NCBI GenBank assembly: GCA_034670405.1
Contig: JAXDDX010000005.1
Span: 4,717,001 to 4,781,000 of the forward strand
Direction of reading: 5' to 3'
Origin: Hoplostethus atlanticus
Lineage: Eukaryota > Chordata > Actinopteri > Trachichthyiformes > Trachichthyidae
Length of the DNA stretch: 64,000 nucleotides
Below are positions 1 to 64,000 of this stretch, in pieces. Under the pieces are notes generated by a model, which saw only the letters and a program-made list of their open reading frames with translations, made no database searches and was not told where the DNA came from. Numbering within the stretch: the stretch's first letter is position 1; each line of letters starts with the position of its first letter. The position numbers and the translations under genes were made by a program.

Positions 1-202
1 GGATTGCAACATCCGTCCCCGGAGCTGCAAAGGTATTTGAATGTTGAAAAATGCATGAGTGTTTTTATTGATAGGAACACAGAGCGGCTTTTGATGGATG
101 ACATCTGATACCGCAACACGCACAGGAGGGTGTTTTTTTCTCGGAGAAAGCGAAGTTTCTGCTTATATGGTTACTGTCATTTAGCTTTATTTATAATGCT
201 CT

Positions 203-235
<33 letters not shown>

Positions 236-844
236 AACAGGTCATCTATAGGGACTATAACACTGGCAGAAAAGATAACAATACAGATTGAAAGAGAATT
301 TCCCAGAAATAGCACCGGGAGTCTTTCATTTCAATATGACTGCGGTTTTCCATACATCGCTCCATAGAGATTTTCTCAGAATTCCCAAGAAAAGGCGTAA
401 AAACAAAGCAGAACACCACAGAAGAAGAAAAAACAATATTTGCAAACACCTATGAATATTGGTGAGGCTGTCGCTATATGGTATGGATCCAACAACCGGC
501 AAAAAGGGACATTTTTTTTTTGTATATGTGCACGAGCCATGTACATTGTATGCAAACATGAACATGAGCGGCGGATGTGTGATGATTAGCTTACTGTGTG
601 AAACCTGAAGCCGAAGCTCGCAGAGGAGGTGTGAAGAGTATATACCGAGCTCTGTATTATATACTGTTGATATCGTGATAACCTAGAAACGTCAGCTTTT
701 CAGGAGCTAAGAAAAACAGCCTTGTATTTTAGCGACCGTTGTATCACTGAAGTTTACCCAGTGGGGGTTTGAAAGGGCTTTCATCAGGCCCGAGGTTTGT
801 AGAGTATTCTCAACGCAAAGGGCTATGTAATCCTTCAATTGAAG
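1..844. other. Intergenic, mostly unique sequence with TG microsatellite
   Basis: No coding region or recognisable element was seen. Open frames here are short, have no recognisable motifs and overlap each other on opposite strands. The only clear structure is a pure TG dinucleotide run of about 28 bp at 208-235. Confidence 0.6.
208..235. repeat. (TG)n microsatellite
   Basis: About 14 uninterrupted TG units, seen directly. Likely length-polymorphic. Confidence 0.9.
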
Positions 845-1144
845 TTAAAGTAATAACATTTTTTGCAACATTTTCATGTGAATAAATGTTTCTTCATAAA
901 TGAGGTTTTTTTTTTGCTACTGGGTTAGTTAGCATGAGCGGCGATAGCCACCGTGGCTGAGCAGACAAAGAAAAGAGCACCACCTGCAGAAACTTCATCA
1001 ACATGAAAATCCAAGGAGGAAGACGTCACAGTGCTGGACACACGGTTTGATTGACAGGTGATCTCTGGGAAGTGCAGCGCAGAAACACTACAGCAATGAG
1101 CTAAAAAAAAAAAAAAACAAGGTTCTTGAGGATTGCCACTTTAA
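845..1144. mobile_element. TTAA-bounded MITE, family A, copy 1
   Basis: Begins TTAAAG and ends with TTAA after 'gccact', so the ends read TTAAAG and TTAAAGTGGCAAT inward. The segment 920-1100 is clearly homologous to 42265-42382 and to 52805-52965, sharing 'gcagacaaagaaaagagcacc', 'aaatccaagga', 'aagacgtca' and 'tttgattgacagg'. TTAA at both ends fits the TTAA target duplication of piggyBac-type DNA elements. No transposase is present, so it is non-autonomous. The superfamily is inferred only from TTAA. Confidence 0.6.
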
Positions 1145-2484
1145 AACATGAAAATCATTTTTCTTTTTCAAACAACATAAGGCTAATGCCCCTTGAGGTG
1201 TGTGTGTGCGTGTGTGTGTTTGTTTATATGCCTCAATGATGGTGTTCAGGGAGTGGCCAGCCTGTCAGACTGGCCATGGTCGGCTGACTGCTGCTTAGCA
1301 ACGGGAGGACAGGATGAAATGTTCTCTACTCTCTTTCTTTCTTTCTTGCAGAAGGTGTTTGTCTCTTTCATTGTCTCTGGGTAATTATTAAAAGGATGGG
1401 TTTCATGTTGAAGCTGTGCAGTCATTGCTGTGGTGTTGTTTTAATGTTATTTTATCTCCATATTTGTGGCACTTCCTGTGGATTTTTCATAGGAAAGACC
1501 TACCTGACAGCAAGTGTAAAAGCTTTCATGAACTGGCTAGAGCTTCGATCACTATTGTGCTATATCAATTAGCAATAGAGAGTAGCAAAACGGACATTTA
1601 TTTCTATGAAAATGTCATAGATTATTACTTGAATGATCCCTGTGTTGTTGCAGGAGCAAGTAATAACTGGAAAGAAAAATAGTAGATAAAAAAAAGAATA
1701 GAGCACATGGAGGGTTTTAAATGTAATGGAACTGGCCAATTCCAATGTGTCAAGAACACTAAAGTGTAAAAAGTATGAACAAATATGAATTGCAGTATCA
1801 TGAGGGTGTTAACAGCAGTTAAATCAGACAACTCACCGATTGAATATGACATTTACTATTGAGAATACATGTAAAAAAAAAAAGATGCTGGGGTGGGGGT
1901 GGTGGTGGGGGTGGGGGTGGGCGGGTGGGGGTGAGAGATGCATAGGCAGCAGCAGAGAATGAGCAAGTGAGTGTGACAGTTTAAATAGAGCGCCCAATTG
2001 ATGATGGCAATACGACGCCACATCAGCTGATGCAGCACCGCTACCAGCACCTGCCTGAACTAGCTGCACAGGCTTCACTTTGTTACAGCATCCTGGGACG
2101 AAGAAAACATGAATAGAAATACACCAAAAATGTATGCAGTATGATCTAAATATGGTATAAGCAATACAGAACTAGTATCATGTTCTCAATATTGATTTTT
2201 GCAACTTTTATTGACTTAAAGAGAATATTCCAAAGTTACAAAGTGGTAACGAGCGTATTAACCCTGACAAATGTTTTATTAAATACAAGTTTCTGAAAAT
2301 GTCTTCCTATCTATGTCCTTGGGCAAGCTGATCCAGAGCACATAACGCCGCCAAAATGTGCGTCATTGAATTATTCATTCTTGGCATTAAATCATTAATG
2401 TCGGTTTTATTAATGTTAAGCTGAAATCGAAGCAGGAAAACGTGTATTATTCATACGGAAATCAACAACATTGATATGATTGTT
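1145..2484. other. Intergenic, no gene seen
   Basis: No supported coding sequence. A short stretch at 1193-1384 is open but is TG-rich at its start. The only notable structure is the G-rich block at 1889-1932. Confidence 0.5.
1889..1932 (+). other. G-rich tract with G-quadruplex potential
   Basis: At least seven G-runs of three to five G separated by one or two bases, interrupted only by T and one C. This meets the usual G3+N1-7 quadruplex pattern on the plus strand. Any function is unknown. Confidence 0.6.
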
Positions 2485-2752
2485 ATAGTCGCCGTGGTGG
2501 CGGAAGCCGTCGGCGTTTTTTTCGGCCCAAAGATCTCCAGTTCGAACCCCCAGGATAAACTGGATGGAGAAAGTGAATGAGTGACGCTCTCCCCTCCCTC
2601 AACAACTACTGTCGAGGTCCCCTTGAGCAAGGCGCTAAACCCCCAACTGCTCCAATGGATCTGCTCAGTGGCCACCAGTAGAAGACTGCGGTTGTACTGG
2701 GCTGCTCCCAGTGTGAATGTCAGTTTCCCCAGGATAAATAAAGCTTCAAGAA
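2485..2752 (+). mobile_element. tRNA-type SINE
   Basis: Contains a box-B-like 'AGTTCGAACCC' at 2539-2549 and a core at 2614-2645 with 'CCCTTGAGCAAGG' followed by 'AACCCCCAACTGCTCC', a motif common in fish SINEs. It ends in an AATAAA-containing A-rich tail near 2735-2752. A convincing box A is not visible, so the 5' end is approximate. The same core occurs on the minus strand at about 40955-40985. Confidence 0.6.
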
Positions 2753-4906
2753 AATAATAATATGTGTTTGCAAAATTTCAGTGAACAAAAAAGCAATAAC
2801 AGCGTGTCTCCTGTTTCCGATCCATCCATCTCTGTCGCTGAACTGAACTATGCGCCGTCATTTTAATTCAGTCAATCAACAGTCAAAAGTATATAGTGAA
2901 TCAAATCGCCATGACTTACTGCATCAACAGTCTGAAGGGAACACTATCAAAGTAAAGGCTCAGTTTGATCTGATTTCACTTCATTCTTCACAGTGAAAAA
3001 GGACACGTGTGATACAGTGAACAAACGACACACTCAGCCTGTCTTCACTGTCTACAATCGCAAAAGAAAAAACCTGTATGAGGACATCACGCATGAATGG
3101 GAAAGTCATTTTACACCGGCTTAGGTTACAGGAACTGAGATTTGCCTTCTTAACCCAGTAAAGTAGCCCCGGTTGTGGGTCGATGCATGTCATAACCGGG
3201 TTAGAACAAACCATACTTACGAGAAACCTGTCAGACTCACACAGCATCATGGGTACTGTTTTGCCAGCAAAAAAACATGGCAGTCAGCAGTAAGCTAGCT
3301 ATGATTTGACTTCATTTGAAAATGTGTGATATATGTTTGTGTATATTTGACCCCAGACGGTAACACAAGAAAGCGATACTTAAAACATGTCTGTGGAAGA
3401 TGGAAGAGACTATAACAATAACTTGACTTGTTCTGTCAAAACACATTTGTCAATTCATTGCAAAGTAATGTTCTCACTTTCTTTTTTAAAGCTTTAGCAA
3501 ATGGGAGTTTTCGCCAGATTGCTGTCGCATGTTGCCTACAGCAGGAACAACTTGACCCGCTAACCTGCCCGCTATTAGACGTGCCAGACGATCGACCCTT
3601 GCAGAAGTCATTCCCCAACTTTTGTAAATGAGATGATCCTCCATCCAGCTGCTGCAGTGTAAAGGTGCAGATCCCCGATACCTTCTTGCATCTGTTTACT
3701 TGAGAAAGAGGTGGGAGTGAAGGAAAAAAAAAAAAAAACCTACACCTTTGATGCGATATTTGTTTGGAAGAGTGTGAAAGATGAGCACAGCCAGGGTACT
3801 TCGTATTGATTAAGCCCGGTTTGATTGCGGTGTATATAAGTTTTAATTAATCTTTTGGGTAATCAAAATGGCAGCGATATTCCAGTCCGGCAGCAGACAT
3901 TTGGGGCCAATCTGAAGCGCTATCGATTCCCAACCTTTGCCTTTTTTCCTCTAAAGAGCCACTTTTGCCGATGGAGGCTGAGACTGACCTTTCAGTCCAG
4001 TCAACACACCCAAACAAATCATCTTCTCTTTTTATCTGTAATTTATAGGCCCACACACACACACACTCATTCACACTCACTGTTTCTCTCCGGCGCACAT
4101 AAAACCGGTGCATTGTCAGTTACATCGAAAACCTTTCCTAAGGACTTTTGGTGTGCTCTGATCTCTGACAGTCTTTGGAAAAAGATTTGAAGTATTTGTC
4201 TAAAAATGACAAATTTCATGACATTTTAAGTCGCTACTATTCAAACGATTTGCCAAATCCCACTAGATGTATTCTAATATATAGCATATGCATTCACTTG
4301 TGTTCAGGTACATTATTTCTGCTGGGTTGAAACAAGAGCGTGTAATTTTTGGTAAGACAGGATGTGTTCTTTAGATGTGTCGAGGCTTAGTTTGCAGTCA
4401 ACAGCATTTACTGTTCTGTAGACAGTGCCGCTATCTCTACGTAGCCAATGTGCTTGATTTAGTTTTTTCATACGTTGTGGAGAGGCGCAGCCCACACCAT
4501 GATTAAAGCAGCCCAGCTGAAATCTCATATAAAAGATAAGAGTAATAGTAGATTAAAGAAAACACATCTTTACATGATATCTCTCTGTATTCTGTTCCTC
4601 TCTCTTCAGTCTTTCTCCCATTTTTTTGCTCCTACTAGGTCATAGGATTCTGATGCTCAAGCTTTTTTATTTTAATTTTAACCCCTTCTGGATTAACTAC
4701 TACATTCAGTAAAATCACTACATATTCCTTACTTGCTCACAGTAATTATAGTGCAGTCAGTCAGATGGTACTAAACATTACTTTCTTTACTCTCTAAGTA
4801 TTTACCAAGTAAATAAATATAAGACTAGTAAATAACCAGGTTTTTGCTGCTGTAACTAAGTAGGTAAACACTTAAATATTACAGATGACTTACCTAAAAG
4901 TTACAG
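2753..4906. other. Intergenic, no gene seen
   Basis: No coding exon or repeat recognised. The opposing open frames at 3847-4190 are shadows of each other, and one passes through a short CA microsatellite at about 4053-4065. Confidence 0.5.
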
Positions 4907-5536
4907 GATGGTTTAGGATGGCAACAGTATGGTTCAGGATGTGAGCAGGATGGTTTAGGATGGCAACAGTATGGTTCAGGATGTGAGCAGGATGATTTAG
5001 GATGTGAGTAGGCTGGTTTAGGGTGGTAACACAATGGTTTAGGATGTGAACAGGATGATTTAGGATGTGGACAGGATAGTTTAGGATGTAAACATTGTGG
5101 TTTAGAATGTAAAAAGGATAGTTTAGGATCTAAAAAGGATAGTTTAGGATGTAAACATTGTGGTTTAGGATGTGAACAGGATGGTTTAGGATGGTAACAG
5201 AATGGTTTAGGATGTAAACAGCATGGTTTAGGATGGTAACAGAATGGTTTAGGATGTGAACAGGATTGTTTAGGGTGGTGACAGAATGGTTTAGGATGTA
5301 AACAGCATGGTTTAGGATGGTAACAGAATGGTTTAGGATGTGAACAGGATTGTTTAGGGTGGTGACAGAATGGTTCACGATGTGAACAGGATTGTTTAGG
5401 GTGGTGACAGAATGGTTCAGGATGTGAACAGGATTGTTTAGGGTGGTGACAGAATGGTTCAGGATGTGGACATTGTGGTTTAGGATGGTAACAGGATGGT
5501 TTAGGATGTGAACAGGATGGTTTAGGATGTGACTGG
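4907..5536. repeat. 21-bp minisatellite, 30 units, with higher-order structure
   Basis: Exactly 30 tandem units of 21 bp were read by eye, consensus 'gatggtttaggatgtgaaca' plus G. No unit breaks the 21-bp register. Units alternate between two types (TGTGAACAG and TGGTAACAG endings), giving a 42-bp dimer, and the four-unit block 5201-5284 is repeated without change at 5285-5368 (84-bp higher-order unit). Because 21 is divisible by three, frames stay open: the minus strand reads a 7-residue repeat (ILNHSVT-like) at 5130-5378. This is most likely not a protein. Confidence 0.95.
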
Positions 5537-6006
5537 TCAGATCATAGAATTAAGTATCCTTATAAATGATATGTTAAGAACCTGGTATCATGGGAACAAA
5601 AAATGCTTCCTTTTACAGTCCAGTTTCAGTTGCCTATTCAATAAATTGGAATGCTTTAATTAATTTACTTAATTTACTTACTATCTTTGCAGAGCACAAA
5701 TGCTGCCAATTTTAAAGGTTATGGTGAGAATCTGGTACCAACTACCATGGGAACAAATAATGATTTTGTTTACAGTCTCGTTTCACTTTAGTTTTTGGGA
5801 AAGGTTTGAAGAGTTTATGCCAGGTCACTATTGATATAATTGCTAGAACTAGATAGAAACCATCTGATAGTTTCTGTGATAAGTCTAATAAACCTTCCAA
5901 GTGGGTAGAGCCATGAAGAATTACTATGTAAGAAAAACTAATTTATAGGAAAATATGGCCTTTATTCTTAGAATTAGAACACAATTAAACTATTAACAAT
6001 ATAACC
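5537..6006. other. Intergenic with a weak local duplication
   Basis: Two degenerate copies of a stretch containing 'catgggaacaaa' and 'acagtc..gtttca' occur at about 5580-5630 and 5730-5792. No gene seen. Confidence 0.45.
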
Positions 6007-6014
6007 CTTTAGTA

Positions 6015-7228
6015 CAGGGCTACTCAACTTTACATAGCTCAAGGGCCACACAGCAAGATACAGCTGTGTCAAAGGGCCGCAACGCAAATTTTTTGGTCAT
6101 ATAAAACTATTTTTTAATGTTATTTCAAGCCACATGGATATCAAATGATTAAATGACAATAAGTAGGCTTTATTCACTAAGTGTAAAAGTGTTAGATTGC
6201 TGTTGCAATAAATCACAGGAATGTTTAATAAAATAAATATAGGCATATTAAATTGAAATCAGGTCTGAGTATATCAAATTATTCCCAGATGTAATTCCAA
6301 GTCACCGTGATAGCCATCATGGTGACGTGAACGTTTGCCCGTTTTGGTACTGCTATTGTTCTCTGGCAAAGAAGGCACACTGGTTTGTTATTTACCTCAA
6401 CAAAAGCGAATTCTTGATCAAATGTTTTTTGAAATACCCTGTGTTCATCAGAAATGTTACGTTTTGCCGGTTTTGCCGTGACTTGAGAGTAGGCTAGGCT
6501 AGACTTCCTGTACAGTTGGGGCTTTCATAGCCCGCATCAGCCGTAGCTAACCACACCGTCAATGATCATACTAGCACAGCCATAGAAGTGAATATAGACT
6601 GGCTGCATATACGAACCTGTACTAAACTGTCAACCAATCTGGTAGTCCCATCTGTAAACCGACATCATTCCATGCCAGACTTTTTAGTCAGATCGTGGTA
6701 TGATTTAAGCATCATGTATAACTCGGGATGCTCCGACACACATAAAACAAGTTTCTCCTCTTTTTTTTTTTTTATTTCGCGGCTTTGATATCAAATTGTG
6801 ATTGATTGCGAGTCGCAGAGATCAGCGTCGCGAATGTCAAAGTTGAATATAGTTGAACTTTGAGCGCAGCCCCAGGGGCTCACCCAGCGTCTGCGCCCAG
6901 GTGCACAACGCCGAGGGCGGCAGAGACGCTAGGATCGACGGCAACGCTTGCCAAATAGGAAATCAATGGCAGTACCAGCGCCGAGCGTTTTTGTCGCTGA
7001 TCATGTATTGGTTTATCTTCTTTGTTGATCCCATGATTGCTAAATAAGCACAGTATGCACGATCGCCATCTTGTGGTCATTAAGAATTTAGTTTAGAAAT
7101 GGTTTGTGTTCATTGAAATGAGAATATTATATTGGCAGTTGCTATGACAATAAAAATTCAACCAAGGGCCGCAATAATATTAACCTTGGGCCGCATGCGG
7201 CTCGCGGGCCGCGTGTTGAGTAGCGCGG
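6015..7228. mobile_element. hAT-type DNA transposon, non-autonomous
   Basis: Flanked by a perfect 8-bp direct repeat CTTTAGTA at 6007-6014 and 7229-7236, the target-site length of hAT elements. The termini are imperfect inverted repeats: CAGGGCTACTCAAC on the left and, inverted, CCGCGCTACTCAAC on the right (12 of 14 match). Both subterminal regions carry 'aagggccgc' motifs in inverted orientation. The interior keeps a decayed BED-type zinc-finger coding remnant on the minus strand. It lies directly beside a LINE 3' end. Confidence 0.85.
6331..6414 (-). pseudogene. hAT transposase BED zinc-finger remnant
   Basis: Minus-strand reading gives EFAFVEVNNKPVCLLCQRTI followed by AVPKRANV. The 'KPVCLLC' knuckle is the first half of the BED-type zinc finger found at the N terminus of hAT transposases and their domesticated ZBED/GTF2IRD2-like relatives. 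The histidine half does not follow in this frame and a stop appears soon after, so it is a fragment. It lies inside the hAT element 6015-7228 and explains its origin as an internally deleted autonomous copy. Confidence 0.6.
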
Positions 7229-7236
7229 CTTTAGTA

Positions 7237-7620
7237 TCTACAAGGGTTGACTTGGAATGGAATTAGGCAACACTTTCTTAGACACATCTTCTCTTGCCCT
7301 GCACTTTATCCACTTTATCCATTCCCCTTCACAATCATTCACTGCCCTGCACTTTATTCATTCCCTTTAACTTTCACTCACAACTCTGTATACATGTACC
7401 ATCCATTCATTCACTCTTCCCTACTTGTATATATGTAAACATGCCATCCATCCACTGTACATCCTGGTTCTATGTCACCTAGTACCATAGGTTTTTAGTA
7501 TTTAGTTTTTAGGACTTTGTTTTTTGTATTTTGTATTTTGTACATTATTGTGATACTGTTATGCTGCAACCCCAGAATTTCTCCCCGGGGATCAATAAAG
7601 TATCTATCTATCTATCTATT
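7237..7620 (+). mobile_element. LINE 3' end, 5'-truncated (L2/Rex-like), (ATCT)n tail
   Basis: The 3' UTR-like sequence ends with 'gaatttctccccggggatc', then AATAAAGT, then four ATCT repeats. The same end occurs at 30480-30765 ('tactgttatgctgc', 'aaccccagaatttc', 'ggatcaataaagt'), and shorter versions sit inside the GTA array near 14650 and 14930. Short tandem 3' tails instead of poly(A) are typical of the CR1/L2/Rex1 group. The coding part is absent; the 5' limit is approximate because the hAT target site abuts it. Confidence 0.7.
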
Positions 7621-10600
7621 ACCCATCTGTATTATGCTGTTAAACACAAGCTATTACCATTCTACCACCTTTCTTATTACACATGCAGGTTGATTATATA
7701 ACAATGCGGTTAAAAAATATATTTTACACACTATTTGTTAAAGAAAATAATCTTCTAAATAGCAAATAAACACAATAGCGCACAGAGCCACACAAACAAA
7801 TCTTGAGGACACTATTATAAATGTGAGATCTTCATCTTTTTCTTCCTTCCACTTGTGACAACAAATAAACACTAAACACACCCAAACACAGTATGTGTTC
7901 ACATTACAATAAATGGAGAGCCAGAGGAATGGGCCGTAAGTGAGATTAACAGGTGCAAACATAACACAAAAACTATAAAAAAGGCAGGGTGTTTATAACA
8001 CACAGGCATGATTTAACACCAAATTCAATCAGCCAAACGACGGAAGAGAGATCTCCACGTTGTATTTCTGGAACAGGGCAATACATTTAGCTCAGTACCA
8101 CACAGCCCTCTGAGGGTATAGCTTTCAATTTCTTCACTAAATGGCATAAAAAATCTGAGACAAATGTTTCACAACACGTTTAACATGGCATGGTCTGGAA
8201 ATTAGTACCATGAGAGGGTGCACGATCTTCCCTCTAGCATGCAGTAGCAACGGGGGTAATCATTAGGGCATTAGAGTGGGTTGTGGGAGGGGAAAGGCCG
8301 CAGGGAGGGATTTGCCTATCAGGGCATATATGGATGATATGACAACCAGCACCGTGTACAAAAAGGCTGCTTGTCAGGTTGAATGATCACCTAAATGGGC
8401 TAGAACGGAGGTGAAAACGTACAAATCAAGAAGCATCTCTATTGTCGAGGGAATCTGTCAGTCAAACTATTCAATATTGACAAAGAGCAATTCCAGCAAT
8501 ATTGAAGAAGCCTGTCAAAAGTGTAGGAATATGGCAGACCTTACAGACAAAGAGCACATTCAGGGGGTGAGGCAGGATGTTGTAAGAGGCATAGGGGTGT
8601 TTTCAGTTTGGTAAATTTGACGTGCGCCGGATGGGCGGGGTGGCGCAACAGGGGGTGTGTCAATACCAACCAGCCGGTGCAGTGGAATGCTATTTTAGTG
8701 GCTTTGAACTTTGAACTTGTCCAAAATCCCACAAACCAATTTTCTGCACGTTTGGCTATATTTTACCCCACATTGAGGTAAATCCTTCACCCATGGACTA
8801 ACTGAATGCAATCTTTTTAATATGTTAAGCACAACTAACTATTTAAGCTCTACACTGAATTCATGTGTCAATCATAGGCAGTCAAGCTGCATCATTACAC
8901 ACAGGAAACATGGTGACAGGGGTCCACTTTTATTTTTTTCAATTATACATTGTTAAATTTAGACACTTGTTTACACGTTCCCATGTGGCCTTTACCTGAA
9001 TTGTAATCTGCCTAGGAAAAACAAAATCTCAAGAAGAAAGTCAATTTGGAATTGATATCGAAAGGATATGCAGTTAAATTCATTTCCATGACTACCTACT
9101 CAAAACAATGTAATATACAATATATAAATAGCTGGTGGGGGCGGCCAAGTTTAGAAAACTGTAGGTGAAGCTACACTTTACTTTATGCTGTGTACATATA
9201 AATGGCAAATAATCGTATTTGACATTTAAATAATTCACATATTGTCAAGGCACCATTGTGCAAGCACACTACTTTTAAAGTGAATAAAATGAGCTCATTT
9301 GATTGGCCAGCCCTCACCACACCTACTGATAACGTATTCCTCTTAAACCAACCTCGTTGACCACTACGCCGCAGTTACATTTGCGCCATGCGCCTTGATT
9401 CACCAAAATAGTCCTTAGAGTGTGTAGAGAGGTCAATGTTACCAGACAGTGTCAAATTGTGGTGTCTACAGCTGATGTGGCCTTTGACAGTATATGAGAT
9501 CCCCTCTATCTAGCCTTAGACAGGAATTCAAATGTGTCAAAGTAAGACGAGGTGACATCACATTCGACATTTATTGTAGGGCAAGTGACTCATGGCCTTT
9601 GCGTTAGTGCAAGCAAGCCTGCGTACAAAGCAACACCATTACAAAAGTGGAAACGAGCACTGTAGCAAATACATTCCCGGAGCGAAGCGTCGTGGTGTAC
9701 CAAAGCTATTTCTCAAGCAAAGCAGGGACAACGGATGAGCTGGGAAATGCTAGAGAGAATTTTTGGAAGATGGAGGCGTCCATGATTGATTACTGGAGGA
9801 ACCCTGTGATGTGTGGCCATTACCCAAAACCTCAACCAGTGGCCATGTGAAGATGCACATTCGGTGTGTTCAGAAACAGCAACACGTAGACCTAATGGAC
9901 CTAACGGAATGCTAGTTTTGCCAAAAGGATGATACACTTGGCAGCATAACCAAGCCTTGAAGTCCATGCTAGCAGCAATTAAGAGTAAGCAAATTAATTA
10001 TTTTGGAGGGAGAGCCCAATGCATTAAATTGGCTTTGTGCATGAAGGTGAACAACTAAGGAGCAATTTATTATTGAGCAGGCACAAGTTAGGGCAGCCAG
10101 AGGAAGCAAGGTATTGGGGAATCTGAGTATAGGCCGGCAAATAGGCTGGAGATGGCGAACACTGTGGCCCAATATTCAACAGTTTATTTAAGATGTCTTA
10201 GATGAGGCATGTGAACAAAAATACATTTATTGTAAAGTGAGGGTGGAAAGCGAGGGAACGCCATGTGGAGCTGGGTGCCTTTTATTTGCAGCTACATCCT
10301 CTACTAGTTTACTCAGGGAGTTAGGGATTCATGGTCAGGAATTATGGCAGGACGCAAAGGCTTCGGGAGCAACTAAAAAACAGCAGCTTAAAGAAAGGAC
10401 ACCATCTGGGATCCAAAGCTTGGAAATCTTTTTCTTTTCTTTTTTAACAAAATAAAGTTTGTTTGCTGACAGAGATTGTTTTTTGAACTGCCGAGTGGTC
10501 CTTTTAGCCTATGATCATTGATAAAATAAAAGATAAAAAAAAAGATAAAAGCTTTTGAACTGCTAAGGATGTGCTATTCCATTAGCCCATTGTTGTTGAG

Positions 10601-13380
10601 ACAGACGGTGTGGAGCATATCTAACTGCAGAGTTTAGATTTTTAATGCATGTTTCAGGGACGTTTAGGGATAGCCTTTAATCCCAATGAGTGGACTGACC
10701 AATAATGTCCTTGATTAGTGTTGCAGTGATACAAAGATCATACAGACATGCCTAGTTATTTTATTAGTGAATAGAAATCTAAACAAAACCATTGATATGA
10801 TAGCTTTTTGTTCAGTTTCCAAAGAAAAAAACAATCCAAATTATACTCAAGCGCATAAACAATGAAACATCTCACAACTCTTTCAGTATTTAGGGAATGG
10901 CAGTTTTATAGAAAGTCATGCTATTAATATTTCAAGTAGGTCATACAAAATATATTCACGAGCATCGAGGAACAGTTTTGCAAATCTATCCTGACATAGG
11001 GCACGGCGCTCATTTTTCCTCCGCTTTACCATGAAACGTCAAACCTGCCAAGTGCTGTTTGGATGTTCAGGCGTTTGTCTCTGTGTAACCACATGGCAAC
11101 AAAACAAACACAAGTGCTGAGGGCAAATTGGCATGCAGCCTATCTGTTATCAAATATTCACATGAACTAAATGAGGGAAATACCTGCGCTGCCCACCATT
11201 GACTGGAATACATTTCCTGTGACACCAGTTTACGTCCTGGCACCGTTCATCGGGAAGTGAGATAAAGGGGAGGGTGGGATGGGTTGGTGCTCAGTGTTGA
11301 TGACAGAGAGAAACAAACACATTTCCCAGTCCATCTTGCCACACTCTGATTGCCAGGCTTGTTTATAATTGAATAATACTGCACATTCAAATGTAATGCT
11401 GAGCAACACATGTTAACACACACACATAATAATACTACTAGGAATAATAATTATAATAGTAATAATAAAACATATGCTTTAACAATGAAGTGAAAGTTCA
11501 AACTGAGTCAAAAAAGCCACTACAAAATAAAAGCATAAGAACAGAGGGTAAAAATAATAGCAAAAACCAATAGGATAAAAGACATCACATAAAAGCGAGC
11601 GTTAAAAATTAAAGTTTTAAGAAATTATTTTTATAGATGATAGCGGTTCTGCTAGCCTAAGCGCCTCAGGCAGGTCAATCCAAAGCCAAAAGCCCAGTTA
11701 CCATGACTCCTGACTTTGGAAGGAGGATCTGAGGCTGCATACTGACTTTAACAGGCCTGTGATGTAGTTTGGAGCCATGCTCTATGTATCAGTAAAGTTA
11801 ATGGAAAAATAGTACAGTTACGTGATAAGAGCCATAATATCTGGCTGCCGTATCTCAGAAATTCATTCTATTTCAACTTTTTATTGAATTATCCATCATG
11901 CTATCTTAATAGAGCCTAGTCGACATGTAGTGAACTTGTCTTGTATCGGTTTTCCCTATTCTCTCCACCAAACTTTGTTCACTGAAAGAAAATCAGAGCT
12001 GCCTTTAGCTTTATTCATTCGATGAAAAGTGGCCTGGACCAATCCTCATCTTTTTCAGGAAGTTACATAAACCTCTATTACTTCCACATTATCTCGCTGT
12101 GCTTTTTACCTCAGGTTTTCTGGCAGAAGGCTCCGGCACAGGTCCTCTTTCATAGCTTATATTTTCCACTGACTTCCTATGCCGTGCTCTTTTAGGTGGC
12201 AGGGGAAGCTGTCAGCTTCAAAAACACAGAGTCCAACCTGAAACCTCTAAAGCATCGCTTTCATTCTGCAGCACCCCCCCCCCCCCATCCCCATCCTATC
12301 CCATCCACCACCACCCCCTCGATCCATTCCTATCCAGTCTGAGAGTGTCACTCCTCTATTCCGTTTGTTCTTGATTAGAATCACCAGCCGTCTGTGAAGT
12401 TCACAGTAAGGCAAACAAAATACTTCCTAACAATTTTTAGATATAAAACTGCTCCAGAAATAATGGAAAATGTGGACCTTCCGTGCACCCTCCCCCTTTT
12501 TCATAGACTCAATGTACAAAGTGGGGGAAAAATAAGGGCTATAATACAAATAATGAATACATAATGAAGACAACATGTTTGAAGTACCCTCTTTAGATCT
12601 GGGAGCTGCTTAATATATTGCTGGGTCTAGGTGTCTGCTGATGCCGTTTCTTTCCCCCTATTTGCTGCACCTCATTTCTCCCCCAGAGCTGTCAGATTTA
12701 CTTCCAATTAACGTATATCTGTTCCAGTTCAACGACTCAACACAAGCACTGCTGCTGCTGCTGCTGCTCCCCAGCTCGCAACTTCTCAAACTTTCTGCTG
12801 TTGCTATGGTGTCTGTCTTCTTCCCCTGCAATGGTCTGATTGCCTGAATGTTGTTTCTCACTCTACAGGCAAATAAAGCCTCCAATGTTGGGGAAGGTAA
12901 ATGCTGTAGATTCCAATTTCAGTAATTGCTCACTCACTAAGTTCATTCATTGTTGTGACTTTTTTTCCCCTGCAGCTTAGTTTCCAAATGTGTATTGACA
13001 TGTACCTAAAATTAGAAAATCTTGAATGTTTGAGCTAAAGCATGTGTGCATTATTAGACTTCCAATTGCATTATGTCCCAGATATTTTTTTGTGACGCCA
13101 CAGAAAATTCTCTCCAACCTTTGCAGTTGGCTTTGACAGCTTACTGCAAGCAATTGTAAGTCTTTTCTCTAGGGGATAAAAATAAATCCACTTTAAGAGC
13201 CTGTGGCTATTAACACTTACAGCTCCCTAATACACTTGCTGCATGGGAGTCCTTATGACTTTGAGAACCCTACGAACCACACTACAGCTTTAGCAGTCCC
13301 AGCTCTGTGCTAGGGCTCTGCATAGCAAAATGTCATAAAAACATCACAGCCAACCAAGACAGATGGCATAAACCTTGCCT
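7621..13380. other. Intergenic, largely unique
   Basis: No exon or full element recognised over 5.7 kb. Small structures: AAT-rich 11428-11475, poly-C at about 12273-12287, and a short (CTG)6 at 12750-12768. The 9647-9850 and 10237-10455 open frames have no recognisable motif and no clear splice signals. Confidence 0.45.
12750..12768. repeat. (CTG)n trinucleotide microsatellite
   Basis: Six CTG units, seen directly. The frames across it (12641-12885) are low-complexity and not supported as genes. Confidence 0.8.
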
Positions 13381-13381
13381 C

Positions 13382-13406
13382 AGAGAGAGAGAAAGAGAGG
13401 GCAAGA

Positions 13407-13446
<40 letters not shown>
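13382..13446. repeat. (GA)n microsatellite
   Basis: Imperfect GA repeat with a pure core of about 20 bp. It makes the Arg/Glu-rich open frames at 13307-13656, which are artefacts. A (CT)n run of about 18 bp lies near 13604-13621. Confidence 0.9.
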
Positions 13447-13451
<5 letters not shown>

Positions 13452-13827
13452 CAAGTGGGACAGAGAAACGGAGAGAGAACAAATTCAAGTCAAAAAGGAT
13501 TTAAAATTATGCAATCTGAATCTGGTCAATTGCCTGGTGTCTAAAAAAAAGAGGAGAGAACTGCACATGTACTTCAGTTTAGAGCCTTTAAAACATCACC
13601 ATCCCTCTCTCTCTCTCTCTCCATGCTCCAGGGAACGTCTAACTGGCATAGTTTAAATATTTTATTTGGACATCAGAGAAATTTCAGTGTGTGTCCGGCA
13701 ATGCTGCCAACATGTCGGATCTGGAAGACTGGTGAGGAAGATAATTTAATCAGCATTCTGGACTGGGTTTCTCAAAAGCGTCTTGATCAATTTTCTCTCA
13801 TTTGACTTACAATGCCAGTGAGTAATC

Positions 13828-13995
13828 TTGTGGTCATATCTCTCAGATGTGCTGCTCTTGGCAGATTGCGGTGGTTCTATGTCCGCCTCAGCACACGTTA
13901 GCTCTGGAGTACCTCAAGGCTCCACCTCGGGGCTTATTTTGTTCTTTATCTATAAGGGCCCACTTGGTGAGATAATAGACATAATAATACATGTA
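13828..13995 (+). pseudogene. LINE reverse-transcriptase fragment
   Basis: The plus-strand translation contains WSYLSDVLL, then SSGVPQGSTSGLILFFIY and GPLGEII. This matches reverse-transcriptase domain B (consensus S/CGVPQGS.LGP.LF..Y) with the preceding 'YLSDR' region of fish LINEs. 'SGL' replaces the usual 'LGP', and the catalytic FADD (domain C) is not found downstream, so it is a dead, short fragment. The clade cannot be fixed from so little sequence. Confidence 0.65.
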
Positions 13996-14306
13996 AATCT
14001 TGGTAACCTGGCAACTAATATCAAACTACCTGCTAGAAAAAAGCATGAATTCTGTTCAGTGTTGTTTTTACCAGTTAAATTAGTTATTTTGACTGTTCCA
14101 GATATAGATTGAGTATTTGGGCTATCAGGGCTCTTCAATTTACCAGAATAAATACATTTAGCAAACTCTGTATACTCTTTTAAGACACAACAGAACACTC
14201 AACTAAACTTTTTTATAAACTCATGCTATAGTGGTATGGTTAATTTATTTGTTGTGAATCTAACATGGCTTATGAATTTGATGAGTCAGCCTTGACAAAT
14301 TGGTAG

Positions 14307-15071
14307 TATACTACTACTACTACTACTACTACTGCAACTACCAATACTCACAATCTTAGTAGTTACATTAGTAGTAGTAGTAGTAGTAGTAGTAGTAACA
14401 GTAGCAGTAATACTGTAGCAGTGGTAGCAGTAATAGTAGGTAGCGGTAGTAATACTACTAGTAGGAGTAGTAGTAGTTGTAGTTATAGCAGTACTGTAGT
14501 AGTAGCAGTAGTAGTAGTAGTAGTAATAATAGTAGTAGCAGCAGCATTGTAGTAATAGTAGTAATAGAAGTAGCAGTACTGTAGTAGTACAGTAGTGGTA
14601 GTAGAAGTAGCAGTACTGTAGTAGTAATAATAATAGAATAAACTTATTTTCTGGGATTAATAAAGTACCTACCTACCTAGTAGTAGTAATAGAGGTAGCA
14701 GTACTGTAGTAGTAGTAGTAGTAGAAGTAGCAGTACTGTAGTAATAGTAGTATTAGTAGTGGTAACAGAAGTAGCTGTACAGTAGTAGTAGTAGTAGTAA
14801 TACTAGTAGTAATAATAGTAGTAGGAGCAGCATTGTAGTAATAGTAGTAATAGAAGTAGCAGTACTGTAGTAGTAGCAGTAGTAGTAGTAGAAGTAGCAG
14901 TACTGTAGTAGTAATAATAATAGAAGAAATTTCCCCTCGGGGATTAATAAAGTACCTACCTACCTAGTAGTAGTAATAGAGGTGGCAGTACTGTAATAGT
15001 AGTAGTAGAAGTAGCAGTACTGTAGTAGTAGTAGTAACAGAAGTAGCACTAGTAGTAGTAGTAGTATACTA
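14307..15071. repeat. Large imperfect GTA/TAG microsatellite with captured LINE tails
   Basis: About 760 bp of TAG/GTA-type trinucleotides interrupted by 'gcagtactgtag' variants. It opens with pure (CTA)n at 14312-14331 and switches strand sense to (TAG)n from about 14370. Two blocks near 14620-14710 and 14905-14995 repeat each other about 287 bp apart, each with the LINE-like end 'gggattaataaagtacctac' followed by CTACCTAG. The array therefore has a higher-order duplication containing a LINE 3' tail. Confidence 0.85.
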
Positions 15072-17404
15072 CTGGCTTGCCATGGCCCACTAAAAAATTC
15101 AAAAGCCATATTGGACTCACAGTAAGCTAAATTATTATGAAACACTAAAATGACTTTATGCAAAATAAAGTTGGGCAACTTGCTGTTGGCTGTGCCAACA
15201 TTCTTCACCAATGCAGAATGAGCAGAATAAACAAGTCATGCAAATGACCAATCTCCTCTTTGTACAGTGGTAAATTGATTAAAAGGTTATTTGTCAGCGT
15301 TTTCATTTTACATAGAAATTGGAATTGGGCGTTGATCAGAATCCACAATGCTGAGGAAACACCTAGAGGGACGGCAGGATGCTTGCTTTGTTTCTGCACG
15401 TTCAAGAAGTACTTTATAAACCAGAGTCAATGTCAGAATCACAGTAAATGATAACCCTATTGAATGGAAGCCACAAAAAAAGGATCATTGGTAGTTCAAC
15501 ACTTGTTTGGGTTATGAATAGAGGTTTTGTTTGATTTGTCACCCCACTGGCTTTTCCCTGGGCTGAGGGAAGGTTTCTGACAACCCAGCAGTACATCGGC
15601 AGGTGGTTGGATTACTCTCCCTTTGATTGAAACCTTTATTGAAAAGACCCTTAGTGTTTTCTTTTTCATTATGGCCTTTCCATAATCACAGTAAATGATT
15701 AGCACTGCACTGTGAAGGAAGGGGACGCGATTGTCAAGCAAATGATTATATAACCAATCCTGGTAAATCTGGTTCAGCGAGGACAAAAGGAGTCTCGCCA
15801 CCCTCCGGTCTTCCCTGCCTTCTAAAATAATACATCATTCATTTGAAATGCAAGAGGTTCGTTTCATAATTTCCCCTAATATTCCTTTCAGCACTCATTC
15901 CCTATCTCACTCAGTAGGGGAAAATGATCTGAATTAATCAATTAAAATTCTTAAATGATAAATTTGATTTGCCTTGCTTATCGTAATTAAACATCCCCCT
16001 TGTCGATACTGTCCTGTGCTCACATTGTGCGAGTCATTTAGTGCAGTTTGGAATTATTATTGAACCCAAATTAATCTTGCGAGACTCCAGTGGATGGATT
16101 CTGCTTTGTATAATGCACTCCGATGGCTCAGATGGCATTTAATCCTGTTTAATGTAATGCTCCGTCTCTTTTGTGAGGGAGTGTTTTTCAAAAGAAGGTA
16201 AGTGATTGCTGAGTTAAACATAGGACAGGATTGGAAAGGAATCAGATACGCCGCTATATTATTTCCTGTGATGTTTCATTTCATTGCATATTGAAACAAA
16301 CCTTCAACTATGAAAAGACCACGGGAAAACATCACAGTCAAATAAATTATGATAACAACCTTGGGCCGCACTTTCTATAGACCTAGACCTATATTTCATT
16401 ATTTCCCCTGTCTCTGTTTTTGATGCCTATAGCCAACTGGAAATGATTGTTTTATTTGCGTGTAACCATTCAATAGCAATAGCTGCATTATTTTGATTGA
16501 CTGGTCTTCTTTTACTAGATGTGGTCCTTTTAAGTGGCTGACATAATTGTATTTTTTTCCAATATGTCTTTTGTGATGAGTTGAATACAAGAACATGCCA
16601 CATAATGTTGTTTAACACATGATTTACCACCAGCAGTGTCTACGCCGTCGTGTGGCACATACCTGAGGAAAGCGGCAGCATGGAAGTTAATGAAGTGCCC
16701 TGATTCAGACGGGGCCAAGTCACAGAGGAGGTTCCCTCAAGTGGATCTAAAGTTATCAAGAGCAGACAGGAATCATTTTCATTGCTTGGGTTAAGTACAA
16801 AACTATATTCCATGATAATACTTTGCTACCAGGCAATTAAATCCACGCTGTCACATCGCACACACCTGTGTGCTGAGGTGGAAGCAGTAGCTGTCCCTTC
16901 ATGCACAAATGGGTCAGTTTCTGTAGCAGAGGAGGATGCTTCAAGACAGTTCAAAAGTGCAATCTGGATACATACAAAGACAATGTGTGTTAAACATGTT
17001 AACATAGTCACTTCTGACTGTAATAAAAGGCACTGAAAATAACAAGCAATGGCCCACTTAACATGTGACACCTTGACCTGCCCCTAGCTATCATTCATCT
17101 CTCGTCTTCTGTCTTGTGAAATATCATAAGAACACTATTTTTTTCCAGCAACTATAGAGTTGAAGAGCATCAATGGTAGTAAACAATGCAATGTCATTGC
17201 AAATATGAAAAACAATGGATAGGACATTTTCAAGGAATTATTACATTCAATGTTACAGAAATCAAAAGTTAATGTGTGTTAGAAAAAAAGGATGCCTCCC
17301 TATCTGATAAAGCGAAGTAAGCTAGCTATGGTATATTGGTTGGATATAGGTTGGACTCTGGCATTTCTATTTCATGAATTAACCTAGGTGAAAAGAAATA
17401 CTGG
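15072..17404. other. Intergenic, with an AT-rich possible regulatory segment
   Basis: No coding sequence recognised. The stretch 15825-16160 is dense in homeodomain-type cores (TAAT, ATTAA) in otherwise mixed sequence and may be a conserved noncoding element. That is inference only. Confidence 0.35.
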
Positions 17405-18350
17405 TGCTAAAGTTGGACATTAACAGAGGAGGACAGGCATGAAAAAAACACCAAGAAAACAGTCGTTTCCAAATATGCTTCATGACTACCTCTTGGCTAA
17501 GGGGAGGAGCTTGACTGATGTTCAAGACTGTTCAAGACTTCTCTGGTGTCCCTCAGAATTCATGGTTCCCCTAATGATGTTGAGTCGTCCAGGTCCAGAG
17601 GAAGAAAAACAGCCTCAGACTATGACACTCCCACCACCATGCTGAACGTAGGGAGAAGGGTATTTTGGTGGTTTTTGATTGTGAGCAAACAGTTCAGTTT
17701 TGGAGTCATTTGTACAGAGAATAGACTTCCAGGAATCTTCAGGTTTGTCCAGGTGGTGATATTTTAGAATATCTGTGGATGTCCTTCTAAAATATCACCA
17801 GAGCAGAGTCTCTGTCGTGTTAAATTCTCTCCATCTGTATATTATTTGTCTCAGTGGACTGATGGAGCCCAAATCTTTTTGATATGACTTTCTAACCTTC
17901 CCCAGACTGGTGCTCACTCACTTCTCTCTTCCTGAGGTCTCCTTAGATCACAGCATAGTGTTTTTCACCTGCATGGTAACACCAAACTGACAAGGTTTCT
18001 CACCTGTATTAATGTGAGTGACACACAAACTCCACGAAGATCTGATCTTTGATTGGTTAACGTCATACCCAATTAATTACCCACCTGATTCTACTGATTC
18101 ACCTGATTCTACTTACCTACTTGATTTAACTAATGCAAGGGGAGCATCACTTATTATTGCACCTGCACTCATGTCTTTTAAACTATTTTCATTTTTACCT
18201 CATGCACAATTTCCTCTAAATAACATGAAATATAGATCCTTTATCTTATTTAAGAAAAGGCGTGATTAAATTGGTATGCATGGTAAAAACTCAAAATCTC
18301 AATAATTGCACAATGAGTTCACAAACTTTCAAGCGTGACTGTATGTCTTG
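17405..18350. mobile_element. Degenerate DNA-transposon-like segment, type uncertain
   Basis: The text 'cactcccaccaccatgctga' followed by 'gtagggagaag', and the end-like 'gttcacaaactttcaagc' at about 18317-18334, resemble internal and terminal parts of common decayed fish DNA transposons. No intact terminal repeats, target duplication or transposase motif could be confirmed. A short inverted pair 'atattttagaa' / 'ttctaaaatat' lies at 17759-17797. It could also be unrelated unique sequence. Confidence 0.3.
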
Positions 18351-19613
18351 TGCAAATCGTGCAATTTGCAGCTATTCATTAGTTACTAGGGTAATATTCC
18401 ATAAGTGTATTTTTTGAGTGTTAAAATGGAAGGAGGGGGCACATTTGATATGACCTGTAGTGTTATATCCTCCAGTCGACCGAGCGGTCCTGTGGGCACA
18501 GACAGCAGGCGCCGAGTGGGAGGAGGAGTACAGCACAGGGGCGCATGGCACGAGCGCAGGGAGGGAACGGCTTTGAAATTAGTAGTGTAATATAATAATA
18601 AATAAAACAGCACTCTGTCTCCCTAGGCGACAGCCTATATTGCCATTGACCACTGTTTAAAATACATCTTCACATATTGAGAAAATCTCAGATTAGCTTT
18701 ATAATTGGAGTAATATTTAAAAATCCAGCAGGTATTGTTTCTATAATTTGCATCTCTAGGTTAAAACCCATCAGAAAGAAAGAAAATTGTATTTGTGGAT
18801 ATTTCTTGTAGTGCACACCTCCACCACCACACACAAATTAAGCCTATTTAAAGTTATCCATGTGCATCCAGCAATTGACTCATCCACTGAGTTGGTTGCC
18901 TTAAAGGTTAAGATCAATATATACTTTATTTGTATCACTTTACGTGAACAAACGTTCTCTGGAACATGTTTCAACTTGCCTCAGGAAACAGCATGGTACA
19001 AAACATCATAGGTTCACACACGTTTATCTAAAATGTCCAACAACAGGCTAGTTTGTCAGCTTATGTTACATTTGAATCTGCCACAGAGTCAAATTGTTTC
19101 TAAAAAGATGGCTGGTAAAAAAAACAGAAAGCAGACAAGGATGCTGAGGGAAGGGAAGGAGGAGGAGAATGAACTTCAGAGAGGCTTTTAACGAAAAAAG
19201 TAAGCAAATCTATCATAATTTTCTTCCATCCATATTAGGCAAAAGGTACCTTGTTTCCTAGCATTTTTAAAGTGCATGCACATATTACGCTGTCTATCAC
19301 TTCCTTTGTGGGCTGATTGACTGTCAGCAGGCGTCACAAGGGTGTAAACTAAGCTGTGAAAGGTTTGAATGATGCAAGTTTCTTCAAACAAAAGATAACT
19401 ATGGATGTCGTTTGTCAAATTAGATGAAATACAAAACAAATACATTCAGTCATTTGATATTGCTTTTGCTTGTCATCACAATTAATTTCTGAGTGAAAAG
19501 TGAACATAAGGAAATACAAGCTAAGAGCTGAAAGCATATTGCAAGCAAAAATAGCAAAGCACAGTAGGACTTTCCAGTATGTGATTTAAGATTAAGAGAG
19601 TGCATTTTAGATG
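18351..19613. other. Intergenic, no gene seen
   Basis: A small GC-richer patch at 18470-18560 holds overlapping open frames on both strands without motifs. Nothing else recognised. Confidence 0.45.
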
Positions 19614-19998
19614 TTAAAGGTCCCATGTGTATCACTTTAAACATCAAAATATTGATTGTGATACCTTGGCATAATTATAGTAAACAAATGAGACCATGGT
19701 GGAGATGATTGGTAGCCTGTATCTCACGCTAATGGTATTGTTAGTGCTAGTGGTTCTCAAAATTAAGACCACATTTCCCATAAACCCTGTTGCTTCCTGT
19801 CGCCCCTCCCCCTCCCTGGCGTCTTTGTCTTTGCTGAAGTGGATCAACATGTTTTTTTTCCATCTTTCTTTCTCTCCTTCCACCATCTGCCGTTGCCAGA
19901 AACTCTGAAAGCTTTAGCTCCGTTAGCGCTGGAAGAACAGCAAAATGCAAAGTAGAGGTTGATGGTCTCGTTTGTTTACAGTAATTCTAATGAATTAA
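19614..19998. mobile_element. TTAA-bounded MITE, family B, copy 1
   Basis: Starts TTAAAGGTCCCATGTGTATC and is homologous, in opposite orientation, to 58681-59229: both hold 'gagaccatggtggagacgat'-like sequence, 'ggtattgttagtgctagtg', 'aaaattaagac' and 'cgctggaagaa'. The region corresponding to the 'gtgtgccaccgggtc' block of the other copies is missing here, so it is internally deleted. The right end at a TTAA near 19995-19998 is approximate. Confidence 0.6.
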
Positions 19999-22900
19999 GG
20001 TCATATTTGGGATGAGCTGTTTGTATGAGCTGTTTGTTTCAATATCACTCTGCACAAAAAAAAAATGGTATTATGGATATTGTAAGAATCTTGACTTCTT
20101 CTGACATCAAAAAATATAGAAATATAAAAAGCAAACAGGAAAAAATGTTTGCATGTGGTTAAACCTGTTGGTTAGCAATGACATGCCCCAACTGTCATCT
20201 CAGGTTTCTCATTATTATGATAGGAGCTTATCTGGACTATGGTATTTCTACCTGCCAGCTCATGAAGAGAACACATGAATATCCCTAATAATATGGGAAT
20301 ATTATGTGTGTGTAAATGCATTTCAATGACTGACACATGTTATTATTTGAGTGTTCTGGGTGAAAGCCTGTGATGCCTGTTGCCATGGTTTCAGGTCTGA
20401 CAGCATGGTGATTCGAAGGTAGTGGGTGTGAATGAAGCCTCGGCTGGAGTCCTGCACCATGGGAAGGTTCTTGGCATTTGAAGGACAAGAATTATTCACG
20501 CTACATGAATTGAAAGGGGAATCTGAGAATATGATAATAATAATATAATACTATCTATTTAAATTGCCATTTTCAAAACAAAGTTACAACGTGCTTCAAA
20601 ATTGAGAGAAATAAAAGACTGAACAACTGACACAGATCAATAAAACAGAAAGAGCAATGATGTGAAGCAGTAGTAAAAATGTATAATAAAATAAAATAAA
20701 TAGTCTCAGCCACAGAGATACAACAAACGGAAAAAGTTAAAAAAAATATGACAATGCAAAAAGGATAAAAATGAATGAAAGCCTAAGATTATAAAAAAGG
20801 CTGGTCCACTTTAATGTCGTACATTAGAAATCTCACTTCAACGTCCTGCAAAAGACGAATATCAGCCATTCAGTGTCATCCACCTGAGATATGATGGATA
20901 TGATGCACTTTGAATAGTTCTATATTTATTGTATAAATTATCAATACTACACTGCTTGTCTATGGGAAGCCCTTAAACGGAAATAATTTTAATACAACAT
21001 TTTGATCGAATGATTAAAATTCTGGGGGAAATTTTTTGTGATCCAAATGATCAAATAAAGTTACTTAATATCAGCAATATAGCTTCAATCTGAAAAGTAG
21101 TTTCTTTTCACAAAGCTATATTGGTCGAACTCTGGTTGGGACAATTTGTATTGAATATTCACTTTCTGGCTCACAAGGGAACAACCTTGAAATAACAAAG
21201 GTCAAATAAACATGGGAGAGCACAAACCTCTATACATCATGATGATGACGTCAGAGTTTAAATTAACAGATTAAATTAATGTTAATATTAAAATAATATT
21301 AATATTTAATTGTGTTAATTACATTTGGTTTAATTATGTTAATATTAACAGCATTTCATTCATTCATATTGTCTGAATATTCTATGATGCACATAATGCA
21401 CATTATATACAGTACATGATTTACATTAGATATTTCAAAATAAATAAATAAATTTGCTTGCTCATTAAATCCAATCCCAGTGGACAAACGTCAAGCCTAT
21501 ATGAGCACTAAGCCAGTTTTTAATGCCAGTATACAAGTCCTTCAGGATCAGAAATGAATGCAGCTACGTATTGCTTCAAATTTTTAATGCAAATACAGAA
21601 CAAAGTCAAAAAAGTATGGGACAATCATTTAGTGTGACTTTAGTGTGTATGTGCCGTCTACAGTACATTGCATATTGTTTCCACTGCAGATCAATGAGGC
21701 TCATAATAGGAGTGGGTCTTCACTGCTGTGATTACTGGATGAGGTAATTACACTGGAGTGAGTTCATAACAAGAAAGGGGGAATGCATTCCATTAAGTTA
21801 TTTTTTTCATTGCGGTGTATAATAAAAGTCAGATCAAAGCTCTGGAGGAGACGACTGATACAAGCAGTGGAAACATCAAAAAGCATGCAAATATACCATG
21901 AGGATGATGCCAAACAACCGTTAATGTTGAAACACAGGTCTTTATTGTGAAATTGCATTGAAATGCGTAGGCGTAAGGCAAGAACAACATACTGAGTAAC
22001 TCTTGCTTTTGTGACTTTTTTTTCTCTCAACTAGCTAGCAAAAAATGATGAAAAAAACAATACTTTGTGAAAATATATGCTATTCCCCCTTGAAGCCTTT
22101 AAGCCTTTAACATATATATTTTACTAAAGTTAAAATATTGTGCATGTTTATCTTCATAAGCACTTTTATTATTATTATTATTATAACTATAACTATTATT
22201 GCATCATTCGTATTTAAAAGTAATTTATAATCAGAATTTGGTAAATCTGCAAAACAAACATTTTTCTTTTTCCTTGTAAGGAAAAAAATCAACCATAATC
22301 AACTTATGTAGTGGATAATAAATTACAACAAAAGACAACTATGTATGTCATACAGCAAATAAAAAAAATAAAAAAAGTCACCCAGTCATTTAAAAATGCT
22401 TTTGCTTGCATATAAAAATGCATTTCTTCATAGCAAGGACCAAGTCACAGTTAGCTCTGATGGAGACAGCTGAAAAATTGATGAATCCTGAATTATAGTG
22501 AAAATATTCCCAAGGGTATTGAGCTCAAATCTGTTTTTATGAAAGTTTGACGAATGGGGTCCAATGTCATTGCTGAAGCATGGCGGTAATGAGGCTAAAC
22601 TATAGTACTGGAAAAACCTGGGGAGGAAATCTAGTAATCTCTTCAAAGGGAAAATGGATCTTTCATTCCCTGAATATTTCTTTCATCTCTTACCTCTCTC
22701 TCTCTCTCTCTCTCCAAGACCTTTAGCAGCGTGTGCTCTGTTTTCATCACCTGTTCTGGTGATCAAACTAGTCTGTGATCTAGTATTGACTACCAGTACG
22801 TTTTGCTTGGCTTTATCCTGCAGCATCAATTGTTTTAGACCACATAACCCCAATGACCATAATGGATGTTGTTTTCTAGGCCTCCACTACTTGTCATTCA

Positions 22901-23280
22901 TTGCAGGCGAACATTTATTTCACCTGCAATTATGACCTTATTGTATCATCAGCCCTGTGTAGCATTTCTTATTCCTTATCTGTGCTCCCTTATTCCTGTC
23001 TGCCGCTTCCAAACCATGCCATTAGACTGCCTCCACCACAGAGATGACTACTGTAATTTTCCCTCTACCTCTCTCTCTGCACTCTCCAACACTCAGTGGC
23101 TGAAAATTGCAGTTGGAACACAATGATGTGATATGACTACTGATGCCTCACAGTTTCCCTGAACTAGGACTCCCCTACTGTTTTGCTGAGATGGTTTGAG
23201 ACATCCATCGGCTCCCTCTCCAAACTCCTCATAATCTGCAGAAAACAATGCTCATGTCTGTGGGAATATGTGCCGATTCT
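19999..23280. other. Intergenic, AT-rich, several simple repeats
   Basis: No exon recognised. Simple repeats include ATTAAT-rich sequence at 21255-21360 with palindromic 'aatattaatatt', (ATT)n at 22165-22183 and (CT)n at 22692-22714. A weak similarity links 19388-19475 and 22328-22413 ('aactatg.atgtc', 'gcttttgcttg'). All open frames are short and motif-free. Confidence 0.45.
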
Positions 23281-23576
23281 TTAAAGGTGCTATATGTAGT
23301 ATTTTAGCATCAATAAATCATCATCACAAAATTGAGAGATTAGTATAATTACCGAAAAAAAAACAAGACCATCGCTGAGAAGACTGGCAGCCTCTAACAG
23401 CCTCTCATCTGCATTTTACATTGTGTGCCACCGGGTCGGATTTGGAGGGAAATCTGTTGGATCGCTTTATGGCACAAAACAGGAAGAGGGTGCTGTTCTT
23501 CCAGCGCTAATGGAGTTAATGGGCACCTTCCTTCACCAATGTTTCATTGAGTTGGGCCCATGACACCTCAAGAAGG
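23281..23576. mobile_element. TTAA MITE, family B, copy 2, interrupted
   Basis: Begins TTAAAGGTGCTATATGTAGT and carries 'gtgtgccaccgggtcggatt', 'tggagggaaatct' and 'cttccagcgc' in the same order and orientation as 58800-58900. Homology fades after about 23520. The flank is then used as the target of the hAT element at 23585, so the MITE fragment is older than that insertion. Confidence 0.6.
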
Positions 23577-24003
23577 CCCAACAGCAGTGGCGGCTGGTGC
23601 ATTTTTCTCCAGGGGGGGCTATACCAAAAATCAAACAAACATGTACTAAGGTATCATCAGTGTATTTAAATAACTGAAAAGGCCTTTATTTGTATTTGCT
23701 GAGCTGAATGAACATTTGTTGTAATGAAACGTGCTTAAGGTAAGTTAAGGTACTTCAATTAGTGCAAATTCTTCATAATAATTATCTTTTATACTACAAT
23801 ATGTAATGGTGAAAGACCGGTGAATGGTGAAGAAGTAACCGAAAAGTGCCTCGATAAGTGCAACAGAAATCTGACAACACAGAACCCTGAGACAATGGCA
23901 GAAAAGTAAGACCTAATAGAAAATAACATTTAAGAAAAAAATAAATTAATATGGTATTACATTTGAAATACCCAGTGCCATCAAAACACTGAGTGAACTG
24001 GCT

Positions 24004-24232
24004 CAAAGATATATGACTTTGCCTTGTGGCTTAAACTTTTTGTACATAAATTTTGCCCTTCTCTCCTTGAGAGATGCACATTTCTCAATGACTCTATGGC
24101 ACCACAGAACTTGACACCGTTTATTATTTTAGACAGGATGTGCCTGTTTTTGTCAAACTCTTCATTATGCTTACAGATCCCTATCCTGTAGCCTTCATCA
24201 AGCTGAGCAGCTATGTTTACTTTCCCAAACAT
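24004..24232 (-). pseudogene. hAT transposase, internal deletion derivative
   Basis: The minus strand encodes MFGKVNIAAQLDEGYRIGIC then KHNEEFDKNRHILSKIINGV and KFCGA, the N-proximal DUF4371-like part of a hAT transposase of the ZMYM/TTF-domain type. Immediately after, in a different frame, it reads VIEKCASLKERRAKFMYKKF then KPQGKVIYL and a stop at 24006-24004, which looks like the extreme C terminus of the same protein. The several-hundred-residue catalytic core with the DDE residues and most of the dimerisation region is gone. The junction lies near 24093-24100. This is the classic origin of non-autonomous hAT copies. Confidence 0.75.
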
Positions 24233-24520
24233 TTGCTTTTGTTTTTTCTGATATGTGGTTTAAATCATTCAAACCTGTCTGAATCCATGCTGGGTCTGAG
24301 ACCTGTCGTTTGAAAAAGGATGCAGGGAAAGCAAAATAAAGCATTGGTGTCACTACATACAGTTAGCCAAGCCTTCCTACTAAACCAGCTCCTTGAAAAC
24401 GACCAAGTATATTGTTTCATTCTGGCGCATTTTATGTCAGTTGTACCACGAGCCCCTCGCTCTCTGCTGCCAACCAGTGGTTGGTGGTGTGTAAATCAGC
24501 AGCATTCAGATAAATGCTGT

Positions 24521-24614
24521 TTGTACATGCGCAGTTCGTTGGTGGGGTGCAGGAAAGCTGCGCCCCACCAAGCTCCTATCTCTTGTATTGAGAGGAGCGA
24601 ACTGCGCATGTACA
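24521..24614. repeat. Strong hairpin / inverted repeat
   Basis: The outer arms TGTACATGCGCAGTTCG and CGAACTGCGCATGTACA are perfect complements. Inside them 'ggtggggtgca' pairs with 'tgcgccccacc' with one mismatch. It lies at the hAT/LINE boundary and may be the subterminal structure of one of them or a separate small palindrome. Confidence 0.75.
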
Positions 24615-24631
24615 ACTTATAACGAGAGTCA

Positions 24632-27430
24632 ATGGGCAAAGATTTTTGCGCCCCAGGCCGGAGAGTTCAAGCCCACCGTCCACCTCTGCCCAGCATCCTT
24701 CTTGCTAACGTCCAGTCTCTGGATAATAAGTTGGATGATGTTAGGGCGAGGATTAGATTCCAACGGGACATGAGGGATTGTAACGTCTTTTGTCTGACGG
24801 AAACATGGCTGACCCCGCTGGTGCCGGATCGAGTCATATGCCCAACCGAGTCCTTCTCTGTTTTCCGTGCGGATAGAACGGAAGAGTCTGGCAAATCTAA
24901 GGGTGGAGGGGTTTGCTTCATGACCAACAACAAGTGGTGCAACCCCAAGGACATTAAGACTCTTTCTCGTTCCTGCTCGTCGAACCTGGAACATCTGACT
25001 ATCTCATGCCGTCCATTCTACCTTCCCCGGGAGTTCAGCGGGGTCATCACCACAGCCGTCTACATACCACCACAAGCGGACACCGACGTAGCACTATCGG
25101 ACCTACATGATGTGTTATGTCGGCATCAGAACAAGCATCCCGACGCGGCTATGGTGGTGGCTGGGGACTTTAATAGGGCGAACCTAAAAAAAGTCATGCC
25201 GAACTTTCACCAGCACATTACGTGTGCTACCAGAGGGGAAAGAACGTTGGACCACTGCTATACGCCGTTCAAGAGAGGCTACAAGGCTGTCTCTCTCCCT
25301 CCGTTCGGCAAATCAGACCATGCCGCCATTTTCCTGCTACCGGAGTATAAACAAAGGATAGCACGGGAAGCGGTAGTGACGAGGGACGTAAAGCGGTGGT
25401 CTGACCAATCAGAGGCTGAGCTACAGGACGCTCTGCGTGACGTCGACTGGGACATGTTCCAATCCAGTTCCAGGGACGTCAGCGAGTTTACGGAAGTAGT
25501 AACGAGCTTCATAGCAACGCTAGTGGACACCATCGTCCCCACGGTGAAAGTTAGGTCCTTTCCTAACCAGAAACCGTGGGTTGATAAATCCATCCGCGAC
25601 GCTTTGAACGCCCGCACTGCTGCCTATAACTCCGGTCTTGTATCCGGCAACATGGACGAGCACAAGGCAGCGTCCTATGGACTGAGAAGGGCGGTGAAGG
25701 AGGCCAAGAGGAGGTACAGAGACAGAGTGGAGTCACAGATGGAGCAGCGCGACACCAGACGCCTATGGCAGGGGCTACGGACTATAACGGACTACCAGGG
25801 CAGACCCCCCGCAATTGTGAGTGCCGACGCATCCCTAGCGGAGGACCTGAACTCATTCTATGCACGGTTTGAGGCTAGCAACAACAGCGCTAGCTCGCCG
25901 GCTAACAACATCACCGTTAGCGCAGCCGGAGTGAGTTCTACCGCTGGGGATGAACACACACTCTCTGTGACCGAGCACAGTGTGAGGAGGGCTCTGACGA
26001 GGGTGAACACCAGGAAAGCTGCTGGTCCGGATGGCATATCTGGGCGAGTACTGAAGACCTGTGCTAATCAGCTAGCTCCAGTGTTCACCACTATATTCAA
26101 CATCTCCCTGGCTGAGTCTGTGGTCCCCGCCTGCTTCAAGAGATCCACTATTGTCCCTGTGCCCAAGAATGCTTCTCCAGCATGCTTGAATGACTACCGA
26201 CCGGTGGCCCTCACCTCGGTGGTCATGAAATGCTTCGAGAGGCTGATAAAGGACTACATCTGCGCCTTCCTCCCTTGCTCCATGGACCCGCTGCAGTTTG
26301 CTTATCGTCCCAACAGATCCACGGATGATGCTGTCTCCCAGGTACTGCACACCACACTCTCTCATCTGGACAGCCGGAAGGGGGGCTATGTGAGACTGCT
26401 GTTCATTGACTATAGTTCAGCTTTCAATACCATAGTCCCCACCAGACTGGCTGGCAAGCTGATTGAGCTGGGACTGAACACCCCCCTGTGTGCCTGGATC
26501 CTGGACTTCCTGACCGCCAGGCCCCAGGTGGTCAGGGTGGGCAGACACACCTCCAACCCCCTCACCCTGAACACAGGATCCCCCCAGGGTTGCGTCCTCA
26601 GCCCCCTACTGTACTCCCTGTACACACATGACTGTGTGGCCAGGTTCAGCTCCAACACCATCATTAAGTTTGCGGATGACACAGTGGTGGTGGGCCTGAT
26701 CTCCGACAACGACGAGAAGGCCTACCTGGAGGAAGTTGCTGATCTGTCACTCTGGTGCCAGGACAACAGCCTCTTCCTGAATGTCACCAAAACTAAGGAG
26801 CTGATTGTGGACTTTAGGAGGACACAACAACAGAGGACGTACTCACCACTGGGGATTAATGGGAATACTGTGGAGAGGGTGAGCAGGTATAAATACCTGG
26901 GAGTCCACATCACCGAAGATCTCACATGGTCCACACACACTGACACTCTGGTGAGAAAGGCGAGGCAGCGCCTTTACCACCTCAGGCAACTGAGGAAATT
27001 TAAAGTCTCCCGGAGGATCCTTCAGTCCTTCTACTCTGGAGCTGTAGAGAGCATCCTGACAGGAAGCATCACTGCCTGGTTTGGCAGCAGCTCCGCTCAG
27101 GACAGGAAGGCTCTGCAGAGAGTAGTGCGTTCGGCTGAGCGCACTATTGGAACTACACTCCCCACCCTGCAGGACTTGTACACCAGGAGGTGCAGAACCA
27201 GAGCCTGCAGGATCATGAAGGATCCTCACCACCCCAACAACGGACTGTTTCAGCTGCTGCGGTCAGGCAAGCGCCTCCGTAGTCACGCTGCCAAAACAGA
27301 GAGACTGAGACGGAGTTTCTTTCCTCAGGCCATCAGGACTGTGAACTCTGACCTCACCAGGGCCCCCACCAAGACACACACACTGCCCCTCTTATGCACA
27401 CACACACACTTAGGTAAAGACTACACATAA
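24632..27430 (+). CDS. LINE ORF: APE endonuclease and reverse transcriptase, 932 aa
   Basis: The protein nicks target DNA and copies its own RNA at the nick. The apurinic-like endonuclease fills residues 20-235: LANVQSL near 24, LTETWL near 56, VYIPP near 145, AGDFN near 177, TLDHCYT near 205 and GKSDHAA near 226, so every catalytic block is present. The reverse transcriptase covers about 440-780: [39 protein letters not shown] near 591 (domain A), [16 protein letters not shown] near 649 (B), FADD at about 680-683 (C) and YKYLGVHI (E). No frameshift or stop interrupts it. A TAA lies four codons before the ATG at 24632, and the first residues may derive from flanking hAT sequence if the LINE is 5'-truncated. 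This is a mobile-element gene, not a host gene. Confidence 0.9.
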
Positions 27431-27689
27431 TTTATAATTTATATTATATTATACATACAATTTTTCCCTTTTTTTACTATATTTTTTTATAAAGTGCTCT
27501 TATTGTAAATATTGTGTTTTTTATATAGAGCTCTTAAAAACTGTGACATTGTAAATATTGTGTTGGTTATTGTAAATAGTGTGAACCTGTTATTTTGCAC
27601 ATTTCTGCTGAGCATTGCCACTTTGCATTTCACTACACACCTCGTGTGTGTATGTGACAATTAAACTTCTTGAATCTTGAATCTTGAAT
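24640..27689 (+). mobile_element. LINE retrotransposon (CR1/L2/Rex1 group), nearly intact
   Basis: Carries a long endonuclease and reverse-transcriptase ORF, a 3' UTR and a tail of TTGAATC-type tandem repeats at 27667-27689 just after 'gacaattaaacttc'. A short tandem tail instead of poly(A) and an APE endonuclease place it in the CR1/L2/Rex1 group. It sits within the hAT element, so it inserted later. No clear target duplication was found. The 5' end is probably truncated near 24640, since only about 25 residues precede the endonuclease domain. The 3' end differs from the ATCT-tailed LINEs elsewhere in the window. Confidence 0.85.
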
Positions 27690-27899
27690 CAAATACGTGA
27701 CCTAGCAGTAACTTTAGACAACGTAGAACAATTTGAATCTACATTTTATTGCAGATTATACATTCTACTCACTAACTATATAATATTTACGTCGCTCATT
27801 TAAAAAAAAAGTAATTTTTAAAGTCTTATTCAATGAAGTCTAGGATGTGGGGAGTGGTGGGGCGGCGCCCTAGCGCCCTCTATTGGCCAGCCGCCACTG

Positions 27900-29379
27900 C
27901 CCAACAGTGTATTCCAAGGTCCTGGAACCACCCCACTCTATAGCATCTCTCAACAGACTCAAGCCAACAGACACAACCTGCTATCTAATGCCTGCATGCC
28001 TAACATCTTATCTCCCTACCATCAGTCCAGCATTAACCTAACATCAACACAACAATACAACCTGCCCGTACAATACAACAATACAACTACATTGCCAGAA
28101 TAGAGAAAGAGACAGTGTGTGTTGAAAGAGATTAACTCCCAAATGGAACACTCTCATTTATTTATTTCTTACTATTCTCTTTGTTATTTTCTGTCTCTGC
28201 CTGTTGAGCCTTTGAACAAATAACACAGCAGCTGTGGATTTCTCAGAGTAAGAAGTTAAGACGTGCTTCCTCCGGGCCATGCAGGAGTTTGTGCTTTGGT
28301 TTAGTGAAGAGATGGGAGTGATCTATTTCTCCTCCTTCATTTTTGTGCCCTACCATTGCCAATCCTCATTTCCACCTGCATTAAAAATGGCCTTATATCT
28401 TTTACCATGGTACAAGTACATTTAACCACTATTATCTCCATTCAATGTAAAGTATTTTTTAGTAAGGAAGGAGATCAATTTTGAGGTATTCGTTGTGATC
28501 TTTGAATTTCAGTGGTAGTATTTGCACATCCATCTCAAACTGCTGACAGAAGTGTAGGGAAAATTGGTCACCAAGGTAACTGATGAAACGCTTGATCAAG
28601 GCTGCACTGGAGGCCCGCTGAAGCAAAACCACCTCTCTGGGTGAATCTGACAAACACTTTTTCTGTTTTTCTTTCTTTCATTTTTTCCTCAAGGATTTTT
28701 AACAGAAGGAAATTACGATTTTCAAGGTGTCACAGCATCCCCAGTAAGTTATTATGTAAATGAAAAAACAGCATAAAATAGGCCTACATTGACTAATACA
28801 AAAAAAAATCATATCCTAGTGCAGTGCTTTGCAAAGCAATACAGACTAGGTCAACAAAAACAGACCCTTGTATTCTTTGGATCTGCCAACTGAGGTGTGG
28901 TGCCTTGAAACTTAAGGGGGGATACTGCAGTTTCTGAATTCCAATCCTATGTTATTCCTCTGCCAAGCTGACTGCTGTCTTCCATTGCCAGGAAACAGAC
29001 AAAGATTTTGTCTTGTGAGAGTACGATTTGTACCTGGGATATAAGGATGTTTTCTAGTTCAAATTATTTTTCATAAACAAACAATTTATGAGAGCACAGA
29101 GTCAGTGTTCACTTCAAAGCAGCACCCCCAGGCTTTAATGACTAAATAACATGAATCATTGTTTTGGTTCTATTGTTTCTGGCTATGGGAGTGAAAATGT
29201 TCAAGTTCACAAATATTGATTAAATAGTCTTAGGCCACAGTAATAACTTATTATGAATTCATAAATACCACACAAATTAAACTACGAGCCCCGAGACCCT
29301 TAAACAAAATACTCTCCAAACCCTCAGATACTCTCACACTGTTATATATTATCAAGGAGTTTTTCTCATTTACCTCCAC
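27900..29379. other. Intergenic, no gene seen
   Basis: Begins with the right copy of the hAT target duplication. No exon, terminal repeats or notable tandem arrays recognised. Confidence 0.5.
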
Positions 29380-29715
29380 CTCTCTCGTCTACTTCTAATT
29401 CAGTTATGAAATTCCTGCCTTTCCCAGAATGCCTTTCAACAACCCCCCCCCAGAGAAAGGGCGTGACTGTAAACATAGCTAGCTAGCCAACTACTAGCCA
29501 CGCCCCTCATTCAAAATGCAACTTTTTATGTAGCTATATTGCATTCTGATCTATCTTGGCTACCGTCGGTGAAGAAATTGGCGTCTCTTCCTCTTCTACG
29601 ATGGATGTCTCCCTGCATGATTGTTGAACGTCAGAAAATAAATGGAAAGTACGTCGACAATAGCGGTTTTACAACAGTGTTCAAGTGTTTTGGGGTGTAT
29701 TTTTTCTTTAAGGCT
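29380..29715 (+). repeat. Dispersed repeat related to 56830-57015
   Basis: Shares, in the same order and strand, 'cagttat', 'cagaatgcctttc', 'cagagaa.gggtgt', 'atagct..ctagccaac', 'cacg' and 'acagtgttcaagtgttttgg' followed by a T-rich 'gtattttttc' with 56836-57020. It is a diverged interspersed repeat of unknown class without visible terminal repeats. Confidence 0.5.
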
Positions 29716-30052
29716 GTGTGATTCAATCTCAGAGTCCGTCACACTTCGGTTTAAAGCACAGGCTTCAACGGTGACCTGCATTTAAATCCCAGAGGGCTGT
29801 TGAGGGAGTGATGGCTGTATTTTTCATGGGTTCTGTTGCTTACTAATACAACGTTAATATTGTATGGGGCCCATGCGGGGGCCTTAAAATGCTCTCCAGC
29901 TGTCTGTCATTAAGAGGCAAAGGAACTCAGACTGGCATTCAGACACAGCAGTGGTCTACCATGCTCTCAGCAATCCATACAGTGTAGGTACATAGAGTAT
30001 GCACTCGGCTTTTCAGTAAATACATGCAGTAGCTTATAGTACCTTTAGAACC

Positions 30053-30459
30053 AGGGTATCTGCAGGTTTCAGCAAGCCAAATTAAAGACTTTTGTAAGAC
30101 GTTTTAATGTTACTTGGAATTTAATATGAATTAAAGAACAAAATAAAGCACTGACTGAACATAAATAGGCAGTATAAGAAAAATGACAGTAGAAAATGAA
30201 TAGTTTAGGGACCTTATGTCCAATTATGCTTATTAAAGCACATGTGATGGAAACTAAACATAGTTGTAATATTGTATTAACCTAATTAATCTATGTGTGG
30301 ACATGCATGTAGGTCAAACTAACTGTAAACTGTAAGTGCAACTAATGTAATACAACATAAAAAAATAAAATCAACTGGCACTACCGGTCACATTCACATC
30401 TTTTGGTAAAACTAATTCATGGCATTTGCTTTATTTAATTTGCCTTGCTTTCCAACTCT
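30053..30459. mobile_element. Possible hAT-like end, degenerate
   Basis: The start 'cagggtatctgcaggtttc' followed by 'aattaaagacttttgtaaga' resembles the end of common fish hAT elements. A similar AT-rich, inverted subterminal stretch ('taatttaattgaagac', 'ttttaaggacc') lies at 32305-32336. If these are the two ends, the LINE tail and LTR element between them inserted into it. The right terminus is missing, so this is tentative. Confidence 0.3.
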
Positions 30460-30716
30460 TGACTAGACATCACACTCTCATTCCCCTTTCACATTCATTC
30501 ACCCATTACCATTCTTTAATTCTGTATACTGGTACCATTCATCCATTCGCTCTGCTATTTATAAGTTGTTGTTTTTTTAGTACTTAGTTTGTTAGTACTT
30601 TGTTTTTTTGTATTTTTAGTTTTTTGTATTTCGTAACTTGCCTTGTATTTTGTACATTCTTGTTGATACTGTTATGCTGCTGCAACCCCAGAATTTCCCC
30701 CCGCGGATCAATAAAG

Positions 30717-30760
<44 letters not shown>

Positions 30761-30765
30761 CAGAA
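30460..30765 (+). mobile_element. LINE 3' end, 5'-truncated, (GTCT)n tail
   Basis: The same 3' UTR family as 7237-7620: 'tactgttatgctgc', 'aaccccagaatttcc', 'cggatcaataaagt', then about ten GTCT repeats at 30717-30761. Only the 3' UTR is left. The tail unit differs from the ATCT of the other copy. Confidence 0.7.
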
Positions 30766-30788
30766 TGTAAATAATCTGTCAATACCAC

Positions 30789-31345
30789 TGTGGCAGGGTG
30801 CCACATAACCGGGGTCCTTGACAGACAGAGACATAGGCAGGGGAGAGTTAATGGGCCCGCAGGGCCGTTTTATTGTCCACACAATCCCGGCAACAATATT
30901 ACCCACGGCCCGGGTTGACGGCAGCGCGCCGTCGGCGCCGTCTCCCTCCGCCGGCGCCCTCCTTTGGTCCCGGTGGGCCAGCCGCGGAGCCCCAAGGCTG
31001 CCCCAGCCTGCCGGGCTTCCAGGGGCATCCTGCCCCAACCCCGACTGGTCAGCCCTTGCAGGTGGCTCCCGACTGCGTCCTCCGCGGACCTCCGCCGGAC
31101 GCCGCGGCAGGAGACGGCCCGCTCCCGCTCCGTCGCTCCCGCTGGTGCTGGCCCCCGATCTCTCCGCATCCACGCGCCAGCCTCTCACACTGGCGCGTCC
31201 CTCTCGCTCACACATTCACCCACACGTTAAAAAGGCCCCAGCTGCAATGCAGCTGGAACCGGATCCAGGAAAGAAGTAGTCCACTAACTCACCTCTCTCC
31301 TGGATCCAATTAAGCCTCCCCCCACCCTCCCTCCAGTCCGCCACA
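30789..31345 (-). repeat. 3' LTR of the miniature element
   Basis: 557 bp, TG...CA in the minus sense. A TTTTTAA-like TATA box lies near 31227-31234, and an AATAAA polyadenylation signal (minus strand) at 30873-30868, ordered as expected for U3-R-U5. The terminal 'gtggcagggtgccac' can form a small hairpin at 30790-30804. It differs from the partner LTR by one C/T change near 31069 and by lacking 15 bp after 'cagctgcaat'. Confidence 0.9.
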
Positions 31346-31611
31346 TACCCCCACCGCCAAACTGAGGCTGGGGAGCCGTCCGGCCGAAGCCAACTCCCCC
31401 CCTCCCTCCCCCCCATTTGAGAGCGAGGAAGAAGGCGATAAGGTCCCGCCCGGAACGGCTCGGAGTCGGTGGGGCCAGGTGATGCTGCGAGGTGGTGAGG
31501 GAGGCGCCTTGCCATCACCGGCCGTCCCCTGGCAGCTGGTGTCGCCACGACGGCACGGCGATGGCGATGTTCTCCCGTCTCTGCCTGTCGATTCCCGGTC
31601 AGGGAACCAAA
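31346..31611 (-). other. Internal region of the miniature LTR element
   Basis: 266 bp without a recognisable protein domain. In the minus sense it begins two bases after the LTR with the primer-binding site and ends with a G-rich stretch. A purine tract on the minus strand at 31388-31413 may be the polypurine tract, although it sits about 45 bp from the LTR. A packaging signal could lie here but cannot be seen. Confidence 0.7.
31588..31609 (-). promoter_or_regulatory. Primer-binding site for tRNA-Glu
   Basis: The plus strand reads TCGATTCCCGGTCAGGGA then ACCA, identical to my recollection of the 3' end of vertebrate tRNA-Glu plus the added CCA. The complement therefore primes minus-strand DNA synthesis. 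Its place two bases from the LTR edge is canonical. Confidence 0.85.
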
Positions 31612-32183
31612 TGTGGCAGGGTGCCACATAACCGGGGTCCTTGACAGACAGAGACATAGGCAGGGGAGAGTTAATGGGCCCGCAGGGCCGTTTTATTGTC
31701 CACACAATCCCGGCAACAATATTACCCACGGCCCGGGTTGACGGCAGCGCGCCGTCGGCGCCGTCTCCCTCCGCCGGCGCCCTCCTTTGGTCCCGGTGGG
31801 CCAGCCGCGGAGCCCCAAGGCTGCCCCAGCCTGCCGGGCTTCCAGGGGCATCCTGCCCCAACCCCGACTGGTCAGCCCTTGCAGGTGGCTCCTGACTGCG
31901 TCCTCCGCGGACCTCCGCCGGACGCCGCGGCAGGAGACGGCCCGCTCCCGCTCCGTCGCTCCCGCTGGTGCTGGCCCCCGATCTCTCCGCATCCACGCGC
32001 CAGCCTCTCACACTGGCGCGTCCCTCTCGCTCACACATTCACCCACACGTTAAAAAGGCCCCAGCTGCAATCAGTCCCAACTGGCTGCAGCTGGAACCGG
32101 ATCCAGGAAAGAAGTAGTCCACTAACTCACCTCTCTCCTGGATCCAATTAAGCCTCCCCCCACCCTCCCTCCAGTCCGCCACA
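31612..32183 (-). repeat. 5' LTR of the miniature element
   Basis: 572 bp, otherwise nearly identical to 30789-31345. A TATA-like TTTTTAA (minus) lies near 32050-32057 and AATAAA (minus) at 31696-31691. It includes 15 bp not found in the other LTR, forming 'cccaactggctgcagctgg' near 32077-32095. Confidence 0.9.
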
Positions 32184-32188
32184 ACCAC

Positions 32189-35100
32189 TTATCTCATTTC
32201 ACAGAAATAAAATAAATTGTAAATAAACCTGTCATTATATTGGCTCCAATAACTCTTTAAGACATTTTGATACTTTTCATGGCCTTAAATTTAGATTTAG
32301 ATTAATTTAATTGAAGACTGATGTTTTAAGGACCCTAGGACAGCGTAATCACTATTTCTACAGGCTGTGGGTAATCCTTCTACGACAGCTAGGTTGTAAT
32401 AACAATATTTCAGCATACACCTGTCAAAGTTCCCGTTTAGAGTGGTTATATGACAGCGGAGTACAAAACTGGTTCCTGTTCCGTTTGTTAGTCTGGTAAA
32501 TATAACCCACTGGAAACAAGAAGGCATGAGAAGTCAGTCAGATGGGATGAACTTCCTTTACAACCTCGGTTTGTGTCATGTTGCTTGTTGAGAATGCCCT
32601 AAAGGCATTGACATCAAGCATGTTTGGTGCAGTTCATTCAAACTCTGCAGTGTTTACTCCTTTTGTTCGGTCCTCTTCCAGGTGAACTGCGTTGCAGTTC
32701 GTTAGGAATGAGAATGCACCCCGAACCAACAACAGAAAATTACCCCACAATGCAAAGTTTTATGGGTATAAGAAGATGAATGTTGGCAGTTCTTTGTGCT
32801 TTGAAAGTCCTGCATATCAAAATGAACTGATTTCCTCATTTGTTCTCAGCTGGTATGAAAACCAGAAAAGGTCAATTACAGCAAAGGGCACAGACAAGTC
32901 CATCATACTTAGCTAAAGTTACAGGGACTGGAATCGGATTGGTTTTGACCAAAAACCTCTAACCTGGCGGGATGACAGGTTACCAAAACTCTGTCCAATA
33001 AACGAGCTACTTGTGAGTCATGTGACTTTCGTTTACAAGCCCTGGTTCACTTGTAATTGGGCAGTGTGAACCCAAACAAACAAACCTTTCCACTATGGTT
33101 CCGGCCAAAGAACTGTAGGTTTGATTGCCCCATATTATACACACATATCTCACAATTTTTGTTTTGCATGTTAGCTAGCTGACTGCCTTTGTACAGAATA
33201 GCATGCTCTTTATTAACATAATTGTTTGCTAGGAGTTATAACTTCTTGGAAGAAATTGTTGCCTGACTTGAGAACAGTTTGAGGAGAGTTTTTTCACCTC
33301 ATCAGGAATTCCGCAACGTTTCATTGGATTGTGCAATGTATTTGTCAGCAAATCACATCTTGCCTATGACCCCAAATAACTATGACAGAGAGCATGTAGG
33401 GCTGTATATCACTCCTTGGCCCGCTAAGTAAGACAATGACATGTTCAAAATACAACAATGAAATACCATATAATTACTACATTCTAAGTAAGGCTATAAA
33501 GAGGGACTTCATCCTGATGTTCATGAAACCAATATTTTCTTTACAGTGTGTATGGGGGCATTATCACCTTGGAGCATCATAAGGGAACAGTGTTTGCACC
33601 CTAAGGTGCTGCTGGTCCTTTGTAATTGGGATTTAGTTACTTCAAAGTTAAAGTCCTTTTTATTGTTTGCATTTTTTAGTGCACCCCCTGTATATGACAG
33701 TGAAACAATAATCATCATCATGCTCTGAAAACATTGCTTGTGGAGTCTCACATGGCTCTTTGTACATATGCTTGCTTTTGGTGACGTTATCAGGTATATC
33801 TTCCACTAAAAAACATTGATGTGAACAGTTTTTTGTGTGTCTGTCTGATTTAGACAGCAGATGTTGAGGCACTGTAGCAGGGTTAAACAAAATTAACTTC
33901 TATCGTATGATGATGAGGGGCCTTTCAAGTAATTTCAATGGTTAAAATCTTACAAACTGCATGTTTATAGAATAAAATACACAAAAAAGCCCCAGCAACC
34001 TTTAACCTAGAGTCATCTGTTGGCTAAAATCCTTGGATAGAGCCCTTTTAGCTGTTCCAAGTTAAGTGTAATTGGACCATTAGGGCCTCTTTGGTGAAAA
34101 ATAAGGCAAAGTATGCAAAATAAGGATAATCTTTTCTTTTACTTCTTAAAGCATTCTTTTACAGGCTTTTATGTAATGTTTGCATGGAAGTGCGAACACC
34201 TGCTTTTCTTCTTTTATGCTGCTTCTGCCCGTTTTTGTAGCATATTCTGCTTGTAATTAGAGTAGGTTCCAAGGTTCCTTGCAAAAAGTGTTTTGGAAAA
34301 TGATTACATAATTTATTGATTATTCAATTCTTTAATTACTTACAATTATCAGCCCAAACTGTTACTCAGATAATGCATGGTAATATTGAAATCTTGAAAA
34401 TGCCATTTTTGGAAGATATCATGGGAAAAAAGTGTAGAAGCAAACAATGCTTTCAAGTTTATCTTAATATGCACACTGTTGTGGGAAATTAGTATATTGT
34501 CGCAAACTCATATTACGAAACCACACAGTGTGAAAGGATTTATTTTGGATTACACAGTTGCCATCACCCTTAAATAATTCCGATGTTGGAGAGCTTTTAA
34601 TAATTCTTGGCATTGATTTCTGAGGCAGCTTTGAATCAGGGCTTAATGTTTTGAGGGAATAACAATTCATTTGCGGGGCTGATTGATGTCAGGAAAACTC
34701 ATTTTGCCCCACAGGAAAAAAGGAAACATCTCTGACACTTTCAACAGCAACCTACATTTTCCAGTGGGTTATAATCCAATTAGCAGAACATCGTTTGTAG
34801 TGGGTCTAGGGAAGATGGATAAATCTCTCAATGTCTTAGAGACTTACATTATCTAGAGCTATTGAAAATGACAACGATGTAAAAAAAAAAAATGCAACAG
34901 TTCCTCAGCCGTGTTTTTGCTTGTTTATGCTTCCATGCACTCACTGACAGAGCGAGGAGGCTGTAAAAGTCAGAAGTAATAAGTTACAAGTTAAGTTTAG
35001 AGTTTTGACGATCTTGCCTGCGGCGCCATCAATAACCATGACCATCACTGCCGAGAGATGTAGATTTACTGCTACTGTGATCTATAGCTCTACCTCTATA

Positions 35101-36676
35101 GCTTACAGTGAACTGACAAAGAGAGTATCTGAGAGTGAGGATGTTATTAGGACTGTTAGGTGCTGACATGAGTTAACTTGTGAATTCAACTGAAAGTAGG
35201 GAGTGAATTCTTGCCGAAGAAGGTATTTCTATATAAAAATGCGTGATTGGTATATGTTCATGTTGAAGATAGCTAAAATATTTAGTTGACAAAAAGAGTT
35301 CTGCTGAATGAACTGAACGAGCGGTAGAAAATGTGGAAGTTTCTGACGATATTCTCCTCCCACAGCCTTTCCGCCGCATTCAATTGTCATTCCATGAAAA
35401 CATTAAAGGTCTTTATCAAACTCTTGGGCCACAAACAGAGTTGAAAGAATGGAGCACATTATTTGCATGTATTTACCCTAATGGTTTTTCCATTAGGGTA
35501 AAACATTCATCAGCATAATAAAATTGCTCTAGCGGGAAAGAGAATAAGTCACATCTGGAGACAGCCACTTAAGAGGCCTCAACCAGCAATTCAGCATTAC
35601 TCAGGCCTGCCTTCAATTCCTACACAATGAGGCAGGGACCTATTGTTAACCTGATCAGGTGGGTTACATCAGCAAGCGGTTGCTGTAAAAAAAATTGTAA
35701 TCTTACTAGTGCGTTGCTATTGGGCAGAAAACACACACTTTTGTAATGCTTAGGCAATCAAATGTATTAAAGCTAGAAGTATGTCAACATCTAAATCCAA
35801 TCAAGACCTTCATTTATGCAGAGGCATCAGTCAAACTTTTGGAAAATAATGTATATGTTTAAAGAACTATGGACATCTGACACTTGCAAAAACATATGCA
35901 AGGGATTGCACAATCTGCTCATTCATAAGCCTACAGCTATGAATCTTGTTGGAAAATGGAGCTGTTTATCAAATTCTCATTTTAAGTGGGAACAGAACAG
36001 ACATGTTGCAACAGCATGGCTGTCAATTAAACTATATTGGGCTCAAATGTGAAGTTTTCATAACTGGCACATCTGTTATGCTGGTAGTAAACAAGAAAAC
36101 ATTTTCTAATCCAGTTTTGTCACTATAGCTATAACATGAACATACACACACACACACACACGCACAATGCCTCTTTACACCTGGCATTAACCTGAGTCTC
36201 ATATCTGGATTTATGTCTAGATATGATGTAGCTGGATTACATCTGGCATTAATGCGCATCTCCGGTGTCTGTGTTGAAATCGGATTGTTCTTTCCTTTGC
36301 AAAACATGCATCACTCCCCCTCTCAATATTCCCTTCTTTTAGAAAGATGGCAAGTGCTCAGAAAATCGTGTGGGTCTTGTTCATCATCATGTAACCTCTA
36401 AATCAGCAGCGCTCCATAGGACAGCATGCTTTTTTCATGTAGTCTGTATCTATGTGCAAGGCTGCAAGTAACAAATTATATTTAGCCTTGTTATTATACT
36501 TAAGTAGCTTTTTAGTGTACTTTTTTGAGTATGTTTTGAATTCAGTAATTTGAATGTTTTGAAATCAGTAATTGTACTTTTGCGTATGTTTTATGATTTA
36601 TTTAAAAAGCACGGAACCTTTGATTGCTGGTTAGAGGCTAAACGGCAATCTTACCAGATTTGTTTACATTGCTATC
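32189..36676. other. Intergenic, no gene seen
   Basis: No exon, terminal-repeat element or tandem array was recognised across 4.5 kb apart from the possible hAT-like stretch at 32305-32336. A short piece at 33540-33610 vaguely resembles decayed transposon sequence but could not be supported. Confidence 0.4.
36130..36162. repeat. (CA)n microsatellite
   Basis: Short CA run, seen directly, in otherwise unique sequence. Confidence 0.8.
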
Positions 36677-36838
36677 GTTACAGTTCTGCTACAGTGTAGC
36701 TCATGGATGCTAGTTACAGATGTTTATATGGTTACAGTTCTGCTACATTGTACCCATGGATGCTAGCTACAGATGTTCCAATGGTTACAGTTCTGCTACA
36801 GTGTAGCTCATGGATGCTAGCTACAGACGTTCCAATAT
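36677..36838. repeat. 54-bp minisatellite, three copies
   Basis: Three tandem copies starting at 36677, 36731 and 36784 with periods of 54 and 53 bp. Each contains 'gttacagttctgctaca.tgta', 'catggatgctag' and 'tacaga.gtt'. An open frame at 36703-36903 reflects the repeat. Confidence 0.85.
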
Positions 36839-38879
36839 TTCTATGGTTGCACTGCTGCAAACTTCCAAATTACTATTCGTTAAAATGTTTAATTTTAAAT
36901 TAGTATTTATTTAAATCAATACCAATGTCTTTGGTTAGTACCCATGTAATAAGCAGGATAATGTACAGGGACCCAGTCATTATTGCAAAATAAGGCCATT
37001 TAGACTGCCATGTTTCATATTTGGATTGATTATTTGCCGTTCAGATCAGGGTTCAGTTTAGCAATGTACTGTATTTCACATTGACCAATAATTCTCCTCA
37101 CGCTCATTCATACCGGCAGACTTTGCTTATGTAAATATATAGCACAATATATATCAATAATACTTGTTTGATCCGGAGTGTACCCCTCCCAAAGTTGAAA
37201 TTAAACCTACACCCTTGGTTGTGTATGTCAACCACCTCCACCCCATCTGTTAGTTTAAACTCAGCTCTCCTTGTGTTTTGTGTTTGGCATTCCTATATTT
37301 GGTGTTGTGAAAAGGTATCACACAACTGTGATACACCAGTATCATCCAGTTATTGTTTTCTGTATTCCTTAGCTGTTATGAATTTATGTTTCTATCCGAG
37401 TTGCCTGCCTGCCTGTTTGATTTGCGTGCCTTTTAGATCCGTGCTATGGAGTTAAAGAAAAATGTTCAGTGATCTAAAACATCAACTGTGAACGTTAGGT
37501 TTTGGTATCAGTCCCTTAGGATCAGAAAACAAGGGCTTCCTTCTAGACTCACCATTTTTCATTTCGACGTTCAACAATCAATAGACCAGAATGCAAGGCA
37601 GTGACAAGACATGTTGCATTTTCTATAAGGGGCATTCTCTCCACCTACATGTAAACCACACAAGTGAATTTACCTTGATATTGGAGATGAGATATTCATT
37701 TTCCACCTTCGATAACTTGGAGAGAAAACAACTTAAAGCACATTGAGAAATACATTTGTGATTACTGGAAGAGCAAGAACAATTTACAACCACTTGTAAT
37801 AATATTTGAGATTATATTTATGTATAATATATTTCTTATGTATGAACACATTCAAATTTCAATATCTCATTAAATTTTTCATAACGATAAATATTATACA
37901 ATCATATTAATATTATTATTAACAATAATAGTAAATATAAATGTAATATATATATAAATGTATAATATTTATATATTTAAAATATATATGAGAATATTAA
38001 TAAAATAAATATTTAAAGAAACTTTTTTAAATTATTCTTCCTCGTCCAGTAATCAATGGGAAAATGAACATCCACAGAATATCCAATATTTAATACCAAG
38101 CTAACTTCACACACATGCTCAGGTCACAGCTAAATGGAACAAGTCCACACACTTCTCTGGGGGTTGTTGAAAGACATTCTGGGAAGCAAAGGAAATCATT
38201 CCACAGATTGATGTATCTGAGTGTGGATTTTTCCCCTTTAAAGCAAACTTGCATTTGTGCACTGCATGTAAAGAAAATAACTGAATGGCTCTAACCTTTT
38301 AGCATGGTGATGACACTGCTGCGTGGGATTTTATTGATGCTAGTGAGTACTGAAGAGAAACCTGCCTCTGCTCGATTGGTTGCCTCTTTACACAATGCAC
38401 TATTTGAACTCCTTACAACTTTTGTGAGGCTTTGTTGCTTTTCACTCAAATATAGCTGTGAAATGTGTCTGCTCTGTTAGGCCTGATTCACTTTCCGTAT
38501 CCATCCACACTTCAGTGTCATCTGTATGCGGCATGGCATCCAGACAGCAATGCATTCCTCAGACGTGTTGTACTGTCATTGCGGACAGACCACTTCATCA
38601 TCTCACTTAACAGATATGCCACAAAACATCACATCCGTCTTCCATGGCCACTCTCTCTGCAAGGGACAGATGCTGTGTGACATCTGAGGTGTCCCCAAAG
38701 TCTAACAGCAAGCAAACATTTACCTTGCTAACAAGACACAGCAGACACAGTAAAGTTAACAAGTTCTTAACAATACGGGCGCATTACTTTAGATCTGACA
38801 CCGCGTTGCTTAACTCAGCACTCTCAGCCGCTCTGCTAAGTCATTTAGATTATTTATGGTGAGGCAAAGTTAGCGTGTG
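36839..38879. other. Intergenic with very AT-rich block
   Basis: Positions 37798-38020 are almost purely A and T, with runs of 'atatat' and 'aataata'. No exon recognised in the rest. Confidence 0.5.
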
Positions 38880-40844
38880 GAGTCAATGTGTGACCACGTG
38901 GTCGTTTAAAACCCGCTCTGATTCGTTCTACATCTGTCCGGTGCACAAGGCACCGTGCAGTGTTTTTGACAATTACAGCTAAGCTTTTGGGGGGACGGTG
39001 CTGAAATTGGTCACAGGCTACGATCAAAGAGTTATGTGTCGTGATTGACTATGCGGCGAGAATGTGCACTTGATGAATGCTACGCCAACCCTGCCATGTG
39101 TTAGGATGTGTGTCGTGCAGAAGGAAAGTCTGTGTCTGTGTGAGCAGAAAAAAAAAATGCCTCCGTCCTCTCCGATGCCGTGCACGTTTGCATCAATTAT
39201 CGATGGAAGGTGAAGCAGCTCATAAATGTGGCACCGCGGCGGTTTTAAGACTGCAATGAAACACGCGGCGGGAACTAAAAGCAAAAACATGTTATATTCA
39301 ATTAAGATACAGTAGAAAAAGCAAGTCTGTGTGTGCACGACACATGCCTGGATGTGTCTGTCGTTGTGGTAACACTTTTATAATGAGAGCATGATGTGAT
39401 AAACACAGGGGGTTGATTGCTTTATACTGTATAGTATATATATAGTATAGTATTTTGTGATAAAGTATTGTTTTGCAGTACCCTCTGGGCTCAAATTGCC
39501 TCATCTTGGTATTTCTCCTCTTCAACGATGGATTTCTCCCTTGCTCTTTGAGGGACTGAAAACCTGATCCCAGTATACAGCCCAGCTCTGTGTCTCTGCA
39601 CAACCCTATCGCCTCCTGCAGATGTCTCCGCTGGCCACGCCCATACAACACGCCCTCAGCAACCGGTCCACGAACCAAAATAACATTGACAAGCCAATGC
39701 AGGCGAACACGGAATTCAGGCATGTACATAGGGTCAGAGACAGACACGGACTGATGATGTATATCCTATTTATTTATTTATTTCGTTATTTTAATGCTAA
39801 AACGTTGCATATTGCAGCTTTAATGATATAACAACACAATATAAAATTGAAATTTACACGGAATACATCACAATGCACTTCAGCTCACCCTCTTTGAATG
39901 TGCACAACCTGCGTTTTACAGATCGTAAACTACCGTGAATGCTCGAGAGCTACTGTACATTCAGGTTTGCAAATGCCTTCGATCTGAGCTCCGCGGCTGC
40001 TGCTCTGACAGGTGATTAATGTGAAAGCTGCCTAACCAGATGATAAATAAACATATTAGAGGCATGGCTGCAGTGCACATGATGGTGCAGGTGGGTCTGG
40101 TGCCATGTGAGATGAGCCTCATTGCTGGTCCTATTCCCCAAGGACAGAGCAAATATTATGTCGATGACAGAGACGTGGGGTTGTCTGTGGTGGGGCGGGT
40201 GGGGGGTGGACGTTAGGTCTGGAGGGGGGGGTGGGGGGTGGGGGGGGTCTGTTTGTGCGTGCGTGCATGTGTATGCGGGATGCATTATCATAGCGTAATG
40301 AAAACGAGAGGAGCACCTTGCATGTTCTAATATGCACCCGTCAGCTGAAGGGCTGTTAGGGCTGTAGCCACTCCATTAGCGTGATAGAGCTGAGCAGCAG
40401 CAAGAAGGCATCCGTCACCGGGGGACCAAAAAAAAAAAAAGGAGGACTGCAGGAGGAGCGCCGTGATGGCATGGCAAGCAGAGATGCCTGAGGAACTCCC
40501 AAGAGGAAGGCGATATTCTCTGACTTACCGTTCAATGCGAGGGCAGCATTGAAAAGTAAAGAGGAGGATTGCACGCAACGATATGTAACGATGCTAACGT
40601 TTTTTACTGCCTCGTGGCACAAAATGACTGTAATCTATCTGCAGGGGGTTGATAGGGTTGTTGATAAATGCCATTGACTCAACAATTACTTGGCCAGGTG
40701 CTGAGATTTCTGGCTTTCAAAAACTCACTTTTTGGAACAACAACGTCCCTCCTCCACCCACCCTCACCTCACTGGCACGTTCCACTGCTTCACCGATGGA
40801 GGACGGCGCTAGAAGCGAAAATGTTAAAAAAAAACAAAAAAAAC
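38880..40844. promoter_or_regulatory. CpG-richer, promoter-like region
   Basis: Several CG-containing stretches (38895-39005, 39150-39270, 40370-40560) stand out from the AT-rich surroundings. A consensus-like splice donor GTAAGT occurs on the minus strand at 40528-40523, after an open frame starting at 40622. This could be an undetected first exon or noncoding RNA, or simply GC-rich sequence. No TATA box or known product was recognised. Confidence 0.25.
40175..40250 (+). other. G-rich tract with G-quadruplex potential
   Basis: Many runs of three to eight G separated by T or short gaps. The opposing C-rich strand makes Pro/His-rich open frames at 40016-40337 that are not genes. Confidence 0.65.
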
Positions 40845-41050
40845 TTTTTATTATTGATTGAGGGAAATTGGCCTCACTCACTTGGCCTCTCCACAGGGAG
40901 GTCAAAACACACGGTTAGCTACAGAGCAACGTGCCTGGTGCTAGCAGGGAATTTGGTGTCTTGCTCAAGGGCACCTCAGCAGGGCGAGTGCTTGCAGGGA
41001 CGGGGGGGGGGTTTGAATCGGGGGTTTGAATCGCTATAGTCGCTGATGCC
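40845..41050 (-). mobile_element. SINE, second copy, minus strand
   Basis: The minus strand carries a box-B-like 'GCGATTCAAACCCCC', a core 'GGTGCCCTTGAGCAAG' and an AATAAA-type A-rich end near 40845-40855. The core is the same as at 2614-2645, but the rest is diverged, so it may be a related subfamily. Confidence 0.5.
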
Positions 41051-41944
41051 CCCAGAATATATGTAAATGGAAAACATAAACTAGCTGGGGGGGGGGGGAA
41101 TTAAATCATGTAGCTAAACTGAATTTCAACGAGCTAATATTTTAATGAAGAGTCAAATATATTAGAGGCATGTCAAGTCTCTCTCTCTCTCTCCATCTGT
41201 TTCGCTCTCTGTCTGTCTCCCACACAGCACAGCAACGAGAAACAAAGTGTCCGTGGGAGGAGCGAGGGAGCGAGCGACTTTTTTTAAATTTTGAAGTCGG
41301 TTTCCGGCATACTTCATTGGAGAGCGGAGCTATCTCCCTGTGCATACAGCAGGTTCTAAATGCAATTTGCTTCTCCTCTATTTCCCCGCTGGACCCAATC
41401 CCCCTCCACCTGACAAACCTTTTAACGCTCACTTTTTACTCCAGTTGTCTCTCTCTCTCTCTCTCTTCGTCATATCGCGCCTTTCGCGGAGACGCTTTAA
41501 GGCAAAGCATCATATCAGTTGGTTATGAGAAAGTGAGAAAAAAAACCTCTCTCTCTGTCTCTGCAGAGGAGACAGATTCGACCGGTGTGGGTGCCCGCTA
41601 GCCTGCCTGTTGTGGCTCGGCTCACTCCCGCCGGCTCTCCGTTAATCATCCGGTGTTATTAGGGGAGAAAAACCTCCTTGGTTTAATTGGGGATGGTTAA
41701 GAGAGAGAAAGTGGAGACAAATCTCCCACGAGGTGCTTGCTTCCTCCTCTCTTAATGACACAGGGCAGCATCGGAAGACATTTCCAGACCTTTGGCACCA
41801 AGCCCACACCCCCCCCCCCCCCCCCACTGTTGGCCCGGTCCAGTTGCTGGCCCGGAGCTGGGTCTTAGCACTATCGATTGATTTGCGAGCTGAGCATGTT
41901 TTAGCCGGGTGTGGACTGCTGCTGGATTAGACCTCTGCCACCGC
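41051..41944 (+). promoter_or_regulatory. Possible promoter and 5' leader, plus strand
   Basis: Mixed pyrimidine-rich and CpG-containing sequence with CT repeats at 41179-41192 and 41448-41466, 'gcgagggagcgagcgac' near 41261-41277 and 'tatcgcgcctttcgcgga' near 41474-41491. It resembles the 5' untranslated exon of a neuronal gene and leads to a short signal-like start. A poly-C run of about 16 is at 41810-41825. No TATA box or confirmed start site is visible. Confidence 0.25.
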
Positions 41945-41992
41945 ATGTGGCTCGGCCTGCTTGTGATGTGTATGGTCACAGAGGATGAGTCT
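41945..41992 (+). CDS. Candidate first coding exon with signal-like start
   Basis: ATG in a fair context (gccaccgcATGt) encodes MWLGLLVMCMVTEDES, a short hydrophobic start like a secretory signal, then AG followed by GTGGGT, a usable splice donor. If not spliced, it stops after 26 codons. I do not recognise the product and no second exon was found, so this may be chance. Confidence 0.2.
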
Positions 41993-42045
41993 AGGTGGGT
42001 GTCTTCACTTGATGTGCTCGGATAGGTCAGCCTGTGAAGTGGTAA

Positions 42046-42382
42046 TTAAAATCCATAACATTTTCATATAAATAAATAAACTTTGTCTGTTATAGCCGAT
42101 TAATATAACACAATTGTCATTCAACCTATACCCAGTTTATGAATAGTAGTTTATGAATTTGCTGTTCTAAAAACCCGGGGTCTGGTAGGTCTTTCCTGGG
42201 AAAAATCCTCTGGTGCACAGGAAGTGATGCGTTTTACGTTTCCCGTTTGTTTGGAATAAACAGAAGAAGAACTGGGTAGTTAGCATGATCAGCGATAGCC
42301 AACGTGGCTGAACAGACAAAGAAAAGAGCACCACCTACAGAAACTCAATTTTCATCAACAGAAAAGCCAAGGAAAAAGACGT
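42046..42382. mobile_element. TTAA MITE, family A, copy 2, right end lost
   Basis: Homologous to 52451-52880: 'aacctata.ccagtt.atga', 'tttgctgttctaaa.acccg', 'gcacaggaagtgatgcg', 'cagacaaagaaaagagc' and 'aaagacgtca'. It is cut off at 42382, where a LINE 3' end on the minus strand begins, so the LINE probably inserted into it. Confidence 0.65.
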
Positions 42383-42640
42383 CAGAGTCAAGTCAAGTCA
42401 AGTCAAGTTTATTTATATAACCCTTACTCAGGCAAAACACAAAACGCAATATAGCATGTTAAGACAGAAATAAACCTCCCAACACATCTAACCTAACCCA
42501 AAAGCCATAGACCCTCAAAGAAAACAAGGAAAAACTGTTATTAGGGGGAAAAAATGGAAGAAATCTTGGGTGGGGCAGTTCAGAGAGGGGTCGCCCCTCC
42601 AGGGATACGTGCCAGAACAAATAATAATAATATAATGGTA
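42383..42640 (-). mobile_element. LINE 3' end, minus strand, (TTGAC)n tail
   Basis: In the minus sense, a 3' UTR-like stretch with 'ggggcgacccctctctgaac' and 'cccaagatttcttccatttt' runs into 'ataaataaac' and four TTGAC repeats at 42386-42405. The arrangement (AATAAA then a short tandem tail) matches L2-type LINEs. The upstream limit is approximate. Confidence 0.55.
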
Positions 42641-43239
42641 TATATGTAACATGGATAACAACAATGAGATAGGGGAAAACTAATAGGGTAGATGCTAGGT
42701 AAGGTCACAGTTTGCAACAGGTGCCTGAAAAGAAAAGATGGAGACAAAACTTTAAAAATGCAGATCTTGCAGATTAAACCACAAGACTTTCATTTAGATA
42801 CTTTTGTTTGAGAAGTGACTGAAGCAGGCATGTAGTGGAGGGTTAACATCTTCATGAATTAATACCACGCCTCATAATAAGTCATATGAAATTGATACAA
42901 GTTGTAAGAAGATAAAAAAAATAAAAAATTCACGCTTTTCTGAATGTATAATTGATTTTCGTTTCTACTGGCGGTCAAGTTTATCCATCTTTTTTCTACT
43001 TCAGTTCCCCTGATGGGAAAGGATTACATGTGGCCGATAACTACATGTAACCTAATTTAATATTGTACACCGTAACATTGCGACAGATGTTGTAGCAGAA
43101 TTAAAGAGATGGGGAAGACCGGGGGAGGCATTCATTTCCCTTCTCCTTACAGTAGAGGGATGTGAAGGGAGGTGGTGGGGATGGAGTGGGTGGATTGGTG
43201 TTAATGGAGTTTCCAATTTACGGCTCGCTGCTCATCCTT
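42641..43239. other. Intergenic, no gene seen
   Basis: May include more of the truncated LINE at its start. Otherwise nothing recognised. Confidence 0.4.
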
Positions 43240-43560
43240 CCATCATGCTAAAAAAAAAACAGCAACACATGAGAAATAGGCATTTAATTAACGCTGCCTC
43301 CGCCAGAACATATCAAATTAGTGTATCATCAAGGAGGCCTCTCAGCGCCAGGGGGTGTTATTGCATTTGGCCTCCGCTATGGCTCTTCTGTCTAGTCCTT
43401 CTCTCTCCCAAACACCCCGGGTTACTGTAGTCAGGCGCTTATTACCGCCGCTCGCTCATCAAATCCCCATCTGCATCTCTGGAGGGTTGCCTTCACAGAG
43501 GCTCAGATTGAATAAGCCCGATCTGCTAGCGAAGGGCGGCGTTGTGTTGTGATGGAAGTT
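43240..43560. promoter_or_regulatory. Possible conserved noncoding element
   Basis: A complex stretch with 'aggcatttaattaacgctgc', 'catatcaaattagtgtatca' and nearby CpG-containing sequence. It looks like slowly evolving developmental enhancer sequence, with homeodomain cores TTAATTA and AATTAG. Conservation was not tested. Confidence 0.25.
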
Positions 43561-43679
43561 GAGATGAGCTGTCAGGTGCAGTCAGAGGACGTGCAGGCTA
43601 ACCGGGGACCGTATAGCGCTCCGGTCCGGTCTCGGTCTCAAGAGCGATATTTGGACATCTCGGACATTTCCTGCCTATC

Positions 43680-43915
43680 TAAAAAAAATGTTGGGTTCTA
43701 TCCCCGTTTCTTTCTGTGTGGAGTTTGTATGTTCTCCCTGTGTTCCCCTGGGTTTCCTCCCACAGTCAGGTGGATTGGAGACTCTAAATTGCCCAGGTAT
43801 AAATAGGAGTGTCCGTGTATCCGTGATAGCTCTGTGATGTGACTCGCGACCTGTCCAGGGGGTCTCCCTGCCTTCCCTCCAATGCATGCTGGGATAGGCT
43901 CCAGCCCTTTGTACG
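43680..43915 (+). mobile_element. RTE-type LINE 3' region
   Basis: Contains the characteristic string 'tgtggagtttgtatgttctc', then 'tgggtttcctcccacagt', 'gactctaaattgccca', 'cgacctgtccaggg' and 'ctgggataggctccagccc'. From memory this belongs to the very common fish RTE-clade LINE 3' end (Expander/Rex3-like). It is 5'-truncated and lacks the usual GGAT-type tail. Confidence 0.7.
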
Positions 43916-43973
43916 TAATGTTCTTCAAGCTTCTATACATTGATTCCTATGCATTAGTTGGGTGTTGATGGGT

Positions 43974-44201
43974 CTAATACAGAGCTCCTGCAGATAGATC
44001 TACATCTTGTGATGCTGGAACTCCTTTATTATTTCATATTTATTACTTTATTATTTTTTACATTTGGAAAAACATGTCCTGTCTTTATTGCCTATTTTGG
44101 TCTTGGTCTTGAATAGGACTCGGTTTGCTCTGGTCTTGGAATTGACTCGGACTCAACTAAGGTGGTCTTAGCTGCAGTCAATATCCTCAGCAGTGCTTAC
44201 A

Positions 44202-44241
<40 letters not shown>

Positions 44242-44800
44242 AAATATACTCCAAACCTGTGTAATAAAGATGGAAAAGGCACAGTGTGGAGGTAGATTAG
44301 TGTTTGGGTTGACACAGCTTCTGGGCCAGAAGATAGAGCTGTCATTTCCTTGCCAAGCAACAATAACAGTAAATATTTACCAAAGTATGGGAGCAGAAGG
44401 ATGATAGAGTAAAATTGCTTGAATACTAAAAGGTTCTTTCTTCAGGGGAAGATATCAGAGAAAGAAGGGACGAAGCCAGTGCATGTTTTTCTGGTTAGAA
44501 TCTGACCTGCCTTGTGTTCCTCTCCCCTGACATTGAGCAGTGACCAGTTGAATTTAAAAAGCAAAAACAAAAAGAACAATACATGGTTGTCTTTTCATTT
44601 CCTTTGACTGATATGGAATGGGACATACTGCTGACCAGACAGAGGACGGGAGTCAGTTGAGTCCAAGTCAATTCCAAGACCAGGTCCAGCTGAGCTCAAG
44701 TCAACAGGTCCTAAAGGGGGTTGAGACCAAAGCAAACTGAGTCCTATTAAAAATAATGCTTAAAGAGATGTAGATCTATCTGCAGGACCTCTGTACTAAA
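43974..44800. repeat. Inverted repeat pair around a GAAA microsatellite
   Basis: The arm at 43974-44160 ('tgcagatagatctacatct', 'aataggactcggtttgct', 'ggtcttggaattgactcgga') is the diverged reverse complement of 44640-44800. The outer edges match outward and the space between holds (AAAG)n. It resembles the long-armed, 'actcgg'-rich DNA elements common in fish. Confidence 0.65.
44201..44243. repeat. (AAAG)n microsatellite
   Basis: About ten perfect tetranucleotide units, seen directly, lying within the loop of the inverted repeat. Confidence 0.95.
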
Positions 44801-45097
44801 CCATTCAACACACAACTCATCAGGGCATAGGATTTTCAATACAAAGACGTTTGAGGACCATTGCGTACTATACAACGGTGTAATCCCTTCGATTGTTTGT
44901 AGTGCTGGGGAGCACATGGACAAAGGTGTACCGTGTGGCGAAAAAAGTATCTGACATTTTGAGATAGGTGGGAAAAAGGTCAAGTCATCATCCGACAGTG
45001 GCCGAGACCGAGACAAGTTGAAATAGGCACGAGATCAAGAGAAGCCAAAGATCTGAAGGAAGTGATCTGAAGATTGAACTCAAGTACTACAGCCCTG
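44801..45097. mobile_element. Probable right end of a hAT-like element
   Basis: The stretch ends at 45085-45097 with 'tactacagccctg', the inverse of the hAT-type start CAGGGCTGTAGTA, after 'caagttgaaataggcacg' and 'agaagccaaagatctgaa'. It probably belongs with the inverted repeat on its left, but the matching left terminus and target duplication were not found. Confidence 0.4.
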
Positions 45098-45179
45098 AGC
45101 ACAGGATATCAGGTTTACCCATGGAAAAATCCTAAATAAAGAGCTATGTTTGTGGCCTATATCTTTGGCCACTCAGCAA

Positions 45180-45690
45180 ACAAATGAACAAATGATGCTT
45201 TGGGTTTGATACGGACTCCGAGCAGCACATGGGAAACCTGGGAAGTCCGCATTCAGCCGGAAAACACTCCGACCGCTTGAGCCCGGACACCCGACTCGTG
45301 ACCCCGTAAACACAAACGGTGCGTAATTGCAAATAAGAGCGAGCCAACAAATTGGACCGTTTTCCCCGCTTCAAGGTTGTGCTCACCTCTGAGGAAGCGC
45401 AGTGGTAATGTGGCGGTGGATCTGCCATTACGGCGCTGCGTCCCCCTCGTTCCCTTCGAATGGCAGTAAACGCCGTCTAAGAGGCAAATGCAAATGCCGG
45501 GCAGAAAGGTGGACGCATCAGTTTAATGACTGTGTTTATTGGACTGTTACTGAATATCAAGCTGATGGCGGAGCTACAGCTGCCGTCTAATTGTGGGGCC
45601 GGGAGGCTGGCGGCCCGCTGCATGGGGATTAACTTCAATAGGACCCAATCAACTCCCTTTTTCACCCCCCCCCCCGTGCTTTTCTTTCCC
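45180..45690. promoter_or_regulatory. Possible conserved noncoding element with octamer sites
   Basis: Holds an exact POU octamer ATGCAAAT at about 45488-45495, a related 'attgcaaataa' at about 45326-45336, and homeodomain-type sites such as 'gggattaactt' at 45625-45635. GC-rich blocks alternate with AT-rich ones without obvious repeats. Enhancer function is only inferred. Confidence 0.25.
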
Positions 45691-47255
45691 CTTTTCCCTT
45701 CCATCCCCGCCCTCTTTCCTCCGTTGTTCCACCTTTCTTTGACACTGTCCCTCCCTCCTTCTCTCCTATCCTTCATTGATCCTTCTTCCTCTCATTTTTC
45801 ATCTCGTATCCTTTGCGTTTTCGATACTTTTGTTATTCTGGACTTGTGTGTGTGTGTGTGTGTGTTAGCGGCATGCTACAGCAGCTGCAGCTTAAAGGAT
45901 GCTTCAGAATGGACAGACGTGTGGGATCACTGGTGACTAGTAGTTCTTGTGCCTACCTACGTTGAATGCACTTATTGTAAGTCGTTTCGTCTCTGCTCTC
46001 TCGCTTGTTAACCTTATTACTATACAGGTTTTGTGCCTTAGCAATATGTCTAAGGTATGGAAACTCATGTTCGGCTACCACTAAATTACTGCCAAAGCTC
46101 AGCTAGATTGCTTGCCAGAGCTCAAATACTTTTAATCCATCAGTTGTTTAGCAAATATTTGTTGGTGCAACGTCTACGGCAAAAAACAAAGGATGCTCGG
46201 CTCTTTGGTTCCTCGAAAGTATTTCAAACATTTACAGCCTTAAAAGACTTTTAATCTACATTGTCGGTGATCAAAGACGTTCATCACCCGAAAGAAAATT
46301 CCCTCTTAATTGGTTTGGTTTTATTTGATTCCTGGAACATAAAATAAAATATCCCATCGGCTTTTTTTTTCAGGTATTTGAATCCTAGACAGGCTTATTA
46401 TTGCATTAGATGGATAGCAGGCAAGGACCTTCTACATTGAATAGCAAATGAGTCCAAGCTGCTGTTGTGGCCTCAAATTAGAGTTATTATCGAGAGTAAG
46501 ATGAGCCTCTCCATCACACACCCGACAAGCTCTGACACCAGACCTAATGAGTGATCCGCTGTATTATTTACAAAATGAATCCGGAGAAGACCGGATCAGA
46601 CCGGGACATTCTCACGACCCGTCCCTATCCCACACGAACACGGCGGGGGGGGGGCAACAAACCCTCGCTCCCCCATCTTCCTCATCAAACAGGATCTCCT
46701 AATCCAGAGCCGATTTCCTCGGCTCGTCAGAAACATATCACGGTGGAGCAAATGATGTGTTGTGGCTGTTCCGCTGCCTAACCAATAGTTCTGCAGAGAA
46801 TCTGCGTTGAGCCCCTGCAGAGCCTCGGTTGCCGAATAGGTGGAGAGTGTGAGGCATCGGGGGGGTTTGGGGGAGGGGGGGGTGGTGGGAGGTGGAGAGA
46901 TTTTCAGATTTGCAGGTAGAGACGAGGCAGTGGAGAGAAAACAAGGCTGGATTACCACATGTAGGAGTGAGCACCAGGTAGAGGGGGGTGGGGGGGGAAA
47001 GGCCACATCCTCGAGCTGTGCTGCTCCTCCCGTATGAATAATACATCCGGAATTCATAATGCATGATCAAAGTTATGAGAGTTATCCTGCCTGTCACTGC
47101 TCCTTACTTTTATTTATCTGCTGGGCGAGGATGCACCAAGCCTCTGCTTTAGTGCAGTTTATATGCTTTACTGACGGAGGGTATTCTGTTGTAGGTTTTT
47201 CTTGACACGTAGAACCCCAAGGTCAAAAAAAAGTACCGGGTAAGAAATTATGGCA
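45691..47255. other. Intergenic with pyrimidine-rich and G-rich tracts
   Basis: CT-rich sequence at 45690-45800, (TG)n at 45845-45864, G-rich tracts at 46859-46898 and 46983-46998. Large open frames near 46596-47097 arise from the C-rich strand and are not supported. The segment 46380-46560 looks unique and could be regulatory. Confidence 0.45.
46859..46898 (+). other. G-rich tract with G-quadruplex potential
   Basis: Runs of six to eight G with short T or A spacers; a second block follows at 46983-46998. Confidence 0.6.
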
Positions 47256-48063
47256 TTAAAGCTGCACTAGGCAAGATTTGTTATGTAAAAAAAAATCCAC
47301 CCGTTTTATCAGCTTAAATCACCAGCTTAAAGTGGGGCAGCAACCGAGAGCATCCCGTCCCCTCTACATTAAGACACTGTAGATACACCCTAGTAGAGCA
47401 ATATAAATTATGGAACGGGTTATGGTGGGAAATCCTCTCTGCTCGCAGGGGGGGGTTGAATCTATACTTAGGCTGCGTTCCAGAGATATCAAAAAGTTGG
47501 AAATTCCAACTTTCTACTATGGAAAATGCAAGTTGCTTAAAGTCCTCAAAACGCAGGATTTCTCCACCCTGAGTTTTCCTATATGCAGTTTGGCGGCATA
47601 CATGGTAAATGCTACACAGCATTTCTTTTCACATATTTAGAATTCTCACAACGCACTTAAGATTTTCAGCATTAAATCTAAATCTCAAAATTTCATTCAC
47701 ATAACTTTAACTGTTGCATATAGGCAGCAGGATTTTACGTCGGGCCAAGAAAACCTTGTTTCTCCCCTATTTATTTTTAGCTGGAACACTGGAACCCACT
47801 GTCGCTGTTCCGTAAACAACAGCGAGTGAGCTCTCCTGAGAAAGCTGGACTCTCCAACGTTAGATATCTTCCCTCTTTTCATCCCTTTGGTATCCTTTGG
47901 TATAAAGCGATCTCAGACTGGCTGGCTTGGTAAACATGGGTGTGCTGTGTGTAGTTTACTGATGTTGCTGATTTCTGGGTATTGAAGTCTGCAAAATTCA
48001 AATAGCTACCTCTGACTGCCATCTGGGGCCGCCAATGTGCAAAGTTGCCTAGTGCAGCTTTAA
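47256..48063. mobile_element. TTAA MITE, family C, with 19-bp perfect ends
   Basis: The ends are perfect 19-bp inverted repeats TTAAAGCTGCACTAGGCAA (47256-47274 and 48045-48063), beginning with TTAA on both sides. At 808 bp without a transposase it is non-autonomous. The right half is homologous, in inverse orientation, to 56470-56670 ('ggcagtcag.ggta', 'gctttatacc', 'gactccagctttctc'). Confidence 0.85.
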
Positions 48064-48589
48064 AATAGGAACACAAAAACAGATTTATTAGAGGTTGTAT
48101 GTTTAATTAAATTGGCTTCAGGGGTAACCTGAATCCAACTTTTTCCTCTTTCATCCAGTTTATATTTTTTACTGCACAATGCATCATTACATACCATTCC
48201 TCACCTTTATTGATTTTGGTTAAACAAAGACGGAGTGTTGATTTTTTTTTTTTGTTGAGCCGTATCCTGGGGTAGGATTACAAATGAGGCGTCTTGATAG
48301 CTTCGGCTTGTTTTCATTCATCCTGCAGCCGGCAGCAGAATGGGCTTGTTGCTGCAGTAACAGATTATGAAGAAGTGGTTTACACATGGATTTCCCATTT
48401 TTAGTAGGTCTGCTTGTAACTGTGCTGGTGGCTAATCCAGCAAACAAGGCAAGGCTGCTGCTGTTTGTTGTCCCCATGGCACAGCACCTGCCACCCACTG
48501 GGATATACAGTATTACCCTCTGAGGTCTACAGCCCATAAACCTGCATGAAGAGTGTTATCGTGTATATCTGTTATGTATGTGTGTGTTC

Positions 48590-50110
48590 ATACCTACACT
48601 CTGAACCAAAAGGGTTCTTTAAAGTACCAGAAAATGGTTCTTTAGGCTTTTACCACAGTGGAACCATTTTGGTGCATTTTAGAAAGGTTTCCTATAATAC
48701 TATAACTGCTTCTACCTTTATGGTCCTATACATGGTCCTTTCATAATGCTAAATGTTCCACATCAGCAGTATTAAAAGAACTATTTAATTATTATATTAT
48801 ATATTATTATATATTTATACTATTATTTAACTATTTAATTTAAGTTTATTCTTATGTATCAGTTTTTTTATCTTACAAATCTGTGGGTTCTTTGAGTCAT
48901 TATGGTTTTATAAGGGCGGATTTCAGATTATTAAGAGTATTTCAGAGTATTAAGGTCTAGTCCAAGTGAAAGTTAAATATTTACCAATACTAATAACAAT
49001 ACAATTTATACTACTTTCTATTGGCGGTCCCTACCCCTAACACCTAGACATGTTTGCCTATTTTTTCTTTTTTAATACAGCTTTTTGAATTGTTATGAAG
49101 ATTTGTAAAACAATTCTAAAGGAAAACAAGCGTGATCTAAAAATGCTGCACACTGAGCTTGAGTTTTGGTTTTTACATTTCTCAAAATCACGATGGATTT
49201 GATAGTGATAAGATGGAACATTTCTTTCAAGAAAATTAACCATAATGAAGTCATCTACTCCAGAATGTTGATGAATGTGATGTAATTATGTACTGCAAGC
49301 ATATAGATAATGATGTTATCAAACAAATAAACAAATAAATACAAAAAAAGGTATCTGAAATTGAGGACAACAAACCTTTTAGTATATATATAATATATAG
49401 AAAATGTATTGGTTGATTATATTGGCATCATAAGACAAATTCTGATCAATCATATGTATTAGATGTTCAAAGTTTGGGGGAAATAGAACCATATCAGTAG
49501 AATCACCCATATACGTATAACCACTATGCTAACCAGAGAACCATTGAAGGGCCCTCCTTTTTTGTGTGTGTGCTTATCCCTTGCACCACAAGGAATGATC
49601 TGGTCTATACACCCAGACAGAGAGGATCTTTGTTTAGGGACTATATAGAACCATAATGACTCAAAGAACCCTCTGATTTCTGGTAAGTGGGAATTTGGTA
49701 GAACCCAGTATGGTTCTTTCAATACTGTTGAATGCATTCATGAAGGGTTCTTTATGACATCATAAAGGTCCTGGGTACACACAGAAAGAGGAGGGTTCTT
49801 CAAGGGTTCTTTGGTAGTGGTTCTATATAGAATTGTAATGAGTCAAAGAACCCTCTGATTTGTTAAAGGAAAAACCGGAGAAATGGTAATGAATAACTCT
49901 TAAAAAGTTATTTTAATACTGATGATTTGGAACCATTCATGTGTCCATAAAGGGTTCTTTATCGGACCAAGGTCCTATGTAGTACCATTTGAGCATGGTG
50001 CTATAGAGAACCTTTTTAAAGGGGTCTTTACAGCACCATAAAGGGATCCGCTATGGCACAAGCATGAAGAAGCATTTTCTGTTACTATATAGAGCCCTTT
50101 AGCGAAGAGC
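48590..50110. mobile_element. GGTTCT/AGAACC-rich DNA element
   Basis: Dozens of GGTTCT or AGAACC motifs are scattered here. A 35-bp inverted pair occurs at 48877-48912 and 49643-49680 ('gggttctttgagtcattatgg'-like), and 'gagtcaaagaaccctctgatt' recurs at 49840-49861. This resembles a common family of fish elements built from such motifs, probably DNA transposons. Termini are approximate and no transposase is seen. Confidence 0.5.
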
Positions 50111-51119
50111 ATAGCTTGCCTTCAAGAAAAGGCGACGTGGCACCGCTTCCATGAATGGATCTCCCCCTCCCCCAAGAGGGACATATCCTCACCACAGGTG
50201 GATCTCGGATGCCGTAATCTGGTCACGCTCCATTAGTTCGCCGTGGGTTTCACGCGGTGTAATCTGGTCACGGCTTGTAAGGTCCGGGTGGTTCTCCCCC
50301 AGTGTAATTTGGGATTATGTCTGTAAAGCTCCTGTGGTGGGGATCAGAGGCGGATAAACGCCTGTGACTTTCCCTTTTCACCGCTATCCTCTGAACCATT
50401 CAGCCCTGTGTTTACTGGGCCAATAATCTCCAGCGGCACACCAGCCTGAGAAAGCCAACAGCCCAGCCCTTTTTTTTTTAACACTAGTTTGTCCTCTAAA
50501 TCGCACCGGGAAGAAATGTATTGCCATCTGATTCAGCATCATATCCTGCCTTTGACACCATTCCGCATGGTGTTATGTTTCATTTCTCTCTAATCCGACC
50601 CACTTTGTCATTCCTTACAGCTGAGTATGTCTGTGTTTTCTTCTTAGAGGATTCAGCTTTGGGTGTGTATTTGATCTCCACTTACTTCACAGTCCGAGCT
50701 AGTATTATTGTTTTTTATGGTTTGGTATTATTGTTCCATGATGGCATTGGCTCGTTCATCTGAATTCCACCTCTGATTTAACACAACATCCCAGATGCTC
50801 TTGATAGATTCGCACTGCAACACAGGCCAAAACCCCTCCGACCTCCAACCCCCCCAACCTCTTCCCTCATCAGTATGGCGACTCTAACCTTTCTGTCCGA
50901 CAGAACTACAGCGCGGTAATTTGAAAGTCAAATTGTTTTATTTGTTTCCTTCTGCCCTTGCCAAGAGCATACGGTTAAGACAATGATGTGAGTAAGACAG
51001 GACCTGTGTAAACACCTGGTTGCTGTGCCAAAGAGGACAAGATAATTCCTACCAGTCGCCAATAGAGGTCGATAAAGGTCACACATTACTTATAGCAGAA
51101 CTCCGGACATTTATCCATT
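50111..51119. other. Intergenic, no gene seen
   Basis: A 14-bp stretch 'gtaatctggtcacg' occurs twice at about 50214 and 50261, a minor local duplication. Nothing else recognised. Confidence 0.45.
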
Positions 51120-51721
51120 TTAAAGTATAACTCCGGCCATTTTCGATCTGGATTCCTATTTTCCCATCTTACCAAAATCTCATCAAGTGCTTCACTATAA
51201 AGCTTCTTATGTCTTTCTTGCCTAAGTGCATCTCTCCAATATAGTGCTAACAGGCCAATGGACACAGAAATCAGCCCCAAAAAGCACCTAAAGCATGTAT
51301 TAATCAACACATTAACTCGAATGCACATTAAATGTCATGCCTTCCTCGTACAGTTTTAATGCAATCTTGGCCATTGCTTTAGCATTTCTTTGTTTCCTTG
51401 GTTTGCCAGTCTACATGCACCACTGCGTAAAGTAGTGCAAAATAAATAGCGAAAGTTGCCAGGTCATAGATAAAGTGAAAATGAAGTATATACTTGTCTC
51501 ATTACAGAGCAAGCAATCAATATGTTGATAAAGACTTTTGGGTGCTTTTTGGGGTTGAGTGTCCATTGGTCTGTTGGGTATTGGAGAGCAGCGCCCTGGC
51601 AAGAAAGACAAGTAGCTCTATAGTGAAGTAGTTGATGAGATTTTGGTCAGAATCGATCGCCGTGATGGAAAATGATGGGAAAATAGGGTGCAGGTCGAAA
51701 ATGGCTGGAGTGCTGCTTTAA
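51120..51721. mobile_element. TTAA MITE, family D
   Basis: TTAA at both ends (51120-51123 and 51718-51721), then imperfect inverted repeats of about 45 bp: the left reads TTAAAGTATAACTCCGGCC and the inverted right TTAAAGCAGCACTCCAGCC, followed by 'attttcga.ctg' and 'cctattttccc' on both sides. The open frame at 51086-51328 is motif-free. Length is 602 bp. Confidence 0.8.
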
Positions 51722-52450
51722 TGCCCCTTTCATCTTTTCCCGTATCACAGGCAAACCGAAAGCCCTCAAAGACGACGTTGGGAAGAGGTCTCAAGGACGG
51801 GGCGTCACCCTGCTGCCCGTGCCCATGTCCTGTCGCAGCCTTCATTAAAACTGTTGATTGATATACACAATTTGACTCTCGAGATGCGAGCTGCACCCAG
51901 GGCCAAAGTCTATACCCCCTCCATCTCCAGATCACTGCCGCTCCCCGACCAGCCATGATAATTAGCCAATTAATGGGATCCGGCATGTGCGTTTGTTATC
52001 CAGCCCCCCTCCCCCCCCTTCAGATGCCCCCTTGCCCCGGAAGACGTGTGAAGATTAAGGCCCCATCTGAGCGCACCTTATGTGTGAAAATGGCGATGTG
52101 ATAATGGAGAGGCTGACAAGTACACAGACAGAGAGAAACACCACAGGCTAGATTCTAATGATCCACACAATAAGGATGCAGAGCGCAGATGAGAATGTTG
52201 CTTTGTGCTTATGTGTGTTTTCTCACCGTTGAGCCGGTGTTTGGAAGGTTGGAGTAGACTCAAACGGCACATTTTATTTGTCTTTCTTGTGTGTGTGGGT
52301 TGAGCAGCAGAAACCACTGTTGATTTATTTTTTATGGTGTGTATTTTTTGCCACACTCGGGAGGGAAAACGGTGGAATTGCCCACGGGTTTACGTTGCGT
52401 GTCAGTGGAAGCTGCTGTACACATCAACCACCATTTGATTACATTGTCAG
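51722..52450. other. Intergenic with possible conserved segment
   Basis: The stretch 51735-51990 ('cattaaaactgttgattgat', 'gataattagccaattaatgg') looks unique and homeodomain-site rich and may be a regulatory element. No exon recognised. Confidence 0.3.
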
Positions 52451-53015
52451 TTAAAGAAATCTGCATCATTCTCATAGAAATAAAAGGCTGTTTTGCTTCT
52501 CTCTATAACTGATTGATTTAACACAATAGTGATCCAACCTATAGCCAGTTCATGAAAGGTTTTACATTTGCTGTTCTAAACACCCGGTGTCAAGTGGAAG
52601 AAATATTCTGTTGCACAGGAAGTGATGCGATTTCAATTTCCAGCAGCAGCAGTTTGTTTGGAAGAAAAGCTGCACAGCAAGTCAGTGTTAATTTAACTCT
52701 GAGAGTGTGAAAATGAGCACTATACCAGTGTCTCTACAAGTACAAGTTAATTTAATTCATGAATGTATTTATTGTCACTGAAAAATCAACAACTAACATT
52801 GGAAATTTTAATTGAGGCAGAGAAAAGAGCTGCACCTACAGAAACTCAAACTCCATCAACAGAAAATCCAAGGAAAAAGACGTCACAGTACTGGGGAGAG
52901 TTTGATTGACAGGCGACCTGTGGGAAGTGCACTGAAACACCACAGGAACGAACGCTGAGCACCAAAGATGGAGGCTAAATTAAAAAAACGAGGATTTTAG
53001 GATTTACCACTTTAA
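52451..53015. mobile_element. TTAA MITE, family A, copy 3, longest
   Basis: Starts TTAAAG at 52451 and ends with TTAA at 53012-53015, the inverted right end reading TTAAAGTGGTAAATCCTAAA. At 565 bp it is the most complete of the three family A copies (845-1144 and 42046-42382). The termini are not long inverted repeats, so transposon class rests on TTAA and repetition. Confidence 0.65.
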
Positions 53016-53521
53016 CATGAAATTCAATGCCTGTCTGCTCTTGACGGAAGGAACAGTCCTGCTCTCTCAGTAATATCTGAACTCTTTCAAATGCCATAAG
53101 TATGCACTGATGGAGCGGTAATGCCGGGTCACACTCCTGTCGGACATATATGAAGTAACAGCCAAACGGAGAGGTCTAGCAGATAAGGGCGAAAACCCTT
53201 TCAGAAGACAGCTAAGTACAAATGTGTTTAATGTAATCTTTGGCTGCATCTCCCGCAGCTTCTTCTCTGCAGATTCCGTACTCCCCTCAGGAGGTCAGGG
53301 CGAGGAGGATGGCACTTTAATCTGATTGGCTGCTGTTCTGCTGAGTCATTGGCTAGCTTAGACTGGAGTCCCCGCATGGAGGTCAGGGATTGGTTTACAC
53401 CACGACCTTGTCAAATTGTCCCGGTCTCTGCTGACTGAGGTAGTTTTGGAGTGAATTTGCGACTCGCCTCGCCATATCACCAGCGCACAGTACTGAAAAT
53501 ACTATGCTTTTAACAATATTA
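53016..53521. other. Flank downstream of grik2
   Basis: No exon or repeat recognised. Confidence 0.45.
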
Positions 53522-55816
53522 CATGATATTAGAATGTATTCTTTATTGCTGCGAAAATGAAACATGAAAACAGTGCAGTATATAGCTTTTACTGGGATAA
53601 AAGTAGAAATATAAAAATGAAAAGTATGAAAAATAGAATTGCAGCACATATGCAGAGTATGTCAAAATAAAGGCACTAGAAATGAAGACAAAGAAATGTG
53701 ATCTCAAAGTTTTTTTAGTTTTTTTTTATATTATATATCTAAAATATGAATTGTGCTCCCCCCAACAGATTTCCATTGTGCTCGGCCCCTCTTTGCTCTC
53801 TGCAGCGTTTGATCCAAGCTGTTAAAGTGCACCGATGTCGAATGAAGAGGCAGACGAGGTCAACATTGTGAATACTTTTTTTTTATTTTCTTTAAACTTG
53901 TGCATCAACTTCAAAGGGTAAACTGTGTGCACTCCGTTTTGTTTTCACGACATGTTCAAAATTAGTTAAGTGTTCTTTTTTTTTTTTTAAATACATCTTT
54001 TTCCTTTTGAAAACCATTTACACACGACTTCTCAGCACTGGGTTCTAGCGGTCTATCGGTAATTGGGGTAGAATGATAAGCATCATCAGTAGTCCTACTT
54101 CCCTTCCTGTATGTGTGTGTGCGTACGCTATATTTGCTCTAATCAGCATTGTCATTACTCTTCTTTCATGTGAAGTAAAAATATCTTTCTTTAAATATGA
54201 TTCCTTTACATGATAAAAATAGTTGTTTTCTTTTCCTCTCCAAAACAACGTATGTCACTAATGCTTTACCAGAATGCTCTGCCTCTCAATTAGTGTGAGT
54301 CTGGTCCATGAAGGATGGGTGCACCCTGCACCCTCGGGTGTAGTGTCGGGTCTGCCTAGTGTCTAGGAAAGCCTCCTGAACTACCAAAACCACGCGGCCT
54401 GCGGTACGACCCTCTGCCATGGATGATGCCCGTGGTGCATTCCGTTGTTGATAAAAATTATTACAAAATTTTTGATTCTCTTCGTACAAAAACACTTTTT
54501 CATAGAAATTGCATTTGCACAAGTAAATGTGGAGCTTGTCGTGTAAATAAAAAGCCACAGGAGTACAAAATGAAACCGGAGACTTGAAGATGAGCAAAAC
54601 GAAAATGGAAAAAAGTGTTCCCATACAGAATTAAAGTGAGCTGTGATTACTGCTGCAGTGAAAATCCAGTCCTTGGAAGATATAAATAAAGAAATTCATA
54701 AATAAAACAATAAATATTTGGAATAAATAGAGTTTGTGTGTTGTGTGATTGCTGTGACTTTAGGTTCAGCGAGCCACGCCGAGTGCTTCAGTTCTTTTTA
54801 ACACATCTAAAAGGTTCTCCATATTGACATTAAGGGTGTGTGTACGTCCATAAAATCCTCTCTGTGTGACTACTTCACAGCTGGCTGATGCACTGACATC
54901 AGCAGCTCACTATATTTCCCCTACCCCTGTATTCTCTCCTTTATACTGCATGTTTTCACTGTATAATCTGCCTCTAAAAAAATACCCCTCCCCCCCTTAC
55001 ATTAACGACTAAAAGTGTTAGTACTCTGAAACACAAATAAATGAAATCACTTATTGCCTGATGGATGATATACAGTATATCCATTTTTGATGATCATCAT
55101 CGTATGTGACTAAGCAATGCCTCTCTGTACATTTTGGGAGCAGCCAAGCTCGCCGTTGCGTTCCGGGCTTTGGATTTGATTTTGGAACAGGGTTTGGTGG
55201 AGCCCAATCTGGTCTTTCTATTCACAACTTTCGAAAATAAACAAGGTATATCGGTTCACAAACTCTTCTCCCCACCCCCGCCCCCCTTTTTTAGCGTTCA
55301 TTCGTAATCTGTGACTGAGGTGCAGCCTCTTGGCGCTACTCAAACGACCTTTGCGGTCCCTGTGCAGTGGAAAGGTTGGTTGAGCAGGAGCATGATAGGT
55401 CCAAGTCTTCTTCAACACCCATACTGAAAGGACCACCTCAATTTCAGACTCTCTCACCTCGAGTTCTGGGTTGGTCTCTATTTGACTAAATACTGCCACT
55501 ACTTTGTTTTGCCCCTTGCCAAGGTGGTAAGAGTAATGAGGTAACTCGCTGAAATTTCACCCAGGTTCAAGTTATTTCCACAGGAAATATTGTTGAATCT
55601 CTTATCCCTAGCTAATTGTTAAGAAACAACGATGACAGTTTGCCAATACTCCAAGCAGCTCTGCTCCACCTCCACCCTCTAAATAACCTCCCGTAAACCC
55701 TCAACTACCGCAACCAGCCAGCCACCCACCCACCCCTTTCTCCCTTCCCCTTTTTCCCAGCGTCTCTACGTGCCTCCTGACCACAGGAGAGAGAAAGAAG
55801 TGTTTGAGAGTCCCAC
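53522..55816 (-). other. grik2: Probable 3' UTR of grik2
   Basis: Lies directly after the grik2 stop codon on the minus strand. Polyadenylation signals AATAAA in the minus sense occur at about 53887-53882 and 53547-53542, so a transcript end near 53860 or 53520 is plausible. The exact end cannot be fixed from sequence alone. Open frames here (54286-54624, 55218-55499) carry no motifs. Confidence 0.5.
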
Positions 55817-56041
<225 letters not shown>

Positions 56042-56431
56042 TTATCGACAGCAGAACATGCCAGTTCACCACCGTGGCCCTCCTTTTGACCCCCTGCCCC
56101 CATATCCACCCAGCGCTCAGGCTCAGAGCTGCCACATGGGACAAATGGTGAAATATACAGTACAGCAGGCTGGGAATAGAGGGGATGCTGGCCAAGGGAT
56201 GGGTGGGTACAGGGAAAGGAGTTGAATTGAGGGATGTTGAAGGTCCATAGGCTGAGTAGTAGAGTGTAAAGTGTAATGGCAGGCGAACAAGGAATTACTT
56301 AACATAGCGTGGGATATGTCAGTGGTGAGTGTGTGGTCACTGCCTGTGTGCAGGCATTTCAGATCCATAGTTATAGTTCCATGGCGTTCGATCATGATAC
56401 GTTGCAAGATGTCATTGTACTTTCGGAAGCA

Positions 56432-57221
56432 TTAAAGACGCACTGGGTACCTTTGCGTGTCGGTGGCAGTCAGGGGTAACCGTTTGAATTCGAGGTCTTC
56501 AATATTCAGATAGCTTTACTTTGGTAGCAGGTATCGTATCAAGAAACTGCTCACAGCGCGCTCGCATTTACTAACACGGCCGGTCCGTGATGCTTTATAC
56601 CGAAGAAAACCAAGATCTAACTTTGGTGACTCCAGCTTTCTCTGGACAGAGTTCTCACTGGCTGCTGTTTAGGTATTTCACTCTTAAAGGACAAATCCCC
56701 CCTCAGATACACTGTTATGTGTCATCAATCTGTGATGTTCAAAGCATTCCAGGAGTTATTTTGTGATGAAGTGGTGTAATTTACTTTTTTGTTGTACCCA
56801 CTTTCCCTCAACCTGCTTTGTCTATTTTCCACTTCAGTTATTGATTTCCGAGAATGCCTTTTGCCCAGAGAAGGGGTGTGAACGTGTTGCTTTCAATCAA
56901 AGCTGGATGTATGGGCAAATAAATATAGCTTGCTATCCAACTAGTTCATGAACATTGGGATGTGTCTATGAACTTAGCCACGCATCTACAGTGTTAAAGT
57001 GTTTTAGGGTGGATTTTTTTCTCTCCGTTCGATTCGTCGCTTCCTGTGGACGGAGAAGATTCCCCACCAGTGACCATACCCGACAGTGGAATTTAGTTTG
57101 GGCAAATAGGATTTCAATCAGTGGTGATGGGGGACTCTTCTCTGTTGCAGCCCCGCTTTGTGATTTAGGCTGATGGCACGGCTGGATTTTTCCATAAAAT
57201 TCTCGCCTAGTGCAGCGTTAA
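56432..57221. mobile_element. TTAA MITE, family C, composite copy
   Basis: The right end, inverted, reads TTAACGCTGCACTAGGCGAG, close to the family C end at 47256. The left end reads TTAAAGACGCACTGGGTACC. Homology to 47256-48063 covers the left part (56470-56670), inverted. The middle, about 56830-57020, matches the repeat at 29380-29715 instead, so this copy is a mosaic or contains an inserted second repeat. Confidence 0.65.
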
Positions 57222-58680
57222 CTATATACCGCCATTAGCATAGCTGTACACCTGGACACCATATCAAACAATTTCATGATACAGTGCCTGATTGGATATG
57301 AATAACATGAATACATAATACATACAAAATTGAATGACTGCATAATAGAATGATTCAATGTATTCACTGCGCTGTGCGACCCATTAAAAGGAAAACCCAC
57401 CCTATAAAAGAATGTCCATGATCTACGGTCAGGCCAGTGTACATTTTCTCCCCAAAACTTAGAAACATCAGAATGAAGCCTTTTGATCAAGAGAGAAACT
57501 TCTTCACTGGTGATGAATTTGAGATTTTCTCTATGGACACAGTGCCCGTACCCAGAGGGTGACTTCTGGTTCAAAGCTTTTAGCATGACCACGAAAAAAG
57601 CTCACCTGGGTGCTAAAACAAACAAAGATTTCATACCAATTCTCCAATCAGTCTCCGATTCAACCGACAACGGTGCAGCGGCAGGTTTTGTTTCTTGAAG
57701 AATATTAGAGGCTATTAGAGACTCACCGGTTTCTAGCTTTGGGAAAACCTTCTATGTTCGCAAATACTGACTGAGCAGTGACCTGGCATTACCACACAAT
57801 GGCATTGCTGTGCATTTATGCTTTTGATTGCGGTCAAATGAGATGGTTTGGATCATCTGGGAGCAATGAATTAGGCAGTGGAGTGGATTGATGAGGGTAG
57901 GAAGGAAAACCGTGGTTTGTGGTTGAGTGAAAGGCTCAATACTCACACAGACAGGAAGACACACGCACTCCACGCTGCACGCACACAGACATGCAAACTG
58001 CGCAAGACCACAACATACAAGCACAGATTCACTCGTACAGTACATGTAAAGTACATGCAACTGTACACACAAATACAAACACACTCATGCATGCACGCAG
58101 ACAATCCTAGTGAGCAAATTTCCCCATGGTAGATTTCCCCGGTGCAAGGCCCGTAGAACGGCATGACTTATTGATGCATATTATATCTCGTCTGACTCAA
58201 ATCCTGTGCTGCTGCACGCCCAATTAAACTGCTGCTTCTTCGTGTTCTCTCGTCCTTTTTCTCACAAGTGACTTTGGCATCTGCAAATATTGTGTTGAAC
58301 AATGCCAACACTGGGGCTAACACTCCTACTCCTGGAGAAACTACAGTACACATTTCCCTGCATAGATATTTCTGTCTGCTGGGAGGTAATACAAGTTAAC
58401 TGTGATGAACAAACTGTTCACTTGCATTTGAACGTAATCCTTAGCACTGGAACCCAGTGAATACTTATCATTATTATGTTTGCAGAAAGAAGACAGTGAA
58501 TGTTACTGAGTGTAAGGTCTTATTTATACTCATATAGGCTCGTTCCAGTGCTTACCTAAAAGCCAGCACTCTCTTAAGGATTTATCTTCTGGACTGGCCT
58601 TGCAAACACTATTACAAGCAATAATGCCACTGTCACTATATGGAACTGGAAACAATCTTGTATTGCAAAATGACACTGAT

Positions 58681-59229
58681 TTAAAGGTGTAGGATTTAAA
58701 CATCAATAAATTGTTACCGCATTAATTTTGCGACATTAGGATAAACTGTAAACTGTAGATTGTAAACAAACGAGACCACTGAGAAGGTTTGCAGCCTCTA
58801 CTCTGCATTTTGCATTGTGTGCCACCGGGTCAGATTTGGAGGGAAATCTTCTGGATTGCTTTTCGGCACAAAACGGGAAGCGGGCGCTTTTCTTCCAGCG
58901 CAAACAGAGTTTAAGATTTCAGATTTTCTGGCAATGACAGATGGTGGAAGGAGTGAAAGGCTGATGAAAACATCACTTTCAACATGTTTATCCTCTCCAG
59001 GAAAGACAAAGATGACAGGGAGGGGGGGGGGCAGGAAGCAATGGGGTTTATGGGAAATGTAGTCTTAATTTTGAGAAACACTAGCACTAACAATACCACT
59101 TGTGTGAGATAGAGGCTACCAATCGTCTCCACCATGGTCTCATTTGTTTACGGTAATTATACCAAGGTATCACAATTAATCTGGCAATGATATATTGGTG
59201 TTTTAAAATGATACACATAGCACCTTTAA
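58681..59229. mobile_element. TTAA MITE, family B, full-length copy
   Basis: Bounded by TTAAAGGTG and CACCTTTAA, with weak inverted similarity further in. It aligns with 23281-23520 (same orientation) and 19614-19998 (inverse). At 549 bp it lacks coding capacity. Open frames at 58817-59135 run in both directions and are not genes. Confidence 0.75.
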
Positions 59230-59873
59230 GTTGAGTAGTTTGTACCCATGATTGATGTGTAGTGTTTCAAAAGCTGGGATGTTTGTACAGGCACAAAATG
59301 CACTGTTCATTGCATTTGTAGTTCAGTGCTTTGTTAGCAGTTTTGTAAATAATTCAAATAATTAGATTTCTAGATTTTATTAGATTAGATTTTTTATTTT
59401 TTATTTTTTTTAAATGTGTCCAAATAGAGTGATATCTTTCACAGATGTATTATGTTATGCCTGCTGATTGTCTGAGCTTTTTCATGTCTATTGATTTTTT
59501 TTCTCCAGTGAAATTAAATAGGCATGGCAATGTTTTGCCAGTAACAGCCAAAAAGCTCCGGGTTTTGGGGGATACTGGGCCCACTCTACCTCTGACTCAG
59601 GGGACACATTGCCACCATGGCTGCCTGCTGGTGTCATGTTGGATTGATGGCAGCTGTTTAGGGTCATTGGATTACAGAGTTTTTATGACACACAGCAATC
59701 TTGCAGCTGTACCGCCGCACAGCACTTTAGGATAGCTCAGAGGAAGGGCTGGCCCCTTTAAGGAAGCAAAATGGAGAGGTGATAAACCTCACTCAGAAAC
59801 ATGTTCCGAGTGTTCAAAAGGAAAAAAAAAGGTGCATTTTGTTCATTAGATCATTGACACAAGCATCATTTTG

Positions 59874-60060
59874 CACAGAAATAACGGCTGATGAAGCCCT
59901 ATATCATGAAGGCAACAAATTACAGACAGCAAATAAAATGGAGAATACTTGGTAGTTCAATCTCATGGATCCATCGACGGATTTTGTAGGTGTAATAATC
60001 CAAAAGTAATCAAAAGTAAAAAAAGATTCAATACCGAGTTTGAGCCATCAAATGAATCAC
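59874..60060 (+). repeat. Dispersed repeat pair, copy 1
   Basis: Shares 'cacagaaataa', 'caa.aaattaca', 'gtagttcaa.ctcatgg', 'ggattttg..ggtg', 'aatccaaaa.taatcaaaag' and 'gattcaatac.gag' in the same order and strand with 63800-63975. Class unknown; no terminal repeats seen. Confidence 0.75.
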
Positions 60061-60592
60061 TGAATGTATTTTTAGTAGGTAAACATTACTCTGGAATGGA
60101 CGGCATTTTAGGAATATTATCAATCCTGTTTTCTGTATGATCCTTTACTGCTGTGTTCCTTGATTATTTGTATTTCACCACCAGGTTTTGGACGTTCCTC
60201 ACCTGTGATAATAGTGAGTAGGCAAAATTTTAGCTGGAATGGAGGATTAACAGATATGAAGCTGTGATACAAATGGAATGGGGCATGGCTGCGCTGTAAT
60301 CCTCAATTCTCTCTTACCCCTGGTGGGCGGTAAATGAATGGGCTGCTTTGTGGGTTTGACTAATCTGAGGGCTTCCTCTGTGTTGTCCTCATCGCCTGGT
60401 GTGGGTCTGCGTTTCGCTTAGTGGATAAAGCCATGTCTAATTTAGTGTGTCTGTGAGTGTGTGTATGTGGACACACATGCAACTTTTTGTGTGTGCACAT
60501 GTGTGTGTGAAAAATAATCCAACAGAACTCGCTCAGTTATTAAAAAAAGAAGAAATCCACAAGAGGCCAAGTGAAGAAAAAAAAAGGACGGA

Positions 60593-60731
60593 CAAAAGTG
60601 ACAATAAGTGCAAAAACAAAAAAAAGTGCGCAAACAGGAAGCGTTCTGATTCATCACCGAAACCGATGATGGTCTACTGAGTGAAACGTTTTCTGTTTGA
60701 GCACTTTTTAGTTTTTGCATTGTCACTTTTG
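60593..60731. repeat. Foldback element 1
   Basis: The arm 60593-60645 ('caaaagtgacaataagtgca', 'caaacaggaagcgtt') is the near reverse complement of 60685-60731, with about 39 bp between. Weaker inverted similarity ('agaggccaa') suggests the element runs about 60510-60810. It could form a stable hairpin. Confidence 0.75.
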
Positions 60732-60831
60732 CACCTTATGTAATTAAATACCATCCCTTTTTGCACCAGTTGGCCTCTATTAGTGTTCAACTTCTTGTTA
60801 GTTTCTTTTTGTCAAGGTTTTTTGAACATAT

Positions 60832-61053
60832 AGATTGGAGTTTAGTTCTGCAAGCATTTCTCAGAGGCAGCACTTTGGAAGCAAAAATAATCTCATTGGT
60901 TGAGTTAAACCTGAATGGGCGGAGCCAAAGAGCCACAGGTTTTGGTAGTTATTTGGCTCCGCCCATTGAGGTTTATCTCAACCAATGAGATCATTCCTGC
61001 CTCTGGAGCAGCTTGGGCTCTGAGAAATATTCGTGGAACTAGAACTCCAATCT
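60832..61053. repeat. Foldback element 2
   Basis: The arms 'agattggagttt', 'catttctcagag', 'aatctcattggttgag' and 'cctgaatgggcggagccaaa' are mirrored by 'tttggctccgcccattgagg', 'ctcaaccaatgagat', 'ctctgagaaat' and 'agaactccaatct'. About 95-bp arms with a short loop near 60930-60950. It lies about 100 bp from foldback 1. Confidence 0.85.
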
Positions 61054-61136
61054 GCCATACAGCTGAAACAAAGCTCCTTAGAATGATTCCTTAGAATGCA
61101 GACATCTCTTACTCGCTCTGCACATGTGCCCATGCA

Positions 61137-61141
<5 letters not shown>

Positions 61142-61181
<40 letters not shown>

Positions 61182-61200
61182 GCGTGTGTGGTGTGTGCAC
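61142..61200. repeat. (GT)n microsatellite
   Basis: Pure GT at 61142-61176 continued by GT-rich sequence with C interruptions. A Gly-rich frame downstream (61124-61432) is a product of this and the next repeat. Confidence 0.95.
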
Positions 61201-61300
61201 GTGCACAGGTGATGAGATGGGTTGCTCACACACAGCTGGTGGTCCCTGCACTCCGGCTAGTCAGCAGCAGCCTCAGCAGCAGGCAAGAAGACAGGGAAGA

Positions 61301-61408
61301 GCAGCAAGAGGAGTAGGAGGGGGAGGAGGAGGACTGGGAGGAGGAAGCAGAGGAGGAGCTGAGGGGGGAGGAGCAGAAGGCGGAGGAGGAAAAGGAGGAA
61401 GGGGGACA
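61301..61408. repeat. GGA-rich polypurine tract
   Basis: About 100 bp of nearly all-purine GGA/GAG repeats on the plus strand, a candidate for triplex or H-DNA structure. Confidence 0.85.
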
Positions 61409-62248
61409 ACCATGGTAATCATGGAAATCTGACAGGTTGGGGTGGAGATGACAATATAGAAATGTTCCGTTGAAGCATGGGGACTAATGGAATACTCTGG
61501 AGTCCAGAATGGATGTTTTTTTCATTTTGTGTAAGAATTACTTTGCAAATCGGATTCGGAGAGGTATCGAAATGGTCTGAAAATGCCATTCATTTCAAGA
61601 CCAGGCCTGAACATTTATTTATCTGGTCTTCAGCTCAGATCATTTAAAAGCAACATTAAGTACTTGAAAAGTCTACCCACATTAAAATGAAAGAAGGGCA
61701 GCGTGTAGCCATGGTGATGGAAGGTATGGAGAAAGAATGCAAAGGGAACACACTGGAGAAAAATAAAATAATAAAAAGTCTTTATAGGGTTGGGTGGATG
61801 AATCAAAATGAAGCCTAGATTTTGCAAACTTATCAAATGTTTATTAATAATATTTTATTAAAACTTTTAACAAGTGGATAACTTCATCTGACAATGCTCT
61901 CATCTCATCGTATCACAATCTGATATTAGTAAATGCAATGCTGTCCAAAACACACAAGGCGTTGACATGTCTATTTAGATATTAAAATCACTATTAACAG
62001 TTCCTCTATTGTATAAGAGGGTCTATGGCTCGTCCCATTATATAAATGACTAGCTGCTATTTTTGCTCCTTTCTAGTGTTACAAAACAGAAGTAATTATA
62101 AAATGCAAATTGCAGGGTCTGCGCTGTCAAGCATGTGAAACACAACAAAGAGATGCTTAGCACCACATTTTTCAAGTTGACACTTTCAGCATCATGGTGA
62201 GAAAACAACCCCATATCGTGAAAGTTGGTGGTATTCAATTGTGTGATA

Positions 62249-62278
62249 GGGGGAGGGGAGGGGGGTGGGGGGGGGGCC
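62249..62278 (+). other. G-rich tract with G-quadruplex potential
   Basis: Runs of four to ten G separated by A or T, seen directly. Confidence 0.6.
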
Positions 62279-62423
62279 CGGAGCAATGAAACAAAATATG
62301 TGCTTGATTTTCACAGATTGGCTCGATTTGAATTAGCATTGAGATGGATATTAAAGTGCATATTCCTTTTTATATATATCTTTTTTAAATCAATATATTG
62401 TGACCAATAACTAAATTTCACCT

Positions 62424-62874
62424 TAGGGTTAGACCGATACATCTGATATATCAAACCGAAATTGGCCTTTTGTGAAATATCGGCCTGTCAATGTTGTCCG
62501 CCTCCGTCATGATGGAGGTTCCTCCCTGACCGCAGCTGCAGAAAAGGTCTGGAAACCCCACAATTACATTTTTCATTTAATTGTTCAATAAAGTATTTTC
62601 TAAATACATTTTTCATTTAAAGGCAGTAATGCATCCCAGAGTTTCCCTTACCATTGAATCGGTGTGGTGGGTTACCCTGCCTTAAGGAGCTGCTAACCCT
62701 AAAATAAGTTGATTGGTTTTAGCGTCTCGTGGTGGTTCAGAGGCTTTTTCCACCCTGCGAACAATAAAGTTCTGAGGACAACACTCGCAATTTGTGGAAT
62801 GTTTGTCATGAAAATGGTCAAATTTAAAGATATATTGGTACCGGCCTTCAAAAACCCATATCGGTCAAACCCTA
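62424..62874. mobile_element. MITE with TAGGGTTNGACCGATA ends
   Basis: The left end TAGGGTTAGACCGATA and the inverted right end TAGGGTTTGACCGATA match at 15 of 16 bases. At 451 bp there is no transposase. The target duplication is not clear; a TA at each end may be part of it. The superfamily is not assigned. Confidence 0.75.
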
Positions 62875-63799
62875 TTTCATGTCAGTTATGTCTTGCCCTA
62901 TTACTAATTCAGTAGCGCAACACCAAGCAGAACAGTGACAGCGTGTTGCAAGTATTGTACACTTTCCTGTGCTCTAATCAACAGCAGGTCCACACATTAG
63001 GGTGCATAACATATTACAGTAGTGGCATTTGTGCACGCGAACAACTCAGTGCTTCTGAATAACACATAAAAGTTTGAAAGGTCGGGTGGTATGCAGCGTT
63101 CAGTATTGACAACCGCTCAAATCTCCTTGAAAAATCTGTCTGAGTGGTGCATCCTTCGCTTGCACGGTGCCTTTTCACCGTGTCAGTGTGTGTGTGATGT
63201 GTTTCTTTAGCTTGTTCTGAATGGATGAATACACTGAAGATGCCAGACTTGGCGAGGAAGAGCAAGATGGCATTACAGTGTCTATCGCTGTTGTATTTCC
63301 TATAATATGTTGGCCTCCATTACAGCCTGCTGTACTCATCTTATTGTTAGATATATACAATATTTCTATCAAGGTTGGGGAGAGACACACGGTGTTGAAA
63401 TGAATATAATTCAAATAGTAGCTGTTATCAATCTACATCACTGACAAAGTAGTAGTCAGACTACAGGTAAATAGGTGATTACTTATTGGATTAACATGTT
63501 TAAAGAAAAAAAAGATTTTTTTTTTTAATAAGATTATTGACTCGAGTATCATCTCAGCAAACGTTTCCGCACCAATGTTAAAACCTGTGTAAATATAGCG
63601 CCAAAAGTTGAGACGGCTACCCGCTTCGGCTTGTGAAAGGACCTAAATATCTTTCTGATATCAGTTCGAAACAGTTCTCTGAAACTGTTTTCACAGGATT
63701 TTTTGCTGTGACATAATAATACATTGTGAAAATGCTTGTTTGAGCTGACGTTGAACTTTGCCGCCTCCTGTGCAGCGCAGCCTGTCAAATGAGATTTTA

Positions 63800-63975
63800 C
63801 ACAGAAATAATGGTTGTTAACGTCGTAAATCATCAAGGTAATAAATTACACTTAGTAAATGAAATGGAAATATTGGTAGCTCAAACTCATGGTGGATTTT
63901 GCGGGTGCAGCAATCCAAAATTAATCAAAAGTTAAAAAAATGATTCAATACTGAGTATTAGCCATCCAATACATC
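63800..63975 (+). repeat. Dispersed repeat pair, copy 2
   Basis: Partner of 59874-60060, about 3.9 kb apart and in the same orientation; see that entry for shared blocks. It may be part of a longer element running out of the window. Confidence 0.7.
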
Positions 63976-64000
63976 ATGCTACTGAAATAGGGCTTTCAGG

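What the first reader, a model, noticed from the sequence alone, without database searches (positions are those of the whole stretch)
30789..32183. Complete, very young miniature LTR retrotransposon with no genes
Seen: 557/572-bp direct repeats, TG...CA ends, perfect ACCAC target duplication and only 266 bp of interior with a primer-binding site. Known: TRIMs are non-autonomous LTR elements best described in plants, where LTRs are usually shorter; vertebrate examples are little described as far as I recall. Inference: a GC-rich fish TRIM-like family moved in trans, possibly still active.
Basis: partly seen in the sequence, partly recalled or inferred. Interest (0 to 1): 0.85.

Follow-up and report, generated by a model that had tools for sequence, protein, structure and literature searches.

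The report
Gene-less fish-type retrotransposon riding Gmr1-like elements
This is a real, recently inserted copy of a gene-less mobile DNA family that seems to borrow the machinery of a longer element in the same genome while starting its copying from a different transfer RNA, which at least one earlier study assumed such riders could not do.

Summary
Window 30789-32183 is a complete LTR-interior-LTR insertion (572/557 bp LTRs, 266 bp interior, 5-bp duplication ACCAC) on the minus strand. It is not a one-off: of 17 complete separate copies I could read, 16 have perfect 5-bp duplications, with LTR divergence 0-1.8%. The genome holds 72 LTR/primer-site junctions of this type and 633 LTR ends (most probably solo LTRs), plus subfamilies.

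A probable driver is a Ty3/gypsy element with a SCAN-domain gag (Gmr1-like). It shares the polypurine tract, LTR start and 5-bp duplications; at least 20 of 103 matches to its pol piece lie in long open frames.

The unexpected part is the primer. The short family uses tRNA-Glu, the driver a tRNA-Pro-type site. One integrated chimera, flanked by GTAAG, joins a short-element LTR, a whole tRNA-Glu copy and driver gag/PBS/U5. Three further copies carry partial tRNA-Glu. These look like fossils of co-packaging and of copying through the primer tRNA.

The element works like a TRIM but exceeds the quoted TRIM size limits; vertebrate TRIMs were already published. Verdict: new variant of a known kind. 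Main gap: about 40 tRNA-Glu sites remain unread, so an unseen Glu-primed driver is not excluded.

The parts
30784..30788 (.). target-site duplication ACCAC, left copy
   Evidence: as GTGGT in element orientation
30789..31345 (-). 3' LTR (557 bp), lacks 15 bp inside a hairpin that the 5' LTR keeps
30869..30874 (-). AATAAA polyadenylation signal in the 3' LTR (and 31692-31697 in the 5' LTR)
   Evidence: sequence; motif meaning is established knowledge, not tested
31346..31358 (-). polypurine tract GGCGGTGGGGGTA directly before the 3' LTR
   Evidence: sequence; same stretch precedes driver-type 3' LTRs
31346..31413 (-). 3' part of the interior related to the end of the Gmr1-like driver (82.6% over 69 aligned positions)
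   Evidence: L096
31346..31611 (-). interior, 266 bp, no conserved ORF
31577..31589 (-). 3' arm of the 13-bp stem that encloses the PBS (5' arm 31643-31655 in U5)
   Evidence: coordinates counted by eye
31588..31609 (-). primer-binding site, 22 nt complementary to tRNA-Glu positions 55-76
   Evidence: position numbering recalled
31612..31628 (-). U5 end hairpin TGTGGCA-ccc-TGCCACA
31612..32183 (-). 5' LTR (572 bp)
32050..32056 (-). TTTTTAA, possible TATA-like box in the 5' LTR (inference, not tested)
   Evidence: sequence only
32184..32188 (.). target-site duplication ACCAC, right copy

Best explanation
A young copy of a non-autonomous, TRIM-like LTR retrotransposon family. Shown: complete LTRs, PBS, PPT, 5-bp duplications, many copies, no genes, and a long relative in the same genome with the same PPT and LTR start. 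Inferred: LTR-driven RNA is packaged in particles made by a Gmr1-like Ty3/gypsy element, primed by tRNA-Glu (not by the driver's tRNA-Pro-type primer), reverse transcribed, and inserted by the driver's integrase, which recognises the shared TGTGGC...CA ends. Plus-strand synthesis sometimes runs past the usual stop at A58 of the primer tRNA, leaving tRNA sequence, inverted LTRs and element-element chimeras as integrated fossils.
For: Family: 29 of 47 matches, the window included, are full length or nearly so at 92-100% (40 of 1957 candidates scored); 16 of 17 complete separate copies have perfect 5-bp duplications. Primer: 72 LTR/tRNA-Glu-PBS junctions. Of 56 short-type PPT/LTR junctions among the 100 listed of 228, 50 have a tRNA-Glu PBS 77-296 bp upstream, 48 of them at 234-296. 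Driver: SCAN, zinc knuckle, protease then integrase zinc domain in L090, RNase H just before the PPT in L096 (SCAN is from L096); PPT and LTR start shared; 5-bp duplication GTGTT in L096; at least 20 of 103 matches of its pol piece lie in open frames of 1,300 codons or more. Co-packaging: the C152 chimera with GTAAG on both sides. Read-through: 4 of 15 genome matches to the tRNA-Glu T-arm/acceptor lie in short elements, and the C267 case has GGGTC on both sides.
Against: The PBS differs from the driver's, and most of the LTR is not clearly alignable to it. About 41 tRNA-Glu sites were neither read nor paired: 5 of 72 first-type, 23 of 36 second-type, 11 other sites among the 100 listed of 116 exact 18-mers, and about 2 of the 16 unlisted. 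Six of 56 short-type PPT junctions have no such PBS within 12 kb. The co-packaging chimera is a single locus, and the exact place where it passes from short-element U3 to driver sequence was not found by my script (only an overlap). No expression or particle data. Structure support is modest: 2 compensatory changes, 26 of 500 shuffles reach the covariation score.
Confidence: 0.78

Rival explanations
1. The driver is an unseen or extinct autonomous element that itself uses tRNA-Glu; the Gmr1-like element is only a relative.
For: About 41 tRNA-Glu sites are unread and unpaired; earlier authors expect driver and rider to share the PBS (PMC4558846, passages).
Against: None of the Glu-PBS sites that I read holds gag-pol in sense orientation, and 50 of 56 short-type PPT junctions pair with a Glu PBS at 77-296 bp, none at a gag-pol distance. 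Of 36 driver-type gag starts (one of them in the chimera), 33 lie on contigs covered by the listed exact Glu sites and none coincides with one. The integrated chimera joins the family to the Pro-primed element.
Confidence: 0.17
2. A simple internal deletion of one full gag-pol element (one-off or small family).
For: The 3' end of the interior is related to the driver's 3' end; two fetched copies (L024, L081) are themselves deletion products.
Against: Different PBS, U5 and most of the LTR; interiors of 234-296 bp at 48 of 56 short-type PPT junctions; subfamilies with LTR parts about 71-82% alike have equally short interiors where read.
Confidence: 0.03
3. The tRNA-Glu segments came from DNA recombination with genomic tRNA genes and not from copying the primer.
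For: Other genomic matches to the tRNA-Glu arm exist, with 7 of 15 on C153; the junctions have short microhomologies.
Against: In all 4 cases the tRNA sequence lies directly at the LTR end as the primer would, to different extents (33, 33, about 48 and the full 72 nt); 2 composites are flanked as whole units by 5-bp duplications. The flanks of the other two were not checked.
Confidence: 0.08

Closest known systems
TRIM (terminal-repeat retrotransposon in miniature), incl. ta-TRIM and biv-TRIM
   Same: Two LTRs, PBS, PPT, no genes, target duplications, solo LTRs, tandem LTR-interior arrays
   Different: 1.39-1.42 kb with 552-579 bp LTRs in 17 copies, against under 1 kb and 100-250 bp in the definition quoted in PMC6934838 (passages); the driver candidate uses another primer, whereas PMC4558846 expects the same PBS (passages)
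Helenus (TRIMs with tRNA-like LTRs; coelacanth, sturgeon, zebrafish and others)
   Same: Gene-less vertebrate LTR elements with PBS and PPT; PBS diversity noted (PMC10886601: abstract, part of Results, passages)
   Different: No tRNA-like sequence found in the LTR; 5-bp and not 4-bp duplications
Gmr1-like Ty3/gypsy elements (SCAN-domain gag; PMC4131045 and PMC3406341, passages)
   Same: PPT, LTR start TGTGGC(A/G)GACTGG, 5-bp duplication in the one copy checked; U5 end palindrome of similar shape (by eye)
   Different: Carries gag-pol in an interior of about 4.3 kb (C14 copy, from positions), with a tRNA-Pro-type PBS
Primer over-extension sequence of lentiviruses and spumaviruses (PMC13191261, passages)
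   Same: Template complementarity to the primer tRNA past A58, up to Psi55
   Different: Here in a retrotransposon with tRNA-Glu; also full-length and partial tRNA copies left in the genome

Membership tests
TRIM | LTR-PBS-short interior-PPT-LTR without coding capacity | tested here: met
TRIM | under 1000 bp, terminal repeats 100-250 bp | tested here: not met
   1395 bp, LTRs 557/572; limits as quoted in PMC6934838
TRIM | multi-copy family with target duplications | tested here: met
TRIM | mobilised in trans by an autonomous partner | tested here: inconclusive
   partner inferred from shared ends and one chimera; no mobilisation test
Helenus | tRNA-like sequence in the LTR | tested here: not met
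   ARAGORN none in window; Rfam at E up to 1 gave no tRNA match in 30600-32400
Helenus (animal) | 4-bp target duplication | tested here: not met
   5 bp in 16 of 17
Gmr1-like Ty3/gypsy (for the driver) | SCAN-type gag | tested here: met
   Pfam SCAN 2.1e-17 in L096
Gmr1-like Ty3/gypsy (for the driver) | integrase upstream of reverse transcriptase (order recalled) | tested here: inconclusive
   protease then integrase zinc domain in L090 (rve match partial and below its cut-off), RNase H next to the 3' LTR in L096, itself a deleted copy; RT not read, no tree built

The most novel reading that the evidence does not exclude
A primer-mismatched hitchhiker. The short family is packaged by a tRNA-Pro-primed Gmr1-like element but carries its own tRNA-Glu primer site, so packaging of one cognate tRNA does not limit what a driver can mobilise. 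Because tRNA-Glu is often copied past A58, the main subfamily has acquired a 22-nt site ending exactly at Psi55, a retrotransposon counterpart of the lentiviral over-extension sequence, and failures of this step remain as tRNA-containing chimeras.
Probability: 0.43. Interest if true: 0.75.

Novelty: new variant of a known kind. Interest (0 to 1): 0.6.

Why it matters
How gene-less LTR elements choose a driver is open. A published argument (PMC4558846, passages) holds that the driver should share the PBS, because cognate tRNAs are packaged. Here the best-supported driver has a different primer site, and a chimera ties both RNAs and tRNA-Glu to one cDNA. If confirmed, driver searches should rest on LTR ends, PPT and packaging, not on the PBS, and genomes can be mined for primer-tRNA fossils that record which tRNA was used and how far it was copied.

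Tried and rejected
Rejected: a coding role for the interior. The 242-aa frame of the window copy is not kept: the longest ORFs in 17 copies are 124-242 aa at different positions, 300 single-base shuffles give a 95% point of 196 aa, and there was no Pfam match. Rejected: Helenus membership. Rejected as a known RNA gene: the only Rfam hits were mir-214, far below its threshold. Rejected: L001/L002 and L006/L007 being duplicated loci because they share duplications (GTGGT, GCATC); the flanks do not match beyond a few bases. Weak result: covariation of the PBS stem. No result: host species not identified; Rfam over the whole window gave nothing; the U3/driver junction of the chimera was not placed. 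The TATA-like box and the R boundaries were not tested.

Rows dropped or partial. One search took 38 loci: some repeat others, 12 gave no complete LTR pair by my rule, and the 3 pairs of the C61 array were left out of the 17. One search was given 41 of 72 TT-spacer PBS sites, 15 of 36 G-spacer sites, 25 driver places (24 of the 41 rows, one) and the 100 listed of 228 PPT junctions; unpaired were 7, 5 and 2. There, 34 TT-spacer sites gave 236-283 bp and 10 G-spacer sites 236-297 bp, with one of 92. Of 23 paired driver places, 18 lay at 4,321-4,462 bp (from the hit's start, inside the LTR); the other five (1,617; 1,989; 2,897; 7,347; 11,739) are deleted, interrupted or mispaired.

Full report
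Observation. The structure is as described: LTRs of 557 and 572 bp, 266 bp of interior, TG...CA ends, ACCAC on both sides. The LTRs differ by one transition and one 15-bp loss inside a small hairpin. The PBS (TGGTTCCCTGACCGGGAATCGA on the minus strand, 31588-31609), the PPT (31346-31358) and AATAAA on the minus strand fix the orientation: the element reads from 32183 to 30789. With recalled vertebrate rates of 2.5e-9 to 1e-8 per site per year, K = 0.0018 gives roughly 0.1-0.4 million years; the rate for this species is unknown.

Family. A whole-element search of the host genome (632.8 Mb, 1161 contigs) returned 47 matches. Of these, 29 (the window included) are full length or nearly so at 92-100% identity: query 1-1395 in 28, 1-1377 in one. 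Only 40 of 1957 first-look candidates were scored, so this is a lower bound. Among 17 complete, separate copies that I could read, 16 have perfect 5-bp duplications, with 14 different sequences; K runs from 0 to 0.018, median 0.0018, and 5 of 17 have no substitution between the LTRs. The C61 copy is a tandem of four LTRs and three interiors with CAGGG on both outer sides. Of 30 loci fetched with the LTR alone, 8 look like solo LTRs, and 6 of these 8 have matching 5-bp flanks; those loci were the best matches, so 8 of 30 is no estimate of the proportion. A U5-end pattern has 633 matches, against 72-75 LTR/PBS junctions of the main type and 36 of a second type. Most LTR ends are thus outside complete elements, probably as solo LTRs (inference).

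No genes. I fetched 50 of the 72 junction sites. In none did I see gag-pol in sense orientation in the 1-1.5 kb held. Most have the short interior; L024, L035, L073, L074, L079, L081 and L084 are deleted or rearranged. Of the other 22, 16 appear as complete or partial short elements and one paired; 5 are unread. Related subfamilies, with LTR parts about 71-82% alike to the window's, have equally short interiors where read, and either the same PBS with a TT spacer or an 18-nt version with a G spacer. Of the 36 G-spacer sites, 13 were read or paired and 23 were not.

Driver. One junction site (C152, L084/L089) contained a gag fragment of a gypsy element. Searching with it gave 41 matches at 89-100% (40 of 1388 candidates scored). 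These elements start TGTGGCAGACTGG (found in 7 of 9 non-chimeric loci with up to 2 mismatches), end ..TTGCTACA, and have the PBS TGGGGGCTCGTCCGGGAT (10 of 10 loci, the chimera included, up to 2 mismatches), which I recall as tRNA-Pro type. Pfam finds SCAN, a zinc knuckle, protease and then an integrase zinc domain (the rve match is partial and below its cut-off), and RNase H next to the PPT. This fits the arrangement that I recall for Gmr1-like elements; SCAN in Gmr elements is in PMC4131045 and PMC3406341 (passages). The stretch before the 3' LTR of L096 is 82.6% identical to the end of our interior, and the PPT and LTR start are shared. A PPT/LTR pattern has 228 matches; of the 100 listed, 40 are driver type, 53 the two main short-element types and 7 other, 3 of which have the short-type tag. 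Of the 56 with the short-type tag, 50 have a tRNA-Glu PBS 77-296 bp upstream (48 at 234-296) and 6 have none within 12 kb. Of 23 paired driver places, 18 have the 3' LTR 4.32-4.46 kb from the start of the hit. L096 shows a 5-bp duplication GTGTT. At least 20 of 103 matches to the pol piece lie in open frames of 1,300 codons or more. I name none.

Primer mismatch. The short family's PBS matches tRNA-Glu(CTC). This is not only inferred from complementarity: in C152 the PBS runs on into a whole tRNA-Glu(CTC) copy recognised by ARAGORN. Of 36 driver-type gag starts in a pattern that allows either primer (one of them in the chimera), the 8 whose letters were shown are all Pro type; 33 of the 36 lie on contigs covered by the listed exact Glu sites and none coincides with one. 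Against this, of the 100 exact Glu 18-mers listed (116 in all), 11 belong to no site that I could classify; of the 16 unlisted, 14 would be known sites by my count. PMC4558846 states the expectation that a driver should share the PBS (passage). Helenus authors discuss primer changes together with, or by change of, the driver (PMC10886601, passages). In my literature searches (listings only) I saw no title or abstract start describing a gene-less LTR element with a driver of another primer, or a TRIM linked to a Gmr1-like element; most subscription papers are not in that library.

Fossils of reverse transcription. The C152 composite reads: short-element LTR (662 bp) - PBS - complete tRNA-Glu - driver gag fragment inverted - driver PBS and U5/R inverted - short-element U3 inverted. 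It has GTAAG on both outer sides. It therefore most likely inserted as one cDNA with two U3 ends. The simplest path (inference) is plus-strand strong-stop DNA that copied the whole primer, switched at a CCTGG microhomology onto driver RNA in gag, copied to its 5' region, and then transferred to short-element RNA. C267 has 33 nt of tRNA joined to inverted U3, and GGGTC on both sides. C326 has the same 33-nt junction, so these two may not be independent. C274 has about 48 nt of tRNA and then re-enters the interior at GCGCC. C83 is an LTR-PBS-inverted LTR palindrome with GATAT on both sides; C619 has the same right flank and may be its allele. In all, 4 of 15 genome matches to the tRNA-Glu arm are in short elements. 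PMC13191261 (passages) reports that unmodified primer is copied to its 5' end, that minor HIV-1 products stop at Psi55, and that lentiviruses carry an over-extension sequence for that case. The 22-nt PBS of the main subfamily ends exactly at position 55, whereas the second subfamily's ends at 59 (tRNA numbering recalled).

RNA structure. The U5-PBS-leader (191 nt) folds with z = -6.05. A 13-bp stem around the PBS and a 7-bp U5 hairpin are kept in 98.8% of cells over 12 sequences, against 27-51% when slid, but with only 2 compensatory changes and 26 of 500 shuffles as good. I treat this as suggestive.

Verdict. The element is ordinary in kind (TRIM-like) but carries unusually direct evidence on driver and primer.

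Noticed in passing
L089 (host C152:723361-727300), composite at L089:777-2558: Integrated chimera of short-element LTR, complete tRNA-Glu(CTC) and inverted Gmr1-like gag/PBS/U5, flanked by GTAAG on both sides.
   Followed up: yes
L035 (host C83:493014-496043), positions 845-2160: LTR-PBS-inverted LTR palindrome with GATAT on both sides; host C619 shows the same right flank.
   Followed up: partly
host C61:1434224-1437292 (L008, L025-L027): Tandem array of four LTRs and three interiors with CAGGG on both outer sides.
   Followed up: partly
window 24623-27430, + strand: 935-codon open frame with Pfam RVT_1 and a weak endonuclease match: a non-LTR retrotransposon frame without stops; a frame with shared words appears beside the C267 composite (by eye).
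   Followed up: partly
L101 (host C52:490900-492150), 647-793: A short-element LTR that contains a 147-bp piece 90% identical to the start of the Gmr1-like LTR, a possible second LTR-level chimera.
   Followed up: no
window 4894-5541, - strand: Tandem repeat open in two frames (SCSHPKP-like units), probably a minisatellite.
   Followed up: no
host C153:59644-185389: 7 of the 15 tRNA-Glu arm matches, probably a tRNA gene cluster.
   Followed up: no
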